From Rathayibacter oskolensis (GTDB lineage Bacteria; Actinomycetota; Actinomycetes; Actinomycetales; Microbacteriaceae), in assembly GCF_900177245.1 (NCBI RefSeq), contig NZ_FXBM01000001.1, positions 1 through 64,000 of the forward strand: a stretch of 64,000 nucleotides of DNA, written 5' to 3'. The position numbers and the translations under genes are program-made. Below are positions 1 to 64,000 of the stretch, in pieces. The notes below the pieces were generated by a model. It saw nothing but the letters and a program-made list of their open reading frames with translations, was not told where the DNA came from and made no database searches. Each line of letters opens with the position of its first letter. Positions within the stretch are counted from its first letter, which is position 1.

Positions 1-275
1 GCGTGCTCGAGCTCCCGCGACGCGACCCGCTCCGACACCCCCAACGCGACCGCGAAGTCCGCCCGGATGGACCGCTCCACCAGATCCGTCGTCTCACTGC
101 GCGACAGACCCCGAGCGAACGCCTCCGGCCACGCGAGCACCGCCCGATACCCGGCGTACAGCTCCTCAGCGGCCGCCAGCAGCACCGGCGCAGCGGAGCG
201 CGCGAGCTCGGCCGCGCGGTCGCCGTGCGCGCGCACCTGCGTGAGCGCCGCCTCCGCCATGCCGATCTCTGTCAT
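1..275 (-). CDS. DUF222 / HNH endonuclease-type protein, N-terminal fragment (cut by window edge)
   Basis: An open frame reads leftward from ATG at 275 off the window edge, giving about 91 residues. The fragment is alpha-helical and carries a pattern typical of the N-terminus of DUF222 (13E12-type) proteins: SIRADFAVALGVSERVASRE, a helix-turn-like segment. These proteins usually end in an HNH nuclease domain, which would lie outside the window, so nuclease activity is inference. A second in-frame ATG at 260 is possible. The sequence TTCAAT lies 6 nt upstream of the first ATG and could be the -10 of a leaderless transcript, but the match is weak. Such genes are multicopy in Microbacteriaceae and their role is unclear. 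Confidence 0.7.
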   Translation of the reverse strand, partial: MTEIGMAEAALTQVRAHGDRAAELARSAAPVLLAAAEELYAGYRAVLAWPEAFARGLSRSETTDLVERSIRADFAVALGVSERVASRELEH

Positions 276-470
276 ACACGTATTGAACCAGCGACCACCG
301 ACACCGGAGCCGCCAGGACACCCGCGCCGGACACAGCGGGCCCGATCCGCCCCTGGGGAGGAGGCACGCCGCAATCCGAGCAGTACCCAGCCCGCGCCGC
401 CGCTGGCAACCCCCTTCAACGCGCCCCGCCGCGAGTCGCACGCTGGTGACCACGCCGACAGGAGTACCGC

Positions 471-1610
471 ATGCGCGCAATGGCCTACAGGGGCCCCTAC
501 AAGATCCGGGTCGAGGAGAAGGACAGGCCCCGCATCGAGCACCCGAACGACGCGATCGTCCGCGTCGTCCTGGCCTCGATCTGCGGCTCCGACCTGCACC
601 TCTACCACGGCCTCCTCCCCGACACGAGGATCGGGCACACCTTCGGCCACGAGTTCATCGGCGTGGTCGACGAGATCGGCCCCTCGGTGCAGAACCTGCG
701 CGTCGGCGACCGCGTGATGGTGCCCTTCACCATCTACTGCGGCTCGTGCTGGTTCTGCTCGAGAGGCCTCTACTCCAACTGCCACAACGTGAACCCCAAC
801 GCGACGGCGGTCGGCGGCATCTACGGCTACTCCCACACCGCGGGCGGCTACGACGGCGGCCAGGCCGAGTTCGTGCGCGTGCCCTTCGCCGACGTCGGGC
901 CGAGCGTGATCCCCGAGTGGCTGCCCGACGAGGACGCCCTGATGCTCACCGACGCCTTCTCGACCGGCTACTTCGGCGCCCAGCTCGGCGACATCGCCGA
1001 GGGCGACACGGTCGTCGTGCTCGGCGCCGGTCCGGTCGGTCTGGCCGCTGCCCGCTCCTCCTGGCTGATGGGCGCCGGCCGCGTGATCGTCGTCGACCAG
1101 CTGCAGTACCGCCTCGCCAAGGCCCGCGACTTCGCCTACGCCGAGACGATCGACTTCTCGGAGCAGGACGATCTCGTGGTCCGTCTCAAGAAGGAGACCG
1201 GCGGTCTCGGCGCCGATGTCGTCATCGACGCGGTCGGCGCGGAGGCGGACGGGAACGTCCTCCAGCACCTCACCGGCGCGAAGCTCAAGCTGCAGGGCGG
1301 ATCGCCGGTCGCCCTCAACTGGGCCATCGACTCGGTGCGCAAGGGCGGAACGGTCTCGGTCATGGGCGCCTACGGTCCCGTGCCGAGCGCGGTGAAGTTC
1401 GGCGACGCGGTCAACAAGGGCCTCACTCTGCGGATGAACCAGGCCCCGGTCAAGCGGCAGTGGCCGCGACTGCTCGAGCACATCAGGGCCGGCCACCTCA
1501 GGCCCAGCGACATGATCACCCACCGCATCCCGCTCGAGCACATCGCCGAGGGGTACCACATGTTCTCGTCCAAGCTCGACGGGTGCATCAAGACCGTCGT
1601 CGTCCCGTAG
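471..1610 (+). CDS. Zinc-dependent alcohol dehydrogenase (MDR family)
   Basis: 379 residues, the usual length for medium-chain zinc alcohol/formaldehyde dehydrogenases. The catalytic zinc site is seen as Cys38 (ICGSD) and His60-Glu61 (GHE). The structural zinc site is seen as the Cys90, 93, 96, 104 cluster (CGSCWFCSRGLYSNC). A GAGPVG nucleotide-binding loop lies near residue 186. The protein most resembles glutathione-independent formaldehyde dehydrogenase-like members, which have a long insertion before the C-terminal catalytic part. NAD-linked oxidation of an alcohol or aldehyde is family knowledge; the substrate is unknown. AGGAG lies 6 nt before ATG 471; ATG 480 is a less likely start. 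The next gene begins 8 nt after the stop, so the two are probably cotranscribed. Confidence 0.9.
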   Translation: MRAMAYRGPYKIRVEEKDRPRIEHPNDAIVRVVLASICGSDLHLYHGLLPDTRIGHTFGHEFIGVVDEIGPSVQNLRVGDRVMVPFTIYCGSCWFCSRGLYSNCHNVNPNATAVGGIYGYSHTAGGYDGGQAEFVRVPFADVGPSVIPEWLPDEDALMLTDAFSTGYFGAQLGDIAEGDTVVVLGAGPVGLAAARSSWLMGAGRVIVVDQLQYRLAKARDFAYAETIDFSEQDDLVVRLKKETGGLGADVVIDAVGAEADGNVLQHLTGAKLKLQGGSPVALNWAIDSVRKGGTVSVMGAYGPVPSAVKFGDAVNKGLTLRMNQAPVKRQWPRLLEHIRAGHLRPSDMITHRIPLEHIAEGYHMFSSKLDGCIKTVVVP

Positions 1611-1618
1611 GAGCCACC

Positions 1619-2185
1619 GTGCCGTACACCGCAGACACTCCCGTCCCGCCGCCCACGAGCGAGTCCCTGCGCGCTAGGATCCCCGGCTGGGGAGCCGATC
1701 TCGACCACGCCGACCGGCCCGCCTTCCCCCGCGAGAGCTTCGACCTCCCTCCGTCGGGCGCCCACTGGGCGAAGCCGTCGCCGATGGATCCCGCGGGCTA
1801 CCGCGAGCGGAGCATCGAGCACCTCGAGCTGCCCCCGGTCTTCGGCACGGCGCAGCCCCTGCACGGAGTCTCGGGGGCGATCCGGCGCTTCGCCTACGAG
1901 CGCTTCAGCGAGGGCCGGAGCGTGCACTGGCTGCTGCTGATCCTCGGCGACCGGGTCGACGCGACGGGCGCGCATCTGCGCTCGCTCGCCACGCTCCGGC
2001 CCGATGACCCGGTCACCGAGACGGGAGTGCTCTCGGAGGCGCGGCGCCACCCGATCGCGTCGCGCCGCGGCCGCTCCGACGTGCGGCACCAGGCGCTCGA
2101 TCCACTGATCGTGGCGGGTCCCTGGGTGCTGTCGGCGATCGGAGTCGTGCTCGGCGGGCGGGCGCTGCTGCGCCGGCTGCGCTGA
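1619..2185 (+). CDS. Conserved small protein with C-terminal membrane segment, partner of the alcohol dehydrogenase
   Basis: 188 residues from GTG 1619, chosen because it lies just after the dehydrogenase stop at 1610; the open frame extends upstream only as a shadow of that gene. The N-terminal two thirds are polar and Pro-rich, with runs such as FPRESFDLPPSGAHWAKPSP. The last 30 residues form a hydrophobic helix (VLSAIGVVLGG) followed by arginines, so the protein is probably tail-anchored in the membrane. I do not recognise a named domain. Its position directly downstream of the dehydrogenase suggests a linked role, perhaps as a membrane partner, but that is inference only. Confidence 0.7.
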   Translation: MPYTADTPVPPPTSESLRARIPGWGADLDHADRPAFPRESFDLPPSGAHWAKPSPMDPAGYRERSIEHLELPPVFGTAQPLHGVSGAIRRFAYERFSEGRSVHWLLLILGDRVDATGAHLRSLATLRPDDPVTETGVLSEARRHPIASRRGRSDVRHQALDPLIVAGPWVLSAIGVVLGGRALLRRLR

Positions 2186-2195
2186 CGCCGGGAGC

Positions 2196-2212
2196 CTGCT
2201 GGTCGAGTAGCC
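2196..2212 (+). repeat. Half-copy of the dispersed inverted repeat seen at 15131-15227
   Basis: Seventeen bases here (ctgctggtcgagtagcc) match 15 of 17 positions of the outer arm of the large inverted repeat at 15131. The site sits just downstream of the stop at 2185, between convergent genes. No second arm is visible here. Confidence 0.5.
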
Positions 2213-2240
2213 GCGCAGCACCGCACCCTCGGCCCCGCCC

Positions 2241-3182
2241 TCAGCGGCTCGCCGGCGCGCTCCCCGCCGTCGGCGTCGTCGTCGTGTCGACCGACGCGGT
2301 GAGCGCGACGACGTAGCCCGACTCGACGTCGCCGCTCATCGTCGCGAGCTGAAGGGCCCCGCCGTCGTCGCCGAACACGTTGTCGGAGTCGAGACTCACC
2401 TGCGCGAGGTTCTGCGTCGAGCCGTCGTAGGCGTCGAGCGCGTACACGGCGGCGCACGCCTCCTCCTGCAGCGCGACCTGCGACGTCGCGATCGCGTTCG
2501 TCGAGTCGGTGATCGAGTCGATGCCGGGGTAGACCTCGAAGTGGATGTGCGGCCACCGCCCCGAGTAGCAGGCCGGGAACACGGAGGTGAAGGTCACGGT
2601 GCCGTCCGCATCGGCCACCTGCACGCCCCGGAGGTAGGTCTCGTCCTCGATCCCGCTCGAGTACATCGAGTAGCTGCCGTCGGCATCGCAGTGCCAGACG
2701 TAGACGGCGGCGTCGGCGAAGGGGGCGCCTCCGTTCGCGGCGTCGAGGATCGTCAGGCTCAGCGTCATCGCGACTCCGGCCGCGGTCGCCCCGCCGCCGA
2801 TGCTCGAGCGGAGGTCGCTGCGGATGATCCCCGCGTTCTCGAGCACGTCGACTCCGTTCGACCCGTCGCCCGGGTAGGGGCCGGCGGTCTCGTCGGGGAT
2901 CTCCGAGACGGCGGCGGGGGCGGACGCGGACGCAGTGGCGGTGGCCGACGCCGTCGCGGTCGGCCCGGCGGTCGCTGCCGTCCCCCCGACGGTCGAGCAC
3001 GCGGCGAGCCCGACCGAGGCGGCGCCGACTCCGATCAGCGAGAGCACCCGCCGCCGCGAGAACAGCGTCGCGACATCGAAGAGGAGCCCCTGGTCGACGA
3101 CCTCGTCGTCGGGGCGGTCGAGGCGGCGCCCCTCGTAGGCGAGTCCGCTCGGGGTGCGCTGGGGCTCGGGAATGCGGGTCAT
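2241..3182 (-). CDS. Exported intradiol ring-cleavage dioxygenase-like protein (Tat/lipoprotein signal)
   Basis: 313 residues. The N-terminus has arginines at 43-45, a hydrophobic stretch and a lipobox-like LAAC ending at Cys62, which suggests Tat export followed by lipidation, although the signal starts unusually far in, at about residue 40. A Ser/Thr/Ala linker leads to an intradiol dioxygenase core: the ETAGPYP entry motif, VYVWHCDADGSY (a Tyr ligand candidate) and SGRWPHIHFEVY with two His ligand candidates. Family members cleave catechols between the hydroxyls using non-haem Fe(III). Most characterised ones are cytoplasmic, so an exported version is notable and its substrate is unknown. 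No catechol-pathway genes lie nearby. Confidence 0.85.
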   Translation of the reverse strand: MTRIPEPQRTPSGLAYEGRRLDRPDDEVVDQGLLFDVATLFSRRRVLSLIGVGAASVGLAACSTVGGTAATAGPTATASATATASASAPAAVSEIPDETAGPYPGDGSNGVDVLENAGIIRSDLRSSIGGGATAAGVAMTLSLTILDAANGGAPFADAAVYVWHCDADGSYSMYSSGIEDETYLRGVQVADADGTVTFTSVFPACYSGRWPHIHFEVYPGIDSITDSTNAIATSQVALQEEACAAVYALDAYDGSTQNLAQVSLDSDNVFGDDGGALQLATMSGDVESGYVVALTASVDTTTTPTAGSAPASR

Positions 3183-3270
3183 CGTGGTGCTCCTCTGTCG
3201 GCTCTGGTCTGTTCTGCCTCCCAGGCTGACCAGCGCCGCTGTGCGGATCCGATGAGCTTCCGATGAGCCG

Positions 3271-3334
3271 CTGCTCAGGATGCCCGCTGGTCAGGGTGCC
3301 CGCTGCTCAGGCCGCCCCCTGCTCAGGGCGCCCC
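3271..3334. repeat. Four tandem 16-bp units overlapping the 3' end of modA
   Basis: Four consecutive 16-base units start with ctg(c/g)tcagg at 3271, 3287, 3303 and 3319. The last unit contains the stop codon of the leftward modA gene (3323-3325). Units 1 and 2 end in tgcccg and units 3 and 4 in cgcccc, so the array looks like two rounds of duplication. Confidence 0.8.
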
Positions 3335-4087
3335 GAAGCCCGCCGCCTCGAGGACCGCCCGACCCTCCGCCGACTCGACGTACGCCGCGAATGCCCGCGC
3401 CGCCTCCGGATCGGCCGACCCGGTGAGCGGCGCGATCGGGTAGGTGTTGACGGCCGCCGCCGCCTCGGGAGTCGGGACGCCCTCGACGGCGTCTCCCGCC
3501 GCGAGCACGTCGGTGACGTAGACGAGCCCCGCGTCGGCCTCTCCCGACCGCACCTTGCCCAGCACATCGGTGACCGACGACTCCTCGCTGACGGGCGCGA
3601 GCTGCACCCCTGCCGCGGCGGTCACCGCCGCCGTCGCCGCGCCGCACGGCACCTGGGGTGCGCAGACGACGGTCGCCACGCCCTCCCGCGCGAGATCGGC
3701 GAGGGAGGCGACGCCCGCCGGGTTCCCGGGTGGCACGACGATCTCGAGCACGTTCGTGGCGAACGCGACGGGCTCGGCGGCGGTGAGTCCCGCCTCCGTC
3801 ACTCGCGCCATCGTCGTGGTGTCGGCCGAGGCGAAGACGTCGGCCGGCGCGCCGTTCTCGATCTGGGTCGCCAGGTCGGAGGAGCCGGCGAAGGACAGCT
3901 CGACGCTCGTCCCCGGATGCGCGGCCTCGTAGTCGTCGGCGATCTCGGTGAAGACGCTCGTGAGGGAGGCGGCGGCGAACACGGTCACGGTCGTCGACTC
4001 CGATCCCGGCTCGGCCTGCGCGCAGCCCGCGAGCGCGAGCAGGGCGGCGGAGGCGGCGATCACCTCGACCGTGCGGCGACTGGTCAC
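3323..4087 (-). CDS. modA: Molybdate-binding lipoprotein ModA
   Basis: 254 residues from GTG 4087, which has a strong GGGGAGGTGAC Shine-Dalgarno just upstream; the frame continues further upstream without a better start. A signal peptide with lipobox LAGC gives Cys22 as the lipidation site. The mature protein shows the ModA pattern: TVFAAASLTSVFTEIADDYE, FAGSSDLATQIENGAPADVF, VVCAPQVPCG, and a closing AFAAYVESAEGRAVLEAAGF. It would capture molybdate or tungstate for an ABC importer. No modB or modC is adjacent, and the downstream gene is an exported dioxygenase, so the transporter partners must lie elsewhere or be missing. Confidence 0.92.
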   Translation of the reverse strand: MTSRRTVEVIAASAALLALAGCAQAEPGSESTTVTVFAAASLTSVFTEIADDYEAAHPGTSVELSFAGSSDLATQIENGAPADVFASADTTTMARVTEAGLTAAEPVAFATNVLEIVVPPGNPAGVASLADLAREGVATVVCAPQVPCGAATAAVTAAAGVQLAPVSEESSVTDVLGKVRSGEADAGLVYVTDVLAAGDAVEGVPTPEAAAAVNTYPIAPLTGSADPEAARAFAAYVESAEGRAVLEAAGFGAP

Positions 4088-4271
4088 GTCACCTCCCCGC
4101 TCGATGTCCTTCCGCAGCTGCGGGTGCCATCCGACTCTAGCTCCGCTCCTGCGGATCCGAATTCCCCCCGAGCGTCGGTCGGTATCGTGGCCCCGGGAGT
4201 CCAGCTCCGCGCTCCCGTCCCGCCCGTGCTCGACCTGTACGCACCACCCACCCGTATCGAGGGAGATCACC

Positions 4272-5324
4272 GTGACCCAGGGACGCCTCCGCGTCGTCGC
4301 CGCCACCCCGATCAGCGACGAGCTGATCGCGCGAGTGGTCGAGCTCGAGCCTCGGATCGACTTCGTCGCCGACCAGAGCCTCCTCCCGCCGATGCGGCAC
4401 CCGGGCGACCACCAGGGCGACCCCGACTTCGAGCGGACCGCCGAGCAGCAGGCCGCGTTCGAAGAGCTGATCGACTCGGCCGACGTCCTCTACGGCGTCC
4501 CCGACGAGAAGCCGGCGGCACTCGCTCGCGCCGTCGCCGCGAACCCCTCGCTGCGCTGGGTCCAGACGATGCCCGCCGGTGGAGGCGCGCAGGTGAAGGC
4601 CGCCGCGCTCTCACCCGAGCAGCTCGAGCGCGTCGCGTTCTCGACGTCGGCCGGGGTCCACTCCGAGCCGCTCGCCGAGTTCTCGATCTTCGGCCTCTTC
4701 GCGGGCGCGAAGTCGCTGCCCCGCCTCCAGGAGCTGCAGCGCGACCACGTCTGGGGCAGGAGGTGGACGATGGGGCTGCTCTCGGAGCAGACGATCCTCG
4801 TCGTCGGCCTCGGCACCATCGGCCGCGCGACGGCCCGCAAGCTCTCGCAGCTCGGCGCCCGCGTCATCGGCACGAGTCGCCACGAGGAGTCGGTCGAGCA
4901 CGTGGACGAGATCGTGGCGCCCTCGGCGATCGCCGACGTGGCCGACCGCATCGACGGAGTCGTCGTCACCCTCCCCGGGACCAGCGCGACCGAGAAGCTC
5001 GTCGGCTCCGACTTCTTCGAGGCGCTGCGCCCGGGTGCGACGCTCGTCAGCGTCGGCCGCGGCACCGTGATCGACGAGGAGGCGCTGCTCGACGCGCTCG
5101 ACGACGGGAGGGTCGGCTTCGCGGCGCTCGACGTGGTCGCGCAGGAGCCGCTCGCCCAGGACAGCCCGCTCTGGTCGCACTCGAGCGTGCTGATCAGCCC
5201 GCACACGGCCGCGCTCAACTCCGCCGAGGACCGCCTGATCGCCGAGCTCTTCGCGCGGAACGCCACCCGGTTCCTCGACGGCGAGCCGCTCGTCAACCGC
5301 GTGGACACCGTCGAGTTCTACTGA
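4272..5324 (+). CDS. D-isomer-specific 2-hydroxyacid dehydrogenase
   Basis: 350 residues from GTG 4272, preceded by a GGGAGA element. It has the two-domain layout of the family: an N-terminal catalytic half and an NAD-binding fold with VVGLGTIG. The catalytic Arg lies in VGRGTVIDEEAL, the Glu in VVAQEPLAQDSPLW and the His in ISPHTAAL. It would reduce a 2-oxoacid or oxidise a D-2-hydroxyacid with NAD(P). The substrate cannot be read from the sequence and the neighbours give no clue. The gene is monocistronic and followed by a hairpin at 5330-5355. Confidence 0.9.
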   Translation: MTQGRLRVVAATPISDELIARVVELEPRIDFVADQSLLPPMRHPGDHQGDPDFERTAEQQAAFEELIDSADVLYGVPDEKPAALARAVAANPSLRWVQTMPAGGGAQVKAAALSPEQLERVAFSTSAGVHSEPLAEFSIFGLFAGAKSLPRLQELQRDHVWGRRWTMGLLSEQTILVVGLGTIGRATARKLSQLGARVIGTSRHEESVEHVDEIVAPSAIADVADRIDGVVVTLPGTSATEKLVGSDFFEALRPGATLVSVGRGTVIDEEALLDALDDGRVGFAALDVVAQEPLAQDSPLWSHSSVLISPHTAALNSAEDRLIAELFARNATRFLDGEPLVNRVDTVEFY

Positions 5325-5329
5325 GCCCT

Positions 5330-5355
5330 GCCCGGATCCCTTCGGTGGATCGGGC
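5330..5355 (+). terminator. Hairpin after the hydroxyacid dehydrogenase
   Basis: gcccggatcc (5330-5339) pairs with ggatcgggc (5347-5355) with one bulged G and a 7-nt loop. It starts 5 nt after the stop codon. There is no U-tract, which is common in high-GC actinobacterial terminators. Confidence 0.6.
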
Positions 5356-5417
5356 TCCGGGAGCCCCGCAGAGCCATCTGACTCCCGGTTCTGCGCCGCT
5401 CGGAGCCCCGGACGGCC

Positions 5418-5429
5418 TACCGTTGCAGT
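5418..5429 (+). promoter_or_regulatory. -10 box TACCGT of a probable leaderless transcript for the RNA helicase
   Basis: TACCGT at 5418-5423 fits TAnnnT and is followed by exactly 6 nt before ATG 5430. No Shine-Dalgarno precedes the ATG, so transcription probably starts at or next to the A of ATG. No convincing -35 was seen. Confidence 0.5.
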
Positions 5430-7259
5430 ATGGCGACCACCGATACACCTTCTTCCGCCCCCGAGAGCGACACCGCTCCGGAGGCAGCGACCACTCCCGA
5501 GGCCGATTCCGCCCCCTCGCAGACCTTCTCCGACCTCGGCCTGAGCGACCCCGTGCTCAAGGCGCTCAAGGAGGTCGGCTACGAGACCCCCTCGGCGATC
5601 CAGGCCGCGACGATCCCCTCCCTCCTCTCCGGCCGCGACGTCCTCGGCGTCGCGCAGACCGGAACCGGCAAGACCGCCGCGTTCGCGCTGCCGATCCTGT
5701 CGCGCCTCGACCTCTCGCAGAAGACCCCGCAGGCTCTCGTCCTCGCGCCCACGCGCGAGCTCGCGCTGCAGGTCTGCGAGGCGTTCGAGCGCTACGCGTC
5801 GGGCCTGCGCGGCGTCCACGTGCTCCCCGTCTACGGCGGCCAGGGCTACGGCACGCAGCTCTCCGCTCTCCGCCGCGGCGTCCACGTCGTCGTCGGCACG
5901 CCCGGCCGCATCATGGACCACCTCGAGAAGGGAACGCTCGACCTCTCGCAGCTCAAGTTCCTGGTGCTCGACGAGGCCGACGAGATGCTCAAGATGGGCT
6001 TCGCGGAGGATGTCGAGACGATCCTCGCCGACACCCCGATCGAGAAGCAGATCGCGCTGTTCTCGGCGACGATGCCCGCTCAGATCCGCCGCATCTCGGG
6101 CAAGTACCTCAAGGAGCCCGAGGAGATCACGGTCAAGAACAAGACCACGACCTCCGTCAACACCACCCAGCGCTACCTGATGGTGTCCTACCCGCAGAAG
6201 GTCGACGCCCTCACCCGCATCCTCGAGGTCGAGAACTTCGAGGGCATGATCGTGTTCGTCCGCACCAAGAGCGAGACGGAGTCGCTGGCCGAGAAGCTGC
6301 GCGCCCGCGGCTACACCGCCGCCGCGATCAGCGGAGACGTGCAGCAGGCACAGCGCGAGCGCACGGTCGAGCAGCTGAAGTCGGGCAAGCTCGACATCCT
6401 CGTGGCGACCGACGTGGCCGCCCGCGGTCTCGACGTCGAGCGGATCAGCCACGTCGTCAACTACGACATCCCGATCGACACGGAGTCGTACGTGCACCGC
6501 ATCGGCCGGACGGGCCGTGCCGGGCGCAGCGGCGCGGCGATCAGCTTCGTCACGCCGCGCGAGCGCCGCCTCCTCGTCGCGATCGAGAAGGCGACCCGCC
6601 AGCCCCTCACCGAGATGCGGATGCCGAGCGTCGAGGACGTCAACGTCACCCGCCTCTCGCGCTTCGACGACGCGATCACGGAGGCGCTCGCCGACCGCGA
6701 GCGGCTCGACCGGTTCCGCGACATCATCGGCCACTACGTCGAGCACCACGACGTGGTCGAGTCGGATGTCGCCGCCGCACTGGCGATCGTCGCGCAGGGC
6801 GAGGAGCCGCTGCTGCTCTCGCCCGACGACCCGCGCTTCGCCCGCCGCGAGCGGGAGGAGCGCACCGACGGCCGCGCCGACCGCGACGGCGGCGACCGGG
6901 GCGAGCGTCCCGAGCGGCGTCAGCGCCCGTCGAACAGCAACCTCGCGTCGTACCGCATCGAGGTGGGCCGCCGCCAGCGCGTGGAGCCCCGCCAGATCGT
7001 GGGTGCGCTCGCGAACGAGGGCGGCCTCAATCGCGGCGACTTCGGGCACATCGACATCCGACCGGACTTCTCGATCGTCGAGCTGCCGGCCGATCTGCCG
7101 CAGGAGGTGCTCGACCGCCTCGCCGACACGCGCATCAGCGGTCAGCTGATCGAGCTGAAGCCCGACCGCCGGCCGAGCCGTGCCGGTGCCGACCGCGGGG
7201 GACGCCCGGGCGGCCCCTCGCGCTCGACGGAGCGGCCGGCGCGCAAGCCGCGCTACTGA
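5430..7259 (+). CDS. DEAD-box ATP-dependent RNA helicase with DbpA-like RNA-binding C-terminus
   Basis: 609 residues. An acidic Ser/Thr/Pro-rich N-terminus of about 30 residues precedes the helicase core. The core shows the Q-motif region (FSDLGLSDPVLKAL, YETPSAIQ), AQTGTGKT (75-82), PTRELALQV, GTPGRI, VLDEADEML, FSATMP, IVFVRTKSE, DVAARGLDV and HRIGRTGRAG. After an Arg/Glu/Asp-rich linker, the segment NLASYRIEVGRRQRVEPRQI to about residue 580 matches the DbpA/CsdA C-terminal RNA-binding fold, with a basic tail. Such helicases remodel rRNA or mRNA, in ribosome assembly or at low temperature. Which role applies here is unknown. Confidence 0.95.
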   Translation: MATTDTPSSAPESDTAPEAATTPEADSAPSQTFSDLGLSDPVLKALKEVGYETPSAIQAATIPSLLSGRDVLGVAQTGTGKTAAFALPILSRLDLSQKTPQALVLAPTRELALQVCEAFERYASGLRGVHVLPVYGGQGYGTQLSALRRGVHVVVGTPGRIMDHLEKGTLDLSQLKFLVLDEADEMLKMGFAEDVETILADTPIEKQIALFSATMPAQIRRISGKYLKEPEEITVKNKTTTSVNTTQRYLMVSYPQKVDALTRILEVENFEGMIVFVRTKSETESLAEKLRARGYTAAAISGDVQQAQRERTVEQLKSGKLDILVATDVAARGLDVERISHVVNYDIPIDTESYVHRIGRTGRAGRSGAAISFVTPRERRLLVAIEKATRQPLTEMRMPSVEDVNVTRLSRFDDAITEALADRERLDRFRDIIGHYVEHHDVVESDVAAALAIVAQGEEPLLLSPDDPRFARREREERTDGRADRDGGDRGERPERRQRPSNSNLASYRIEVGRRQRVEPRQIVGALANEGGLNRGDFGHIDIRPDFSIVELPADLPQEVLDRLADTRISGQLIELKPDRRPSRAGADRGGRPGGPSRSTERPARKPRY

Positions 7260-7261
7260 CA

Positions 7262-7306
7262 CTCCCGCCGGGCTGACGCTCCCGCCGGGCTGACGCTCCC
7301 GCCGGG
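7262..7306. repeat. 17-bp tandem repeat (about 2.6 copies) between convergent genes
   Basis: Units of ctcccgccgggctgacg start at 7262 and 7279, and a partial third (ctcccgccggg) starts at 7296. The array begins 3 nt after the helicase stop and feeds into the hairpin at 7288-7316. Confidence 0.8.
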
Positions 7307-7316
7307 AGTCTCAGCC
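7288..7316. terminator. Bidirectional hairpin between convergent genes
   Basis: ggctga...tcagcc outer arms and ctccc-gcc-gggag inner arms form an 11-bp stem interrupted by a 2-nt internal mismatch. It overlaps the stop codon of the leftward gene (7311-7313) and follows the helicase gene, so it can serve both strands. Confidence 0.6.
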
Positions 7317-7622
7317 CGCGAGGGCCCGCGCGTCGGCCTCGGCGGCCTCGTGGCGCGCGAGCTTCTTCGCGATCGAGTCGCGCTCGGCGCGCAGCGACGC
7401 GATCGTCGGCTGGTCCAGACGCGGATCGGCGATGTCGGCGAAGGGGCTCGCGGTGCCGGTCCGGGCGGCCACGAGCGCGGAGTACGACGTCGCCGCGGCG
7501 CGGAGATCGGCCGCCGCTCGCTCGACCTTGCGCTGACTCGACTCCTTGTCGGTGACGAGAGCGGCGTGCTTGCTGAGGGCCGCTACCAGGGCGCGGTGGG
7601 CTGCGTCAATCTTCTTGCTCAT
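7311..7622 (-). CDS. Small coiled-coil protein of unknown function
   Basis: 103 residues from ATG 7622. An upstream in-frame ATG at 7640 exists, but the -10-like CATAAT at 7629-7634 lies exactly 6 nt before 7622 and would make the upstream start untranscribed. The protein is Ala/Lys/Glu/Arg-rich, begins MSKKIDAAHRAL and is predicted by eye to be almost entirely helical with heptad-like patterning. It has no signal peptide, membrane segment or cysteine. I do not recognise a family. A cytoplasmic structural or nucleoid-related role is possible but unsupported. Confidence 0.65.
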   Translation of the reverse strand: MSKKIDAAHRALVAALSKHAALVTDKESSQRKVERAAADLRAAATSYSALVAARTGTASPFADIADPRLDQPTIASLRAERDSIAKKLARHEAAEADARALAG

Positions 7623-7628
7623 GGGCGC

Positions 7629-7634
7629 ATTATG
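7629..7634 (-). promoter_or_regulatory. -10 box CATAAT of a probable leaderless transcript
   Basis: On the minus strand CATAAT is followed by gcgccc and then ATG 7622. No ribosome-binding site is present between them. Confidence 0.5.
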
Positions 7635-7704
7635 TCGCACGATCGCCTCGAGAGGCGAGTTCCCGAGCGGGGCACGGAACCGGGGCGCGGACGCCCGGGG
7701 AGGG

Positions 7705-8883
7705 TCACGCCCCGCGGGCGACAGCGGTCGACTCGGAGCGGCGGGCGGCGCTCGTCGAGACCGCGTCGAGCACGCGCTGCACGTCGAGCGCGTCGGCGAA
7801 CGTGGGCGCCGCGGCCGCTCCTCCGGCGATGGCCTCGACGAGATCGACCACCTGGTGCGTGAAGAGGTGCTCGTAGCCGATGCCGTGACCGGTCGGCCAC
7901 CACGCCGACATGTAGGGGTGCGACGGCTCGGTGACCTGGATGCGTCGGAAGCCCTGCGAGTCCTCCGCGTCGCGCCCGTCGTAGTACTCGAGCTCGTTCA
8001 TCCGCTCGAAGTCGAAGGCGATCGACCCGGTCTCGCCGTTGATCTCGATGCGGTTCGCGTTGCGGCGGCCGGTGGCGACGCGGGTGGCCTCGAAGACGCC
8101 CAGCGCCCCCGAGTCGAAGGAGGCGGTGAAGGCCGCCGCGTCGTCGACCGTCACCGGGCCGCGCGGTGCATCCGCCCCGGCGCGGCCGCCCAGGCCCACC
8201 TGCTCGGTCAGCACCGGGCGCTCCGTCGTGAAGGTCCGCAGCTGCGCCGAGACCGAGGTGATCCGCTGGCCGGTCAGCCACTGCGCCGTGTCGATGCTGT
8301 GGGCGCCGATGTCGCCGAGAGCGCCCGACCCGGCCTTCGCGGCGTCGAGGCGCCAGGTCAGCGGCGCCTCGGAGTCGCTCAGCCAGTCCTGCAGGTACTG
8401 GGCGCGCACGTGGCGGATCGCGCCGAGCCGACCCTCCTCGACGAAGCGGCGGGCGAGGGCGAGGGCCGGCGTGCGGCGGTAGCTGAAGCCGCACATCGCG
8501 ACCCGGTCGGAGGCTGCGGCCGCGGCGGCCATCCGCTCCGCCTCCTCGACGGAGTTGGCCAGTGGCTTCTCGCAGAGCACGTGCTTGCCGGCCTCGAGCG
8601 CGGCGATCGCGATCTCGGCGTGGGTGTCACCCGGGGTGCAGATGTCGACGAGGTCGATGTCGTCGCGCTGGACGACCGCGCGCCAGTCGGTCGACGCCTC
8701 GCTCCAGCCCAGCGTCGCCGCCCGCTCGCGGGTCGTCTCGGGATTGCTCCCGACGAGCACCGCCAGCTCGGGCTGCAGCGGCAGCGGGAAGAAGCGGGGC
8801 GCGGTGCGCCAGGCGTGGGAGTGGGTACGGCCCATGAAGGCGGTCCCCACCAGCGCGACACGCAGTGCTCGGTCGTTCGACAT
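7705..8883 (-). CDS. Gfo/Idh/MocA-family NAD(P)-dependent oxidoreductase
   Basis: 392 residues, normal for the family. The N-terminal Rossmann fold has VALVGTAFMGRTHSHAW, DICTPGDTHAEIAIAALEAG and the hallmark CEKPLAN, whose Lys is catalytic. The C-terminal alpha/beta domain includes GALGDIGAHSIDTAQWLTG, where a His of the active site is expected. Family members oxidise or isomerise sugars, inositols or sugar acids. The gene is divergent from a ribose-type ABC importer (9207-13023), so it most likely acts on the imported sugar or polyol. The substrate is not identifiable. It ends 82 nt before the start of the small coiled-coil gene. Confidence 0.9.
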   Translation of the reverse strand: MSNDRALRVALVGTAFMGRTHSHAWRTAPRFFPLPLQPELAVLVGSNPETTRERAATLGWSEASTDWRAVVQRDDIDLVDICTPGDTHAEIAIAALEAGKHVLCEKPLANSVEEAERMAAAAAASDRVAMCGFSYRRTPALALARRFVEEGRLGAIRHVRAQYLQDWLSDSEAPLTWRLDAAKAGSGALGDIGAHSIDTAQWLTGQRITSVSAQLRTFTTERPVLTEQVGLGGRAGADAPRGPVTVDDAAAFTASFDSGALGVFEATRVATGRRNANRIEINGETGSIAFDFERMNELEYYDGRDAEDSQGFRRIQVTEPSHPYMSAWWPTGHGIGYEHLFTHQVVDLVEAIAGGAAAAPTFADALDVQRVLDAVSTSAARRSESTAVARGA

Positions 8884-9206
8884 CCTCGTCCTCTCGTCGG
8901 CGGATCGACCCTGCCACGAGTCGGCGCCCGGGCGCCAGCGCCGTCTGCCGTACCGAGAGGGCGCCCAGAGGTCACGTTTCGGTGTCGGGCGGCTCGCTTC
9001 CCGCCGCCTCGAACGGGTCGCCGACCGGACTCGATGTCCCGACCACCGGCCGCGGATCCGCGCATCCGCGCCGGATCGGCGGGGCTCCGGCTGCTGCGGC
9101 CGCCCCGATTCGTCCGGTCCGCATGCTGGAGAGGACCCCGCAGGACCTTCGAGTCGACTCAGAATTTCGCTGGACCGGCAACTAATCCGGCGGTAGCTTC
9201 GAGCAC
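8884..9206. promoter_or_regulatory. Divergent control region between the oxidoreductase and the ABC importer operon
   Basis: 323 bp without a gene. At 9151-9160 there is a perfect 10-bp palindrome gagtcgactc, about 35 bp upstream of TAGCTT (9194-9199). TAGCTT is a -10-like box placed 7 nt before ATG 9207, so the ABC operon may also be leaderless. The palindrome is in a reasonable place for an operator, but no dedicated regulator gene is adjacent. Confidence 0.4.
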
Positions 9207-10772
9207 ATGGTCACTGTGGACCCCGGCAGTCCTGCTGCCCGCCCCTCCTCCCGAGTCGACGACGCGCCACCGGAACTGCTTCTGCAGATGCGGGGGATCG
9301 TCAAGGTCTTCCCGGGAGCCCGCGCTCTGGACGGCGTCGATCTCGACGTGCGACCGGGCGAGGTGCACTGCCTGCTCGGCCAGAACGGCGCGGGCAAGTC
9401 GACCCTGATCAAGATCCTCGCCGGCGCTCATCAGCCCACAGAGGGCGAGATCCTCGTCGACGGCCGCGTCGTCACGGTGCCCACGCCGGTCGCGGCGCTC
9501 TCGCTCGGGATAGCGACCATGTACCAGGAGCTCGACGTGGTCGACGGCCTCTCCGTCGCCGAGAACATCTTCCTCGGGCACGAGCTGTCGCGCGGCGGAT
9601 TCACAGCTCGCGGGCACGCGTCCCGCGTCACCCGGGAGCTGATGAAGCGCCTGGGTCATCCCGAGATCTCCCCGAATCGCGAGGTCGGCAGCCTCTCGGC
9701 CGCGGGCAAGCAGATCGTGCAGATGGCTCGCGCGCTCTCGCACGACGCCCGGGTCATCATCATGGACGAGCCCTCCGCGGTGCTCGACTCGGAGGAGGTC
9801 GACAACCTCTTCCACGTGGTCCGGCAGCTGACGGAGTCGGGCGTCGCCATCGTCTACATCTCGCACCGGCTCGAGGAGATCCGCGCCATCGGCGACCGGA
9901 TCACCGTGATCAAGGACGGCGCGACGGTCGGCAAGAACCTCCCCGTCGCCGAGACGTCCACCCAGGCGCTGATCACCCTGATGACCGGCCGTGCCGTCGA
10001 GTACGTCTTCCCCGCTCGTCCCGTGCCGGCCGACGACGCCGAGACGCTGCTGAGCGTCGAGGGCCTCGGGCTCCGCGGGTCCTTCGCCGACGTCTCCCTC
10101 GAGATCCGCGCCGGTGAGGTGGTCGGCCTGGCGGGACTGGTCGGGTCGGGCCGCTCCGAGATCCTCGAGACGATCTACGGCGCGCGGCGCGCCACCTCCG
10201 GACGGGTCAGCGTGGCCGGCACGGCCCTCCGTGCCGGATCGGTGACCGCCGCCGTCGACGCGGGGATCGGGCTGTGCCCGGAGGAGCGCAAGAGCCAGGG
10301 GCTCCTGCTCGACGAGCCGGTCTACCGCAACATCACCCTCTCGACCTTCGCGCGCTTCGCGAAGCGCGGCTTCCTCGACGAGCGCGCGGAGCGGGAGGAG
10401 GCGCAGCGGCAGGCGGTCGCGCTCGACCTGCGACCGCACGGAGTCGACCGCGACGCCCGCACCCTCTCCGGCGGCAATCAGCAGAAGGCGCTCCTGGCCC
10501 GCTGGCTCGTCCGCGGCTGCCGGGTGCTGCTGCTGGACGAGCCGACCCGCGGGGTGGACGTCGGGGCGCGAGCCGAGATCTACGCCCTGATCAGGGATCT
10601 GGCGACCAGCGGCGCCGCCGTCCTCGTCGTCTCGAGCGAGATCGGCGAGGTCCTCGGGCTCTCGGACCGGGTCCTCGTCATCTCCGACGGCACGGTGGTC
10701 CACGAGGGACCCTCCGATTCGATCGACGAGCACGGCGTGCTCGATCTCGTCATGGAAGGAAGCGCAGCGTGA
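9207..10772 (+). CDS. Sugar ABC transporter ATP-binding protein, RbsA/MglA type with two nucleotide-binding domains
   Basis: 521 residues. The first ATPase domain has Walker A GQNGAGKS (58-65), signature LSAAGKQIVQMARAL and Walker B IIMDEPSAVLD. The second has a degenerate Walker A (GLVGSGRSE), signature LSGGNQQKALLARWL and LLLDEPTRGVD. The degenerate second site is normal for this family. It energises uptake of a monosaccharide or polyol through the permease that follows, whose GTG start overlaps its stop by 4 bp. The substrate class (ribose, xylose, inositol-like) cannot be fixed from sequence. Confidence 0.95.
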   Translation: MVTVDPGSPAARPSSRVDDAPPELLLQMRGIVKVFPGARALDGVDLDVRPGEVHCLLGQNGAGKSTLIKILAGAHQPTEGEILVDGRVVTVPTPVAALSLGIATMYQELDVVDGLSVAENIFLGHELSRGGFTARGHASRVTRELMKRLGHPEISPNREVGSLSAAGKQIVQMARALSHDARVIIMDEPSAVLDSEEVDNLFHVVRQLTESGVAIVYISHRLEEIRAIGDRITVIKDGATVGKNLPVAETSTQALITLMTGRAVEYVFPARPVPADDAETLLSVEGLGLRGSFADVSLEIRAGEVVGLAGLVGSGRSEILETIYGARRATSGRVSVAGTALRAGSVTAAVDAGIGLCPEERKSQGLLLDEPVYRNITLSTFARFAKRGFLDERAEREEAQRQAVALDLRPHGVDRDARTLSGGNQQKALLARWLVRGCRVLLLDEPTRGVDVGARAEIYALIRDLATSGAAVLVVSSEIGEVLGLSDRVLVISDGTVVHEGPSDSIDEHGVLDLVMEGSAA

Positions 10773-11830
10773 GCGGTCAGTTCTCGACGTCGACGATCGG
10801 CGGCCCGCCGGAGGACGCGCCGGTCTCCGCGTCCACCGTCTCCCCGGGTCCGAAGGACCCGCGACGGGGCGGCCGGATGCTCCAGGGATCGATGGGGCGC
10901 AACGTCGGCCTCGTGGTCGCCCTCGTCATCCTGTGCATCGTCGGATTCGCGACCGCCGGGGAGAGGTTCGCGAGCGTCGACAACGTGCTCACGATCCTCC
11001 GACTGGCAGCGGTCATCGGCGTGCTCAGCATCGGCATGACCTTCGTGATCACGGCGGGAGGCATCGACCTCTCGGTCGGCTCGGTGATGGGGCTCGCCAC
11101 GGTCTGGGCCAGCACCGTGTCGACGCAGTACTACGCGGCGAACACCTCCTGGCTCGTCATCGTGCTGACCGCGGTGGTGGTCGGCCTGGTCTGCGGGCTG
11201 ATCAACGGGGCGCTGATCGCCTACGGCCGGGTCGTCGCATTCATGGCGACGCTCGCGATGCTGGTCGCCGCCCGCGGGTTCGCCGAGCTGATCTCGAACC
11301 GTCAGACGCAGATCGTCACGGTCACGCCGTTCCTCGACTTCTTCCGGGCCGACGTGCTCGGGATCCCCGTGCTGGTGCTCATCTTCGTGGTCGTCGCCGT
11401 CGCCGGGTGGATCCTGCTGAACCGCACCACGTTCGGGCGGCGCACCATCGCGGTCGGCGGGAACCCGGAGGCGGCACGCCTCGCCGGCATCAAGGTCCGC
11501 CGGCACACCATGTACATCTACGGGCTCGCCGGGCTCACCGCGGGCATCGCCGCAGTGATGATGCTCGCACGCACCACGGCGGGGACCTCCACCCACGGCC
11601 AGCTCTACGAGCTCGACGCCATCGCGGCGGTCGTGGTCGGCGGCACCCTCCTCGCCGGAGGCCGCGGCACGATCGTCGGCACCGTCTTCGGCGTCCTCAT
11701 CTTCACCACCCTCACCAACGTCTTCACGCAGAACAACATGTCGACCTCGGCGCAGGCCGTGGCGAAGGGCGCCATCATCGTCGCCGCCGTCCTGCTGCAG
11801 CAGCGATTCGCCGCTCGCAGCAGATCCTGA
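10769..11830 (+). CDS. Sugar ABC transporter permease, RbsC type
   Basis: 353 residues from GTG 10769, translationally coupled to the ATPase by a GTGA overlap. A polar N-terminus of about 40 residues precedes multiple membrane helices. Typical BPD_transp_2 signatures are visible: GMTFVITAGGIDLSVGSVMG, NGALIAYGRVVAFMATLAML and GGNPEAARLAGIKVRR. The last contacts the ATPase in this family. It forms the membrane channel for the sugar delivered by the lipoprotein encoded next. Length and topology are usual. Confidence 0.95.
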   Translation: MSGQFSTSTIGGPPEDAPVSASTVSPGPKDPRRGGRMLQGSMGRNVGLVVALVILCIVGFATAGERFASVDNVLTILRLAAVIGVLSIGMTFVITAGGIDLSVGSVMGLATVWASTVSTQYYAANTSWLVIVLTAVVVGLVCGLINGALIAYGRVVAFMATLAMLVAARGFAELISNRQTQIVTVTPFLDFFRADVLGIPVLVLIFVVVAVAGWILLNRTTFGRRTIAVGGNPEAARLAGIKVRRHTMYIYGLAGLTAGIAAVMMLARTTAGTSTHGQLYELDAIAAVVVGGTLLAGGRGTIVGTVFGVLIFTTLTNVFTQNNMSTSAQAVAKGAIIVAAVLLQQRFAARSRS

Positions 11831-11943
11831 GCGGGGCCGCCCGGTCCCGCCCCACCACAGCACTCGAACCACAGCACCCGCACCACCCGCCGGGCCCCCG
11901 TGCCCGACGGGTCCGCATGGACGAATCGAAGGAGATCAATTCC

Positions 11944-13023
11944 ATGTCGCTCACCCGCTCCGCCTCCCGCTCCCGAGTCGACCGCCTCGCGCGGCTCGGC
12001 ACGGCCGGCTTCGCCGCCGGCGCCGTCGCGCTGATGCTCACCGGCTGCATCTCGAACGCACCGATCGAATCGGACGACGCAGGCGGCACGACCGCCGCCG
12101 TCGCCTCCTCCGACAACGACGCCTCCGGCGACCCCGTCGTCATCGGCTTCACCGCCCCGGCCGCCGACCACGGCTGGATGGCAGCGGTCAGCCGCGCCGC
12201 CATCGCCGAGGCCGAGAAGTACGACGACGTCGAGCTCCGCACCGCGGAGGGCACGAACGACGTCAACCTGCAGATCAGCCAGGTCGAGACCTTCATCAAC
12301 GACGGAGTCGACGCGATCGTGCTGCTCCCCATCGATGGGGCCGCCCTCACCGAGGTCGCCACCCAGGCGATGGACGCGGGGATCACGGTGATCAACGTCG
12401 ACCGCGAGTTCTCGAGTCCCTTCGCCGCGCGGGCGACGGTGCTCGGCGACAACTACGGCATGGGCGTGAGCGCCGGCACCTACATCTGCGAGGCGCTGGC
12501 CGACACGCCGGACGCGGTCGTCGCCGAGATCGCGGGCATCGACTCCCTCCCGCTGACGCAGGACAGGAGCCAGGGCTTCGCGGACGCGCTCGGGGGCTGC
12601 GGGCTGAACGTCGACAACCGCGTCGCGGCCGACTTCACGGTGCAGGGCGGGGAGCAGGCCGCGGCCAACCTCCTCCAGGCGGCACCTCAGATCGACGCGA
12701 TCTGGAATCACGACGACGACCAGGGCGTCGGGGTCCTCGCGGCGATCGACAGCGCGGGCCGGGACGAGTTCATCCTCGTCGGCGGCGCGGGGTCGGCCAA
12801 CGTCATGCGCTCGATCGAGGCCGACGACTCGGTCGTCAAGGCGACCGTCGTCTACCCGTCGACCCAGGCGGCGGACGGCATCAAGCTGGCCCGACTCGTC
12901 GAGCAGAACAAGTCGATGAGCGACACCACGTCGCTCGGCGTGCCCCGTCAGATCCAGCTCTACGCGCCGGTCGTGACCAAGGACAACGTCGCCGAGTACC
13001 TCCCCTCGGCGTTCGAGTCCTGA
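11944..13023 (+). CDS. Sugar-binding lipoprotein of the ribose-type ABC importer
   Basis: 359 residues from ATG 11944, with AAGGAG 9 nt upstream; an upstream in-frame ATG at 11917 overlaps that site and is less likely. Signal peptide and lipobox LTGC give Cys35 as the lipid anchor. The mature part is a periplasmic-binding-protein type I fold (Peripla_BP_4): VVIGFTAPAADHGWMAAV, ISQVETFINDGVDAIVLLP and DQGVGVLAAID. It lies 113 nt after the permease. It captures the sugar outside the cell; the ligand is unknown. Confidence 0.95.
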   Translation: MSLTRSASRSRVDRLARLGTAGFAAGAVALMLTGCISNAPIESDDAGGTTAAVASSDNDASGDPVVIGFTAPAADHGWMAAVSRAAIAEAEKYDDVELRTAEGTNDVNLQISQVETFINDGVDAIVLLPIDGAALTEVATQAMDAGITVINVDREFSSPFAARATVLGDNYGMGVSAGTYICEALADTPDAVVAEIAGIDSLPLTQDRSQGFADALGGCGLNVDNRVAADFTVQGGEQAAANLLQAAPQIDAIWNHDDDQGVGVLAAIDSAGRDEFILVGGAGSANVMRSIEADDSVVKATVVYPSTQAADGIKLARLVEQNKSMSDTTSLGVPRQIQLYAPVVTKDNVAEYLPSAFES

Positions 13024-13029
13024 TCGCAG

Positions 13030-13070
13030 GCGCGGCCGGCCGGTGCCTTCTCGTCACCGGCCGGCCGCGC
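13030..13070. terminator. Strong bidirectional hairpin between convergent genes
   Basis: A perfect 16-bp stem (gcgcggccggccggtg at 13030-13045 with its complement at 13055-13070) encloses a 9-nt loop. It lies between the stops at 13023 and 13073 and can terminate both converging transcripts. Confidence 0.85.
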
Positions 13071-13072
13071 TC

Positions 13073-14140
13073 TCACTCCACCGCGGCGCGTCGAGGAGCG
13101 GGCACCCGCCGCGTCAGCTGCCCGATCGACCACTCGATCGGACCCGTGCCTCCGAAGCGCCACCACAGCACCCCCGCCGCCCAGACCCCGCCGACCAGCA
13201 GGACGAGGGCCCACGGCTCGTCGGCCCCCGAGCGGTATCCCGCGCGAGCCATCGCGGCGACGACCGCGACCTGCAGCACGTACACCGACAGGGCGAGCGA
13301 CCCGACGGCACGGAACGCGAGCAGCGCGGTGCCGATCGCCGAGCTCGCCGGTCGCCTCCTGACGGCTGCGAGCAGCACGACCGCCACGTACGCGGCCAGC
13401 ACGAGCCCGAGATCGTGCAGGGTGTCGGGGTAGCTGCCCGAGACGTTCTCGCCGCCGGTCGCCTGCCGCAGCAGCGGCCGCGCCAGGTAGGCGATCGGCG
13501 CCGTCACCGCGAGCGCGGCCAGGAGGCGGTCGCGCCGGAATCCGTGCCGCAGCAGCAGAGCACCGAGGAGGAAGAAGGGGAGCAGGCTGGTCACCCGGTA
13601 GTGCGGGTCGAGGAAGAACCAGCGCAGCACAGAGCCGAGCGGTGAGGGCGAGGAGGCGAGCACCGGATCGACGGCGGCGGCGACCGCGGCGTTGAGCGGG
13701 GCACCCGCGACGGCGATCAGCGCCGCAGCCGCGGCGACCGCACGGGAGCGGAGCAGGAGGATCGGCGTGCCGATCGCGAGCACGATGCCCAGGAACGACA
13801 GCACCACGGCGATCCAGCTGCCCCAGGTGCTCAGCCACAGACCGAGGGCGATCAGGATCGCGCCCCGGAGCAGGTTCTGCAGGACGACCCGTCCGGCGGA
13901 CGCCCCAGGACGCTGCAGCACCAGCGCGGCCGACATGCCCATCACCAGCGCGAACAGCGGCGACGCCAGGTCGTTGACGTTCCCGGTCGCGAAGCCGACC
14001 CCTCCGGTCCGCACGCTCGGCACCAGCGGCATCGCGTGGGCGACGAGCATGGCCACGATCGCGACACCGCGCAGCGCGTCGGGGACGACCTGGCGATCGG
14101 CCTGGAGCCGGGGTGCGGGAGGCGCGGCGGTCGCGGTCAT
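13073..14140 (-). CDS. Multi-pass membrane protein, DUF418 / HGSNAT-like acyltransferase superfamily
   Basis: 355 residues with about ten hydrophobic helices. The N-terminal VVPDALRGVAIVAMLVAHAM is the conserved opening of the heparan-N-acetyltransferase-like and DUF418 families, with the His in the first helix. The end GTGPIEWSIGQLTRR matches the DUF418 C-terminal motif (GPxEWxxxxLT). Relatives move acyl groups across the membrane onto sugars, or have no assigned role. No partner gene is nearby, so the function stays open. Confidence 0.8.
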   Translation of the reverse strand: MTATAAPPAPRLQADRQVVPDALRGVAIVAMLVAHAMPLVPSVRTGGVGFATGNVNDLASPLFALVMGMSAALVLQRPGASAGRVVLQNLLRGAILIALGLWLSTWGSWIAVVLSFLGIVLAIGTPILLLRSRAVAAAAALIAVAGAPLNAAVAAAVDPVLASSPSPLGSVLRWFFLDPHYRVTSLLPFFLLGALLLRHGFRRDRLLAALAVTAPIAYLARPLLRQATGGENVSGSYPDTLHDLGLVLAAYVAVVLLAAVRRRPASSAIGTALLAFRAVGSLALSVYVLQVAVVAAMARAGYRSGADEPWALVLLVGGVWAAGVLWWRFGGTGPIEWSIGQLTRRVPAPRRAAVE

Positions 14141-14239
14141 GCGGCGAGGCTACGGCGACGCGGCTCCGGCGACTCCGCGCGCGCCCCCGACGCGGGCGGC
14201 TCGCGCCACTGCGGCGCCCGGTGGGGGCATGCTGGAGGG

Positions 14240-15115
14240 ATGACCGACGCCACCGCCCCCCAGACTCCGCGCCCCGCCGAGCGGCGCCCGCGCAGCCGGC
14301 AGCACGTGCTCACCGTGCTGCAGACCCAGCGCCTGACCGAGCACCTCGTGCGGGTGCACCTCGGCGGCGACGGCTTCGACGCCTTCGTGGCGGAGGCGGG
14401 CCCGGCGAGGCTCGCGGCCACCGACCGCTACGTGAAGCTCCTGCTCGCGCGGCCGGGCGCGGGCCTCGAGCCGCCGTTCGACCTCGACGAACTGCGCGGA
14501 CGCCTCGCACCGGAGGACCTGCCCGTGCGCAGGACCTACACGGTGCGCTCGGTCGACCTCGACGCGCGGAGCCTGGCCGTCGACTTCGTCGTCCACGGCG
14601 ACGAGGGTGTCGCCGGGCCCTGGGCCGCCTCGGCGCAGCCCGGCGACCGCGTGGCGATGTCGGCACCCGGAGGGGCCTGGGCGCCCAGTGCCGATCCGTC
14701 CGTCACCCAGGTGCTGATCGGCGACGAGTCGGCGCTCCCCGCGATCGCGTCGGCACTCGAGGCGATGCCCGCCTCCGCCCGCGGTGTCGCGCTGCTCGAG
14801 GTGGGCGGCGCCGACGACGAGCTGCCGCTGACGGCCCCGGCAGGCGTCGAGATCCGCTGGCTGCACCGCGGCGGGCTGGAGCCCGGCCGCGCACTCACGG
14901 CGGCCGTCCGCGCCGAGACCCGTCCGGACAAGGTCGTCGAGGTCTTCGCGCACGGCGAACGGACCGCGATGAAGGGGATCCGCGCGATCCTGCAGGACGG
15001 CTGGGGCCTCGAGCGCCGGTCGCTCTCGCTGTCGGCCTACTGGGCGCTGGGCCGGGCCGAGGACCGGTTCCAGGCCGAGAAGCGCGAGCCGGTGGGCGCG
15101 ATCTTCGTCGACTGA
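14240..15115 (+). CDS. Siderophore-interacting FAD protein (ferric-siderophore reductase, SIP family)
   Basis: 291 residues from ATG 14240. The N-terminal FAD-binding half has LTEHLVRVHLGGDGF and the flavin motif RRTYTVRSVD. The C-terminal SIP half has VLIGDESALPAIASALEAMP and ends with LSAYWALGRAEDRF, typical of the family. It would reduce ferric iron from an imported siderophore in the cytoplasm using NAD(P)H and FAD. No siderophore importer genes are adjacent. GGAGGG directly abuts the ATG, too close for a normal Shine-Dalgarno, so the initiation mode is uncertain. Confidence 0.92.
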   Translation: MTDATAPQTPRPAERRPRSRQHVLTVLQTQRLTEHLVRVHLGGDGFDAFVAEAGPARLAATDRYVKLLLARPGAGLEPPFDLDELRGRLAPEDLPVRRTYTVRSVDLDARSLAVDFVVHGDEGVAGPWAASAQPGDRVAMSAPGGAWAPSADPSVTQVLIGDESALPAIASALEAMPASARGVALLEVGGADDELPLTAPAGVEIRWLHRGGLEPGRALTAAVRAETRPDKVVEVFAHGERTAMKGIRAILQDGWGLERRSLSLSAYWALGRAEDRFQAEKREPVGAIFVD

Positions 15116-15130
15116 CCTGTCGTCGGGACC

Positions 15131-15227
15131 CTGCTGATCGAGCAGCCCGCGGAGCGGGCGTCTCGAGACCCGCCTGTCATCGGACGGTGGGTCTCGATAC
15201 GCCCCCGCGGGGCTGCTCGATCAGCAG
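15131..15227. repeat. Large imperfect inverted repeat between convergent genes
   Basis: Arms of about 40 bp at 15131-15171 and 15189-15227 share ctgctgatcgagcagcc and gtatcgagaccc-type ends and differ by a few bases in the middle; the loop is about 17 nt. The element fills the space between stops at 15115 and 15236 and can act as a bidirectional terminator. A half-copy occurs at 2196. I recall this motif as common in Microbacteriaceae intergenic regions; that is memory, not a search. Confidence 0.75.
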
Positions 15228-15235
15228 GAGGCGGA

Positions 15236-16852
15236 TCAGACTCGCTTCACTGTGATCGTCGCGCTCGTCGCCGAGTTGCCCGCCGCGTCGACCGCCTTCG
15301 CGGTCACCGGGTAGGTGCCCTTGACGAAGGTCGAGGTGTTGATCGAGAAGAGCCAGGTGCCGTCGGCAGCGCGTCCGGCGTCACCGATCTTCGTCGTGCC
15401 GACCCAGTAGCTGACCCCGGTGACCGCCACGTTGTCGGAGGCGGTGGTCACGAAGGTCACGGTCCCCGAGACGGAGGTCCCCGAGGCCGGCGAGACGATC
15501 GCGACCGTCGGCGGCGTGCGGTCACCCGGGGTGGGTGTCGCCGTCGGAGTCGCGGTGGGCGTCGCCGTCGGTGTGGCCGTGGGGGTCGCGGTCGGTGTGG
15601 CCGTGGGCGTCGCGGTCGGTGTGGCCGTGGGCGTCGCGGTCGGCGTGGCCGTCGGGGTCGCGGTCGGCGTGGCCGTCGGGGTCGCGGTCGGCGTCGCCGT
15701 CGGGGTCGGAGTCGCCGTCGCTCCGCCGACCTGGTCCGCACCGGCGGTGCGGCTGCCCATCGTCTGCCCGTCGATGTCGGTCCTGGCGGGACTGGTCGAG
15801 CCCCAGCCGGCGATGACCGCCTGGCTCGAGTCGGTCAGGTGGAGATCGCCGGTCGTCTCGTTCACGTAGGACGGCGTGCCCTGCACGTTGCCCTGCGTGT
15901 TGAGCAGCGACGGGGTCTTGCAGAGCTTCGTGTTCCAGTTCTGGACGATCGTGTTCGACATCGGGCTGGTGCACGACGAGAGGTAGCTGACGATGTTGCG
16001 GTCGAAGACCGTGTTCGCCGCCCCGCCGACCCGCAGCGACCCGTCGAGGAACGAGTTGTTGCGGATCAGGAGGTTCTTCGCCGTCTTCTCCGTGAAGTCG
16101 CCGACCGATCCGCCGCGGCAGTCGGCCGAGACGACGATGCAGCCCTGGACGAAGTTGGACTCGACCGTGATGTCGCTCATCCCCTTGCCGGAACCGGGCG
16201 AGAAGATGATCCCCGCGTTGTAGCAGTTCTTGAGCGTGTTGCCGCGGAGCGTGACTCCGGTGCTCTCGAAGACCTGCACGCAGTCGGCGTGGAGTCCGTT
16301 GTCGGTGTTCTGGTCGTAGTCGTGCACGTCGTTGTTCTCGATCAGCGCGTTGCTGGCGCCGCCGACCTGGATGCCGTCGATCGAGGACCCGTTCTCGAAC
16401 TCGGAGTCGCGGACGACGACGTTCGCGCTGCGCACGAAGATGCCGGAGCCGTCGATGTGCATGCGGTTGACGGTGATCCCCGAGCCGTAGGTGTAGAAGG
16501 TGCTCTTCGAGAAGATGTCGTTCCACACCGTGTTCGGCGTGTAGACCTTGGTCGAGCCGAGCACCGGCGAGGCGCCCGGTGCGGGCTGGACGGTGACGGG
16601 GGCGGCGACGGTCGCCCTGCCTCCCGTGAGGGACACCACGGGGTAGGTGCCGGAGGTGAGCAGGACGGTGTCTCCGGCCGCCGCGCTCTGCACCGCGGTG
16701 GTCAGGGCGCAGGGGGCGGCCGAGGTGCAGGCCGTTCCGGTGCCGTTCGGGGAGGCGTAGCGGTTCGCCGCCGCGAAGCTGGGGGCCGCCGTGAAGAAGG
16801 CGGCGATCACCACCAGCAGGGCGGCGAGAGTCGCGCTGAGCGTTCGAGTCAT
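15236..16852 (-). CDS. Secreted right-handed beta-helix protein with Thr-Pro linker and Ig-like domain (paralogue 1)
   Basis: 538 residues from ATG 16852. The order is a Sec signal peptide ending near SFAAA; a beta-helix of about 350 residues beginning RYASPNGTGTACTSAAPC, with many N-x-I/V turns (NVVVRDSEFENGSSIDGIQV); a TATP-repeat linker of about 65 residues; and a C-terminal Ig-like domain (VAIVSPASGTSVSGTVTFV). Beta-helix proteins of this kind bind or cleave polysaccharides; no catalytic residues can be assigned. Conserved Cys pairs suggest disulfides. It is close to the protein at 23907 (by eye about 60 percent identical in the helix). The divergent neighbour is a polysaccharide pyruvyl transferase. 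Confidence 0.85.
   Translation of the reverse strand: MTRTLSATLAALLVVIAAFFTAAPSFAAANRYASPNGTGTACTSAAPCALTTAVQSAAAGDTVLLTSGTYPVVSLTGGRATVAAPVTVQPAPGASPVLGSTKVYTPNTVWNDIFSKSTFYTYGSGITVNRMHIDGSGIFVRSANVVVRDSEFENGSSIDGIQVGGASNALIENNDVHDYDQNTDNGLHADCVQVFESTGVTLRGNTLKNCYNAGIIFSPGSGKGMSDITVESNFVQGCIVVSADCRGGSVGDFTEKTAKNLLIRNNSFLDGSLRVGGAANTVFDRNIVSYLSSCTSPMSNTIVQNWNTKLCKTPSLLNTQGNVQGTPSYVNETTGDLHLTDSSQAVIAGWGSTSPARTDIDGQTMGSRTAGADQVGGATATPTPTATPTATPTATPTATPTATPTATPTATPTATPTATPTATPTATPTATPTATPTATPTPGDRTPPTVAIVSPASGTSVSGTVTFVTTASDNVAVTGVSYWVGTTKIGDAGRAADGTWLFSINTSTFVKGTYPVTAKAVDAAGNSATSATITVKRV
15527..15723. repeat. 12-bp tandem DNA repeat encoding the Thr-Ala-Thr-Pro linker
   Basis: Roughly 16 degenerate 12-base units (for example gtcgccgtcggt and gtggccgtgggc) inside the first beta-helix gene encode TATP repeats. 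Similar repeats occur at 24200-24382 and 26051-26257. Confidence 0.85.
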
Positions 16853-17133
16853 GGGCGTGCGGTCCAATCGGGGAAGGTGTGAGCGGGGACTCGTGGTGGG
16901 GAAAGGGGGGACGAGGGGGCGGCCGAGCCGCCGAGGTGGGGCCGGTGCCCGCGAGGCGAGGCGGGCGTCCGGCGGGCGACTCCGTACACTGGGCGCGGCG
17001 GGAGCGTCTCCGGCGGCCGAGCACGACCGATCCACATGCCGCCGAGCCCTCGTCTGCACGATCCGTCGCGGCGACCGGCCGCGGCGGGCAGGGACGAGAA
17101 CGGCTCCGATGCGGGGCCGAGGACGGTGTCGCA

Positions 17134-18402
17134 GTGAGCGGAACGGTGTCGCGAGTTCGGACGATCCTCGGAGGGCTGCGTCGGCGCACCGCCCCGATCC
17201 TGAAGAGCCCCGCGGTGCTCTCGTTCGGCGCCCGCGCGGTCTTCGTCGACGCCCCCCGGCTCCGCGGCGCTCGCCGCTCCGGCGGAACGTCGGGTCGCGC
17301 GATCCTGATCGCCCCTCCCGGCGCCGGCAACATCGGCGACGCGGCGCTGGTCGGCGCCTTCCTCGAGAACGTCGGCGGTCCGATCACCGTGATCACGCGC
17401 TACCCGGGCGACATCCGCATCCCCGCCGAGCAGGCCGACCGCGTCGAGATCGTCTCGCTGGGAACCCTGCTCTACGGAGGTCTCCCGAGCTTCGTGCGCG
17501 ACCTGCGCCGCTTCAGGGCGATGCTGCCCGGCGCGGCGTCGGTCTCGATCGTCGGCGCCGATATCATGGACGGCGCCTACAACTTCCGAGCGTCGACGAG
17601 CCGGGCCGTCGTCGCCCGCAGCGCCGCGGCGGCCGGAGTCGACACCCGGGTGCTCGGCTTCAGCTGGAACGGCAAGGCGCATCCGGCCGCTCTCGCGCAG
17701 CTCCGCGAGGCGGACCGTGCGGGGACGACCCTCTACCTCCGCGATCCGCTGTCGGTCGAGCGCGCCCGTCGGGACGGCCTCGACGCGAAGGCCTCCGCCG
17801 ACATCGTCTTCTCGGCCCGCTCGGTCGATCCCGAGCGGGCGAGCACCGAGCTCGCGACGGTCGACACCGACGGAGGCGTCGCGATCGTCAACGTCTCGGG
17901 TCTCATCGACACCGATCAGACCGGGGCCTACGTCGAGATCATCGGCGGTCTGCGCGCGCGCGGCTTCGCTGTCGTCCTGCTCCCGCACGTGATCAAGCAC
18001 GGACCCGACGACCTCGCGGCGTGCCGCAAGGTGTTCGCGGCCCTGCCGGACACGTCGGGCGTCGTCTTCATCGAGGACGTCCTCACTCCGGCCCAGGTGC
18101 GCGGCTTCACAGAACGCGCGACCGTCACGGTCACCGGCCGGATGCACCTGGCGATCATGTCGCTGATGAAGGGCGTGCCCGCGATCACCCTCGCCACGCA
18201 GGGGAAGGTCGAGGGCCTGATGGCCATGTTCGAGCTGCCCTACCTCTGCGTCGAGCCCGGCGCGGGTCTCGCCGGCCGGGTCGGCGAGGCGCTGGAGCGC
18301 GTGCTGTCGGATCGTGACGCCGTCTCCGCGGCCATCCTCGCGAAGCTGCCCGCCGTGCAGGAGCTGAGCGCCGCCAACTTCGAAGGCCTGCCGCGCGCCT
18401 GA
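17134..18402 (+). CDS. Polysaccharide pyruvyl transferase family protein
   Basis: 422 residues from GTG 17134. The domain matches PF04230: an N-terminal PPGAGNIGDAALVGAFLENV, SIVGADIMDGAYN, a central SADIVFSARSVDP, and a C-terminal TVTGRMHLAIMSLMKGVPAI containing the conserved RxH-type site. Such enzymes put pyruvate ketals from phosphoenolpyruvate on exopolysaccharide or cell-wall glycan sugars, giving negative charge. The frame is open further upstream, but GTG 17134 begins the recognisable domain and has a GAGGAC upstream. The 281-bp divergent spacer to the beta-helix gene may allow shared control. Confidence 0.88.
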   Translation: MSGTVSRVRTILGGLRRRTAPILKSPAVLSFGARAVFVDAPRLRGARRSGGTSGRAILIAPPGAGNIGDAALVGAFLENVGGPITVITRYPGDIRIPAEQADRVEIVSLGTLLYGGLPSFVRDLRRFRAMLPGAASVSIVGADIMDGAYNFRASTSRAVVARSAAAAGVDTRVLGFSWNGKAHPAALAQLREADRAGTTLYLRDPLSVERARRDGLDAKASADIVFSARSVDPERASTELATVDTDGGVAIVNVSGLIDTDQTGAYVEIIGGLRARGFAVVLLPHVIKHGPDDLAACRKVFAALPDTSGVVFIEDVLTPAQVRGFTERATVTVTGRMHLAIMSLMKGVPAITLATQGKVEGLMAMFELPYLCVEPGAGLAGRVGEALERVLSDRDAVSAAILAKLPAVQELSAANFEGLPRA

Positions 18403-18764
18403 GAGGTCCGCTCGGTGCTTCGCTGGGGTCGGCGGCACGGGGCGTCCTTCCGGGCGTCGAGGTCGGAGGGGCGACCGTTCGCTACCGCGGCACTGCGGGG
18501 TGACGATCGCCTGGGCAGGATCCGGAGGAGTCTCCGGCGCTCTTGCAGTGACCCTATGGGCGAGGTTCGAGCGCTCGTCACCGATGAGGATTCCTCCGAA
18601 TCGGCGTGCCTCCTCCGGGGACGGGGCGCCTCCCGGACGCGCCGTCCGGCCCTGACCGGGGCGTCTCGGGCTCGCAGAACCGCGTCCGGCTCGCCGGCTC
18701 GCAGGGCTCCTGCGAGCCGAGCGCGATCCGTCGAGCCGGAGGAGATCCCCGGGGCGCCGCGGGG
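18403..18764. other. 362-bp intergenic region between convergent genes
   Basis: I see no credible gene here. Near the right end lies a hairpin at 18696-18718. The rest is GC-rich with no recognised motif. Confidence 0.4.
18696..18718. terminator. Perfect 10-bp hairpin with 3-nt loop
   Basis: ggctcgcagg and cctgcgagcc flank gct. The hairpin lies about 50 bp from the stop of the leftward amidohydrolase gene and is the likely terminator of that operon. Confidence 0.65.
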
Positions 18765-20276
18765 TCAGACCAGGCGGTGCCCGCTGAAGCGGTCGACCGG
18801 TGATTCCCGTCGCATCGCGCGCTCGTACATCCGGCGGAACGGCTCGGTCAGCACGCCGTTGGTGCGATCGAGCGAGTCGTGCCGGGCGACGATCTCGCCG
18901 AGCTGCTCCTTCAGATCCGCTCGGAGCGCCGCCTCGTCGACCGTCGTCGACTCCCCGCCGGCGACGACGATCCGCCCGGCCACGATCACCGTGTCGATCG
19001 ACGAGCCGTTCTCGGAGTAGACGAGCTGGTTCTCGAGACGCTGCCGCGGAGTGAAGTTCAGCGTCTCGAGGTCGAAGAGCACGAGGTCGGCCTGCTTGCC
19101 GACCTCGATGCTCCCGGTGACGGTGTCGAGCACGGCGCTGCGCGCGCCTCCGATGGTCCCCGCGGTGAGCACCTCGGCCACGGTCGGCCAGGTCGAGAGG
19201 TCGGGGTCGGTCACTTTGTGCAGCAGCGCGGCGGCCTTGACCACGTCGAGCATCCTCGGGGAGTCGCTGCTCGAGCAGCCGTCGGTGCCGAGCCCGAGGT
19301 TCACGCCGGCGTCGTGCAGCGCCCGCCAGGGCGCGATGCCCGAGCCGAGCTTGAGGTTCGAGATCGGGTTGTGCGAGATCGAGGTCCCGGCGGCCGCGAC
19401 CAGCGCCATGTCGGAGTCGGTCAGCCAGATCCCGTGGGCGAACGTGGTGTTCGTCGAGAGGGCCCCGACCCGCTCCATGTACTCGACCAGGGTCGAGCCG
19501 TAGAACTCCTCGCCGGTCACGAGCTGGGTCTTCGTCTCGAGCACGTGGATGTGGCACTCCGCGTCGTGCTCGAGCGCGAGCTCGGTGGCTCCGGTGAGCA
19601 GCTCGGGTCCGCAGCGCTGGGGGGCGGAGGGGGCCACCATGTAGCGCAGCCGCCCGCCCCCGCGCCCGTGCTGGGTGGCGAACGCCTCGCGGCTGAACGC
19701 CAGGTACCCCTCCGTCGTCGGCCGCGCGGCCGAGCGCACCGAGTCGAGGATCTCGGCGGGCAGGTACTCCTCGACGAACGGCATCGTCTCGTAGAACGGC
19801 TTGCTGATCACGTGCCCCGAGATGTTGGCCCGCACGCCGATCTCGTCGTAGGCGTCGAACACCGCCGCGAGCTGCTCCGCGTCCTGGTCGGGGTTCTCGA
19901 GCACGTCGTCGACGAGGGTCGTGACGCCCGCCTTGAGCGACTCGAGGGCGAACAGCGACGAGCGCAGGCGCACGAGATCCGGAGCGACGCGGCTGTCGCC
20001 GAGGATCGGGTACGAGAGCAGCATCCACAGCTCGAGCGGCAGATTGTCGTAGCGGCCCTTGAAGAGGTACTCCCACGAGTGCGTGTGGGCGTTCACGAAG
20101 CCGGGGGTGACCAGGCGGTCACGGCCGTCGATCACCTCGTCGCCGGGCTCGGGGAGGAGGCCGGGGCCGATCGCCGTGATGACGTCGTCGACGATCCGGA
20201 TGCTCGCCGTGATCGGGACGGCGCCCGAGACCGGGTCCATGGTGATGACGGAGGCGTCGGTGATGAGGAGGGGCAT
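18765..20276 (-). CDS. Amidohydrolase of the nucleobase deaminase / TrzA-AtzA type
   Basis: 503 residues from ATG 20276. Metal-binding motifs are visible: VTPGFVNAHTHSWEY (HxH), ECHIHVLETKTQ, TTFAHGIWLTDSD and LGLGTDGCSSSDS (Asp). This is the cytosine/guanine/chlorohydrolase subgroup of the amidohydrolases, which deaminate purines, pyrimidines or related rings. It lies 38 nt downstream of an NCS1 nucleobase permease, with a divergent PucR regulator beyond that, so a purine or pyrimidine base is the likely substrate. 8-oxoguanine or cytosine are options, but the exact base is not readable from the sequence. Confidence 0.88.
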   Translation of the reverse strand: MPLLITDASVITMDPVSGAVPITASIRIVDDVITAIGPGLLPEPGDEVIDGRDRLVTPGFVNAHTHSWEYLFKGRYDNLPLELWMLLSYPILGDSRVAPDLVRLRSSLFALESLKAGVTTLVDDVLENPDQDAEQLAAVFDAYDEIGVRANISGHVISKPFYETMPFVEEYLPAEILDSVRSAARPTTEGYLAFSREAFATQHGRGGGRLRYMVAPSAPQRCGPELLTGATELALEHDAECHIHVLETKTQLVTGEEFYGSTLVEYMERVGALSTNTTFAHGIWLTDSDMALVAAAGTSISHNPISNLKLGSGIAPWRALHDAGVNLGLGTDGCSSSDSPRMLDVVKAAALLHKVTDPDLSTWPTVAEVLTAGTIGGARSAVLDTVTGSIEVGKQADLVLFDLETLNFTPRQRLENQLVYSENGSSIDTVIVAGRIVVAGGESTTVDEAALRADLKEQLGEIVARHDSLDRTNGVLTEPFRRMYERAMRRESPVDRFSGHRLV

Positions 20277-20314
20277 GGCGGTTCCGTTCGTGGTGCTGAG
20301 GGGAGGGGCTGCAG

Positions 20315-21787
20315 TCAGCTGCGGAGGGACTCGGGCTGCGCGACGGGCTCGGCCGCCTCCCGCCGCTCGACCCAGGCGACGGCGTCGCGGCGCCCGAGGA
20401 GGAGGTAGGCGACTCCGGCAGAGACGCCGCCTGCCAGCCACGACACGTCGATGCCGCCGAGCGCCGTCGCCGCCGGTCCCTGCAGCGCGGGGACCGAGCC
20501 GTTCATGAAGAGCCAGGTGAGGGTCGCACCGATCGCGAACGACAGAAGCGCGCGCCAGCGGACGTCCGGCAGCAGGGGCGAGCCGACCGGGGCGAAGAGG
20601 TGCCCGAACGAGCGGACCCGCGGCTCGAACACCGTGTAGTGCACGAGCACGATCGCGCCCCACGGGGCGACCCAGCCGACCAGGCCGACCAGCCAGGCGT
20701 CGAGGGTGGTCGCGAGATCGTCCTGGAAGACGAAGAACACCGAGGCGATGAAGGCCAGCACGCCGACGATGAGGCTCAGCGTGCGGCGACCGAGCCGGAT
20801 GTCGAGCGCCTGCGTCGCCATGCCGAACGAGTAGATGTTGAGCACGTTCGTCGCGATCGGCCCGTGCACCACGAGCAGCAGCACCGGGATCGCCAGGGCG
20901 CCGAAGTTCTCGACGATCAGCTGGCCCGGGTCGACCGAGCCGTTCGTGGTCGCGAGGGTCGCGCCGAGCACCCCCAGCCAGACGACGGGGATGAACTGGC
21001 CGAGGACGCTCGCGAAGTAGAGCTTCCGCTTCGAGGAGCGGGGGCTGACGAACCGGGAGTAGTCGCCGGCGTAGGCGAGCCAGGTGAGGCCCCAGCCGAT
21101 GCCGATCGCGGTCATGACGATCGACATGGCGGCGAGGCGGTCGCCTCCGGTGAGGGCGCCCTCGGCGGGGCCGGCGTAGGACCAGTCGATGTCGAGGAAG
21201 AACCAGGCGACGATCGACATCAGCGCGAGCACCAGGAGGGTCGGCGGCACGGTCCAGCGCTCGAACGCCGCGATGGCGCGGTAGCCGAGGAACGAGATCG
21301 CGACCTGGATCGCCATGATCACGGCGGCGACGGCGATCTTCCAGCCGACGTTCGCCTCCTCCGGGTCGACGAGCCCGACGGAGCCGAGCAGTGCGATCAC
21401 GAGATCGAGGACGATCCAGGTGTTGATCGCGCACCAGCCGATCACGACCACCGCCTGGACGGCGGCGGGCGCGTAGTTGCCGCGTCTGCCGAAGACGGAG
21501 CGGCCGATCAGCATGCCGGTCGCCCCGGTGCGCTGCCCGAGCAGGACGAAGAAGCCGAAGACGGCCATGCCGACGACGTTGCCGAGGACGAGGACGGTGA
21601 CGGTGTCCCAGAGGCCGAGGCCCATGTTCACACCGAGGGCGCCGAGCACCCAGTTGATGGGGGCGATGTTGGCGCCGGCCCAGATCCAGAACTGGCCGTC
21701 GAGGCGGGCGGTGCGGCGGGAGTCGGGGAGGGGGCTGAGGGCGTCCTCGGTGTCGCTGGCGGTGCCGTGCAGGGCGTCGGTGCTCAT
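20315..21787 (-). CDS. NCS1-family nucleobase:cation symporter (CodB-like permease)
   Basis: 490 residues with twelve hydrophobic helices, as expected. NCS1 signatures include IWAGANIAPINWVLGALGV in helix 1 and GWGLTWLAYAGDYSRFVSP around helix 6. It would import a nucleobase or allantoin-like compound with H+ or Na+. A GAGAGGA ribosome-binding site precedes the ATG. It forms an operon with the amidohydrolase downstream and shares a 113-bp divergent promoter region with the PucR regulator. Confidence 0.92.
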   Translation of the reverse strand: MSTDALHGTASDTEDALSPLPDSRRTARLDGQFWIWAGANIAPINWVLGALGVNMGLGLWDTVTVLVLGNVVGMAVFGFFVLLGQRTGATGMLIGRSVFGRRGNYAPAAVQAVVVIGWCAINTWIVLDLVIALLGSVGLVDPEEANVGWKIAVAAVIMAIQVAISFLGYRAIAAFERWTVPPTLLVLALMSIVAWFFLDIDWSYAGPAEGALTGGDRLAAMSIVMTAIGIGWGLTWLAYAGDYSRFVSPRSSKRKLYFASVLGQFIPVVWLGVLGATLATTNGSVDPGQLIVENFGALAIPVLLLVVHGPIATNVLNIYSFGMATQALDIRLGRRTLSLIVGVLAFIASVFFVFQDDLATTLDAWLVGLVGWVAPWGAIVLVHYTVFEPRVRSFGHLFAPVGSPLLPDVRWRALLSFAIGATLTWLFMNGSVPALQGPAATALGGIDVSWLAGGVSAGVAYLLLGRRDAVAWVERREAAEPVAQPESLRS

Positions 21788-21846
21788 GGCGGTTCCTCTC
21801 GGGGCGTGAGGTGGAGCTGGGGTGGGTCCACTCTCGTTCCGGGCCG

Positions 21847-21874
21847 TTTCCAGCGGCGCGCGGCCGTGTAAATT
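21847..21874 (+). promoter_or_regulatory. Candidate promoter of the PucR-type regulator
   Basis: TTTCCA (21847-21852) and TAAATT (21869-21874) are spaced 16 bp apart. GAGAGGA lies before ATG 21901. The divergent permease starts 60 bp to the left, so a PucR site would plausibly lie between them. Confidence 0.4.
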
Positions 21875-21900
21875 CGCCGTGACGCGAGAGGACGTTCTGT

Positions 21901-23475
21901 ATGGCCTACCTGCTCTCCGATGCCCTCCGCGATCCGCTCCTCGCCGCCGCGGAACCCGTGCTGGTCGGCGGCGGACCGGGTGCCGACCGCGCCCTCATCC
22001 GCTGGGCGCACGCGAGCGAGCAGCTCGACGTGGCGCCGCTGCTCCTCGGCGGCGAGCTGCTCCTGATGGAGGGTGTCCACCTCTCGCTCGACCAGGACGC
22101 GGAGGAGTGCCGCCGGTACGTCGCGTCCCTCGTCGACTCCGGGGTCGGTGCCCTGGCCGTCGAGCTCTCGCTGCGCCTCCCGCGTCTTCCGTCGCCGCTG
22201 CTCGCCGCGGCCGACGAGCTCGGCCTCGCGGTGCTGACCCTCTCGCGCCGCGTGCCCTTCGTCCAGGTCTGCGAGAGCGTCAACACCCGGCTGACCGAGC
22301 AGAAGTTCCGGAGTCTGCGGATGGCCGACAGAATGTCCGGTCTGCTGAGCGAGGCGGCGGCCGCCGACGCCGGGATCGACGAGCTGATGAGGGTCGTCTC
22401 GACCGCGACGGGCGCCTCCGCGACGCTCGTCTCCCTGACCGGCGAGGAGCTCGCACGCGCGGCTCCCGGCCGCGGGATCGACACCGCACGGACGGCGGGC
22501 TCCTCCTCGGGCGTCCTCCGGGCGGGAGACTCGCTCCTCGGCACGCTCTACCTGCGGGCGCACGAGGACGCCGATCTCCACTCGGTCGCCGTCGCCCTCG
22601 ACCGCGCCCCTGACGTGCTGGCGATCGCGCTGCTGCGCCACCGGCCGCCGTCGGTGCCGGAGCGCTTGACGGCCCAGCTCTTCGCGGTCCTCACGGCCGA
22701 CGAGTCGCGGTCGGATCCGGCGATCGAGCTGCAGGTCGAGGCCCTCCTCGGGCGCCTGGGCGCGGGAACGCGCGGCCGCTACCTCGGGCTCTGGGCCGAC
22801 GTCGACCACGACGACCGGTTGCTGCGCGCGCTCCGCGACACCGTCGCCGCCGCCGGCGCCGATCCGGCGCCCGTGCTCGGCGTGGTCGGCGCCGAGGTGC
22901 TGGCGCTGCTCCCGTTCGCCGATGCGGCGGCGATGGAGGCGGGGCGCTCGGCGCTCCTCGACGGTGCGGCGCACCTGATGAGATCCCGGCTCTCGAGCGG
23001 CGGCGGGCTGATCTGCGTGGGCAGCGGCCTCGGCGATCAGGGCCGGGTGCAGAGAGAGCTGGCGGAGGTGCGGGGGGTGCGCGACTGGGCGCCCGCCGGC
23101 GTCGGCGTGGTCGACTCCCGGCACCACCGCCTGGAGCGGTTCGCGAGCACACTGCGCGACGACGCCGAGGCCGACGACTTCGTCGAGGAGGTGCTCGGCC
23201 CGCTGCTCGCGCACCGCTCGGAGCTGCTGACGACCCTCGAGACGTTCGCCTCGCTCTGGGGATCCAAGACTGCCACGGCCGCCGCGCTCGGAGTCGGCCG
23301 GCAGACCCTTTACGACCGGCTCGCGCGTATCCAGAGCCTCATCGGCCCGCTCGACGCGTCCCCCGCTCGGACCCGGGTCATCACGACCGCCGTCTTCCTG
23401 CACCGCGCCCGCGCGAGCCTGCCCGCGGGGCCGGCGGCCCCCCGCCGCGCGTTCCCCCCGCTCGCGGACCGCTGA
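21901..23475 (+). CDS. PucR-family transcriptional regulator
   Basis: 524 residues. The N-terminal 120 residues are a PucR-type ligand domain (GGGPGADRALIRWAHASEQL, LLLGGELLLMEGVHL). A GGDEF-like middle region follows. The C-terminus has the HTH_30 helix-turn-helix: LETFASLWGSKTATAAALGV then RQTLYDRLARIQSLIG. PucR relatives activate purine catabolism genes. Its position, divergent from the permease and amidohydrolase operon, makes that operon the probable target; this is inference from synteny. Confidence 0.92.
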   Translation: MAYLLSDALRDPLLAAAEPVLVGGGPGADRALIRWAHASEQLDVAPLLLGGELLLMEGVHLSLDQDAEECRRYVASLVDSGVGALAVELSLRLPRLPSPLLAAADELGLAVLTLSRRVPFVQVCESVNTRLTEQKFRSLRMADRMSGLLSEAAAADAGIDELMRVVSTATGASATLVSLTGEELARAAPGRGIDTARTAGSSSGVLRAGDSLLGTLYLRAHEDADLHSVAVALDRAPDVLAIALLRHRPPSVPERLTAQLFAVLTADESRSDPAIELQVEALLGRLGAGTRGRYLGLWADVDHDDRLLRALRDTVAAAGADPAPVLGVVGAEVLALLPFADAAAMEAGRSALLDGAAHLMRSRLSSGGGLICVGSGLGDQGRVQRELAEVRGVRDWAPAGVGVVDSRHHRLERFASTLRDDAEADDFVEEVLGPLLAHRSELLTTLETFASLWGSKTATAAALGVGRQTLYDRLARIQSLIGPLDASPARTRVITTAVFLHRARASLPAGPAAPRRAFPPLADR

Positions 23476-23507
23476 CCGGCGGCATCCCCCGCGGCGGCCG
23501 GAGCGGG

Positions 23508-23699
23508 TCAGTCCTCGTCGGAGGAGGTGATCTCGGTGTCGGTCTCGTCGGCGCGGGCGCGCAGGGCGTCGGCCATCGCGCCGGCTCCCTCGTCGCCGTG
23601 GTCGTTGTCGACCTGCTCGATGAGGCCGCTCAGCTTCTCGTCGTTGCTCGCGTCTCCCGCTCCGTCCATGACGGGCTGGTTCTGCTCGGTGTCGCTCAT
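23508..23699 (-). CDS. Small acidic hydrophilic protein of unknown function
   Basis: 63 residues, rich in Asp, Glu and Gly with no hydrophobic segment (MSDTEQNQPVMDGAGDASND at the start). A good GAGAGGG ribosome-binding site lies before ATG 23699, which supports it as real despite its size. It looks intrinsically disordered. I do not recognise a named family. It is convergent with the PucR gene. Confidence 0.65.
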   Translation of the reverse strand: MSDTEQNQPVMDGAGDASNDEKLSGLIEQVDNDHGDEGAGAMADALRARADETDTEITSSDED

Positions 23700-23796
23700 G
23701 GTGACCCTCTCTCGGGCGGCCGATGGTCGGCCGCACCGCTCCGACGCTACGGCCCGGACCGCGCGAGCGCCGGTCCTTGACGCGGTGGCCCCCGGC

Positions 23797-23841
23797 GTGA
23801 CCGCAGGGGGCGTGAGCGCGGAGGCCGTGAGCGCAGGGGCT
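23797..23841. repeat. Three tandem 15-bp units
   Basis: Units starting gtga(c/g)cgc at 23797, 23812 and 23827, with a partial fourth at 23842, lie in the space before the beta-helix gene end and run into the hairpin at 23854. Confidence 0.75.
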
Positions 23842-23853
23842 GTGAGCGCCGAA

Positions 23854-23889
23854 CGGCCCGGCCCCCTCCGCGAGGAGGGTGCCGGGCCG
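23854..23889 (-). terminator. Strong hairpin after the second beta-helix gene
   Basis: cggcccggc / gccgggccg outer arms and ccctcc / ggagggt-side inner arms close on a gcga tetraloop. It begins 17 nt after the leftward stop at 23907. Confidence 0.8.
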
Positions 23890-23906
23890 TCTGCGATCGG
23901 GTCGTG

Positions 23907-25550
23907 CTACCTCAGCGTGATCGTCACCGGGGCGCTGATGGTGACATTGCCGGCCGCATCGGTCGCCCGGGCGGTCAGCGGGAAGGTCCCGCGCATCCCC
24001 TGGGTGTTCGTGGTCAGCGACCACGTCGACTCCGACATCTTCGTCCCGTTGCCGACCTTGAGGCTGCCGACGTAGAAGGTGACACCGGTCACGGCCACAT
24101 CGTCGGTCGCCTCGGCGGTGGCCGTCGTGACGCCGCTCACCACGATGCCCGAGGCGGGCGCGGTGATGGAGACGGCAGGAGCGGTAGTGTCCACGACCGG
24201 CGGCTCGGGCTGACCGGGCTCGCTGGGCTCCTCGGGCTCGCTCGGCGTCTCAGGATCCTCCGGCACCGGTGTCGTCGCGGTCGGAGTCGGGACGGGAGTG
24301 GTGGACGTCGGCGTCGGGGTGGGCGTCGCCGTCGGGGTCGGAGTCTCGGTCGGGGTCGGCGTCGCCGTCGGCGTCGTGCCTCCCGTGGCCGTGACCGAGT
24401 CGGCCCCTGCGATGTTCGAGGCGAACCGCTGACCGTCGATGTCGATGGCGGCGGGCGAGGTCGAGCCCCATCCCGAGATGACGGCGTCGGATCCGACCGC
24501 GAGGTGGAGGTCGGCGGTCGCGAGCGACACGAACTGCGGGGTGCCCTGGACGTTGCCCTGGGTGTTCAGCAGCACCGGCGTCGCGCAGAGGCTGGTGTTC
24601 CAGCGCGAGACGATCGTGTTCGACATCGGGCTGTCGCACGCCGACAGGTAGCTGACGATGTTGCGGTCGAAGACGGTGTTCGCCGCTCCGCCCACGCGCA
24701 GCGACCCGTTGACGAAGGTGTTGTTGCGGATGAGCAGGTTGCTCGCCGACGGCTCGCGCAGGTCGGCCGACGACCCTCCGCGGCAGGCCGAGGTGATGAC
24801 GACGCAGCCCTGGATGAAGTTGGACTCGACCGTGATGTCGCTCATGCCGGAGCCGCTGCCCGGAGAGAGGATCAGGCCGGCGTTGTAGCAGTTGGACACG
24901 GTGTTGCCGCGGATGGTGACGCCGGTGCTCTCGAAGACCTGGATGCAGTCGGCGTGGAGTCCGTTGTTGATGTTCTGGTTGTAGTCGCGGACCCGGTTGT
25001 TCTCGACGAGCACGTTCGACGCCCCGCCGACCTGGATGCCGTCGATCGACGAGCCGCCCTCGAAGAGCGAGTCGCGGACGACCGCGCCCGCGCTGCGGAC
25101 GAAGAGGCCGCCCTTGTCGAAGTGCGAGGACTCGACGGTCTGGTTCGCGCCGTAGAGGTAGAAGGTGATGCCGACGGTGATGTCGCTCCACACCACGTTG
25201 GCCACGTAGCTCTTCACCCGGTTGAAGAGGGGCGAGGCGCCGGGAGCCGGCGACACGGTGAGCGGCGCCGCGGTGGTCGCCTTGCCGCCCTTGAGCGTGA
25301 CGTCGGGGTAGGAGCCGGAGGTCAGCAGGATCGCGCTGCCGGCAGGGGCGTTCTGGACGCCGGTCGAGAGCGAGCACGGTGCGCTCTGCGTGCAGGCGCT
25401 CCCGGTTCCGCTGGGCGAGACCCAGCGGTCGGCGGTGGCCGCTGTCGCCGCGGGGGCGAAGAACAGGGCCGAGATGACGACTGCGAGCGCGAGGAGGACC
25501 GCGCTCAGAGATCGGTGAGGAGGTGCGGAGGTGGGGGTCGCTGTGGTCAT
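23907..25550 (-). CDS. Secreted right-handed beta-helix protein with Thr-Pro linker and Ig-like domain (paralogue 2)
   Basis: 547 residues from ATG 25550 (GGAAGA about 10 nt upstream). The order is signal peptide, beta-helix starting RWVSPSGTGSACTQSAPC, a TP-rich linker that turns acidic (EDPETPSEPEEPSEPGQPEP) and an Ig-like domain (VSITAPASGIVVSGVTTATA). It shares long stretches with the protein at 15236, for example NTVFDRNIVSYLS and LLNTQGNVQGTP, so the two arose by duplication. The role is probably extracellular glycan binding or cleavage; no active site can be assigned. The next gene upstream on the same strand is the S8 peptidase with the same linker and domain type. Confidence 0.85.
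   Translation of the reverse strand: MTTATPTSAPPHRSLSAVLLALAVVISALFFAPAATAATADRWVSPSGTGSACTQSAPCSLSTGVQNAPAGSAILLTSGSYPDVTLKGGKATTAAPLTVSPAPGASPLFNRVKSYVANVVWSDITVGITFYLYGANQTVESSHFDKGGLFVRSAGAVVRDSLFEGGSSIDGIQVGGASNVLVENNRVRDYNQNINNGLHADCIQVFESTGVTIRGNTVSNCYNAGLILSPGSGSGMSDITVESNFIQGCVVITSACRGGSSADLREPSASNLLIRNNTFVNGSLRVGGAANTVFDRNIVSYLSACDSPMSNTIVSRWNTSLCATPVLLNTQGNVQGTPQFVSLATADLHLAVGSDAVISGWGSTSPAAIDIDGQRFASNIAGADSVTATGGTTPTATPTPTETPTPTATPTPTPTSTTPVPTPTATTPVPEDPETPSEPEEPSEPGQPEPPVVDTTAPAVSITAPASGIVVSGVTTATAEATDDVAVTGVTFYVGSLKVGNGTKMSESTWSLTTNTQGMRGTFPLTARATDAAGNVTISAPVTITLR
24200..24382. repeat. Thr-Pro linker coding repeat, paralogue 2
   Basis: A shorter and more degenerate version of the linker repeat, with TPTP, TETP and PSEP units. 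The boundaries are approximate. Confidence 0.6.
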
Positions 25551-25752
25551 GGCGGTGTCTTCCGATCAACTCGTGAGGGCGAGGGGAGTACCCGGGCGGT
25601 GTCTCGGCGGGAGCCGTGAGTCGATCGGCGGTCCGGGGTCGCACGGTGGGGTGCGACCCCGACGACGCGTCACTGCGTTCCGGGCGGGCGGTGCGTCTGG
25701 TGCGGAGTGGCTGTCGTTCGTGGTGCTGCTGTGATCGCGGAGGAGGGGGTGG

Positions 25753-27567
25753 TCAGTTCTTGACGAGGAGCGTGATCGACGTGCTCGTGCCGACGTTGCC
25801 TGCCGCGTCGGTCGCCTTGGCGACGACGACGTAGGTGGCGTTCGGCCAGTTCTTGCTGTTCGCGGTGAGCGACCAGGTGCCGTCCGCCTGCTTGACGGCG
25901 CTGCCGAGCTTGGTCGATCCCGACCAGAAGGCGACGCCGGCGACGCCGACGTTGTCGCTCGCGTTGGCCACGAGCGTCACCGTCCCGGCGACGGTCGACT
26001 GGCTGCCCGGCGAGACGATCTGCGCCTGCGGCTTGACCGTGTCGGCACCGGTGGTCGGCGTCGGGGTGGCGGTCGGCTTGGGCGTCGCGGTGGCCGTCGC
26101 GGTCGGGGTGGCCGTCGCAGTCGGAGTCGGGGTGGCCGTCGGGGTCGCCGTGGCCGTGGGAGTCGCGGTCGGGGTGGCCGTCGGGGTCGCCGTGGCCGTC
26201 GGAGTCGCGGTGGGCGTGACCGTCGGAGTCGCGGTCGGGGTCGGCGTCGTCGTGGCGCCGGCCGGGACAGTGCTCACGGCGTAGCCGTAGTACCGGCCCG
26301 AGACGGGGGCGGTCGGGTCGCCGACGAAGGTGCGCCCGCGGTCGAGGGTCGCGGACTTCGCCTGGGCGATGACCGTCGCGATGACCTGCGCCGGGGACTG
26401 GCCCACGCAGGCTCCGCCCGCGGCGAGGCAGTCCAGGACGACACCGGAGGTGGCGGCCGTGGACATGCTCGTGCCGGTCTGGATGTACGCGAAGCCGCCG
26501 CCCTTCTTGGCGGTGTAGGGGCAGGTGCCCGGTGCGGCGACGGTGTGTGCCCGATCGGCGGCCGAGACCGCGAAGTTGCTGGTGACGGTGTAGTTGTCGT
26601 CCTTGGTGGTGACGTTCGAGCACGGCACGGCGGCGAGTCCGCCGGGCTTGCCGTCGTAGTTCGCGTAGTTCGTGACGGCGAGGACCTCGTCGTAGGCGGC
26701 CGGGATCCACTTCGCGAGATCGGCCGTCGAGTTGCCGGAGGCCGAGACGACGCTGACGCCCTTGGCGGTGAGGTCGCAGACGGCCTGGTGGATGGCGTCG
26801 CCGTTCGTGTAGCCGCAGTTGCCGTCGTCGACGCCGGTGGTGGCGAGCGACATGTTGACGACCTTGATGTCGTAGGTCGCCGCGTTCTGAGAGACCCAGT
26901 CGAGCGCGCACATCAGAGTCGCGACGGTGCCCTTGTTGTTCGCGTCGAGCGCTCGGACCGAGTAGATCGGCGCGCCGGGAGCGATGCCGACCGAGCCGGA
27001 GCCGTTGTCGAGGGCGGCCATGTAGCCCGAGACGCCGGTCCCGTGGCCGTTCGCGTCCTCGGCCGTGCCGGAGCCGAAGCAGTTGACCTGCTTGGCGAGG
27101 GTGTAGTCGGCGTGGGCGCTGACTCCGGAGTCGATCACCGCGACGGCCGGTCCGCTCCACGAGGTCACTCCGTCGCCGGCGACGACCGGTGCCTTGTCCG
27201 CCTCGGCGGCGAGGACGTGGGCGGGCATGACCTGCGCGGCGCCGTCGACGACCTGGTCGGCGGGCGAGAGCGCGAGCACCCGGCTGTCGGCGGCGAGCAC
27301 CGCGTGCTGGCGGGCCGTGAGCGTCGCGGTGAATCCTGCGACGCCTCCGCCGTACGAGGCATCGAGAGAGATACCGAGCGCGCGCACGAGGCTGGTCGAG
27401 ACGGCGGAGGAGTCGACGGTCACGACGTAGCGGCCGGCGTCGGCCGCCTGGGCGGGCACGGCGGTCGCGACGGAGACCGCGGCCAGGGCGGCGGTCACCG
27501 CGGTCGCGGTCAGGAGTCGGCGCAGCCGGCCGGCGGGACGCGGCTGCGAGATGGAGCGATGGAACAC
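25753..27567 (-). CDS. Secreted S8 (subtilisin-like) serine peptidase with Thr-Pro linker and Ig-like domain
   Basis: 604 residues from GTG 27567. A signal peptide ends near AQAA (about 42). An inhibitor I9-like propeptide (YVVTVDSSAVSTSLVRALGI) follows, then the protease domain with Asp146 (AVIDSGVS), His175 (NGHGTGVSG), oxyanion Asn279 (SASGNS) and Ser367 (GTSMS). The Ser context GTSMSTAATSGVV lacks the usual Pro-His after GTSM, which is odd for the family though the triad itself is intact. A TATP-rich linker and an Ig-like domain (QIVSPGSQSTVAGTVTLVAN) end the protein, as in the two beta-helix proteins. It should act outside the cell. Confidence 0.92.
   Translation of the reverse strand: MFHRSISQPRPAGRLRRLLTATAVTAALAAVSVATAVPAQAADAGRYVVTVDSSAVSTSLVRALGISLDASYGGGVAGFTATLTARQHAVLAADSRVLALSPADQVVDGAAQVMPAHVLAAEADKAPVVAGDGVTSWSGPAVAVIDSGVSAHADYTLAKQVNCFGSGTAEDANGHGTGVSGYMAALDNGSGSVGIAPGAPIYSVRALDANNKGTVATLMCALDWVSQNAATYDIKVVNMSLATTGVDDGNCGYTNGDAIHQAVCDLTAKGVSVVSASGNSTADLAKWIPAAYDEVLAVTNYANYDGKPGGLAAVPCSNVTTKDDNYTVTSNFAVSAADRAHTVAAPGTCPYTAKKGGGFAYIQTGTSMSTAATSGVVLDCLAAGGACVGQSPAQVIATVIAQAKSATLDRGRTFVGDPTAPVSGRYYGYAVSTVPAGATTTPTPTATPTVTPTATPTATATPTATPTATPTATATPTATPTPTATATPTATATATPKPTATPTPTTGADTVKPQAQIVSPGSQSTVAGTVTLVANASDNVGVAGVAFWSGSTKLGSAVKQADGTWSLTANSKNWPNATYVVVAKATDAAGNVGTSTSITLLVKN
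26051..26257. repeat. Thr-Ala-Thr-Pro linker coding repeat in the S8 peptidase
   Basis: Tandem, degenerate 6- and 12-base units built on gtcgcggtcggg and related words encode TATPT and TATAT runs. The boundaries are approximate. Confidence 0.8.
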
Positions 27568-27726
27568 GGGGGCCTGTCTGTTTCTGCGCGGGATCTCTCA
27601 CGCGGCGGGCGGGGCGGGGCGGCGGATGCCGGGACGAGACGCCGGACAGGGACGACCGACGACCGGTCGGCGCGTCTCAGCGCCGAACGGAAGGTGAAAG
27701 GGGTGTTTCGTGCCAAAACTAGCGTT

Positions 27727-27738
27727 GGAAACGTTTCC
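27727..27738. promoter_or_regulatory. Perfect 12-bp palindrome GGAAACGTTTCC, candidate LacI-family operator
   Basis: ggaaacgtttcc has the central CG and AAACGTTT core typical of LacI/GalR-family operators. It lies in an unusually AT-rich patch (about 27700-27770) 160 bp upstream of the S8 peptidase start and about 25 bp beyond the end of the upstream glycosyltransferase gene, where a promoter for the peptidase would be expected. Confidence 0.55.
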
Positions 27739-27760
27739 CGCGCATTACGTTCTCGCGAAT

Positions 27761-28918
27761 TCAAGAACCGACACGCGGTCGGTGTACCCCCAGAACGAGG
27801 CGGTAGACCTCGATCGTCGATCGCGCGATCGCGTCCCATTCGAGCGCCGAGAGCTCCGCGCGGCGGTCGGCGGGCAGTCCGTCGAGCCAGGCGAGCGCCT
27901 CGTCGAGCACCGCGCGGTCGAAGTCGCCGTCGTAGAGGCGGACCCACTCCGGGCCCACGAGCGCCGCCAGCTCGTGCATCGCGCCGAGATCGGGCACCAG
28001 GACCGGCCGGTCGGCCGACACGGCCAGGATCGCCGACCCCGAGTTCTGGATCGCCGAGTAGGGGAGCACCACCAGGTCGCTCGCGCGGAGCCAGAGCGCC
28101 ATCCGCTCGTCGCTCAGGAACGACAGCTCGAGGCGGATGCGGGGATCCCCCGACACCGCCTCCTGGATGACTCCCCGCAGCGGCCCGCGGGCGGGGTTCC
28201 CGGCGATCGCGAGCTGCGTCCCGTCGTCGTCGCGGGCGCGGAACTGCTCGATCAGGGTGGGGATGTTCTTGTAGGGGCGGATCTGCCCGACCGAGACGAT
28301 CAGCCGGGCGTCGGGGTCGAGCCCGAGTCGTCGGCGCGCGTCCGCGCGGCTCGGCGAGAAGTCGTAGTCGTGGCGGTAGTGGCCGTGCGGGGTCACGTAG
28401 GCGGGCACCGCCGCGAGCTCCGGATAGGAGCGCCGCATCGCGGTGACCCCCTCCTCCGAGAGGCAGATGATCGCGTCGAGGTTCTCGGTGAGCGCCCGGC
28501 GGTACCAGTTGCGGAGGAAGGGCGTCGCCCGCTCCTCGTGCGACGCGACGTTGTGCGCGGTCCAGATGAGGCGGGTGCCCCGCAGCCGGGCGACCCGGAG
28601 GAACGCGAAGAAGAAGACCAGTCGCGCGACGACCCGGTACCGCCGCACGCCGCTGAGGAAAGTGAGGTCGGGCCAGTGCAGGTGCACGATGTCGACCTTC
28701 GCGAACAGGAGCCGCGCCCACGACAGGTCGCGCACCAGCACGCCCTCCGCCGTCATCGCGGTGTAGAGGCGCGCGTTGTAGGGGTTGGCGTAGCGCGTGC
28801 GGAAGGCGGGCTCGGCCTCCACGCGGAGCCGGCGACTCGCGGCGGTCTCACCGGAGAGCAGGCCGCGCAGGCGCGTGCGCAGCCGGCCGCGCAGGGTGCG
28901 GCTGCCTCCCGGGATCAT
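27761..28918 (-). CDS. Glycosyltransferase, GT4-type (GT-B fold)
   Basis: 385 residues from ATG 28918, which overlaps the upstream stop by 4 bp (ATGA). The N-terminal half has IVHLHWPDLTFL and LIWTAHNVASHEERATP. The C-terminal half has VSVGQIRPYKNIPTLIEQF and LVVLPYSAIQNSGSAILAVS, where the nucleotide sugar binds in this family. It transfers a sugar to a lipid-linked glycan in the cytoplasm. It is the last gene of the leftward polysaccharide operon (34197 to 27761). Donor and acceptor are unknown. Confidence 0.9.
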   Translation of the reverse strand: MIPGGSRTLRGRLRTRLRGLLSGETAASRRLRVEAEPAFRTRYANPYNARLYTAMTAEGVLVRDLSWARLLFAKVDIVHLHWPDLTFLSGVRRYRVVARLVFFFAFLRVARLRGTRLIWTAHNVASHEERATPFLRNWYRRALTENLDAIICLSEEGVTAMRRSYPELAAVPAYVTPHGHYRHDYDFSPSRADARRRLGLDPDARLIVSVGQIRPYKNIPTLIEQFRARDDDGTQLAIAGNPARGPLRGVIQEAVSGDPRIRLELSFLSDERMALWLRASDLVVLPYSAIQNSGSAILAVSADRPVLVPDLGAMHELAALVGPEWVRLYDGDFDRAVLDEALAWLDGLPADRRAELSALEWDAIARSTIEVYRLVLGVHRPRVGS

Positions 28919-29922
28919 CGGGCCGCCTCCGCCGACGCGCCCTGTCCCGGCTCGCGACCGAAGAGCGTGCGCTCGGCCTCCGGGTAGCCGACCCGCCAGT
29001 CGCGGCGCTTCTGCCAGACCTCGGTCCAGGCGCGGCGCTTGCGGCGCGTCGCCGTCTCGAGCGCGGCGCGCACGAGGGCGCCCGCCTGGAGCAGCGCGAT
29101 GCCGATGCGCGCGGGCAGCGGCTTCCACGAGAGGCGGATCATCGTGACCTTGCCCGCCATCACCATCGCCATCTTGCGGCCCGAGTTGCCCTCGGTCGCC
29201 GCGTCCCGGGTCGAGGCTCCGACGTCGTGCACGATCACGGCCGAGGGGACGATCACCGGGTGCAGACCCGCGCGGCGCGCGCGGATCGAGAATTCGGCGT
29301 CCTCGCCGTAGAGGAAGAAGCGCTCGTCGAGCCGGCCGACCCGCTCGTACTCGTCGCGCTCCATCAGCAGGAGGCAGCCGGTGATGATCGGGACCTCGCG
29401 CACGGTGTCGCGCTCCCAGCCGCCGAGCGACTCCGGATCGAGCAGCGGATTGCCGCGGAACGCGGTCGAGAGCATGGTCGCGTAGGTGAGGAGCGACCAG
29501 AGCGTCGGAGCTCCCCAGCAGGAGGAGGGGTCGACGGTGCCGTCGGGCCGCAGCGTGCGCCCGCCGTAGACGCCGTACCGCGGATTGGCGACGGCGAACT
29601 CGAGCAGCGCGCGGAACGAGCCGTCGAGCACGAGCGTGTCAGGGTTGAGCAGCAGGACGTAGCGCTCGGTCGCGACCGCGACGCCCCGGTTCACGCCGCG
29701 CGCGAAGCCGAGGTTGTCGCCCGCCTCGATGACGGTGGCCTCGGGATGCGCCGATCGGACCGCCTCCGCACTGCCGTCGGACGAGCCGTTGTCGACGACG
29801 ATGACGTGCGGCGGGGTCGGGGCGTCGCCGCGGGGGATCGAGGCGAGGCAGGCGAGGGTCTTCTCGCGGGTGTTGTAGCTGACGACGACGATCGCCAGGC
29901 TCGTGTCGACGGTCTCAGGCAC
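28915..29922 (-). CDS. Glycosyltransferase family 2 (rhamnosyltransferase-like)
   Basis: 335 residues from GTG 29922, with GGAGG 6 nt upstream; it overlaps the acetyltransferase stop by 8 bp. GT2 motifs are visible: [39 protein letters not shown] (DxD-like Asp) and [18 protein letters not shown]. The last is typical of RfbF/WcaA-like rhamnosyltransferases that are near-soluble. It probably adds a sugar to the repeat unit made by this locus. Sugar identity is inference only. Confidence 0.9.
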
Positions 29923-30448
29923 GGGTCGCCTCCGGTCGCTGCCCGATGACCTTCGCCGGAACGCCGCCGGCGATGCAGTTCGCGGGCAGGTCCTTCGTGA
30001 CGACGGCGCCTGCTCCGACGATCGCACCGTCGCCGATGGTGACACCGGCCACGACGACGACGTTCGCGCCGAGCCACACGTCGCGGCCGATCACGATGTC
30101 GCGCTCGACCTTCGCCTGGTCCATCACGGGAGTGCCCTGCACGATGCCGTAGTTCGACGCGGTGACCGTGACGTTCGGCGCGAGGAGGCACTTCTCGCCG
30201 AAGGTGATCCGTCCGCTCGAGTTGCCGGCCCAGATCAGCGAGTTCTCGCCGATGTGGGTGCCCGCGCCGAGCGTGATCCGCTCGGCGTTGCGGAACGACA
30301 CGTTCGGAGCGAACGAGACGTCGGCGCCGCGGGTCAGGCGCGGCACCTGGTCGGCGTGGCTGTAGGCGTGGAAGTGGAGCAGGCGCACGGCCTGGAGGTA
30401 GGTGCGCACCTTGGTGAGGGTGCGCAGCGGTCCGCCGCCCTGGCTCAT
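29915..30448 (-). CDS. Hexapeptide-repeat acetyltransferase (WcaF/CysE-like, LbH fold)
   Basis: 177 residues from ATG 30448, overlapping the upstream acyltransferase stop by 4 bp. Left-handed beta-helix hexapeptide repeats are evident ([57 protein letters not shown]) followed by GGVPAKVIG. Such enzymes O-acetylate sugars from acetyl-CoA. In this operon it likely modifies the polysaccharide repeat unit. The expected catalytic His is not obvious. Confidence 0.88.
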
Positions 30449-31887
30449 CGGGAGGTTCCTGTCTGCTGGTCGTCGGTGGCCCGGTCGCCGGTCGTCGGGG
30501 TCGGGTGGTCGGCAGTGCGCCGGTCGCCGGCCACCGCAGCGCGCCGGGAGAGGGGATCGATCACGGGAGCGCCCACCTCGGCCAGCGACGCGGCGATGGA
30601 GCCGACGAAGAGGTCGGCGTCGAGGTCGGAGCGCACCGAGATCGCGATGTCGAGGCGCTTCGCGAACGAGCTGGCGAAGACGGCGGCCTCGTCGTCCGGC
30701 TCGGTGACGGGCCACAGGGTCATCGAGTCCATCTCGGCCGCGCCGAACCAGCGGCGGCGGAGGAAGACGGGGAGGTAGGACGCGTAGCCCTGCCAGTCCT
30801 TCAGGCCCCGGGTGATCCCGCTCTCGCCCGACTCGACGGCGAGCTGCACCTGCTCGCGGACGCTCGCCACGGTCTCCGCCAGGCCGAGCGCGACCGGCAC
30901 CGCGACCCGCACCATCGACACGTGGTTGCGCTTGACCTCGTTCTTCTCCCGGCGCGGCGAGACGGGGACGAGCGTCGCGATCTCCGCCCGCTCGGGGTGC
31001 AGAGCGGCGAAGGCGTGCAGTGCCAGGGCGACGGTGAGGTCGGCCACCGAGCCGCCCGCCGCGCGCGCGGCCGACTTGGCCGTCGGCAGGTCGACCGTGA
31101 GGATCGCGGCGTCGCGCGGCTTGATGCTGCGCTCGAGCATCCCGGAGCGGCGGATGTAGGCGTCGCGCACCGACCGGATGTTGCGGCCACCGACCCTGGT
31201 GATGCGCTTCTTCAGCGGCTTGCGCTTCCACTCCGCCCACTCGTCCGAGAGGGAGGCGTGGGTCGAGGCGATCTGGCGCCTGGCGGCGAGGGTCAGCGAG
31301 AGGGGCCCGCGCGGCGGGCGCGGATCCTCCGGGAACCGCATCGGCGCACCGGTGTAGGGCTCGAAGTCGACGGGCTCGTCAGAGGAGAACGCCTGGATGA
31401 GGAGGAGCCCGAACATGCCGTCGCCGAGGGCGTGGTGGATCCGCACCGCGAAGCCGAGCTGACCCGTCGAGAGCTCGACCACGAGGATGTCCCAGAGCGG
31501 GCCCTTCGGGTCCATCGGACCGTTGAAGGCGCCCGTGAGCAGCTCCACGTGACGCGGGTCCCACTCGACGACTCCGGGGTGGAAGCGCACGTGATCGCGG
31601 ACGTCGATCTCGTCGACCGACACCCACGACGGGGTGAAGAGCCCGAGGGGTGCGCGAGCGAGCCGCTGCCGCACCGCCGGCGACGTGCGGATGAAGGCCT
31701 CCCACGCCGAGTAGATGAGCTCGCGGTCGAGCGACCCGTCGGCGCGGCGGAAGGGCGCGCCGTCGATGATCATCGATCCGGTCGGTCGGGCGACCTCGTA
31801 GACGATGGCGTTCGAGACGAACTTCTCGTCGAGCGTGCGGAGGGGTTCGGCGTGCGGGCGGCCGGAACGGCGGGCGGGACGGGTCAT
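30445..31887 (-). CDS. Wax ester synthase / diacylglycerol acyltransferase (WS/DGAT)-family O-acyltransferase
   Basis: 480 residues. The catalytic HHxxxDG motif is complete (HHALGDG, 151-157), and the region after it has [14 protein letters not shown] upstream and the [18 protein letters not shown] block typical of the C-terminal WES_acyltransf domain. Characterised relatives join acyl-CoA to long-chain alcohols or diacylglycerol. Here the gene overlaps the sugar acetyltransferase gene and is embedded among glycosyltransferases, which suggests an acylated glycan or glycolipid as product; that is inference. The C-terminal 40 residues are disordered Thr/Arg-rich. Upstream spacing to the GT2 gene is 67 nt. 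Confidence 0.85.
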
Positions 31888-31954
31888 GGGGAGCTCCCTG
31901 CTGGCGGGTCGGGGGGCGGAGGAGGGGGCGCGGAGGAGGGGAGCGGAGGCCGGA

Positions 31955-32884
31955 TCAGTCGGAGGTGCCGACGACCGGTTCGGGGATCCGGATCGGCGTC
32001 GGCGGGTACTCGTCGACGAAGGTCGAGCCAGAGAGCCGGAGGTGCCGTGAGCGGAGGTAGCCGCGGAGGATCCCCTCGATCATGGCCAGCTCGTCGCGCG
32101 ACCCGCGCCCGCGGTCCTTCGCGGAGCGGACGAGGCGGCGGCCGCTGCGCACAGCGAGCGTGGCGCTCATCCGCGCTCCGACGAGCGGCGCCAGCCGCCA
32201 CCACTTGCCCACGAGAGCGCCCAGGCCCAGTCCGTACCCGCGCATGAGACGGCGATAGGCCGTGGGATTGCGCGTGTTCACGTGCAGGACGACGCTCCCC
32301 GGCACGAACACGGCGATGCTGCCCGCCGCGAGAGCGCGGCAGAAGATGTCCAGATCCTCGGCGCCGGCGAGGTAGCGTCCGGCGCCCAGCACGTCGTCGA
32401 ACCCGCCGATCGACTGGAGGGTCGAGCGGCGGAAGGCCATCACGGCCCCGTGACCGGCGTCCAGCCCCTGCACCGGGGTGCGGTAGCTGATGCGGTCGGT
32501 GGGCGGGACGTCGGAGTCGACGAGAGTGTGATCGAGCATGCGGCCGGTGGCGACCGCCACCTCGGCGTCGTCGAACGCCTCGACGAGCGCGTCGATCCAG
32601 CCCGGGGTCGGCGAGCAGTCGTCGTCCGTGTAGACGACGACGGGTCGGTCGCTGGACGCGAGCCCGAGGTTGCGCGCGATCGAGAGCCCCTTGGTGTCGG
32701 TGCGCACGTAGCGGACACCGGCTGCCAGGGCGACCTCGCGCGTGCGCAGGTCGGTCGATGCGGAGTCGACGACGATCACCTCGACCTCCGGATCGGTGCC
32801 CGCGGCGATCGCGGCGAGCGCCTCGCGGAGCATGTCCGGTCTCTCGCGGGTGCACAGGATGATCGAGACGTCGCGGGGATTCAC
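31955..32884 (-). CDS. Glycosyltransferase family 2
   Basis: 309 residues from GTG 32884, overlapping the upstream stop by 4 bp (GTGA). GT2 fold: VSIILCTRERPDMLREAL, VIVVDSASTDLRTREVALAA, VVVYTDDDCSPTPGWIDAL (the DDD metal/nucleotide motif) and YLAGAEDLDIFCRALAAG (general base region). There is no clear transmembrane helix. It should act on the cytoplasmic lipid-linked repeat unit. The precise sugar is unknown. Confidence 0.9.
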   Translation of the reverse strand: MNPRDVSIILCTRERPDMLREALAAIAAGTDPEVEVIVVDSASTDLRTREVALAAGVRYVRTDTKGLSIARNLGLASSDRPVVVYTDDDCSPTPGWIDALVEAFDDAEVAVATGRMLDHTLVDSDVPPTDRISYRTPVQGLDAGHGAVMAFRRSTLQSIGGFDDVLGAGRYLAGAEDLDIFCRALAAGSIAVFVPGSVVLHVNTRNPTAYRRLMRGYGLGLGALVGKWWRLAPLVGARMSATLAVRSGRRLVRSAKDRGRGSRDELAMIEGILRGYLRSRHLRLSGSTFVDEYPPTPIRIPEPVVGTSD

Positions 32885-34197
32885 AGGTGGTCGTTCCTCG
32901 GGTGGTCGGATCGGAGCTCGTCGGTGTCGACGAGCCGCATGGCGGCCCGGTACGCGGCGACGAGGTCGACGCCCGCACGCTCCCAGGTCAGCTGACTGCG
33001 GTTCGCGAGGGCCGCGCGCCGCATGCGGGCGAGCAGTTCGTGGTCGGAGCAGACGAGGTCGAGGTGAGCGGTCAGCGCCGCGACGTCGCGGGGCGCGTGC
33101 ACGAGGCCCTGCACCCCGTCCTCGAGGTTCGCTCCTGCCGCGGAGGAGACGAGCGGCACGCAGCCGGCGGCCTGCGCCTCCGAGGTCACCAGAGCACTTC
33201 CCTCCTCGATGGTGGGGAGGATCAGCACGTCGGAGCTCGCGAAGACGCCGGCCACGTCGTCGGTGAAGCCGCGCAGCTCGACGCTGGGCTGGTTCAGCAG
33301 ACCGGCCAGCCGCTCGCGGTAGCCCGCGGTGAAGTCACCGTAGACGAGGAACCGGCCGATCCCGCTCGCCCGCGAGGCGCGCCAGGCCTCGAGAGCGTAG
33401 AGGAGCCCCTTGCGGGGCTCGATCCTGCCGACGTAGACGGCGGTGAAGACGTGATCGGGGTCGTCCCGCGGGTCCGGATCGACGACGACGTCCGTCTCGA
33501 TGAACGCCCCGTAGCGGTGACGCAGGAGCTTGCGGGGCGAGAAGCCCTTCTCGAGGAAGGTCTGCTCGACCGAGGCGGAGGGGACGAGGATCGCGGTGGC
33601 GGAGGCCCACTCCCACTCCTCCTGCCGCAGGCGCTCGGCGTTGTAGGTGTGAGGTGACGACGGAGGCGGGGTGATGCCGAGGCTCCGGTACTCCTCGGCC
33701 ACCACCTCGAAGGCGTGGGCGGTGTGCGTGTTCGGCGCCTCGCGCACCGAGGCCACGCCCAGACGGGCGGCCTCGTCGAACGTGCGCGCCGATCCCCACG
33801 GCCATCCGTGGACGACGTCGTAGTCGCCCTCGGCGAGGATGCGCGCCGTGACCCGGTCGTGGTGCGCGATGCTGCGGCTGCGGCCGAGGACGCGGTGGGG
33901 CAGGCGGACCCCGGCAATCGTCAGCGTCGTCACCGTGCGCGCGACAGGGCCGAGAGGGGCCGCGACGCTGGCGGCGACCACGGTGACGCGGTGCCCGGCC
34001 TGAGTGAGTGCCCTCACCTGGTTGAGAGCCGTCCAGCCGATGCCCGAGGAGCCGATGGCGTGCGGGAAGGAGTACAGGATCGACAGCGCGGGCGCGGCGG
34101 TGCCGTCGGCCGTCAGTGCGGTCGACGAGGTGTCAGGGGTAGCGGGTCGGTCGTGTGGATCTGCGGCAGTGGTGGAGCACTGGTGCTCATCATCCAT
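32881..34197 (-). CDS. Glycosyltransferase family 4
   Basis: 438 residues from ATG 34197, with AGGAG 7 nt upstream. GT-B fold: an N-terminal SILYSFPHAIGSSGIGWTAL with the glycine-rich acceptor loop, and a C-terminal VYVGRIEPRKGLLYALEAW, DVLILPTIEEGSALVTSEAQ and AAGCVPLVSSAAG, which contain the E-x7-E nucleotide-sugar motif. A disordered Thr/Asp-rich N-terminus of about 35 residues is present. It is the first gene of the leftward operon and diverges from the Wzz-like gene across a 455-bp spacer. Confidence 0.92.
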   Translation of the reverse strand: MDDEHQCSTTAADPHDRPATPDTSSTALTADGTAAPALSILYSFPHAIGSSGIGWTALNQVRALTQAGHRVTVVAASVAAPLGPVARTVTTLTIAGVRLPHRVLGRSRSIAHHDRVTARILAEGDYDVVHGWPWGSARTFDEAARLGVASVREAPNTHTAHAFEVVAEEYRSLGITPPPSSPHTYNAERLRQEEWEWASATAILVPSASVEQTFLEKGFSPRKLLRHRYGAFIETDVVVDPDPRDDPDHVFTAVYVGRIEPRKGLLYALEAWRASRASGIGRFLVYGDFTAGYRERLAGLLNQPSVELRGFTDDVAGVFASSDVLILPTIEEGSALVTSEAQAAGCVPLVSSAAGANLEDGVQGLVHAPRDVAALTAHLDLVCSDHELLARMRRAALANRSQLTWERAGVDLVAAYRAAMRLVDTDELRSDHPRNDHL

Positions 34198-34652
34198 GCG
34201 TCTCCTGTCGTGAGGGCGGCGCGCTCAGGAATGAACAAGGACTACCATCCTCGACCACCTGAGAAGAACGCAAGTGCGCACTCTGCTCGGCGGGTCGTCC
34301 GCCCGGCAGACTTAACACACCCGCAATACTTCCGGCATCGACACGTCGTGGGTTATGGTCACAATGAGTGTGTCGGGGCACCGCACTCAAACGGGGTCCC
34401 GAACTGTGCTCGTTCCGACCCCTCCGCGTCATGCTCGGAGAGCGGGCCGAACACCGTCCCACGTTCGAAATCCGCCACACGCACCAGGTCACGTCCTCGT
34501 CTCCAGACGTCGACAGCCACACCACCCGTTCCGCCATTACCGCCGTGATGGACGGAGGAGTTGCTCCATCGTTTGCAGCAGCAGTGCAACCTCCGAGCAC
34601 GCGGCGTGTCGCCCGAGGTCCCACACCTCGCCGTCTGGAAGTCGAGACCGAG
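34198..34652. promoter_or_regulatory. 455-bp divergent control region of the polysaccharide locus
   Basis: No gene is credible here. The part 34240-34400 is clearly less GC-rich than its surroundings. TATGGT at 34354-34359 is a -10 candidate for the rightward operon; with TTCCGG 18 bp upstream as a weak -35, it implies a leader of almost 300 nt before ATG 34653. The leftward promoter could not be fixed. Confidence 0.4.
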
Positions 34653-35522
34653 ATGTCCGTCCCCCTTTACCTTCGAGTGCTCTGGAGCTACAAATGGCTC
34701 CTCGCCGTCGGTCTCATCGTCGCCGTCCTGGCCGCGATGGCGGCCGGCTACACCGTCAAGGACGGCGAGATCGTCTCGCGGGCTGAGTCGACCTACCAGG
34801 CGGACACCACGATCCTCCTGGGCGGCGGCTCGAGGAGCTACGTCCAGGCCGAGGTCCCCGGGCAGACGATCACCGAGGGAACCACTGCCGCTCAGCAGAA
34901 CGACCTGACCAACACGGCGGTCATCTACGCCTACCTGGTCAGCGGCTCCGAGATCCGCGCGCAGGTCGAGGCCGCGATCGGCCCCCTGGCCGACACCGAG
35001 CAGCTCAGCGCGGTGCGACGCACCACGCAGCCGGCCGGTTCCGAGCAGAACCCGGGCCGCTTCAGCCTCCCGATCCTCTCGATCGTCGGAGCGTCGACCG
35101 ATCCCGACCGCGCCGTTCTCATCTCGCAGACCGCGTCGACGATCTTCCAGTCGTACCTCGCCGCTCAGCAGGACGCCTCCGGCATCGCCCCCGAGCAGCG
35201 CGTCACGCTGACCGTCACCGACCAGGGCGCGGCCGCCGAGCAGGACGGCTCCAACCCGATCATCCCGATCGCGATCACCGGGGTCGGCGTGTTCCTCGCC
35301 TTCATCGCCCTCGCGTTCATCCTCTACAACATCCGCATCTCGCGGGAGCGCGTCACGGCCAACCGCACCAACTCGCGTCGCGGGGAGTCGTTCCGCCGGG
35401 GCCCCGCCCTGACCGGTTCCGGCACCGCCGAGGCGCCGTACCCCGCCGCTCTCGCCTCCACTCCCGAGTCGGGCGCCGGGGCGGGTGAGCTGGCCTCCTC
35501 CGGGAAGCGCAGCGCCACCTGA
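34653..35522 (+). CDS. Polysaccharide chain-length determinant (Wzz-like) membrane protein
   Basis: 289 residues from ATG 34653. Topology is the Wzz/PCP pattern: a first membrane helix at about 9-32 (LWSYKWLLAVGLIVAVLAA), a long extracytoplasmic region with TILLGGGSRSYVQAEVPG and ISQTASTIFQSYLAAQQDAS, and a second helix near 210-235 (IPIAITGVGVFLAFIALAFI). The cytoplasmic tail of about 50 residues has no kinase domain. It would set chain length together with the Wzy-like polymerase encoded next. An extended frame runs upstream, but the conserved start is here. Confidence 0.8.
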   Translation: MSVPLYLRVLWSYKWLLAVGLIVAVLAAMAAGYTVKDGEIVSRAESTYQADTTILLGGGSRSYVQAEVPGQTITEGTTAAQQNDLTNTAVIYAYLVSGSEIRAQVEAAIGPLADTEQLSAVRRTTQPAGSEQNPGRFSLPILSIVGASTDPDRAVLISQTASTIFQSYLAAQQDASGIAPEQRVTLTVTDQGAAAEQDGSNPIIPIAITGVGVFLAFIALAFILYNIRISRERVTANRTNSRRGESFRRGPALTGSGTAEAPYPAALASTPESGAGAGELASSGKRSAT

Positions 35523-35533
35523 GCGGCACTCGC

Positions 35534-37210
35534 ATGAGCAGCAGCACCAAGACGATCAAGGGCGCACCGCTCCCGGTCCCCGGGAGCGATGACCCCTACG
35601 CGGGCGAGATCCTCGTCCGGCGCACGTTCACGGTCCGCTCCGCGATCGCGACCTTCCTCCTCGGAGCGGTCGCCCTCGCGGGTGCCTACTACCTGAACCC
35701 GCTGTACGCCGGAGCGATCTTCTTCGCGGTCTCCTTCCTCTACCTGACGCGCAAGGTCGTCTTCAGCTGGACCGGGGCGTTCCTCCTGCTGCTCGCCGTG
35801 ATCATGTTCATCCCGGTCCGCTACTACTCGCTGCCGATCCCCCTCGGCTTCGCGCTGGAGCCCTACCGGCTGGCGATCGTCCTCATGATCGTCGCGGGGA
35901 TCATCGCCCTCCTGATCGACCCGAAGTTCGTCTGGCGACCCGCCGCGTTCGGCTGGCCGCTCGCGATCTGGATGGCCTCGAGCGTGCTCTCGGTCGCCGC
36001 GAACGTCGAGTTCATCTCGAGCGGCGGCCTCGGCAGCGGTGTCGTCGGCGCCCTGATCAACGACGTGCTGATGCTGTCGGTGTTCTTCATCACCCGACTC
36101 GTGCTGCGCAGCGAGCGCCTCGTCGAGATCGTCCTCACCTTCCTGGTGTGGTCGGCCGTCGTGGTCGCGTTCTTCGCGGTCGTCGAGCGGGCGACGCAGG
36201 AGAACATCTTCCAGATGCTCGACAAGTTCCTGCCGCTCCAGTTCATCGGCGGCGAGCAGGAGGCCTACCGTGCGGGCGGGTACCGCTCCTACGGCTCCTC
36301 GCAGCACCCGATCGCCCTCGCCGTCATGTTCACGATGATGATCCCGGTGGCGATCTACCTCTCGAAGTGGGCCCGCTGGCCGCTGAACGAGATCAACCGC
36401 CGGATCATCTACTACGGTGTCGTGCTCGCGCTGCTCATGGGCGTCGTCACCGCGGTCTCCCGGACGGCGATCGTGACCCTCGGCGTCATGTTCCTGATCA
36501 CCCTGCTGTTCCGTCCGAAGATCGGCGCGTACCTCGTGCTCGGGATGATCCCGGTGCTCGGCCTCGGGTTCCTCTTCATCCCGAAGATCCTGACCGACAT
36601 GATCGGATCCTTCCTCGACCCCGAGGAGCTCATCGCCTCGCAGTACACCTCGGCGGGCATGGCCGGCGCGGGGCGCCTGGCCGACCTCGAGCCGGCGATG
36701 GCGATCGTGCGCGAGCATCCGTTCTTCGGGACGGGAGTCGGCAGCCGGATCGTCGTGGGTGACGACAAGAACTCGTTCATCCTCGACAACCAGTGGCTCG
36801 GCACCCTGATGGACGCCGGCGTCGTCGGCATCATCGGCCTCTGCGCCCTGTTCCTCATCCCGATCGTGCTGCTGCTGCGCTACGCGTTCAAGAACAGCTC
36901 GCAGCCGCAGTACGCAAGCCTCGCGTTCGCCCTCGCGATCGTGCTCGTGGGCTACACCGTCTCCGCGTACTTCTACGACGCGTTCGGTTTCTTCCAGGCG
37001 TTCATGCTCTTCTGGATCCTGCTCGCGGTCGGGGCCTGGACCATCACCGAGGCACCCCACAAGTCGACGCGCCGGCGCCTCGCGCCGGAGGATGCGGGAC
37101 ACGTCTCCGCCTTCACCCGCGGCGGCCACCACCTGCCCGGCAGCGGCCCGGCGATCGGCGCTCACGTGGGCAGTCACGTCGTCCGCAAGTCGGCTCCGAT
37201 CGAGTCGTGA
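35534..37210 (+). CDS. O-antigen ligase / polymerase-like membrane protein (Wzy-like)
   Basis: 558 residues with about eleven to twelve membrane helices. The Wzy_C (PF04932) region includes GVVTAVSRTAIVTLGVMFLI and the extracytoplasmic loop with GRLADLEPAMAIVREHPFFG then TGVGSRIVVGD and NQWLGTLMDAGVVGIIG, matching the conserved R...H-pFfG motif of this family. A polar C-terminal tail of about 60 residues follows. It polymerises or ligates repeat units on the outer face of the membrane. It starts 11 nt after the Wzz-like gene. Confidence 0.9.
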   Translation: MSSSTKTIKGAPLPVPGSDDPYAGEILVRRTFTVRSAIATFLLGAVALAGAYYLNPLYAGAIFFAVSFLYLTRKVVFSWTGAFLLLLAVIMFIPVRYYSLPIPLGFALEPYRLAIVLMIVAGIIALLIDPKFVWRPAAFGWPLAIWMASSVLSVAANVEFISSGGLGSGVVGALINDVLMLSVFFITRLVLRSERLVEIVLTFLVWSAVVVAFFAVVERATQENIFQMLDKFLPLQFIGGEQEAYRAGGYRSYGSSQHPIALAVMFTMMIPVAIYLSKWARWPLNEINRRIIYYGVVLALLMGVVTAVSRTAIVTLGVMFLITLLFRPKIGAYLVLGMIPVLGLGFLFIPKILTDMIGSFLDPEELIASQYTSAGMAGAGRLADLEPAMAIVREHPFFGTGVGSRIVVGDDKNSFILDNQWLGTLMDAGVVGIIGLCALFLIPIVLLLRYAFKNSSQPQYASLAFALAIVLVGYTVSAYFYDAFGFFQAFMLFWILLAVGAWTITEAPHKSTRRRLAPEDAGHVSAFTRGGHHLPGSGPAIGAHVGSHVVRKSAPIES

Positions 37211-38064
37211 GCACGCGCGTCGGCATCGTCATCCCCGCTCACGACGAGGAGGCGGTGATCGGGCGGCTCCTCCGCGCCCTGGTGGACGGGGACCCGGAGG
37301 GCCGCCTCGAGATCGTCGTCGGAGCGAACGGCTGCTCGGACGGCACCGCGGCGGTCGCGAGGGCCGTCGATCCGCGGATCGTCGTGGCCGAGACGGAGCG
37401 GGCGTCGAAGATCGCGGGACTCAACGCGGCCGACGAGCTGGCGACCGTGTTCCCGCGCATCTACGTGGACGCGGACGTGAGCGTCACGGCGGAGACGCTC
37501 CTCGCGCTCGGAGACGAGCTCGCGCGCCCCGGCGGCCCGCTCGCCGCGGCTCCCGAGTTCCACGTCGACACGCGCGGCGCCTCGTGGCCGGTCAGGGCGC
37601 ACTACGCGATCTGGGAGCTGTCCGACTACCGCGTGAGCGGGCTCGTCGGCTCCGGGATCTACGGACTCTCGGCCGAGGGGCGCAGCCGGTTCGGCGCGTT
37701 CCCCGAGATCATCGCCGACGACCGCTTCGTGCAGCAGCTCTTCGCACCGGAGGAGCGGCTCACGCTCCCCGGGCACGTGTTCACGGTCAAGGCGCCGCGA
37801 CGGATGCGCAACCAGATCAAGCGCACGGTGCGCATCGCGATCGGGAACGCGCAGCTGAGCGCCTCCGGGCTGGTGCCCGATCGGCCGGCGCAGTCCGGGT
37901 CCGGCATGGTCTCGCTGCTCAAGCGGGTCCTGCGCCGCCCGGCCCTGTGGCCGGCGTTCCCCATCTACTGCTACGGCTATCTGCGACCGCGCCTCGAGGC
38001 GCGGTCGATCATCGCACGAGGAGGCGTACCCGAATGGAACCGCGACGAGACGACGCGCGCGTGA
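37207..38064 (+). CDS. Glycosyltransferase family 2
   Basis: 285 residues from GTG 37207, overlapping the polymerase stop by 4 bp. GT2 fold: VGIVIPAHDEEAVIGRLLRA, EIVVGANGCSDGTAAVA, IYVDADVSVTAETLLAL (DxD) and a C-terminal half with EIIADDRFVQQLFAPEERL. The last part resembles processive-type GT2 enzymes that read ADD then FVxxLF, with one hydrophobic stretch near the end (ALWPAFPIYCYGYL). It probably adds a sugar of the repeat unit. Donor unknown. Confidence 0.9.
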   Translation: MSTRVGIVIPAHDEEAVIGRLLRALVDGDPEGRLEIVVGANGCSDGTAAVARAVDPRIVVAETERASKIAGLNAADELATVFPRIYVDADVSVTAETLLALGDELARPGGPLAAAPEFHVDTRGASWPVRAHYAIWELSDYRVSGLVGSGIYGLSAEGRSRFGAFPEIIADDRFVQQLFAPEERLTLPGHVFTVKAPRRMRNQIKRTVRIAIGNAQLSASGLVPDRPAQSGSGMVSLLKRVLRRPALWPAFPIYCYGYLRPRLEARSIIARGGVPEWNRDETTRA

Positions 38065-39731
38065 CGGGCACCTCGCCCGCAGGCGGCTCCTCCGCCCACC
38101 CCCGCGCCTCCGACGATCAGATCGAGGCGGCGATCGGCGACACGGCGCACACGACCGAGACGCTGGCGACCGACGCGATCGCGCAGTCGCCGACCGTCGG
38201 CGACGGTCCGAACGTCCCGCCCGCCAACCTCAGCCACAAGGCGAGCCGCGGAGTCATCCAGACCCTGGGCGGTCTGTGGGGCAAGACCGCGATCCAGCTG
38301 ATCTCGACCGTCGTCCTCGCGCGACTCCTCTCGCCCTCCGACTTCGGACTCCTGGCGGCCGTCACGGCGATCGTCGGCGTCGCCGACCTGGTGCGCGACT
38401 TCGGACTCACCGGCGCGATCATCCAGGCCAAGAGGATGACCGAGACCGTCTGGCGGTCGGTGCTCTGGCTCTCGGTCGCGCTCGGCGTGGCCGGGACGAT
38501 CGTGATCGGCGCCTCCGCGTGGCTGATCGCGGGCATCTACCAGGAGGAGCAGCTGATCATCCTGACGATCGCCGTCGCTCCGACGCTCTTCGTCAACAGC
38601 CTCTGCATGCCCCTCCAGGCGAAGGTCCAGAAGGAGATGCGCTTCGGACTGATGGCGCAGATCGACGTCGTCTCGATGCTCGTCGGCGTCATCGGCTCGA
38701 TCATCGCCGCGTTCCTCGGCTGGGGCGTGTGGTCGCTGGTGGTGCTGCAGGGCGGCGCGCTCGTCTACCGCTTCATCGCCCTCTGGGTCGCCGCACGGCC
38801 CACCTTCGGCCGTCCGCGCATCTCGCGCGAGGTCATCCCGCTCGTCTCGACCGGCGGCAGCATCTTCGGCGTCCAGCTGCTCAACTACCTCGCGCGGAAC
38901 GTCGACAACGTCCTAATCGGAGCCCAGCTCGGCGCCGGCGCCCTCGGTCAGTACTCGAGGGCCTACTCGCTGTTCCTGCTCCCGCTCCAGCAGCTCAACG
39001 GGCCGCTCGGGCGCGTCGCGCTGCCCGTGCTCAGCTCGCTGCAGGAGGACGGGGAGCGCTACCGCCGCTACGTGCGCGGAGCCCTCCTCGTCATCGGGTA
39101 CCTGGTCCTGCCGACCTTCGGAGTCCTCTCCGCGCTCGCGGCTCCGCTCGTCGATCTCCTCCTCGGACCGCAGTGGACCAGCGCCGCCACGATCCTCTCG
39201 ATCCTCTCGATCGCCGGCATCGCGCAGGGCATCGGGAACGTGCAGGGCTGGATCTACATCTCGCTCGGCCGCGTGCACCGCCAGCTCGTCTACTACGTGG
39301 TCACCAGGCCCCTCGTCATCGCGTCGTTCTTCGTCGGTCTGTGGTGGAACGGCGTCGAGGGACTCGCCCTGCTCTACGGGCTCACGACCCTGGCGCTGCT
39401 GGTACCCGGATTCTGGCTCGCCATCCGCGGGACGTTCGTGACCGGCGCCGACGTCATCGTGCCGGTCCTCCGCCCGGCGCTGATCGTGCCGTTCATGTAC
39501 GCCGCCGCCTGGGCCGTCGGCGCCTACACCGACCTGCCGTCGATCGTGCACCTCGTCGTCGGCGGTCTCGCCTCCCTCGTCCCGGTCGCGCTGGCGATGG
39601 CGATCCCCGCCTACCGCCGCGATGTGCAGCAGATCCTCGCCTTCGTGAAGCAGGTCAGGAAGCCCAAGCCCAAGGGGCCGAGCACTCCGGCTCCGCAGAC
39701 GACTCCGGCCGCTGAGGGAGGCGCTGCATGA
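38034..39731 (+). CDS. Lipid-linked oligosaccharide flippase, MOP superfamily (Wzx-like)
   Basis: 565 residues from ATG 38034, chosen because GAGGAGG lies 9 nt upstream; it overlaps the preceding gene by 31 bp. GTG 38061 is the alternative. A polar N-terminus of about 65 residues precedes twelve or more helices. The Polysacc_synt pattern LLSPSDFGLLAAVTAIVGVA, DFGLTGAIIQ and NYLARNVDNVLIGAQLGAGA is clear. It flips undecaprenyl-linked units across the membrane for Wzy. A Pro/Lys-rich tail ends the protein. Confidence 0.92.
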   Translation: MEPRRDDARVTGTSPAGGSSAHPRASDDQIEAAIGDTAHTTETLATDAIAQSPTVGDGPNVPPANLSHKASRGVIQTLGGLWGKTAIQLISTVVLARLLSPSDFGLLAAVTAIVGVADLVRDFGLTGAIIQAKRMTETVWRSVLWLSVALGVAGTIVIGASAWLIAGIYQEEQLIILTIAVAPTLFVNSLCMPLQAKVQKEMRFGLMAQIDVVSMLVGVIGSIIAAFLGWGVWSLVVLQGGALVYRFIALWVAARPTFGRPRISREVIPLVSTGGSIFGVQLLNYLARNVDNVLIGAQLGAGALGQYSRAYSLFLLPLQQLNGPLGRVALPVLSSLQEDGERYRRYVRGALLVIGYLVLPTFGVLSALAAPLVDLLLGPQWTSAATILSILSIAGIAQGIGNVQGWIYISLGRVHRQLVYYVVTRPLVIASFFVGLWWNGVEGLALLYGLTTLALLVPGFWLAIRGTFVTGADVIVPVLRPALIVPFMYAAAWAVGAYTDLPSIVHLVVGGLASLVPVALAMAIPAYRRDVQQILAFVKQVRKPKPKGPSTPAPQTTPAAEGGAA

Positions 39732-40600
39732 TCCGCACCACCCGCGCCCGTCGAGTCGGTGTCCTCGCCGCGGTGGCTATCGCCGCCGCCCTCCTCTCGG
39801 GCTGCACGTCGAGTCCCGCGCCCGAGGAGTCGGCGGAACCCGCAGCCGGAGCCCTGCCCTTCGAGGCCGGAGTGATCGTCGCGATGGGCGACTCCATCTC
39901 GGTGGGCGTGGCCGCCTGCGGGCAGAACAAGCCCTGCCCGAGCGCCTCGTGGACGACGGGTGAGGACGAGACCGTCGACTCGATCGCCCGACGCGCGGGC
40001 GAGGCCGTCGGCGCGGTGCCGACCGTCGAGAACTTCGCCTTCAAGGGAGCCACGTCAGCGGAGCTGCCGCGTGAGGCCGAGAAGGCGGTGGCCGCGTCTC
40101 CCGATCTGGTGACCGTCCTCATCGGCTCCAACGACGTCTGCCGCAAGCGCAGCAGCGAGATCACGCCGCCCGAGACCTTCCGAGCGTCGGTGACGACCGC
40201 TCTGACGACGCTCTCGACGGGGGCACCGGAGGCGACCGTCTTCGTGTCGTCGATCCCGAACCTGCTCGCCTTCTTCGAGGCGGAGCGCGGCGACGCCGAG
40301 GCGATCCAGCGGTGGGGGAGCAGCACCAGCTGCAACTCTCTGCTCTACGAGCCGACCTCCGACTCCGAGGAGGCCGTCGCACGTCGCGCCAACGTCGACA
40401 CGACGATCGACGCCTACAACGCGATCCTCGCCGAGGCGTGCGCAGCGGTCGAGAACTGCGTGTACGACGGTGGAGCGCTGCACGACTTCGAGGTCGGCTC
40501 CGGCGACATCTCGGACGTCGACCACTTCCACCCGTCGATCGAGGGTCAGGCCAAGCTCGCCGACATCGCCTGGACCGCACTGCTCGCGAACGCGTCCTGA
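39728..40600 (+). CDS. SGNH/GDSL hydrolase lipoprotein (glycan esterase candidate)
   Basis: 290 residues; its ATG overlaps the flippase stop by 4 bp. Signal peptide and lipobox LLSGC give Cys26. SGNH blocks: GDSIS with Ser56, a Gly in FAFKGATS, GSND with Asn, and DVDHFHPS with Asp265 and His268. Members remove acetyl or acyl groups from sugars and lipids. As the last gene of the export operon, and with two acyltransferase types in the locus, it may trim acyl groups from the surface glycan; that is inference. Confidence 0.9.
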   Translation: MIRTTRARRVGVLAAVAIAAALLSGCTSSPAPEESAEPAAGALPFEAGVIVAMGDSISVGVAACGQNKPCPSASWTTGEDETVDSIARRAGEAVGAVPTVENFAFKGATSAELPREAEKAVAASPDLVTVLIGSNDVCRKRSSEITPPETFRASVTTALTTLSTGAPEATVFVSSIPNLLAFFEAERGDAEAIQRWGSSTSCNSLLYEPTSDSEEAVARRANVDTTIDAYNAILAEACAAVENCVYDGGALHDFEVGSGDISDVDHFHPSIEGQAKLADIAWTALLANAS

Positions 40601-40703
40601 CGCGCTTCTGAGCGCGACCGGCCCGGGCTCGGCGACGCCAGGGCGCTGGCCGCCCGACGCCTGCCGACCCCCGGCGTCCGGCTCAACGGCCCCCTGCGCG
40701 CGG

Positions 40704-41723
40704 TCAGATCGCCTCGCGCCGAGCCTCTCCGCGACGCTCGGGGCGGGCGCTGAACCCCGGCCGCTTCGAGCGGACACGAGCGGGCGAGAAGCGGAACGGT
40801 GCCACGTCCTCGACCCGGGTCGTCGACAGGCCGGCAGCGCGCAGCAGCAGCTCCTCCGAGAGCTCCTCCGGCGCCGCCGCGATGGCGAGGCCGCGTCGAT
40901 CGAGCTCGCGGGCGATCTGGATCTGGTGGTCGTCGATGTGCTCGCCGCGCGCGACGAGACGCGGAACCAGGATCGGGACCTTGCCGGCCTCGATCGCGGT
41001 GATCGCGGCTCCCGTGCCCGCGTGGGCGATGACGACGTCCGCCGCCTCCACCGCCTCCTGCAGCTCGTGGTGGGGGACGCTCGGGCGGCCCTCGATGCCG
41101 TGCGAGGAGACGTCGGCGAGGCCGGTCTGCCAGAGGACCTCTGCATCCTTCAGCAGGGGCACGGAGGCGGCGATGAGCCGATCGAACGGGTAGAGGTCCT
41201 GAGTGCCGACCGAGAGGACCGCCCTCCTGATGCCGGTCGTGCTCGTCGCGGGCCCGGTGGCGAAGGCGTCGAAGATCGATCCGCCGAACTGCCAGCGCTC
41301 GTCGGCCCAGACCGGGTACTGGCTGTAGGTGTTGACCCCCGGGAAGCGCGAGACGATGCGTCCGGTGATCGAGGGCCCGTCGGCGCGGGCGGCGCTCTCG
41401 ATGTAGTGGCACTCGATGCCGCGGAGCGACGCCTCCGGCATGAAGGACACGGCGGGGCTCGAACCGGTGCTGAACACGGCCGAGTAGTCGCCGCGGTTCA
41501 GGATGCGGTGGGCGAGAGCGGCGTTCTGGGCGATAGGGAGGGTGTCCCGGGGCGCTGCGAAGCGGCTGAACGTCACCTTCCGGTCCTCGAGCAGCGAGCG
41601 GCTCAGTCCGTTGTCGAAGGTCACCCAGTGCTGGTCGGCGGGGTCGATGCCGAAGCGGGAGGAGAGGGTGAAGAGCTGTTTCAGATGCCCCCCGCCGGAG
41701 CAGACGAACAGGAAGTGCGACAT
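40704..41723 (-). CDS. Alg14/Alg13-like glycosyltransferase fusion (GT28 type)
   Basis: 339 residues. The N-terminal half is Alg14/PssD-like (FLFVCSGGGHLKQLFTL, AVFSTGSSPAVSF, HYIESAARADGPS). The C-terminal half is Alg13/PssE-like (AVLSVGTQDLYPFDRLIAAS, ADVVIAHAGTGAAITAIEAG, PILVPRLVARGEHIDDHQ, the nucleotide-sugar loop). In most bacteria these are two proteins that form one enzyme; here they are one chain. It would add the second sugar of a lipid-linked glycan. A strong AGGAGGAGG lies before the ATG. Confidence 0.88.
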   Translation of the reverse strand: MSHFLFVCSGGGHLKQLFTLSSRFGIDPADQHWVTFDNGLSRSLLEDRKVTFSRFAAPRDTLPIAQNAALAHRILNRGDYSAVFSTGSSPAVSFMPEASLRGIECHYIESAARADGPSITGRIVSRFPGVNTYSQYPVWADERWQFGGSIFDAFATGPATSTTGIRRAVLSVGTQDLYPFDRLIAASVPLLKDAEVLWQTGLADVSSHGIEGRPSVPHHELQEAVEAADVVIAHAGTGAAITAIEAGKVPILVPRLVARGEHIDDHQIQIARELDRRGLAIAAAPEELSEELLLRAAGLSTTRVEDVAPFRFSPARVRSKRPGFSARPERRGEARREAI

Positions 41724-42249
41724 GGGATCCTCCTCCTACCGGGACGAGCCCAGGGGCTGGGTCTCCGGCGGATGCTGAATGGGACTGCAGTACGGGATGG
41801 TGCATCGGGTCGAGAGCACGTGCTCCGCAGGTGTTCGGAGCCGAGGCCCCGAGCGGATGGGTGTCCGCGGGGGCGGGTTCCCCGACGCATCGGCTCGGGC
41901 CGGTCGATGCTCAGGGGGTCGGCGGGTGGTCAGGAGATCCGGGGAGGTCGTGCTCCGGCGGACGGGCGCGCGGAACGAGGGGGGTCCTGCGCTGCATGTG
42001 GTCCTGGTCGGGTTCGGGTGGAGCTCGGGCGGGTCGGGTTCGCGGAGGCGACGTCAGAGATCGACGCTGGCGGGCCGGCAGCGCATGGCCCACTCGTCCT
42101 TCGGGGGAACTGCAGGGTGAGCGTGCTCGGGCGGAGCGCAGATCGAGGGGGCCGGCAGCGGTGCCGCTCCCACGATATCCAGGCCCCCAGGCCTTGGCTA
42201 CTCCGCGGCCTCCGCCGTGAGGAGGATTTACTCACCGGAGTCGGCGGGA
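41724..42249. other. 526-bp intergenic region within the glycan locus
   Basis: No credible gene. Short open frames on both strands lack coding character. It carries the ribosome-binding site of the leftward Alg14/13-like gene at the left end; a long 5' leader is implied if transcription starts near the middle. Confidence 0.4.
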
Positions 42250-43458
42250 TCACGCGCCCGTCGAACCACCGGAGGACACCGCGAGACCGGATCGGGCACC
42301 GCCCCGGTCGAGCAGGATGTCGAGGACCGTCGTGTGGCGGGCGGCCCAGGAGTTCGCGTGGATCCAGGCGAGGCGCTCGTCCTCGGTCGCCGGTCCGTCG
42401 GCGAGGGCCTCGTCGACGACGCCGGCGAACTCGGCCATGGTCGGCACGATCCGGATGCGGTCGCTGATGCCGTGGATAGGCGGGAGGTCGACGGAGATGA
42501 CCGGGCAGCCGCTCGCGACGTACTCGTACAGCTTGAGGGGGCTCATGGCCTCGGTCAGCGGCGTGCGCCGATGCGCGAGGAGGCAGAGCTCGACGTTGCG
42601 CATGGTCGCGACGAGTTCACGGCGGCCGACGGAGGGGTGGAGGTGCACGTTCGGGAACGGCGCGAGCGACGCGAGGTACCCCGGGTCGGGCTGCGGGCCC
42701 ATGAGCACGATCTGCAGCTCGGGGTGCGCGGTCGCGACGGCGACGATCCCCTCGACGTCCAGCCGGTCGTCGAGCGTGCCCACGTGCAGGGCGCGCGGGC
42801 CGGGGATCCGCTGCAGCCACTCCGGAGCATCCGGGGCCGGCCCGGTCCACTCCTCCGGAGTGACCCCGTTCGGGACGACCGCGTGCGGACCCGTCGGGGC
42901 GATGCGGTCGATGATCTCCTGGGAGACGGCCGTGACCGACCGCCCGCTCTCGGCGACCCTGCGGTACGCCTCCTGGAACGACGGCCACTGGGCCTTCCAG
43001 CGGGTCGACGTCGTCCAGTCGTCGCGGGCGAAGAACATGACGTGCTCGGCCCACTCGAACGGAGAGAACCCGGCCACCAGCGGGTGCGTCGTGATCACGA
43101 CGGGCCGGACGAGCTCGAGCTCGTCGGCGAGGCGGGCGAGCTCGAGGTCGTAGGCGCGGTACTCCCGCTCGATGCCGGCGATGTCCAGGGGATCGTCGCG
43201 GCGCATCCGCATCGGCGTGTGGAGGACGCGGAGAGGGGTCGCGGGGAAGGGGACCTCCCGGCCCGCTGCTCGCCGGGCGAGCGTCGTCGGGAGGAAGCGG
43301 AACGGGTTGGCGACGATGAGCCGCCCCACCTCGTCGCTCTCCATCAGCGTGTGCAGGATCCGGTCCGGCGGCCGCATCATCCCGCGCTTGGCGGCATCGG
43401 TGTAGGTCTCGTACGAGAAGGTGAAGACGACGTCGCGCTGGGTGCCGGCGCCGCTCAT
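42250..43458 (-). CDS. Glycosyltransferase (GT-B fold, GT4/GT1 type)
   Basis: 402 residues from ATG 43458, overlapping the upstream stop by 4 bp. The N-terminal half has DVVFTFSYETYTDAAKRGMM and VVITTHPLVAGFSPFEWAE; the C-terminal half has PRALHVGTLDDRLDVEGIVA, SPLKLYEYVASGCPVISVDL and the P-K-x-x-E-Y donor motif. It resembles glycosyltransferases that act with hexapeptide acyltransferases in cell-wall glycan loci. The substrate is unknown. An intergenic region of 526 bp follows downstream. Confidence 0.88.
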   Translation of the reverse strand: MSGAGTQRDVVFTFSYETYTDAAKRGMMRPPDRILHTLMESDEVGRLIVANPFRFLPTTLARRAAGREVPFPATPLRVLHTPMRMRRDDPLDIAGIEREYRAYDLELARLADELELVRPVVITTHPLVAGFSPFEWAEHVMFFARDDWTTSTRWKAQWPSFQEAYRRVAESGRSVTAVSQEIIDRIAPTGPHAVVPNGVTPEEWTGPAPDAPEWLQRIPGPRALHVGTLDDRLDVEGIVAVATAHPELQIVLMGPQPDPGYLASLAPFPNVHLHPSVGRRELVATMRNVELCLLAHRRTPLTEAMSPLKLYEYVASGCPVISVDLPPIHGISDRIRIVPTMAEFAGVVDEALADGPATEDERLAWIHANSWAARHTTVLDILLDRGGARSGLAVSSGGSTGA

Positions 43459-44018
43459 GCGAAGGTCCTCAGCACACGGGCCGGGACGCCCGCGGCGACG
43501 GAGTAGTCGGGGACGTCCTCGCGGACGACCGCGTTGGCGCCGATCACCGAGCCCCGGCCGATGGTGACGCCCGGCATGATGACGGCGTTCTCGCCGATCC
43601 ATGCCCCGGCACCGATCCGCACGGGCGCGATCTTCTTCAGCGGCTGATCCCGGACGAAGGTGTCGGGGTCCTCGAAGCCGTGCGAGTGATCCGAGATGTA
43701 CACCCCGCGGGCCATGTCGACGCCGTCCTCGATGACGACGCTGAGGACCGCCGTGATCGCCGTGGTGTTCATCCGGACCCTGTCGCCGATGACCAGCGCG
43801 GGAGTCGGAGCGTCGGCGGAGGGGACGAGGAGCATGCAGTTCGCACTGATCAGGACGTTCTCGCCGATCGAGATGTGCTTGCCCTGGCCCGGGCCGATCC
43901 TGAACGGGAGGCAGATGCGCGAGCCCTTGCCGAAGCGGTGGAAACCGCCGGCGACCAGCTTGCTGAAGGCCAGATCGCGGGCCCGCTGGGCGAGGATCGC
44001 GAGATCCAGTCCGTTCAA
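43455..44018 (-). CDS. Hexapeptide-repeat acyltransferase (LbH fold)
   Basis: 187 residues from TTG 44018, supported by a GGAG about 9 nt upstream and by the absence of an in-frame ATG or GTG nearby. Hexapeptide repeats: ISIGENVLISANCMLLV, LVIGDRVRMNTTAITAVL and VRIGAGAWIGENAVIMPGVT, then YISDHSHGFEDP with the catalytic His candidate, and the end VAAGVPARVLRTF. It probably acetylates a sugar. It is coupled to the glycosyltransferase that follows. The TTG start should be treated as provisional. Confidence 0.82.
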   Translation of the reverse strand: MNGLDLAILAQRARDLAFSKLVAGGFHRFGKGSRICLPFRIGPGQGKHISIGENVLISANCMLLVPSADAPTPALVIGDRVRMNTTAITAVLSVVIEDGVDMARGVYISDHSHGFEDPDTFVRDQPLKKIAPVRIGAGAWIGENAVIMPGVTIGRGSVIGANAVVREDVPDYSVAAGVPARVLRTFA

Positions 44019-44426
44019 GGCATCAACTCCAGGGTCGGGGGGCGGGCAGAACGCAGGCGTGGTGCGTTCCGGGCCTGGGAACGTGCGGCGCGGGGGGCGC
44101 GACCGAACGGCGGGATGTGCCCCACGATAGCGAGAGCCACCTGAACGACACGAGTCCGTCCCCCGAAGCCCGAGTGTTTTAACGCCGCGGTAACAGGAGA
44201 GCAGGGGTCCGCGCCTGCGTGCTGGCCGAGCATCCGAGCCCCCGGGGGCCGCCGCGGCGCCTCGGCACTCCCGGTGAGCGTAAAATCGAGGTCGTCCGCG
44301 GAGCGGGCCCGGGATCCTCGGGCGGCCTCCTGACAGCGCGCTCAGCGCCGACGGACCAGGCAGCGCCGCTCGGTCCGCTCGCGATCCCGCGAATCCGACC
44401 CACCGCACCACCAGAGAGGCTCGACC
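44019..44426. promoter_or_regulatory. 408-bp divergent region
   Basis: No gene is credible. TAAAAT at 44281-44286 is a good -10 candidate for the rightward membrane-protein genes (44427 on). An AT-rich patch near 44175-44195 (gttttaacg) could hold the leftward promoter. Confidence 0.4.
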
Positions 44427-45014
44427 GTGGCCCACGCCGACGACACCGCCGACCGGGCGAGCACCTGGATCCTCCCGCTCGCTCGCGCCGTCATCGCCGC
44501 CGTCGCCGGCTGCGTGGTCACCTTCTCGCCCGATCACAGCCCCGCGTTCGGCCTCGCCGTGTTCGCGGGCTTCGCGCTGGCCACCGGAGCGGTCTCGCTC
44601 ACGCTGGGCCTCGGGGCGATCACCGGTCCCGGTCGGACGCCGGCGCTCGCCTCCGCGGGCGTCACCCTCCTCGCCGGAGTGGGGGCGCTCGTGGCTCTGC
44701 CCGTCGCCGCCCTCACGCTCTTCGTCGCCCTCGTCGCCGGCTGGGCGCTGGTGTCGGGATCGTTCGAGTTCTCGAGCGGACGCCGACGGCAGGGTCTCGC
44801 CGCCCGGGACGCCGTGGTCGTCGGGATCGGCACGGTCCTCCTCGGGGCCGCCTTCGCGCTCCTCCCGCCGCACCCCGTCGTCTCGGTCGGGCTCCTCGGC
44901 GCCTACGCCGTGATGGTCGGCGTCTACCTCGCGATCGCCGCGTTCTCGCTCAAGTGGGCCGCCGGTGCCGATGCCGTCGCACCCTCGACACCGACCTCCG
45001 GAGGAGACCGATGA
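44427..45014 (+). CDS. HdeD/DUF308-like membrane protein
   Basis: 195 residues from GTG 44427 (AGAGAGG upstream). Six hydrophobic helices arranged as three hairpins, with Gly/Ala-rich packing (GLAVFAGFALATGAVSLTL, VVVGIGTVLLGAAFALLP), fit the DUF308/HdeD pattern. Relatives are linked to acid or envelope stress, but most have no known role. It overlaps the next gene by 4 bp. Confidence 0.75.
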   Translation: MAHADDTADRASTWILPLARAVIAAVAGCVVTFSPDHSPAFGLAVFAGFALATGAVSLTLGLGAITGPGRTPALASAGVTLLAGVGALVALPVAALTLFVALVAGWALVSGSFEFSSGRRRQGLAARDAVVVGIGTVLLGAAFALLPPHPVVSVGLLGAYAVMVGVYLAIAAFSLKWAAGADAVAPSTPTSGGDR

Positions 45015-45301
45015 CCGCCGAAGGCCAGACCCCCGAGCCCCCGGAGGACTTCGCGCCCCGCACCTTCCAGCCGACCCGCAAGGATCGCCTCCGCCCCCTC
45101 GAGCTGATCGGCTTCTCGGCCGTCATGGCGGCCTTCGTCGGCGGAGTCGTGCTGCTCTCGACCCGCGAGTTCGTCGTCGCCCTGATCGCCCTCGGGGTGA
45201 CCTTTATCGTCGCGCTGGTCGCCATCGCGATGTTCTCGCTGACGTTCAAGCCCGACGACGCCGAGATCGCCGACCTCGACGAGCAGGACTCCGCTCACTA
45301 G
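45011..45301 (+). CDS. Small two-helix membrane protein of unknown function
   Basis: 96 residues from ATG 45011 (ATGA overlap with the preceding gene). Polar N-terminus, then two hydrophobic helices (IGFSAVMAAFVGGVVLL and VVALIALGVTFIVALVAIAM) and an acidic tail. It is translationally coupled to the DUF308-like protein, so the two may work together in the membrane. I do not recognise a named family. Confidence 0.75.
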   Translation: MTAEGQTPEPPEDFAPRTFQPTRKDRLRPLELIGFSAVMAAFVGGVVLLSTREFVVALIALGVTFIVALVAIAMFSLTFKPDDAEIADLDEQDSAH

Positions 45302-45356
45302 GAGGGGCGGCGGGGACGCCCCTCCGGAACGAGCACGGCCCGTCGGTGGTGCCCGC

Positions 45357-45368
45357 TAGCGTGCGGGC
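45357..45368 (+). promoter_or_regulatory. -10 box TAGCGT of a probable leaderless transcript
   Basis: TAGCGT (45357-45362) is followed by 6 nt and ATG 45369. No ribosome-binding site is present. Confidence 0.5.
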
Positions 45369-46220
45369 ATGGCGGAGGCGATCGGGCGGTGGTGGGAGCG
45401 GCGGCGGTTCTCGCGCGGGGTCGACGTGCCGTATGCGGTCGGGACGTATCGGGAGGCGTGGTCCTCCTACCCGGTGCTGGTGCGGCAGTACCGTCCGGAG
45501 TACAACGACGGCATCGTCCTGAGTCAGATCCCGCCCGCCGCCGATGTCTTCCTGTGCTGGCTCTGCGACTCCGGTCATCTCTTCGTCGCGACCCCGGAGG
45601 AGCAGCGCAGCCGCCCGGGTCGGGAGCGGCGGCGGTCGTCGTGGTGCCCGGAGTGCGCAGTGCTCGCGAAGCCGCGGAGCCCGCGTGCTGCGCCGGAACC
45701 GCCTCCGGAGGCGTCGCCTCCGGTCGCACCTCGTCGAGCGCCGGTCCGCGCTCGTCGGCTCTGCGCGAAGACGCCCGAGCTGCCCGTCGGCGAGGCGTTC
45801 GTCAGCCGGTGCGCGCCGCCGCCCGCCTCCGCGGTCGAGGCGCGCCTGCGCGCGATGCTCGCCGAGCGCCTCGAGTTCGAGCCGGGCCTCACCGCGGTGC
45901 GGCTCGGGCGGCCGTTCTTCGACCACGTCGAGGCGTGGCCGGACATCGTCCTCGGCGAGCTGCGGGTCGCGATCGAGTACGACTCGACCGGCAGGCACGG
46001 GCTCGAGCACGTCGGCCGGCGTGAGGAGGCGGATCGCCGCAAGGATCGCGCGCTCCGCTCCGCCGGATGGGAGGTCGTGCGCGTCCGCACCGGGCGCCTC
46101 CTGCCGCTCGGGCCGCACGACCTGCTCGCGTCGGGGGTCACCGGCGCCCTCGTCGACCGTCTCGTCGACGAGTTGCGCGAGATCCGCGGCTCCCTACTCG
46201 TCGACGCCTGGTCGCGGTGA
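45369..46220 (+). CDS. Zinc-ribbon protein with PD-(D/E)XK-like nuclease domain
   Basis: 283 residues. The N-terminal zinc ribbon (DUF4379-like) has Cys63, Cys66 (FLCWLCDSGH) and Cys93, Cys96 (WCPEC). A Pro/Arg-rich linker leads to a C-terminal domain like DUF559/VSR nucleases: PDIVLGELRVAIEYDSTGRH with Asp192, Glu203 and Asp205, then RREEADRRKDRALRSAGWEV. DNA nicking is what the family suggests; the target is unknown. The start is preceded by a leaderless-type -10. It is convergent with the GIY-YIG protein. Confidence 0.75.
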   Translation: MAEAIGRWWERRRFSRGVDVPYAVGTYREAWSSYPVLVRQYRPEYNDGIVLSQIPPAADVFLCWLCDSGHLFVATPEEQRSRPGRERRRSSWCPECAVLAKPRSPRAAPEPPPEASPPVAPRRAPVRARRLCAKTPELPVGEAFVSRCAPPPASAVEARLRAMLAERLEFEPGLTAVRLGRPFFDHVEAWPDIVLGELRVAIEYDSTGRHGLEHVGRREEADRRKDRALRSAGWEVVRVRTGRLLPLGPHDLLASGVTGALVDRLVDELREIRGSLLVDAWSR

Positions 46221-46278
46221 CCACCCGCGCTCCCGTCCACCCGCCCCTCGAACCGTCCCGCCTCTCGATACGTCGCGA

Positions 46279-46309
46279 CCGGCCCGTTCTACCGCATCCG
46301 ACGGGCCGG
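46279..46309. terminator. Hairpin between convergent genes
   Basis: ccggcccgt (46279-46287) and acgggccgg (46301-46309) form a perfect 9-bp stem with a 13-nt loop between stops at 46220 and 46335. Confidence 0.65.
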
Positions 46310-46334
46310 CAGTGACGGATCGAGCGCGCGGAGC

Positions 46335-46877
46335 TCAGGTGCGCAGCGCCAGGGCCTCGCTCCACCAGCGGCGGTGGAGCGCCCAGGGATCCGGCTCTCC
46401 CGCGCGCACCACGTCGATGTGGGCGTCGAGTCCCGCGCTGCGGGCGAACCACTCGGTGTGCTCGAGCCGCTCGGCGGCGAACTGCTCGTGCCGGTGCTGC
46501 TCGAGTGCCCGCCCTCCGCGTTCGAACGCGAGCAGCTCCTCGTGCCGCAGCCGGCGCAGCCGCTGGCGGGGGTTCGCGCTGGTGCCGATCTTGATCCGCT
46601 CGCCGAAGCGGATGTAGTAGACGACGTCGATGCGCGGGGGCGGCAGCTCGCCGTCGGGGACGTCTCCCAGGCGCCACTCGCAGACCGCGCAGAGCCACGC
46701 GGAGGGGAGCCGCACGCCGAGCCGCGAGCCGCAGACGAGGCAGGGGGACGGCAGGGCGTCGACGACCCCGTCCTCGCGGTCCACCCAGTCGTGCGCGAGC
46801 GCGAGGTGCGGCGCGCACAGACCGATCGGAGCACCCTCCTCGGCCCGGGACGGGCACCCGTCGATCGCGCACCTCAT
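46335..46877 (-). CDS. GIY-YIG (T5orf172/MUG113-like) protein with zinc fingers
   Basis: 180 residues. The N-terminal Cys pairs (Cys3, Cys8, Cys21; Cys46, Cys49; Cys63, Cys66) suggest two zinc-binding knuckles. The C-terminal half has VVYYIRFGERIKIGTSANPR then RQRLRRL and ALEQHRHEQFAAERLEHTEW, which matches the T5orf172 branch of GIY-YIG nucleases (YYI...KIG, R, H, E). -10 TACCGT lies 6 nt before the ATG. Role unknown; possibly DNA binding or cleavage. Confidence 0.78.
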   Translation of the reverse strand: MRCAIDGCPSRAEEGAPIGLCAPHLALAHDWVDREDGVVDALPSPCLVCGSRLGVRLPSAWLCAVCEWRLGDVPDGELPPPRIDVVYYIRFGERIKIGTSANPRQRLRRLRHEELLAFERGGRALEQHRHEQFAAERLEHTEWFARSAGLDAHIDVVRAGEPDPWALHRRWWSEALALRT

Positions 46878-46920
46878 GCCCTGACGGTACGGACGACCGC
46901 CGACATCCGCCTCCGGGGGG

Positions 46921-48303
46921 TCAGGGCAGGCGGTCGACCAGCGCCGAGGCGACCCCGGTGTAGCCGGCCGGCGTGAGGGCGAGCAGGCGGGACTTCGCGG
47001 CGTCGCCGATGTCGAGGCCCTCGACGAAGGCGGCGAGGTCGTCGGCGCCGAGCCGCTTGCCGCGGGTGAGGTCCTTCAGCATCGCGTAGGGGTCGGTGAT
47101 GTCGGAGCGGCCCGCGACGACCTCTGCGCGGATCACCGTCTGGATCGCCTCGGCGAGCACCTCCCAGTTGCCGTCGAGATCGGCGGCGAGCGCGAGCGGG
47201 TCGAGGTCGATCTCGAGCAGACCGCGTGCGATGTTGTCGAGCGCCAGGAGGGAGTGGCCGAACGCTACTCCGATGTTGCGCTGCGTGGTGGAGTCGGTGA
47301 GGTCGCGCTGCAGCCGCGAGGTCACGAGGGTCTGCGCGAGCGAGTCGAGCAGCGCGCTCGAGAGCTCGAGGTTGGCCTCGGCGTTCTCGAAGCGGATCGG
47401 GTTGATCTTGTGCGGCATCGTCGACGAGCCGGTCGCCCCGGCCTGCGGGATCTGCCGGAAGTAGCCGAGCGAGATGTACGTCCAGACGTCGGTGCAGACG
47501 TTGTGCAGAATGCGGTTCGCGTGCGCCGCCCTGCCGTACAGCTCGGCCTGCCAGTCGTGCGACTCGATCTGCGTGGTCAGCGGGTTGAAGACGAGCCCGA
47601 GGGAGGCGACGAACTCCTCCGCGAGGCGCGGCCAGTCGGTGTCGGGGTCGGCCGCGAGGTGCGCGGCGAAGGTGCCGGTGGCTCCGCTGAACTTGCCCAG
47701 GTACTCGGTCGCCTCGATCTGAGCGATGACGCGCTCGAGGCGGAAGGCGTAGACCGCGAACTCCTTGCCCATCGTCGTGGGCGTCGCGGGCTGGCCGTGG
47801 GTGCGGCTCAGCATCGACTCGTCGCGGTAGCGGACGGCGAGCGCTCGGAGCGAGTCGACCACCGAGCGCAGCTTCGGCAGCCAGATCTCGTCGACGGCCT
47901 GACGGACGACGAGCGCGTAGGAGAGGTTGTTGATGTCCTCGCTCGTCGCCGCGAAGTGCGTGAGCTCGGCGATGCGGTCGAGTCCGAGGTCGGCAAGCCA
48001 GTGGCGCACCAGGTACTCGACGGCCTTCACGTCGTGGCGGGTGCGCGCCTCGAGGGTCGCCAGCTCGTCGATCTCGGCCTGCCCGAAGTCGCGGGCGCGG
48101 CGGCGCAGCTCCTCGGCGCTCGCCTCGTCGACCGGCTCGGAGCCGAAGAGGCGGCGGTCGGTCAGAGCGAGCAGCCACTCGACCTCGACGTGGACGCGAG
48201 CGCGGTTGAGACCCGCCTCGGACAGGTACTCGCCGAGCGACGAGACGGCACCGCTGTAACGGCCGTCGAGGGGGCTCAGCGGCTGGACGGGGAGCGAGGT
48301 CAT
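46921..48303 (-). CDS. purB: Adenylosuccinate lyase PurB
   Basis: 460 residues, the long E. coli-type form. The signature [20 protein letters not shown] is present, along with [10 protein letters not shown] at the start, the catalytic His region [18 protein letters not shown] and [16 protein letters not shown]. It catalyses two steps of purine synthesis: SAICAR to AICAR, and adenylosuccinate to AMP, with fumarate release. Its ATG overlaps the stop of the tyrosine phosphatase gene by 4 bp, so the two are coupled. Confidence 0.96.
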
Positions 48304-48920
48304 GCGGTGGGGCCTTCCGGTTCACGGGGGTCCGGCGGGAGTGCGGCACGGGCCGCGGAGCCGGCGACGACGCCGGCGCGCGCGTCGGAGGAGTCGGTCC
48401 GGACGACGCGGTTGCCGCGGAGCCCGGGTTCTATCTGGGCGAAGAGCGACCGGCATGCGCGCTCGATCAGCGCGAGCACCGAGTCGAACGCCGCCGCATC
48501 GGAATAGTAGGGGTCGGGGACGTCGCCCTGCGGCGAGAGGGACGGCTCGAACGCGAGCAGCCGACGCACCTTCTGCCGGTCGACCTCGGTGCGGGCCCAC
48601 GAGCGCAGGGCGCGCTCGTGTCCCTGGTCGAGGGCGACGACGAGATCGAACTCGGGGAATCTCGTGGGGTCGAAGAGCTGTGCGCGGTGGCGTCCTCCGT
48701 CGAGGCCGCGGCGGGCGAGCGCGTCGAGCGCGCGGTGATCGGCGTGCTCGCCGAGGTGCCATTCGCCCGTGCCGGCCGAGGTGATCTCGATCGCGGAGGC
48801 GAGTCCGGCGCGCTCGGCGAGCGACCGCATCACCACCTCGGCCATCGGCGACCGGCAGATGTTGCCGGTGCAGACGAAGCACACGGCGAACGCCGAGGGC
48901 GAGGGGGAGCGGGGGGTCAC
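48300..48920 (-). CDS. Low-molecular-weight protein-tyrosine phosphatase
   Basis: 206 residues from GTG 48920. The P-loop CTGNICRS (Cys17, Arg23) opens the domain and DVPDPYYSD supplies the general-acid Asp. The family dephosphorylates tyrosine on proteins such as Wzc-like kinases, or arginine in some Gram-positives. A 45-residue tail ([18 protein letters not shown]...) is beyond the usual 155-165. It overlaps purB and lies about 4 kb from the polysaccharide genes, so a role in glycan control is possible but unproven. Confidence 0.9.
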
Positions 48921-49057
48921 CCGCCCATTGTGGCGCACGGCGGCTTCTCCACACCCGGCCGGATCCGGAGCTCTCCACCGGTTCGGCGGCAGCGGCTCCG
49001 GCGCCTCGACGGCTCGTCGATGCTGGGCGCTGTCGGGGTGGAACGGAGGCGGTGCGG

Positions 49058-49291
49058 ATGGGTGTCGAGCAGGCGGTGGCCGAGGTGGCTCCGGCGTGGC
49101 CGGGGGCGGAGCTGGCGGCGCTCGCCGAGCGGATCGGCGGGCTGCGGGCTGCGGCGGGCGGGCTCCTCCCCGACGCCGACTGGGAGGACGAGGCGGCGCG
49201 CCGCTACGCCGACCGGGCGGCCGAGTTCCTGGCGGGCCTCGCCGTCGCCGAGGGCGCGGCGCGGGCGATGGCGGTCGGGGGCGCCGCGTGA
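49058..49291 (+). CDS. Small WXG100-like helical protein
   Basis: 77 residues from ATG 49058 with GGAGG 8 nt upstream. Two helices flank [20 protein letters not shown], which has the tryptophan-then-acidic turn seen in ESAT-6/WXG100-type proteins (here WED rather than WxG). It overlaps the hydrolase gene by 4 bp. Assignment to the superfamily is tentative. No ESX secretion genes are in the window. Confidence 0.55.
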
Positions 49292-50787
49292 CGGCCACCG
49301 CGCTCGCGCCCGGGCGGGTGGACACAGGCGAACTGGACGAGCGTCGACGAGTGCTCGAGAGCCTCCGGGGTGCTCTGGCCGACTGCGCGGCGGCATCGGG
49401 GCGTGCGGCGCCCGCAGTCGAGCTCGCCGCCGGGCCGCGGGTCGGCGAGCTCGCACTGCTGACCCGGCGACTGCGGGCGCTCGAGCACGAGGCGGCGCAG
49501 CTGCACTCCGCGCTGCTCGACGCGGCCTCGGCCTACGAGCGCACCGAGGAGGCGCTCCGATCTCCCTCGGAGCCCGACGGCATCCCCTACTCGGTCGCGC
49601 CTCTCGTCTCGCTCTGGAGCTTCGGGTCGCGAGCGGTGGAGTCGTTCGAGCGCCGTGCTCCGGGGGCGAGGGAGGACGCGGGACGACTGGTCCGGGCGAC
49701 GGCGGAGGCGGCGTACGGATCCGCCCGCGCGGCAGCTCGTGCTCTCACCGGCGACGAGGCCGCCGGCGCCGAGCTCGCCGAGGAGGGCGAGGAGCTCGTG
49801 CGCGAGCTGCTCGGCGATCCGCTCGTCGTCGAGGGGATCCGCGGCGTCATCTCGACGATCGGGCTGGGCACCGAGATCGGCGTGCTGCTGCTGCCGCCCC
49901 CCATCGCGGACGCACTGGGCAGGCCCTCCTCCGAGCAGGTCATCGGCAGCGGGGTGTCGTCGGCGGCGAACGTGCTCGTCGTCCTCGGCACGCTGTTCGG
50001 GATCGTGCCGGCCGCGGGGGAGCGGCGACTGCGCGTCGAATCCGTCGCGCCGCCTCCGATCGCCCTCGGATACGAGGGCTCGGCGCCGTCGAGCTGGGGC
50101 GAGCTGGCCGCGCGGATCCCGCCCAGCGATCCGGAGGGCGCCCAGGTCGTGATCGAGAGGTACGGCGAGGAGTGGCTCGTCACCGTCTCGGGGACGACCG
50201 ACTGGAGCAGCGACCCGGAGCAGGCGTTCGGGGCCGTCTCGAACCTGCAGGCGATGAGCGGCGGAGGCTCCGCCTCCGTCGCCGGGACCCTCGCGGCGAT
50301 GGAGGCGGCCGGGATCCCCGAGGGTGCACCGGTGACCCTCGCGGCGCACTCGCAGGGCGGCCTGGTCGCGCTCCGAGTCGCCCAGTCGGAGAAGTACCGG
50401 GTCCACGACGTCGTGACGTTCGGGAGCCCGGTGCGCGGGCTCGATCTCCCGGACGGGACGCGGTCGGTGTCGATCGAGCACTCCGACGACCTCGTGCCGG
50501 CGCTCGGCGGCTTCGGACGGACCTCCGCCCTCGAGCCGGGCGTGGTCGTCGTCGAGCGGTCCTCGCCCGAGGAGACTCCCCGGGAGGGCGCCGTGCCGGC
50601 GCACGGGCTCGACGCCTACGTCGCCACGGCGCAGACGCTCGACGCCGATCCGCGGCTCGCCGCGTCGGGCGCGGCTCTCTTCGGCCTCTGGGCGGCCGCA
50701 CCCGATTCCCGGTCGGCGGCCCGGCTGACGACGGTGCCGGTCACTCCTCGCGACGGCGCAGCAGCGGGCGGACGACGAGCCCGATGA
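49288..50787 (+). CDS. Alpha/beta hydrolase (lipase-like) with helical N-terminus
   Basis: 499 residues from GTG 49288. The first 180 residues are helical and Ala/Glu/Arg-rich. Hydrophobic segments at about 185-240 could cross the membrane. The hydrolase fold has nucleophile Ser355 in AHSQGG, Asp401 in HSDDLVPAL and His439 in VPAHGLDAY, a full lipase-type triad. The order of a WXG100-like gene then a large protein with a helical N-terminus resembles ESX-type secreted effector loci (inference). Its 3' end overlaps the convergent YvlD-like gene by 47 bp. Confidence 0.78.
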
Positions 50788-51139
50788 ACCAGTTGACGAT
50801 CGCGAGCACGAGGGCGCCGAGGACCCCCCACCAGAACCCGTCCACGACGAGGCCGAAACCGAAGAGCCCGCTGATCCAGGCCGTCAGAAGCAGGAGGAGG
50901 CCGTTGACCAGGAACGACACCAGTCCCAGCGTGATCAGGTACAGGGGGAACGCGACCACTCTGATCACGCCGCCCACGACCGAGTTGACGACGCCGAAGA
51001 TCACGGCGACGAGGAGGTACGTGAGGATCGCGGCGGTCGTCCCCTCGGCGTACGGGTCGACGCGGACGCCCGACACGACGAGCGTGGTGAGCCAGAGGGC
51101 GAGGGCGCTGGTCAGGAGTCCGAGCAGAAGTCTGAGCAT
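50741..51139 (-). CDS. Phage-holin-IV / YvlD-family membrane protein
   Basis: 132 residues from ATG 51139, four hydrophobic helices, with [20 protein letters not shown] and [20 protein letters not shown], the pattern of PF04020 (YvlD). In Bacillus, relatives belong to envelope-stress regulons. GATAGT lies 6 nt before the ATG and may be a leaderless -10. The 3' end overlaps the hydrolase gene on the other strand by 47 bp. Confidence 0.85.
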
Positions 51140-51182
51140 GCGTCCACTATCGCGGGCACCGGGCCGAGCCGCGAGCACCCGC

Positions 51183-52025
51183 TCAGGTGACGGGGTCGTC
51201 GATCGACGGCGTCGGTGCGGGCGCGCAGAGGGCGGGGTCGGTCGAGCAGTCGGGCTCCGGCTCGAGGGTCGGCTCGGGCTCGGGCTGAGGTTCGGGCTCC
51301 GGCTCGGGCGCTGTGGTCGGCTGCGGCGGGGCCGTCGGCTGGGGGACAGGCTGCGGGGTCGCCGGCGCCTCCGGTTCGGCGGGAGGCGCAGTCGTCGGGG
51401 CAGCAGGCGGGGGTGCGGGCGCCGGCGCGGTCTGCCGCGGGGGCGGGGCCCCGCCGCTCCCGGGAGGCGGGACCAGCGGTTCGCGCGCGTCGAGGACGGC
51501 CTGCGCGGCCGCTCCGAGCCCCGACAGCCCGTCCCTGGCCGACTCGAGCTGCGCGATCGCGGCGGTCAGGGCGGCCCGTCGGGCCGACGATCCGCCCCCG
51601 GAGGCGAGCGTCGCCTCGGCGAGTCCGAGCACGCGATCGGCGAGCGCCACCTCGGCGTCCGACGTCGCCAGGGTCGCCGACGTGATCGCATCGGCCGAGA
51701 CTCCGCCGAGGGCGGTGTTCAGCGCCGAGAGCGCGGCGATCAGATCGGCGCGCGACGCCCCCTCGACCGAGCCGTCCGTCGCCGTCAGAAGGGCGAGGGC
51801 CTCGTCCCGGATCGCGAGCCCCTTCTCCTTCGCCGCCACGAACTCGGCGGAGGCGGCCACCTCCACCGCCGTGACGCGGACGGTGGGACTGGGCTCCGCC
51901 CGATCGACCGCCGGCGTGCAGGCGACAAGGGTCCCGGCGACGAGTGCGGCCATCACGACGAGAGGCGCTCGCGGGAGCAGACGGCGCGCCCGGGAGCGCC
52001 GCTCGGTCCGCCGTCGACTCCGCAT
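51183..52025 (-). CDS. Secreted lipoprotein with helical core and Pro-rich tail
   Basis: 280 residues. A basic N-terminus and hydrophobic helix lead to lipobox LVAC (Cys36). Residues about 50-170 are helical and Ala-rich. The C-terminal 110 residues are Pro/Glu/Thr-rich ([13 protein letters not shown]), suited to spanning the cell wall, and end with two Cys. No known domain is recognised. TAGGGT lies 6 nt before ATG 52025, a probable leaderless promoter. Confidence 0.7.
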
Positions 52026-52031
52026 GGTCGC

Positions 52032-52037
52032 ACCCTA
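52032..52037 (-). promoter_or_regulatory. -10 box TAGGGT, leaderless type
   Basis: On the minus strand TAGGGT, then gcgacc, then ATG 52025. Confidence 0.5.
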
Positions 52038-52157
52038 ATCGCGGCGTCGCCGGGGGGTTACCCCTCCAAGGGGGACGGCGATGCTTCGACACCTGATCGT
52101 GACCAGGCCGACGAGCCCACCGAGCCGCAGCGGGCGCCTCCGCCTAGCATGGTGCGG

Positions 52158-53264
52158 GTGACCGACCAGCAGGGGCCTCCCGTCCGCCTCCGACCCGAGA
52201 TCCTCGCCCTCCCCGCCTACCGCCAGGGGCGCGCGGCCTCGGCCGACGCCTTCAAGCTGTCGTCGAACGAGAACCCCTTCGAGCCCCTGCCCTCCGTACT
52301 CGAGAAGGTGCGGGCGATCGACGACTTCAACCGCTACCCCGATGCCGCGGCGACGGCGCTGCGCACGGCGCTCGCCGAGAGCTACGGGGTCGGCATCGAC
52401 GAGGTGATCGTCGGCGCCGGTTCGGTCGCGGTCATCGCGCAGCTGATCAGCGCGGCGGCGGGAGTGGGCGATGAGGTCGTCTACGCGTGGCGCTCCTTCG
52501 AGGCCTACCCGTCCCTCGTGACCACCGCCGGGGCGACGAGCGTCAGGGTCCCGCTGCGGGCCGACGACACGCACGACCTCGATGCGATGGCGCAGGCGAT
52601 CACCGAGCGCACCCGCCTGGTCATCGTCTGCAGCCCCAACAACCCCACGGGCACGGTCGCGTCGGCCGACGATGTGGCGGCGTTCCTCGAGCGCGTCCCC
52701 GATGACGTCCTCGTCCTGCTCGACGAGGCCTACGCCGAGTTCGTCCGCGACGAGCGCGCGGTCGACGGCGCGAGCCTCCTCGGCCGCCACCCCAACCTGG
52801 TGATCGCGCGCACCTTCTCGAAGGCCTACGGGCTCGCGGGACTGCGCGTCGGCTACGCGATCGGCCACCCGCGCATCCTCGACGCCGCCCGGTCGACGGC
52901 GATCCCGCTCTCGGTGACCCGCCTCGCCGAGACCGCGGCCGTCGCGTCGCTCGCCCACCGCGACGAGCTCCTCGAGCGCGTGCACCGCATCGTGCTGCTG
53001 CGCGACCAGCTCTGGCAGGCGCTCCTCGACCAGGGCTGGACCCTCCCGAAGTCCGAGGCCAACTTCCTCTGGTTCGACACGCGCGACGAGACGGAGTGGG
53101 CGGCCGGCGTCTTCGAGCGCGCGGGAGTGGTGGTCCGGGCGTTCCCTCCCGAGGGCATCCGAGTGTCCGTCGGAGAGGCGGGCTCTGTCGACAAGCTCCT
53201 CCGCGCGGCGGCCGAGATTGTCGGAACCCTCCCCGAGGGTCATCCGGCCAGGCGGATAGGTTAG
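52158..53264 (+). CDS. Class I/II aminotransferase, HisC-like (histidinol-phosphate or aromatic)
   Basis: 368 residues from GTG 52158; ATG 52149 is an alternative, but it overlaps the -10 TAGCAT (52145-52150), which lies 7 nt before GTG 52158. PLP motifs: [33 protein letters not shown] and [17 protein letters not shown], whose Lys holds PLP. HisC converts imidazole-acetol phosphate; aromatic aminotransferases (Pat) share the fold. Because no other his genes are present and a 2-oxoacid dehydrogenase follows, the second role is possible. Confidence 0.88.
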
Positions 53265-53268
53265 TCGG
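53257..53268 (+). promoter_or_regulatory. -10 box TAGGTT inside the end of the aminotransferase gene
   Basis: TAGGTT (53257-53262) overlaps the last codons of the aminotransferase and is followed by 6 nt and GTG 53269. This suggests a separate leaderless transcript for the oxoacid dehydrogenase genes. Confidence 0.5.
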
Positions 53269-54402
53269 GTGGTAGCCACCAGCACGGAGTCGCCGACGGT
53301 CCAGTTCCTCTCTGCGGACGGGCGCTTCGCGCCGACCCCGGCGGCGGAGGAGTACTCCTCCTTCCTCGACGGGATCGGCGAGGAGCAGCACAGGTCGTTC
53401 TACCGCGAGATGGCGGTCGTCCGCCGGTTCGACATCGAGGCGGCGAACCTGCAGCGGCAGGGGCAGCTCGGTCTCTGGGTGCCGAGCCACGGCCAGGAGG
53501 CGGCGCAGGTCGGCTCCGCGTTCGCGATGCGACCGCAGGACCACGTCTTCCCCTCCTACCGCGAGCACGTCGTCGGCAAGATCCGCGGTATCGACCTCCT
53601 CGGGGTCCTGGCGCTCCTGCGCGGCGTGACCCACGGCGGCTGGGACCCGACGGATCCGGCCAACGGCAACTTCCACCTCTACACCCTGGTCCTCGGCTCG
53701 CAGGCGCTGCACGCGACCGGCTACGCCATGGGGCTGACTTTCGACGGGGCTACCGGCACCGGCGACCCCGAGAAGGACGCCGCGGTCGTCGTCTACTTCG
53801 GCGACGGCGCCTCCAGCCAGGGCGACGTGAGCGAGGCGATGGTGTTCGCCGCCAGCTACCGGACCCCCGAGGTGTTCTTCCTCCAGAACAACCACTACGC
53901 GATCTCGGTGCCCGTGGCGACCCAGTCGCGCAGTCCCCTCTACCTCCGCTCGTCGGGCTTCGGCATCCCGGGAGTGCAGATCGACGGCAACGACGTGCTC
54001 GCGAGCTACGCCGTCACCGCCAAGCACCTGCACGACGCACGCTCCGGAGGCGGCCCGCAGTTCATCGAGGCCCTCACCTACCGCATCGGCGCGCACACCT
54101 CGAGCGACGACCCGACGAAGTACCGCACCGACGACGAGCTTGCCTCGTGGGTGGCGAAGGACCCGATCACGCGCTTCGCCGCGTACCTGCGCAGCGAGGG
54201 CGCCCCCCAGTCGTTCTTCGACGAGGTCGACGAGGAGGCGAAGGACTACGCGGCCGACATCCGCCGCCGACTGCTCTCGCTCGAGGCCCCTCCCACCGAC
54301 GTGATCTTCGACCACGTGTACTCGGAGCCGCACCCCCAGGTGGCCGAGCAGAAGGCGTGGCTGCACCGCTACGAGGACTCTTTCGGAGGCGACCCGCGAT
54401 GA
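53269..54402 (+). CDS. 2-oxoacid dehydrogenase E1 component, alpha subunit
   Basis: 377 residues from GTG 53269. The thiamine diphosphate motif runs from GDGASSQGDVSEAMVFAASY to QNNHYAIS. RHxxL-type E1-alpha features include SHGQEAAQVGSAFAM and IGAHTSSDDPTKYR, the last typical of branched-chain (BCKDH) E1 alpha. It decarboxylates a 2-oxoacid and transfers the acyl group to lipoyl-E2. Branched-chain oxoacids are the best guess; pyruvate remains possible. Confidence 0.92.
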   Translation: MVATSTESPTVQFLSADGRFAPTPAAEEYSSFLDGIGEEQHRSFYREMAVVRRFDIEAANLQRQGQLGLWVPSHGQEAAQVGSAFAMRPQDHVFPSYREHVVGKIRGIDLLGVLALLRGVTHGGWDPTDPANGNFHLYTLVLGSQALHATGYAMGLTFDGATGTGDPEKDAAVVVYFGDGASSQGDVSEAMVFAASYRTPEVFFLQNNHYAISVPVATQSRSPLYLRSSGFGIPGVQIDGNDVLASYAVTAKHLHDARSGGGPQFIEALTYRIGAHTSSDDPTKYRTDDELASWVAKDPITRFAAYLRSEGAPQSFFDEVDEEAKDYAADIRRRLLSLEAPPTDVIFDHVYSEPHPQVAEQKAWLHRYEDSFGGDPR

Positions 54403-55424
54403 CCATCGACACCGGTACGACGACCGCCCAGCCCCTCACCGAGGTGCAGCTGGAGTCGATGTCCATGGCCAAGGCGCTCAACGCCGGCCTCCGCCGCGCG
54501 ATGGTCGAGAACGACCGGGTCCTGCTCATGGGCGAGGACATCGGCCCCCTCGGCGGCGTCTTCCGCATCACCGAGGGCCTGCACGCCGAGTTCGGCCCGA
54601 AACGCGTGCTCGACACCCCCCTGGCCGAGTCCGGGATCGTCGGCACCGCGATCGGCCTCGCGATGCGCGGCTTCCGGCCCGTGTGCGAGATCCAGTTCGA
54701 CGGCTTCATCTATCCGGCCTTCGACCAGATCACCTCGCAGCTCGCCAAGATGACCAACCGGCACGAGGGCACCCTCGCGATGCCCGTCGTGATCCGCGTG
54801 CCCTACGGCGGGCACATCGGGGCCGTCGAGCACCACCAGGAGAGCAACGAGGCGTACTTCGCGCACACGGCCGGGCTGCGAGCGGTCAGTCCCTCCACTC
54901 CGAACGACGCCTACTGGATGATCCAGGAGGCCATCGCGTCGGACGACCCCGTGATGTTCTTCGAGCCCAAGAGCCGCTACTGGCCCAAGGGCGACGTGGA
55001 TCTCTCCGGATCCGCCGTGCCTCTGCACTCCACCCGGGTCGTCCGCCAGGGCGAGGAGGTCACCGTCGTCGGATGGGGCCCGATGGTCTCGGTCCTGCTG
55101 CAGGCTGCCGAGCTCGCCGGCGAGGAGGGCACGAGCGTCGAGGTCGTCGACCTGCGCTCGCTGTCGCCGATCGACTGGGAGCCGCTCCTCGCCTCCGTGC
55201 GCAAGACCGGTCGCCTCGTGGTCGCCCAGGAGGCGTCGGCGAACGTCAGCCTCGGCTCCGAGATCGCCGCCACCGTGACCGAGAAGGCGTTCTACTCGCT
55301 CGAGGCGCCCGTGCTGCGCGTCGCCGGTTTCGACACCCCGTTCCCGCCCGCCAAGGTCGAGAAGCTCTTCCTCCCCGACGTCGACCGCGTGCTCGAGGCC
55401 GTCGACCGCTCCCTCGCCTACTGA
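54399..55424 (+). CDS. 2-oxoacid dehydrogenase E1 component, beta subunit
   Basis: 341 residues from ATG 54399, overlapping the alpha stop by 4 bp. Typical features: [58 protein letters not shown] and [10 protein letters not shown]. The C-terminal transketolase domain has [18 protein letters not shown]. It forms an alpha2beta2 E1 with the upstream product. Residue patterns match BCKDH beta. Confidence 0.93.
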
Positions 55425-55481
55425 CGCTCCCCGCGTCCTCCCCTCGTCAGACGGCTCCCCGCGTCGGACGGCCCCCGCGTC
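55423..55481. repeat. Three short repeats between E1 beta and E2
   Basis: gacgctccccgcgtc (55423), gacggctccccgcgtc (55450) and gacggcccccgcgtc (55467) recur with short spacers in the 76-bp gap. They carry no start or hairpin of note. Confidence 0.65.
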
Positions 55482-55500
55482 AGAAAGCAGAGAACCCGCG

Positions 55501-56832
55501 ATGACCGAACACTTCCTCCTCCCCGATGTCGGCGAGGGCCTCACCGAGGCCGAGATCGTCGAGTGGAAGGTCAAGGTCGGCGACGAGGTGGCCGTCAACC
55601 AGGTGCTCGTCGAGATCGAGACCGCGAAGTCGCTCGTCGAGCTGCCCTCGCCCTTCTCGGGCACCGTCGTCGACGTGCTCGTCGAACCGGGCCAGACCGT
55701 CGACGTCGGCACCCCGATCATCACGGTGCAGTCCGGCGCAGGAGCCGTCGGCTCCGAGATCCCGGCGATGCCCGCTCAGGCGGCGACCGCGGCGCTCCCC
55801 GCCCCCTCGACCACTGAGCCCGGAGAGGGTTCGGGAGCCGCGCTCGTCGGCTACGGCACCGCGGGCGGCCACGTCGCCACCCGCCGTCGCCGCCCGGGCT
55901 CTGCCGCACCGGAGGCGCCTGCCCGCCCGGCCGCCCCCGTGCGCCCCACGTCCGTCCCCGCCGCCGCGGCGCTGCCCGTCATCGCGAAGCCGCCGATCCG
56001 CAAGCTCGCGAAGGACCTCGACGTCGACCTCCTCCAGGTGCAGGCCACCGGCCTCGCCGGCGAGGTCACCCGCGACGACGTCATCCGCCACGCCTCCCAG
56101 GCCAGCGTCTTCCGCAACATCCAGACGCCGGAGTGGGGCGACTCGCGCGAGGAGCGCATCCCGGTCCGCGGCGTCCGCAAGGCCATCGCGGCGGCGATGT
56201 CGCACAGCGCCTTCACCGCCCCGCACGTCAGCGTCTTCGTCGACGTCGACGCGACCCGCACGATGGAGTTCGTCAAGCGGCTGAAGAACTCGCCCGACTT
56301 CGCCGGCGTCAAGGTCTCGCCGCTGCTGATCATGGCCAAGGCCATCATCTGGGCGGTCAGGCGGAACCCCACCGTCAACTCCGCGTGGACCGACTCCGAG
56401 ATCATCGTGCGCCACTACGTGAACCTCGGCATCGCGGCCGCCACCCCGCGCGGACTCATCGTCCCGAACGTCAAGGACGCCCAGTCGATGAGCCTCCTCG
56501 AACTCGCGCAGGCCCTCGAGAACCTGACCCTCGCCGCCCGCGACGGCAAGACGCAGCCCGCCGACATGCAGAACGGCACCATCACGATCTCGAACATCGG
56601 GGTCTTCGGCATGGACACCGGCACCCCGATCCTCAACCCCGGCGAGGTCGCGATCATCGCCCTCGGCACCATCAAGCAGAAGCCCTGGGTCGTCGACGGC
56701 GAGGTCCGCCCTCGCTTCGTCACGACGGTCGGCGGATCCTTCGACCACCGCGTCGTCGACGGCGACGTCGTCAGCCGCTTCGTCGCCGACGTGGCCAGCG
56801 TGCTGGAGGAACCGGCGCTGCTGCTCGATTAG
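55501..56832 (+). CDS. 2-oxoacid dehydrogenase E2 (dihydrolipoyl acyltransferase)
   Basis: 443 residues. One lipoyl domain (1-80) with lipoyl Lys43 in [13 protein letters not shown], a Pro/Ala hinge, an E3-binding domain ([20 protein letters not shown]), and a catalytic acyltransferase domain ending SFDHRVVDG with His416 and Asp420. It passes the acyl group from E1 to CoA. There is no lpd (E3) gene in the window, so E3 must be shared from elsewhere. Confidence 0.93.
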
Positions 56833-57392
56833 GTCGTCTCCTCCTTCGTCGTCGACGACCTCGCGGTCGGCTCTCGTGGGTGGTCGCGTTCTGAAGAGCG
56901 GGTTGCGTACCGCTACGGCGAATCGCTGGGACGCGATTCGGCGGTGAGCTCGGCCTTGCTCGACTGAGCGGATTCCTCCTTCGTCGTCATCCGCTCCGCG
57001 GTCGGGCTGTTGTTGGATTGAGCGGATTCCTCCTTCGTCGTCATCCGCTCCGCGGTCGTCCCTCGTAGGTGGTTGCGATTCGCAGAGCGGGTTACGTACC
57101 GCTACGGCGAATCGCTGGGACGCGATTCACCGGTGAGCTCGGCCTTGTTCGTGTGAGCGGATTCCTCCCTCGTCGACGACTTCGCGGTCGGCTCGCGTAG
57201 GTGGGCGCGATGCGTAGGGCGGGTCGCGTACCTTTACGGCGCATCGCGGGGTCGCGACTCGGTGGTGAGCTCAGCGGTGCTCGAGTGAGCGGATCACGAC
57301 AGAGTGCACCAGCGCGGTGCGACCGGGGGGAGGGGTCCCGCTCCGCTGACGCGGTGGGCGAGCATCCGCGATCCCAAGGGGACGCGCGGCGG
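56833..57392. repeat. 560-bp non-coding block of tandem direct repeats and hairpins
   Basis: Two identical 40-bp direct repeats lie at 56965-57004 and 57019-57058, each containing gagcggat...atccgctc, an 8-bp inverted repeat around a 15-nt loop. A second unit appears at 56896-56939, 57085-57128 and (diverged) 57217-57260: gagcgggt..gcgtacc followed by cgaatcgc-tgggac-gcgattcg, an 8-bp hairpin. Degenerate copies of the first unit start at about 56839 and 57154. No gene is credible. It lies between convergent genes. Confidence 0.85.
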
Positions 57393-58304
57393 TCAGCTCA
57401 CCTCCTGAGCACGGGTCGGCCCCGGCAGCCGCAGCAGGCCGCCGGGGGAGCGGATGGTCGCCGCGGCCACCGTCATCGCGCGCGTGAGCACGGCGCCCGG
57501 ATCGACGGCGCCCTCCGCCATCGCCGCCACGACCGTGGCGAAGGTCGCGTCGCCCGCCCCCATCGTGTCGACGACGGCGCCCGGAGCGTCGGCGACCGGG
57601 GCGGAGGTGCGCGTCGACCGCCCGACGAGTGCCGCGCCGAGCGGTCCTGCGGTCTCGAGCACTGCACGGGCTCCGGTCGCGAGGATCCGGTCCGTGGCCT
57701 CCGCGAGACCGGTGCCGAAGACGAGGTCGGCGTCCTCCGCGCCCAGCTTGACGAGGTCTGCGCGGGCCGACAGCGCCAGGAGCGCCTCGGCGAACGCGCT
57801 GGGGTCGCGGAGCAGGCCCGGCCGCGGGTTCGCGTCGATCGCGAGCCCGGTCGCCGCGGGCACCAGGTCCGAGAGCATCGCCGCCTCGGCCGGATCATCG
57901 AACGGGAAGCCGCTGACGACGATCAGATCGGCGCGGGCGGCGGCGGCGCGCAGCTCGTCGGTCGGAACCAGGGTGCGCGAGCGCGAGGCGTCGGAGAAGG
58001 AGTAGCGGGGCTCCGCATCGGTCCTGTCCGACACGGCGCGGCCGGTGCCTCGAGGCGCAGGGGTCGCGAGGAGGGGCACGCCGTGCGCGAGCAGATGGTC
58101 GCGGAGCAGTCGTCCGGCAGCGTCGTCGGCGACCATCCCCACGAGCAGGGACGGTGTTCCGAGGACGGCGAGCCCGACCGCGACGTTCAGCGCGGAGCCG
58201 CCCGGCACGTCGAGCGAGCCGGCGCGGTCCCGCATCTCGTCGATGAGGACGTCGCCCAGCACGAGCACGCGGGCGGAGGAGCTGGAGAGCGATTCGGCGG
58301 ACAT
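57393..58304 (-). CDS. PfkB-family carbohydrate kinase (fructokinase candidate)
   Basis: 303 residues. PfkB signatures: an N-terminal GGSALNVAVGLAVLGTPSLL and a C-terminal DTMGAGDATFATVVAAMAEG holding the catalytic Asp and anion hole. It phosphorylates a sugar with ATP in the cytoplasm. It is the last gene of the fructan operon; GH32 releases fructose, so fructokinase activity fits, but ribokinase-like specificity cannot be excluded. A gap of 71 nt separates it from the LacI gene. Confidence 0.88.
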   Translation of the reverse strand: MSAESLSSSSARVLVLGDVLIDEMRDRAGSLDVPGGSALNVAVGLAVLGTPSLLVGMVADDAAGRLLRDHLLAHGVPLLATPAPRGTGRAVSDRTDAEPRYSFSDASRSRTLVPTDELRAAAARADLIVVSGFPFDDPAEAAMLSDLVPAATGLAIDANPRPGLLRDPSAFAEALLALSARADLVKLGAEDADLVFGTGLAEATDRILATGARAVLETAGPLGAALVGRSTRTSAPVADAPGAVVDTMGAGDATFATVVAAMAEGAVDPGAVLTRAMTVAAATIRSPGGLLRLPGPTRAQEVS

Positions 58305-58375
58305 GGCGCCTTTCGACGAGGAGTGCGGGCGCGCCGGACGGCGCCCCGGGCGGGACGGAGAAGCGATGCTCCGAG

Positions 58376-59428
58376 TCAGAGAGCCGCTGCGGGCGGTCGG
58401 ACGGAGTCGCGGGGGACGAGCGGGCAGGGCAGCAAGACGGGATGGGAGGCCAGGAGCAGCTCCTCACCGGATCCGGCGATGAGCCGCACCAGGGTGTCGA
58501 CCGCCCAGGCGCCCATCTCGTAGTGGGGGAGGGCGACGGTGGTGAGCGGCGGGTGGAGGCCCTCCGCGATGATCTCCTGGTTGTCGAAGCCGACGATGGA
58601 GAGGTCCCCCGGGATGTCGATGCGGAGTTCGGCCGCGGCTCGGTAGGCGCCCATCGCCATGCGGTCGTTGTAGCAGAACAGGGCGGTGGGCCGGTCGGGG
58701 CGGGAGAGGAGCCGGGTGCCGGCGCGGTAGCCTCCGGGGCTCTCGGAGACCTCCTCGACGATGAGCGACTCGTCGACCGGGATGTGGGACTCGGCGAGGA
58801 CCTCCCGGTAGGCCTGGAGCCGCAGCCGGGTCGCGGGGACGTCGTCGCGGTTCGTCAGGAAGCCGATGCGCCGGTGCCCCGCGGCGACGAGCTCCGTCAC
58901 CGCGGCCCTCGCGCCGCCCAGCTCGTCCGGCACCGCGGAGGGGATGCGGCCCTCGGTGTCGCGCGCGTCGATCAGCACCGAGGGCACGGCGTGCAGCGAC
59001 TCCGGGAGCGTGACCTCCCGGTGGAACATCGTGGCGAACAGGATGCCGTCGACCTGGTTGTCCATCAGCGCGCGGATGTCGGCGCCGAGGTCGGAGGAGT
59101 CGCGCATGGTGTTGATCACGACGAGCGTCAGCCCGTGCGCCTGGGCCGCCTCCTGGGCTCCGAGGATGATGCGACCGGCGTGCGGCGTGGTCGCGATCTC
59201 CTCGCTGATCAGGCCTATCATCTCCGAGCGCTGACGGCGGAGGCTCCTGGCGATCCGGTTGGCGCCGTAGCCCAGGCGCGCGGCCGTCGCCCGGACCCGC
59301 TCCCGCGTCTCCTCGCTCGCCCGCGCGGACTCGACGTCGTTGAGGATGTGGGACACGGTCGTCACCGAGACGCCCGCCTCACGAGCGACGTCGCGGATGC
59401 CGACTGCCTTCTGGGTCACGTCTCCCAC
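58376..59428 (-). CDS. LacI/GalR-family transcriptional regulator
   Basis: 350 residues from GTG 59428 (GTG 59419 is an alternative). HTH: IRDVAREAGVSVTTVSHILN at about 11-30, followed by the hinge helix RVRATAARLGYGANRIARSL. The effector domain has IGLISEEIATTPHAGRIILG and PTALFCYNDRMAMGAYRAA. It likely represses the fructan genes and relaxes on a sugar or sugar phosphate. The probable operator is the 29-bp palindrome at 62698-62726. It lies inside the operon, between the permeases and the kinase. Confidence 0.93.
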   Translation of the reverse strand: MGDVTQKAVGIRDVAREAGVSVTTVSHILNDVESARASEETRERVRATAARLGYGANRIARSLRRQRSEMIGLISEEIATTPHAGRIILGAQEAAQAHGLTLVVINTMRDSSDLGADIRALMDNQVDGILFATMFHREVTLPESLHAVPSVLIDARDTEGRIPSAVPDELGGARAAVTELVAAGHRRIGFLTNRDDVPATRLRLQAYREVLAESHIPVDESLIVEEVSESPGGYRAGTRLLSRPDRPTALFCYNDRMAMGAYRAAAELRIDIPGDLSIVGFDNQEIIAEGLHPPLTTVALPHYEMGAWAVDTLVRLIAGSGEELLLASHPVLLPCPLVPRDSVRPPAAAL

Positions 59429-59472
59429 ATCCTTCGTCGCTCAGGCGTCGAGACTATCGCCCGCAGAGCCGC

Positions 59473-60312
59473 TCATCCCTTGACCGCACCGAGGGTGAGG
59501 CCGGCGACGATGTGCCGCTGCAGGACGAGGGTCAGCAGGATGACGGGGAGCGAGTAGAGCACGGCGAGTGCTGTCATCGCGCCCCAGTCGAGCCCGAACT
59601 GCGTCTGGAAGTTGGCGATCACGATCGGAGTCGTCTGGGCGCGCACCGCGGTGAGCAGGAGGGCGAAGAGGAACTCGTTCCAGGACGCGAGGAACGCGAA
59701 GATCGCGGTGACCGCGACTCCGCCCGCCGTGACCGGGATCACGACGCGCCACAGCGCGCCGAGTCTCGAGGCCCCGTCGATCTTGGCCGCCTCCTCGAGC
59801 TCGCCCGGGACCGCCTCGAAGAAGCTCGACATGAGCCAGATGGAGAGAGGGAGCGAGATCGTGGTGTGCGCGATCGCCAGAGCGAGGGAGGTGTCGGCGA
59901 TGCCGAGCGTGCGGAAGATCGAGATCATCGGAGCGCCCACGACGATCGGCGGGACCATGCGCATCACGAGCGCGCCGACGATGAAGATCCTGCCGAGCCG
60001 CGTGCGGAAGCGCGTCACCGCGTAGGCCGCGGGGATCGCCAGGACGAGCGAGACGGCGGTGCTCAGGATCGCGGTGACGACGCTGTTGATGAACGAGGCG
60101 ACCACGCCGTCACGGCTGAGAGCCGCGGCGTAGTTGTCGAGTGTCCACTGCGTGGGCAGGATCCGAGGGGGGACGGCGATCGTCTCGAGCGGCGTCTTGA
60201 ACGACGTCAGCAGCATGTAGACGAAAGGGAATCCGTAGAGGACGACGGCGAGGGCGAGGACGATCCAGATGATCGTCCGCGGGCCGACGCGGGTGGCTTC
60301 GAGTCCGTTCAC
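59473..60312 (-). CDS. Carbohydrate ABC transporter permease, MalG type
   Basis: 279 residues, six helices, with the EAA loop EEAAKIDGASRLGALWRVVI contacting the ATPase. The N-terminal TSFKTPLETIAVPPRILP is typical of CUT1 permeases. It overlaps the MalF-type gene by 4 bp. No ATPase gene is in the operon, as is common for CUT1 systems that share MsmK/MsiK. Confidence 0.95.
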   Translation of the reverse strand: MNGLEATRVGPRTIIWIVLALAVVLYGFPFVYMLLTSFKTPLETIAVPPRILPTQWTLDNYAAALSRDGVVASFINSVVTAILSTAVSLVLAIPAAYAVTRFRTRLGRIFIVGALVMRMVPPIVVGAPMISIFRTLGIADTSLALAIAHTTISLPLSIWLMSSFFEAVPGELEEAAKIDGASRLGALWRVVIPVTAGGVAVTAIFAFLASWNEFLFALLLTAVRAQTTPIVIANFQTQFGLDWGAMTALAVLYSLPVILLTLVLQRHIVAGLTLGAVKG

Positions 60313-61283
60313 GAGGTGCTCTCTCCTCCGGGTCGCCAGATCGTGAGGATCGCGACGAGGGCGACGGCGAGCATCACGACGAGGTACACCGTGCCCATCG
60401 CGCTCGCGAGCCCCGGATCGCCGAACCGGATCATGGTGCGGTAGATCAGCAGCGACATCGTCTCGGTGCTCTGCTGCGGTCCACCGTTGGTCTGGATGAG
60501 GATGACGTCGAACGCCCGCGCCGCGTCGATCCCGCGCAGGATGAGCGCGACCGCGATCACCGGCCGCAGGAGCGGGATGACGATGCGGAAGAGGATCGAG
60601 TGGTACCGGGCGCCGTCCAGGCGCGCGGCCTCAATCACGTCACCGGGGATGTTCTGCAGCCCGGCGAACAGCACCAGGGTGATGAACGACGTGGTCAGCC
60701 AGATGTCCGGGATCGCGACAGAGAAGAGCGCGATCGACGGGTCGCTCAGCCAGGCGATCTGCCCGGGCGAGGACAGGATGCCGACGCGGCTCAGGACCTC
60801 GTTGACGATGCCGAAGTTGTCGATCAGGAGGAACCGCCAGAGCAGTCCGGCCACGATCGGGGCGATCATCAGCGGGTACAGGAAGATCGTCCGGAACACC
60901 CGCGACGCGTCGCCGAGCGCCGTGAACAGCAGGGCGACGCCCAGGCCGAGGACGAACTCGAGCGCGACCACCACGACCGTGTAGACGAGCGTCCGCCAGG
61001 ACGCGTTGAGGAAGTCGGGCGAGCCGAACGCGGTGAGGTAGTTGCCGAGACCGACGAACGCGCGGCTGCCGGCGATCGGATCGATCTCGAAGAAGGAGTC
61101 GCCGACGAACTGCAGGAGCGGCCATCCGACGAAGGCCGCCAGGAAGAGGGCGGCGGGTACCATCAGCAGCGCCGCGAAGCGGCGATCGGTGAGGCCGCGG
61201 CGCGGGGCCCGGCGCCCGGGCCCGGCCGGGGACGTCCCCGGCCGGGCGGCGGTCACCGGAGGTGCGCCGGTCGTGGAGGTCAC
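60309..61283 (-). CDS. Carbohydrate ABC transporter permease, MalF type
   Basis: 324 residues from GTG 61283, overlapping the binding-protein stop by 4 bp. Polar N-terminus, then six helices; EAA-type motif VIEAARLDGARYHSILFRIV. Typical CUT1 segments include RAFDVILIQTNGGPQQSTET. It pairs with the MalG-type permease to carry an oligosaccharide across the membrane. Confidence 0.95.
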   Translation of the reverse strand: MTSTTGAPPVTAARPGTSPAGPGRRAPRRGLTDRRFAALLMVPAALFLAAFVGWPLLQFVGDSFFEIDPIAGSRAFVGLGNYLTAFGSPDFLNASWRTLVYTVVVVALEFVLGLGVALLFTALGDASRVFRTIFLYPLMIAPIVAGLLWRFLLIDNFGIVNEVLSRVGILSSPGQIAWLSDPSIALFSVAIPDIWLTTSFITLVLFAGLQNIPGDVIEAARLDGARYHSILFRIVIPLLRPVIAVALILRGIDAARAFDVILIQTNGGPQQSTETMSLLIYRTMIRFGDPGLASAMGTVYLVVMLAVALVAILTIWRPGGESTS

Positions 61284-62599
61284 TGGGCCACCAGCGACTC
61301 GACCTGCTGCTTCGCCGCGTCGAGGAGGGCCTGGTTGTCGGCTCCCGGCTCGACGGCCTTCTGCAGCATCGGCACGAGCACGGTGTCGACGATCTGCTGC
61401 CACTCGGCCACCGCCGGGCGGGGCAGCGTGGCGGGGGAGTTCAGAGTGTCGAGCAGCGGCCCGTAGTTCTCGTAGCCCTCGACGTCGGCGTACTTCTCGA
61501 GCACCGAGATGCGGGACGCGAGCCCGAGGCTCGTGTCGGCGCTCAGCTCGTTGTGGTCGAAGGCGTACTGCACGAACTCGAGCGCCTTCTCCTGCTTCTG
61601 GCTCGCCTTCGCGACCGAGAGGTACCAGGCTCCGGGGACTCCCGCGGGTCCGGCGTCGCCGCCGATCATCGGGGCGACGCCCACGTTCCCGGCGACGGCC
61701 GCGTCGGCGGGGATCTGGCGGTAGGCGTGCGCCCAGAAGCGCATCATCGCGGTCTTGCCCTGGTTGAACAGGTTCTGCGCGCCGGCCCAGTCGAGCTGCG
61801 CCGCGCCGGGAGGGGAGTAGGGCAGCAGGCTGGTGTAGAAGTCGAGCGCCTTCTTGCTGTCGGCGTCGCCGAGCGAGACGGTCCCGTCGGTGTCGGTGAC
61901 CATGGTGGTCTCTCCGGTCTGCGAGAGGGTGGCGAGCCACTCCGTCTCGACGGCGCCCTTGACGTCGGTGCCGTAGAGGTCGGGGGTGCCGTCGCCGTCG
62001 GTGTCCTGGGTGAAGAACTCGGCGGCGTCGGTGTACTGCTGCCAGGTGGTGGGCGGCACGAGGTCGTAGCCGTACTCGTCCTTGAACGCCGCCTGCTGCG
62101 CCGGGTCCTCGAAGAGGTCGGTGCGGTAGTAGAGGATCTCGGAGTTGGTCCACGCGGGCATGCCGACGTAGCTGCCGTCGACCTGCGCCTCCTGGACGAG
62201 GGAGGGGAACAGGTCGGAGACGACGTCATCGGTGTAGAGGTCGTCGAGCGGAGTGACCGCGCCGGCGAAGGCGGGCAGCCAGATGGCGTCGAGGGCGGCC
62301 ACGTCGAACGAGACGCTGCCTGAGGAGAACTCGCTGTTCAGGCGGTTGTAGAGGCCGTCGTAGGGGAGCTCGACGAACTCGATCGAGGTTCCGGTCTCCT
62401 CGGCGTACTGGTCGGCGATCGGCTGCAGTTCGCCGTGGCCGCCCGCTTCGACGAGAACGGTCACGGTGTCGGCGTCGCCGGAGGCGCCGGTGCCGCCGCC
62501 GGCACCGCAGCCGGTGAGGACGACGGCGGCCGTGAGGGCGACGGCGCCGACCTGGAGGAGTCGGCGGGCAGGGCGGGAAGCAGGTCTGCGAAGCGACAT
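61280..62599 (-). CDS. Extracellular solute-binding lipoprotein (CUT1, family 1)
   Basis: 439 residues from ATG 62599 (GGAG 8 nt upstream). Lipobox LTGC gives Cys31. Family 1 features include FVELPYDGLYNRLNSEFSSG, FDVAALDAIWLPAFAGAVTP and GAWYLSVAKASQKQEKALEF. It binds an oligosaccharide outside the cell. With the GH32 enzyme divergent, a fructo-oligosaccharide or sucrose-type ligand is likely. It is the first gene of the leftward operon. Confidence 0.93.
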   Translation of the reverse strand: MSLRRPASRPARRLLQVGAVALTAAVVLTGCGAGGGTGASGDADTVTVLVEAGGHGELQPIADQYAEETGTSIEFVELPYDGLYNRLNSEFSSGSVSFDVAALDAIWLPAFAGAVTPLDDLYTDDVVSDLFPSLVQEAQVDGSYVGMPAWTNSEILYYRTDLFEDPAQQAAFKDEYGYDLVPPTTWQQYTDAAEFFTQDTDGDGTPDLYGTDVKGAVETEWLATLSQTGETTMVTDTDGTVSLGDADSKKALDFYTSLLPYSPPGAAQLDWAGAQNLFNQGKTAMMRFWAHAYRQIPADAAVAGNVGVAPMIGGDAGPAGVPGAWYLSVAKASQKQEKALEFVQYAFDHNELSADTSLGLASRISVLEKYADVEGYENYGPLLDTLNSPATLPRPAVAEWQQIVDTVLVPMLQKAVEPGADNQALLDAAKQQVESLVAQ

Positions 62600-62695
62600 C
62601 ACTTCGGCTCCAATCGAGAGCGCTTGAGCGGAGGGAGGGGGTGGGCCGGTGTCGACGACGGCCCCGGGACCCCAGCATGCAACGAATCCCGAAGA

Positions 62696-62725
62696 TTGAC
62701 AATACGTTTTGCCAAAACGTATTGT
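62696..62725 (+). promoter_or_regulatory. Promoter of the GH32 gene (TTGACA - 18 bp - TATTGT)
   Basis: TTGACA at 62696-62701 is a perfect -35 and TATTGT at 62720-62725 a good -10. The -10 lies 7 nt before ATG 62733, so the mRNA is probably leaderless. The operator palindrome covers the whole spacer and most of both boxes. Confidence 0.75.
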
Positions 62726-62726
62726 C
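62698..62726. promoter_or_regulatory. Perfect 29-bp palindromic operator between divergent fructan genes
   Basis: gacaatacgttttg (62698-62711), a central c (62712), and the exact reverse complement (62713-62726). It is far too long and AT-rich for chance in this DNA and overlaps both divergent promoters. The LacI-family protein at 58376 is the obvious binder; inference. Confidence 0.85.
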
Positions 62727-62728
62727 AC
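62699..62728 (-). promoter_or_regulatory. Promoter of the leftward transporter operon (GTGACA - 18 bp - TATTGT)
   Basis: Because of the palindrome, the minus strand holds GTGACA (62728-62723) and TATTGT (62704-62699) with the same 18-bp spacing. Transcription would start near 62692, leaving a leader of about 90 nt before ATG 62599. Confidence 0.6.
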
Positions 62729-62732
62729 TTCC

Positions 62733-63998
62733 ATGACCACCACCTCTCCGGATGCCGCCGAGCGCGCCGTCTCCGCCGCCGTCCGCCCCCGGATCCACTT
62801 CACGGCCGCGACCGGCTGGATCAACGATCCGCACGGGATCACCTTCCACGAGGGGCGCTACCACCTCTTCCATCAGTACGTCCCGGGCTCGGCCGTCTGG
62901 GCGCCGAACTGCCACTGGGGTCACGCGGTCGCGACGGACCTCCTGCACTGGGAGCACCGTCCGATCGCGCTCGCTCCGGGCGACGGGGACGGCGGGATCT
63001 GGACGGGCAGCCTCGTGGTGGCCGAGGACGGCGCGAGGATCCTCTACACCTCGACCGTCGCAGACGACTACGCGCGGGGGCGGATCCGCGTCGCACGACC
63101 GGTCGACGAGAGCTGGGACCGCTGGGAGAAGGGGCCGGTGCTCCTCGACGCGCCGGCGGAGGCGGACGTCGTGGTCTTCCGCGACCCCTTCGTGCTGCGC
63201 GAGGGCGACGGCTGGCGGATGTTCGTCGGGGCCGGCACGTCGACGGGCGAAGCGCAGGCGATCACCTACACGTCGAGCGATCTCGCCTCGTGGGAGTACG
63301 ACGGAGTCGCCGCGCGACGCTCCTCGAGCGAGCGCGAACCCGTGTGGACAGGGGCGCTGTGGGAGTGCCCGCAGGTCGTCGAGGTCGACGGCCGCCACGT
63401 GCTGATCAGCTCGGTCTGGGACGCGGACGTGCTGCACTACGCGGCCTACGGGATCGGCGACTACGCCGAGGGGCGCTTCGAGGCGCGCGACTGGGGACGG
63501 CTCAGCTTCGGCGACTCCTACTATGCGCCCTCGTTCTTCCGCGACGCCGAGGGCCGCCCCTGCTTGATGTTCTGGATGCGCGACGTCGAGGACGCGGAGG
63601 CCGGCTGGAGCAGCGCGCTCAGCCTCCCGCACCTGCTCGCAGTGCGCGAGGAGAGGCTCGTGCTGCTGCCTCACCCGGCGTGGTCGGGTGTCCGTCCGGT
63701 CGAGCCGGGTGAGGCGGGGGACGGCCCCGTGCGCATCGACTGGACGCCGGAGCACTCCGGCGATCGCCTCGAGATCGCTCCGTCGACCGCGCTCGTGTGG
63801 AGCGCGGGGGAGCTCGTGCTGGAGCGGGAGGGATCGGAGCCGTGGACCGCGCCGCACGCGGGCGGCCCCGTCGCCGTGGTCCTCGACGGGCCGGTGCTGG
63901 AGGCGGTGACCACGGCCGGAGTTCTGGGCGGACCCATCGCGCCGGCGGTGTCGGTGCGGGTGCACGGCGGCCGGGCGTCCGCGTCCGCCCTCGACTGA
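62733..63998 (+). CDS. Glycoside hydrolase family 32 (levanase/sucrose- or fructan-hydrolase type)
   Basis: 421 residues from ATG 62733; an upstream TTG lies inside the operator and is rejected. GH32 motifs: WINDPHG with nucleophile Asp32, FRDPF with Asp151 as transition-state stabiliser, and WECPQV with Glu211 as acid/base. There is no signal peptide, so it acts inside the cell on imported fructans or sucrose, releasing fructose. The C-terminal beta-sandwich is short. It is divergent from its presumed transporter. Confidence 0.93.
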   Translation: MTTTSPDAAERAVSAAVRPRIHFTAATGWINDPHGITFHEGRYHLFHQYVPGSAVWAPNCHWGHAVATDLLHWEHRPIALAPGDGDGGIWTGSLVVAEDGARILYTSTVADDYARGRIRVARPVDESWDRWEKGPVLLDAPAEADVVVFRDPFVLREGDGWRMFVGAGTSTGEAQAITYTSSDLASWEYDGVAARRSSSEREPVWTGALWECPQVVEVDGRHVLISSVWDADVLHYAAYGIGDYAEGRFEARDWGRLSFGDSYYAPSFFRDAEGRPCLMFWMRDVEDAEAGWSSALSLPHLLAVREERLVLLPHPAWSGVRPVEPGEAGDGPVRIDWTPEHSGDRLEIAPSTALVWSAGELVLEREGSEPWTAPHAGGPVAVVLDGPVLEAVTTAGVLGGPIAPAVSVRVHGGRASASALD

Positions 63999-64000
63999 CG

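Follow-up and report, generated by a model that had tools for sequence, protein, structure and literature searches.

Pairs of LacI-family operators about 13 bp apart were reported by Ravcheev et al. (2014) upstream of 110 operons, and the available text of that survey leaves their binding mode unexplained (PMC4052901). According to the same text, overlapping sites of this kind are conserved and were functional in one case, gntKU (PMC4052901, citing Tsunedomi et al. 2003a). Among titles and abstracts after the 2014 survey, with most subscription journals outside the search, we recognised no later explanation of the 13-bp pitch. A scan of the gap between gntR and gntK of E. coli K-12 (L095) gave four pseudo-palindrome centres with at least 6/9 pairs, two of them 13 bp apart. 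These two 18-bp pseudo-palindromes, AATGTTACCGATAACAGT (7/9) and ACAGTTACCCGTAACATT (6/9), were chosen from the four listed because the available part of the survey reports overlapping sites there (PMC4052901). The same gap contains ATTGTCCGGCTGGACAAT (8/9 half-site pairs), whose centre lies 15 bp upstream of the first overlapping GntR-type site.

The site described here resembles the ~13-bp sites of the survey, as far as these are described in its available text, in that sugar-use genes are preceded by two LacI-type operators whose centres are about 13 bp apart; it differs in that its pair may form a perfect palindrome of 31 bp and contains promoter hexamers in loci with a divergent gene (PMC4052901). 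At gntKU, GATAAC-A-GTTACC between the two centres has the same 6-1-6 layout as GTTTTG-N-CAAAAC in the present site, whereas the half-site is another one, the second centre is CC and not CG, and there is neither a divergent gene nor a perfect palindrome. The tandem operators of RafR and ScrR (21-22 bp) are likewise paired as a rule within one regulog, but according to the same partial source they are non-overlapping with helical-turn spacing, while those described here are 13 bp apart, out of phase and overlapping (PMC4052901). By its genes, with operators left uncompared, the LacI-GH32-alphaFFase1-ABC operon of Bifidobacterium dentium is also similar, since it too combines LacI, GH32 and an ABC transporter for a difructose anhydride; as far as the available text goes, it uses alphaFFase1 for DFA I, in contrast to the GH91 DFA-IIIase found here (PMC8605356). 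The same text describes a three-stage route in Arthrobacter, in which inulin is converted to DFA III outside the cell, taken up and hydrolysed inside (PMC8605356). A DFA III or inulin regulon of Actinobacteria finds no mention in the available part of the 2014 survey (PMC4052901). The arrangement of 13-bp overlapping LacI operators is already known; what is new is its occurrence in an actinobacterial regulon, probably one for inulin / DFA III.

The palindrome and its two operators

We analysed a 64,000-nucleotide stretch of Rathayibacter oskolensis DNA (the window), in which the palindrome lies between a GH32 gene and divergently oriented transporter genes, as follows:

57393..58304, minus strand: sugar kinase of the PfkB family, possibly a fructokinase (fructokinase is the best-scoring NCBIfam model, with 72 bits where the cut-off is 450)
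58376..59428, minus strand: LacI-family regulator (PF00356, 8.9e-14; recognition helix GVSVTTVSHILN), probable repressor of the palindrome site
59473..60312, minus strand: ABC permease 2
60309..61250, minus strand: ABC permease 1 (the stretch scanned; start codon uncertain)
61280..62599, minus strand: sugar ABC transporter substrate-binding protein (PF01547, 5.5e-28; start at 62599 or 62602)
62697..62727, no strand: very probable compact double LacI-type operator, the 31-bp palindrome (ahead of the transporter operon, the 13-bp pitch is found in 34/35 loci)
62697..62714, plus strand: operator 1, TGACAATAC and GTTTTGCCA on the two sides of a centre between C62705 and G62706 (0 mismatches to TGNCAANACGTNTTGNCA)
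62710..62727, plus strand: operator 2, TGCCAAAAC and GTATTGTCA on the two sides of a centre between C62718 and G62719 (0 mismatches to TGNCAANACGTNTTGNCA)
62733..63998, plus strand: GH32 beta-fructosidase-like gene (PF00251, 5.6e-63), probably leaderless

The initial annotation had described a 29-bp palindrome with 14-bp arms around a single central base. Its place was correct but its size was not: the maximal perfect palindrome is 31 bp long (62697-62727), TGACAATACGTTTTG C CAAAACGTATTGTCA, with 15-bp arms that are 100% complementary around C62712. In 40 order-1 Markov simulations of the 64-kb window, whose GC content is about 70-75%, the longest perfect arm was 9-13 bp, although this model is somewhat lenient, as the real window also contains an unrelated repeat with 14-bp arms at 61220-61247. 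The latter, a 28-bp perfect, GC-rich inverted repeat with no loop, lies within or beside the gap that separates the binding-protein gene from the permease genes. Nine relatives were scanned at this gap; seven carry repeats of 5-8 bp, and long unrelated ones are present in L021 (13 bp) and L011 (16 bp). The repeat is possibly an mRNA hairpin that separates the expression of the binding-protein and permease genes.

We found that each arm of the palindrome carries its own CpG-centred LacI-type operator, TGNCAANACGNNTTGNCA, at 62697-62714 and 62710-62727, with the centres 13 bp apart. The pattern TGNCAANACGTNTTGNCA, with at most two mismatches, has exactly two matches in 64 kb, both in the palindrome, where 0.03 would be expected. 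LacI-family operators are even palindromes of 16-22 bp with a central CG in the available text of the survey (PMC4052901), and both sites agree with this, being 18 bp long with 7/9 half-site pairs and a CpG centre. The inner 6-bp half-sites GTTTTG (62706-62711) and CAAAAC (62713-62718) are intact on both sides of C62712. A palindrome results from two dyad-symmetric operators with an odd pitch if their outer half-sites agree. Searching for a third operator near the site gave none at up to six mismatches in 130 bp on the GH32 side and one six-mismatch match on the transporter side.

Conservation of the operator pair and its probable regulon

The comparison covered 35 loci, namely the window, 12 from GH32-seeded searches, 19 from the operator pattern and three from a binding-protein search; as they are related, the counts are not independent events. 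Rows L058, L059 and L061 (the loci of L001, L002 and L017) and the second listing of L056 were dropped, and longer stretches were substituted for short loci. Operator-carrying relatives include Rathayibacter, an unclassified Microbacteriaceae strain, Agromyces, Microbacterium and Actinomyces.

Among 23 GH32-seeded relatives, for which the pitch was not presupposed, the pair stood at exactly 13 bp in 12/12 with an orthologous transporter (binding-protein gene) and in 0/11 without one, one of these 11 (L009) having only 634 bp upstream and being no fair negative. A binding-protein-seeded search in one genus gave seven matches in 89 genomes, four of which were already in the locus set; six of the seven carry the 13-bp pair, and the last has a degenerate operator 2 with the CAA-to-CAA pitch unchanged. 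Pattern scans, which presuppose the pitch, detected the double site in 18/398 and 5/297 genomes, giving 22 loci (three being copies of L001, L002 and L017), all immediately upstream of the binding-protein gene. Overall, the 13-bp pair is present in 34/35 loci, the window included, 19 of the 35 having been found by the pattern. By its conservation in the ortholog group, the pair corresponds to a ~13-bp overlapping LacI double operator. A LacI ortholog is linked to the operator in 34/35 loci, and the sole exception in both respects is L088, at a contig end. All 34 linked LacI orthologs have the recognition helix TTVSH, versus 1/16 other LacI proteins among those listed in these loci, so that the site is linked to a LacI-type gene with a group-shared recognition helix.

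The central base is C in 11, G in eight and T in two of 21 distinct sequences, in all of which its two neighbours are invariant; in L088, a later addition, one neighbour differs. Operator 2 has a degenerate outer half, within the tolerance of the pattern, in L046, L048, L051, L055 and L060, and the CpG of operator 2 is lost in L088, indicating that operator 2 is less constrained than operator 1. Single CpG-centred operators of the same type were found upstream of inulin fructotransferase genes (L001, L002) and of a DFA-IIIase gene (L072), showing that the CpG-centred unit occurs alone. These read CAAAACG(T/A)TTTG (L001:11181, L002:11297, L072:2471), unlike the outer half-sites of the double operators, which are mostly the variants CAAGAC or CAATAC.

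Further repeats were observed upstream of some double operators. In L012, L013, L018 and L019, an inverted repeat like CGCCAAAATTCTTTGGCA starts 61 bp upstream, with 3, 3, 5 and 6 mismatches to the operator, and is perhaps a third operator bracketing the promoter; L020 has a repeat similar by eye, and L018 and L020 have another one 123 bp upstream with three mismatches. Inspection by eye also found at least two direct half-site repeats TTTGGCA, ~8-10 bp apart and ~20-80 bp upstream, in L075, L079 and L080, and weaker ones in L074, L076, L077, L078, L081 and L083. They extend to the -35 element of the transporter promoter, and their direct, not inverted, half-site order is odd for a LacI protein.

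We then considered what the genes are for. In 30/35 loci a DFA-IIIase relative, defined by at least 60% identity to the L001 copy (which is counted too), was found no more than 9 kb from the operator; the remaining five are the window, L003, L080, L081 and L088. Over its full length, the L001 copy matches a DFA-IIIase of solved structure (5zks, 4e-221). An inulin fructotransferase-like gene is present in 9/35 loci, the L001 copy matching 2inu (5e-137). The window ends at the GH32 stop, so a DFA-IIIase farther out would fall outside it; in the close relative L073 this gene is ~3.3 kb beyond the GH32 gene, and the DFA-IIIase with its own single operator (L072) belongs to the genome of L003. Taken together, the guarded genes probably serve the use of inulin and DFA III, which would also be the substrate in the window.

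Proposed occupancy of the 13-bp pair

On these results, the palindrome very probably serves the linked LacI-family repressor (58376-59428) as a compact double operator that guards both directions. One bound LacI dimer had been proposed to block both polymerases; the LacI gene is indeed linked, and its bound product would cover promoter elements both ways, but a site made of two CpG-centred operators 13 bp apart gives no support to a single dimer. The promoter elements are the following:

62696..62701, plus strand: GH32 promoter -35, TTGACA (identical in 5/5 close loci)
62720..62725, plus strand: GH32 promoter -10, TATTGT (18-bp spacer; identical in 5/5 close loci)
62723..62728, minus strand: -35 of the mirror promoter of the initial annotation, GTGACA (the same in 5/5 close loci)
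62699..62704, minus strand: -10 of the proposed mirror promoter, TATTGT (kept in 3/5 close loci; TCTTGT in L001 and L002)
62697..62702, minus strand: alternative transporter -35, TTGTCA (5/5 close loci)
62674..62679, minus strand: alternative transporter -10, CATGCT (17-bp spacer; 5/5 close loci; inside TGCATGCTG)

The operators, their pitch, the embedded hexamers and the linked LacI gene are read from the sequence, and from them we infer binding and repression as follows. Two 18-bp CpG-centred operators at a 13-bp pitch keep the inner half-sites GTTTTG and CAAAAC intact around one variable base. Without inducer, the repressor would cover 62697-62727 and occlude the -35 and -10 elements of GH32, both built into the outer half-sites, as well as the -35 of the transporter promoter; the inducer, presumably DFA III or a fructo-oligosaccharide product, would release both promoters. 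In this model the repressor has to cover both promoters, and each operator by itself would overlap the -35 or the -10 of GH32. By PDB match, window LacI can be aligned with E. coli LacI (360 residues) over residues 2-328 of the latter and extends only eight residues farther. The C-terminal part of E. coli LacI makes that protein a tetramer, and since so few residues follow the aligned region, this part is probably absent from window LacI.

We lean towards two dimers bound side by side, ~86 degrees apart, over one dimer alternating between registers. In a crude steric model with assumed dimensions, a pitch of 13 bp would place neighbouring HTH domains at a distance of 27 A, and one of 12 bp at 18 A; 13 bp was the smallest non-clashing pitch (of at least 11 bp) in 69, 52 and 28 of 84 parameter sets at cut-offs of 22, 25 and 28 A, which leans weakly to side-by-side binding. 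Against co-binding, the available text of the survey holds that dimers at a ~13-bp pitch cannot interact (PMC4052901).

It is quite possible, if somewhat short of probable, that only one LacI dimer binds at a time, in either of two mutually exclusive overlapping registers, with the doubling raising occupancy and covering either promoter element. The pentamer TGNCA is common to both 18-bp operators, and the regulon includes other genes with single operators. Moreover, the available survey text places base contacts in the 7 bp nearest the operator centre, the zone into which a ~13-bp overlap falls (PMC4052901). However, alternating registers alone leave the near-invariant 13-bp pitch unexplained (12/12 and 6/7 where the pitch was not presupposed), together with the 13-bp pair of E. 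coli gntKU, which has another half-site, and the 13-bp peak in the part of the survey available (PMC4052901).

Promoter elements within the operators

The initial annotation had explained the palindrome by two overlapping mirror-image promoters. The -35/-10 pairs with 18-bp spacers are present on each strand as it described, and are the only promoter-like sites in 56800-64000 (7.2 kb; shuffles gave a mean of 0.2). That such promoters, under one central LacI dimer, produced the palindrome through their own symmetry is nonetheless improbable. In its favour, both pairs are found in the window and the same hexamers recur in L003 and L073. However, the double operator is present with or without a divergent GH32 gene: among 22 loci without it, 21 carry the double operator, the exception being L088 with its degenerate second operator, and five of the eight perfect palindromes in the 35 loci are among them. 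Besides, TATTGT stands on both strands in only 3/13 divergent loci (the window, L003 and L073), which rules out the mirror-image pair as a conserved unit, and the CpG that marks the centre of isolated operators is missing from the central dyad TGNCA.

A mirror-image promoter towards the transporter also fared poorly. Its -10 is TCTTGT in 2/5 close loci, while TTGTCA-17-CATGCT is kept in 5/5. On the minus strand, TGCATGCTG (window 62673-62681) is invariant in five close loci amid variable sequence; it also contains the palindrome GCATGC. CATGCT matches TATAAT at 3/6 positions and the mirror -10 at 4/6, so we prefer CATGCT for its conservation alone (5/5 versus 3/5 close loci). Promoter elements and operator thus overlap on both sides, but the mirror-image form is limited to the window, L003 and L073.

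In 13/13 loci with a divergent GH32, and in 0/22 others, the operator pair contains an embedded TTGACA-18-TATTGT on a single strand; this element points to GH32 in five (the window, L073, L003, L001 and L002) and to the transporter in eight. In all eight of the latter, the GH32-directed mirror -10 lacks the A, and for GH32 a CATACT or CATAAT lies immediately outside the operator. Where no GH32 gene diverges, the last base of a hexamer with A2 and T6 lies 2 nt ahead of the operator in 21/22 loci (3 nt in L011), and TTGAC precedes this hexamer by 17-18 bp in 19/22, the latter by our own reading. The proposed leaderless GH32 transcript is likely: the ATG follows TATTGT by 6-7 nt in 5/5 close loci (7 nt in the window), leaving no room for a ribosome-binding site upstream of it if transcription begins at the predicted start.

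That the palindrome serves as a 5' hairpin of an mRNA is very unlikely indeed. The paired columns of 23 distinct sequences do co-vary above shuffles (0/500 reach the score) and slid controls, and the predicted start site is inside the operator in loci without a divergent GH32. In the 13 divergent loci, however, a start from the embedded promoter would fall at or beyond the end of the palindrome, which would then not be transcribed from there. Pair 3/29, with the most two-sided changes (six sequences), is demanded by TTGACA and TATTGT, which need A at position 3 and T at position 29 in divergent loci. Pair 7/25 is unpaired in 9/23 sequences and pairs 3, 4 and 5 in five or six of 23, and the inner pairs hardly vary and say little. 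By pair counting, an RNA hairpin was rejected, the covariation being accounted for by dyad-symmetric half-sites and embedded hexamers. A single LacI dimer on the odd dyad at C62712 was likewise disfavoured, as isolated operators are CpG-centred and its half-sites would run in reverse.

Returning to side-by-side binding, we propose a fuller version tentatively, as more doubtful than probable: two dimers may bind the 31-bp site at once with their neighbouring recognition domains touching in one major-groove stretch, 13 bp being the closest non-colliding pitch, as a general cooperative mode, with a promoter written into the pair and its direction flipped between lineages. The embedded promoter itself runs towards GH32 in one lineage and towards the transporter in another. 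The operator is now assigned to a probable inulin / difructose anhydride III regulon, which offers a clean test system: the palindrome is perfect, the pitch hardly varies, the repressor gene is linked, and single operators within the regulon can serve as controls. If true, a cooperative two-dimer mode would account for the 13-bp peak across the LacI family.
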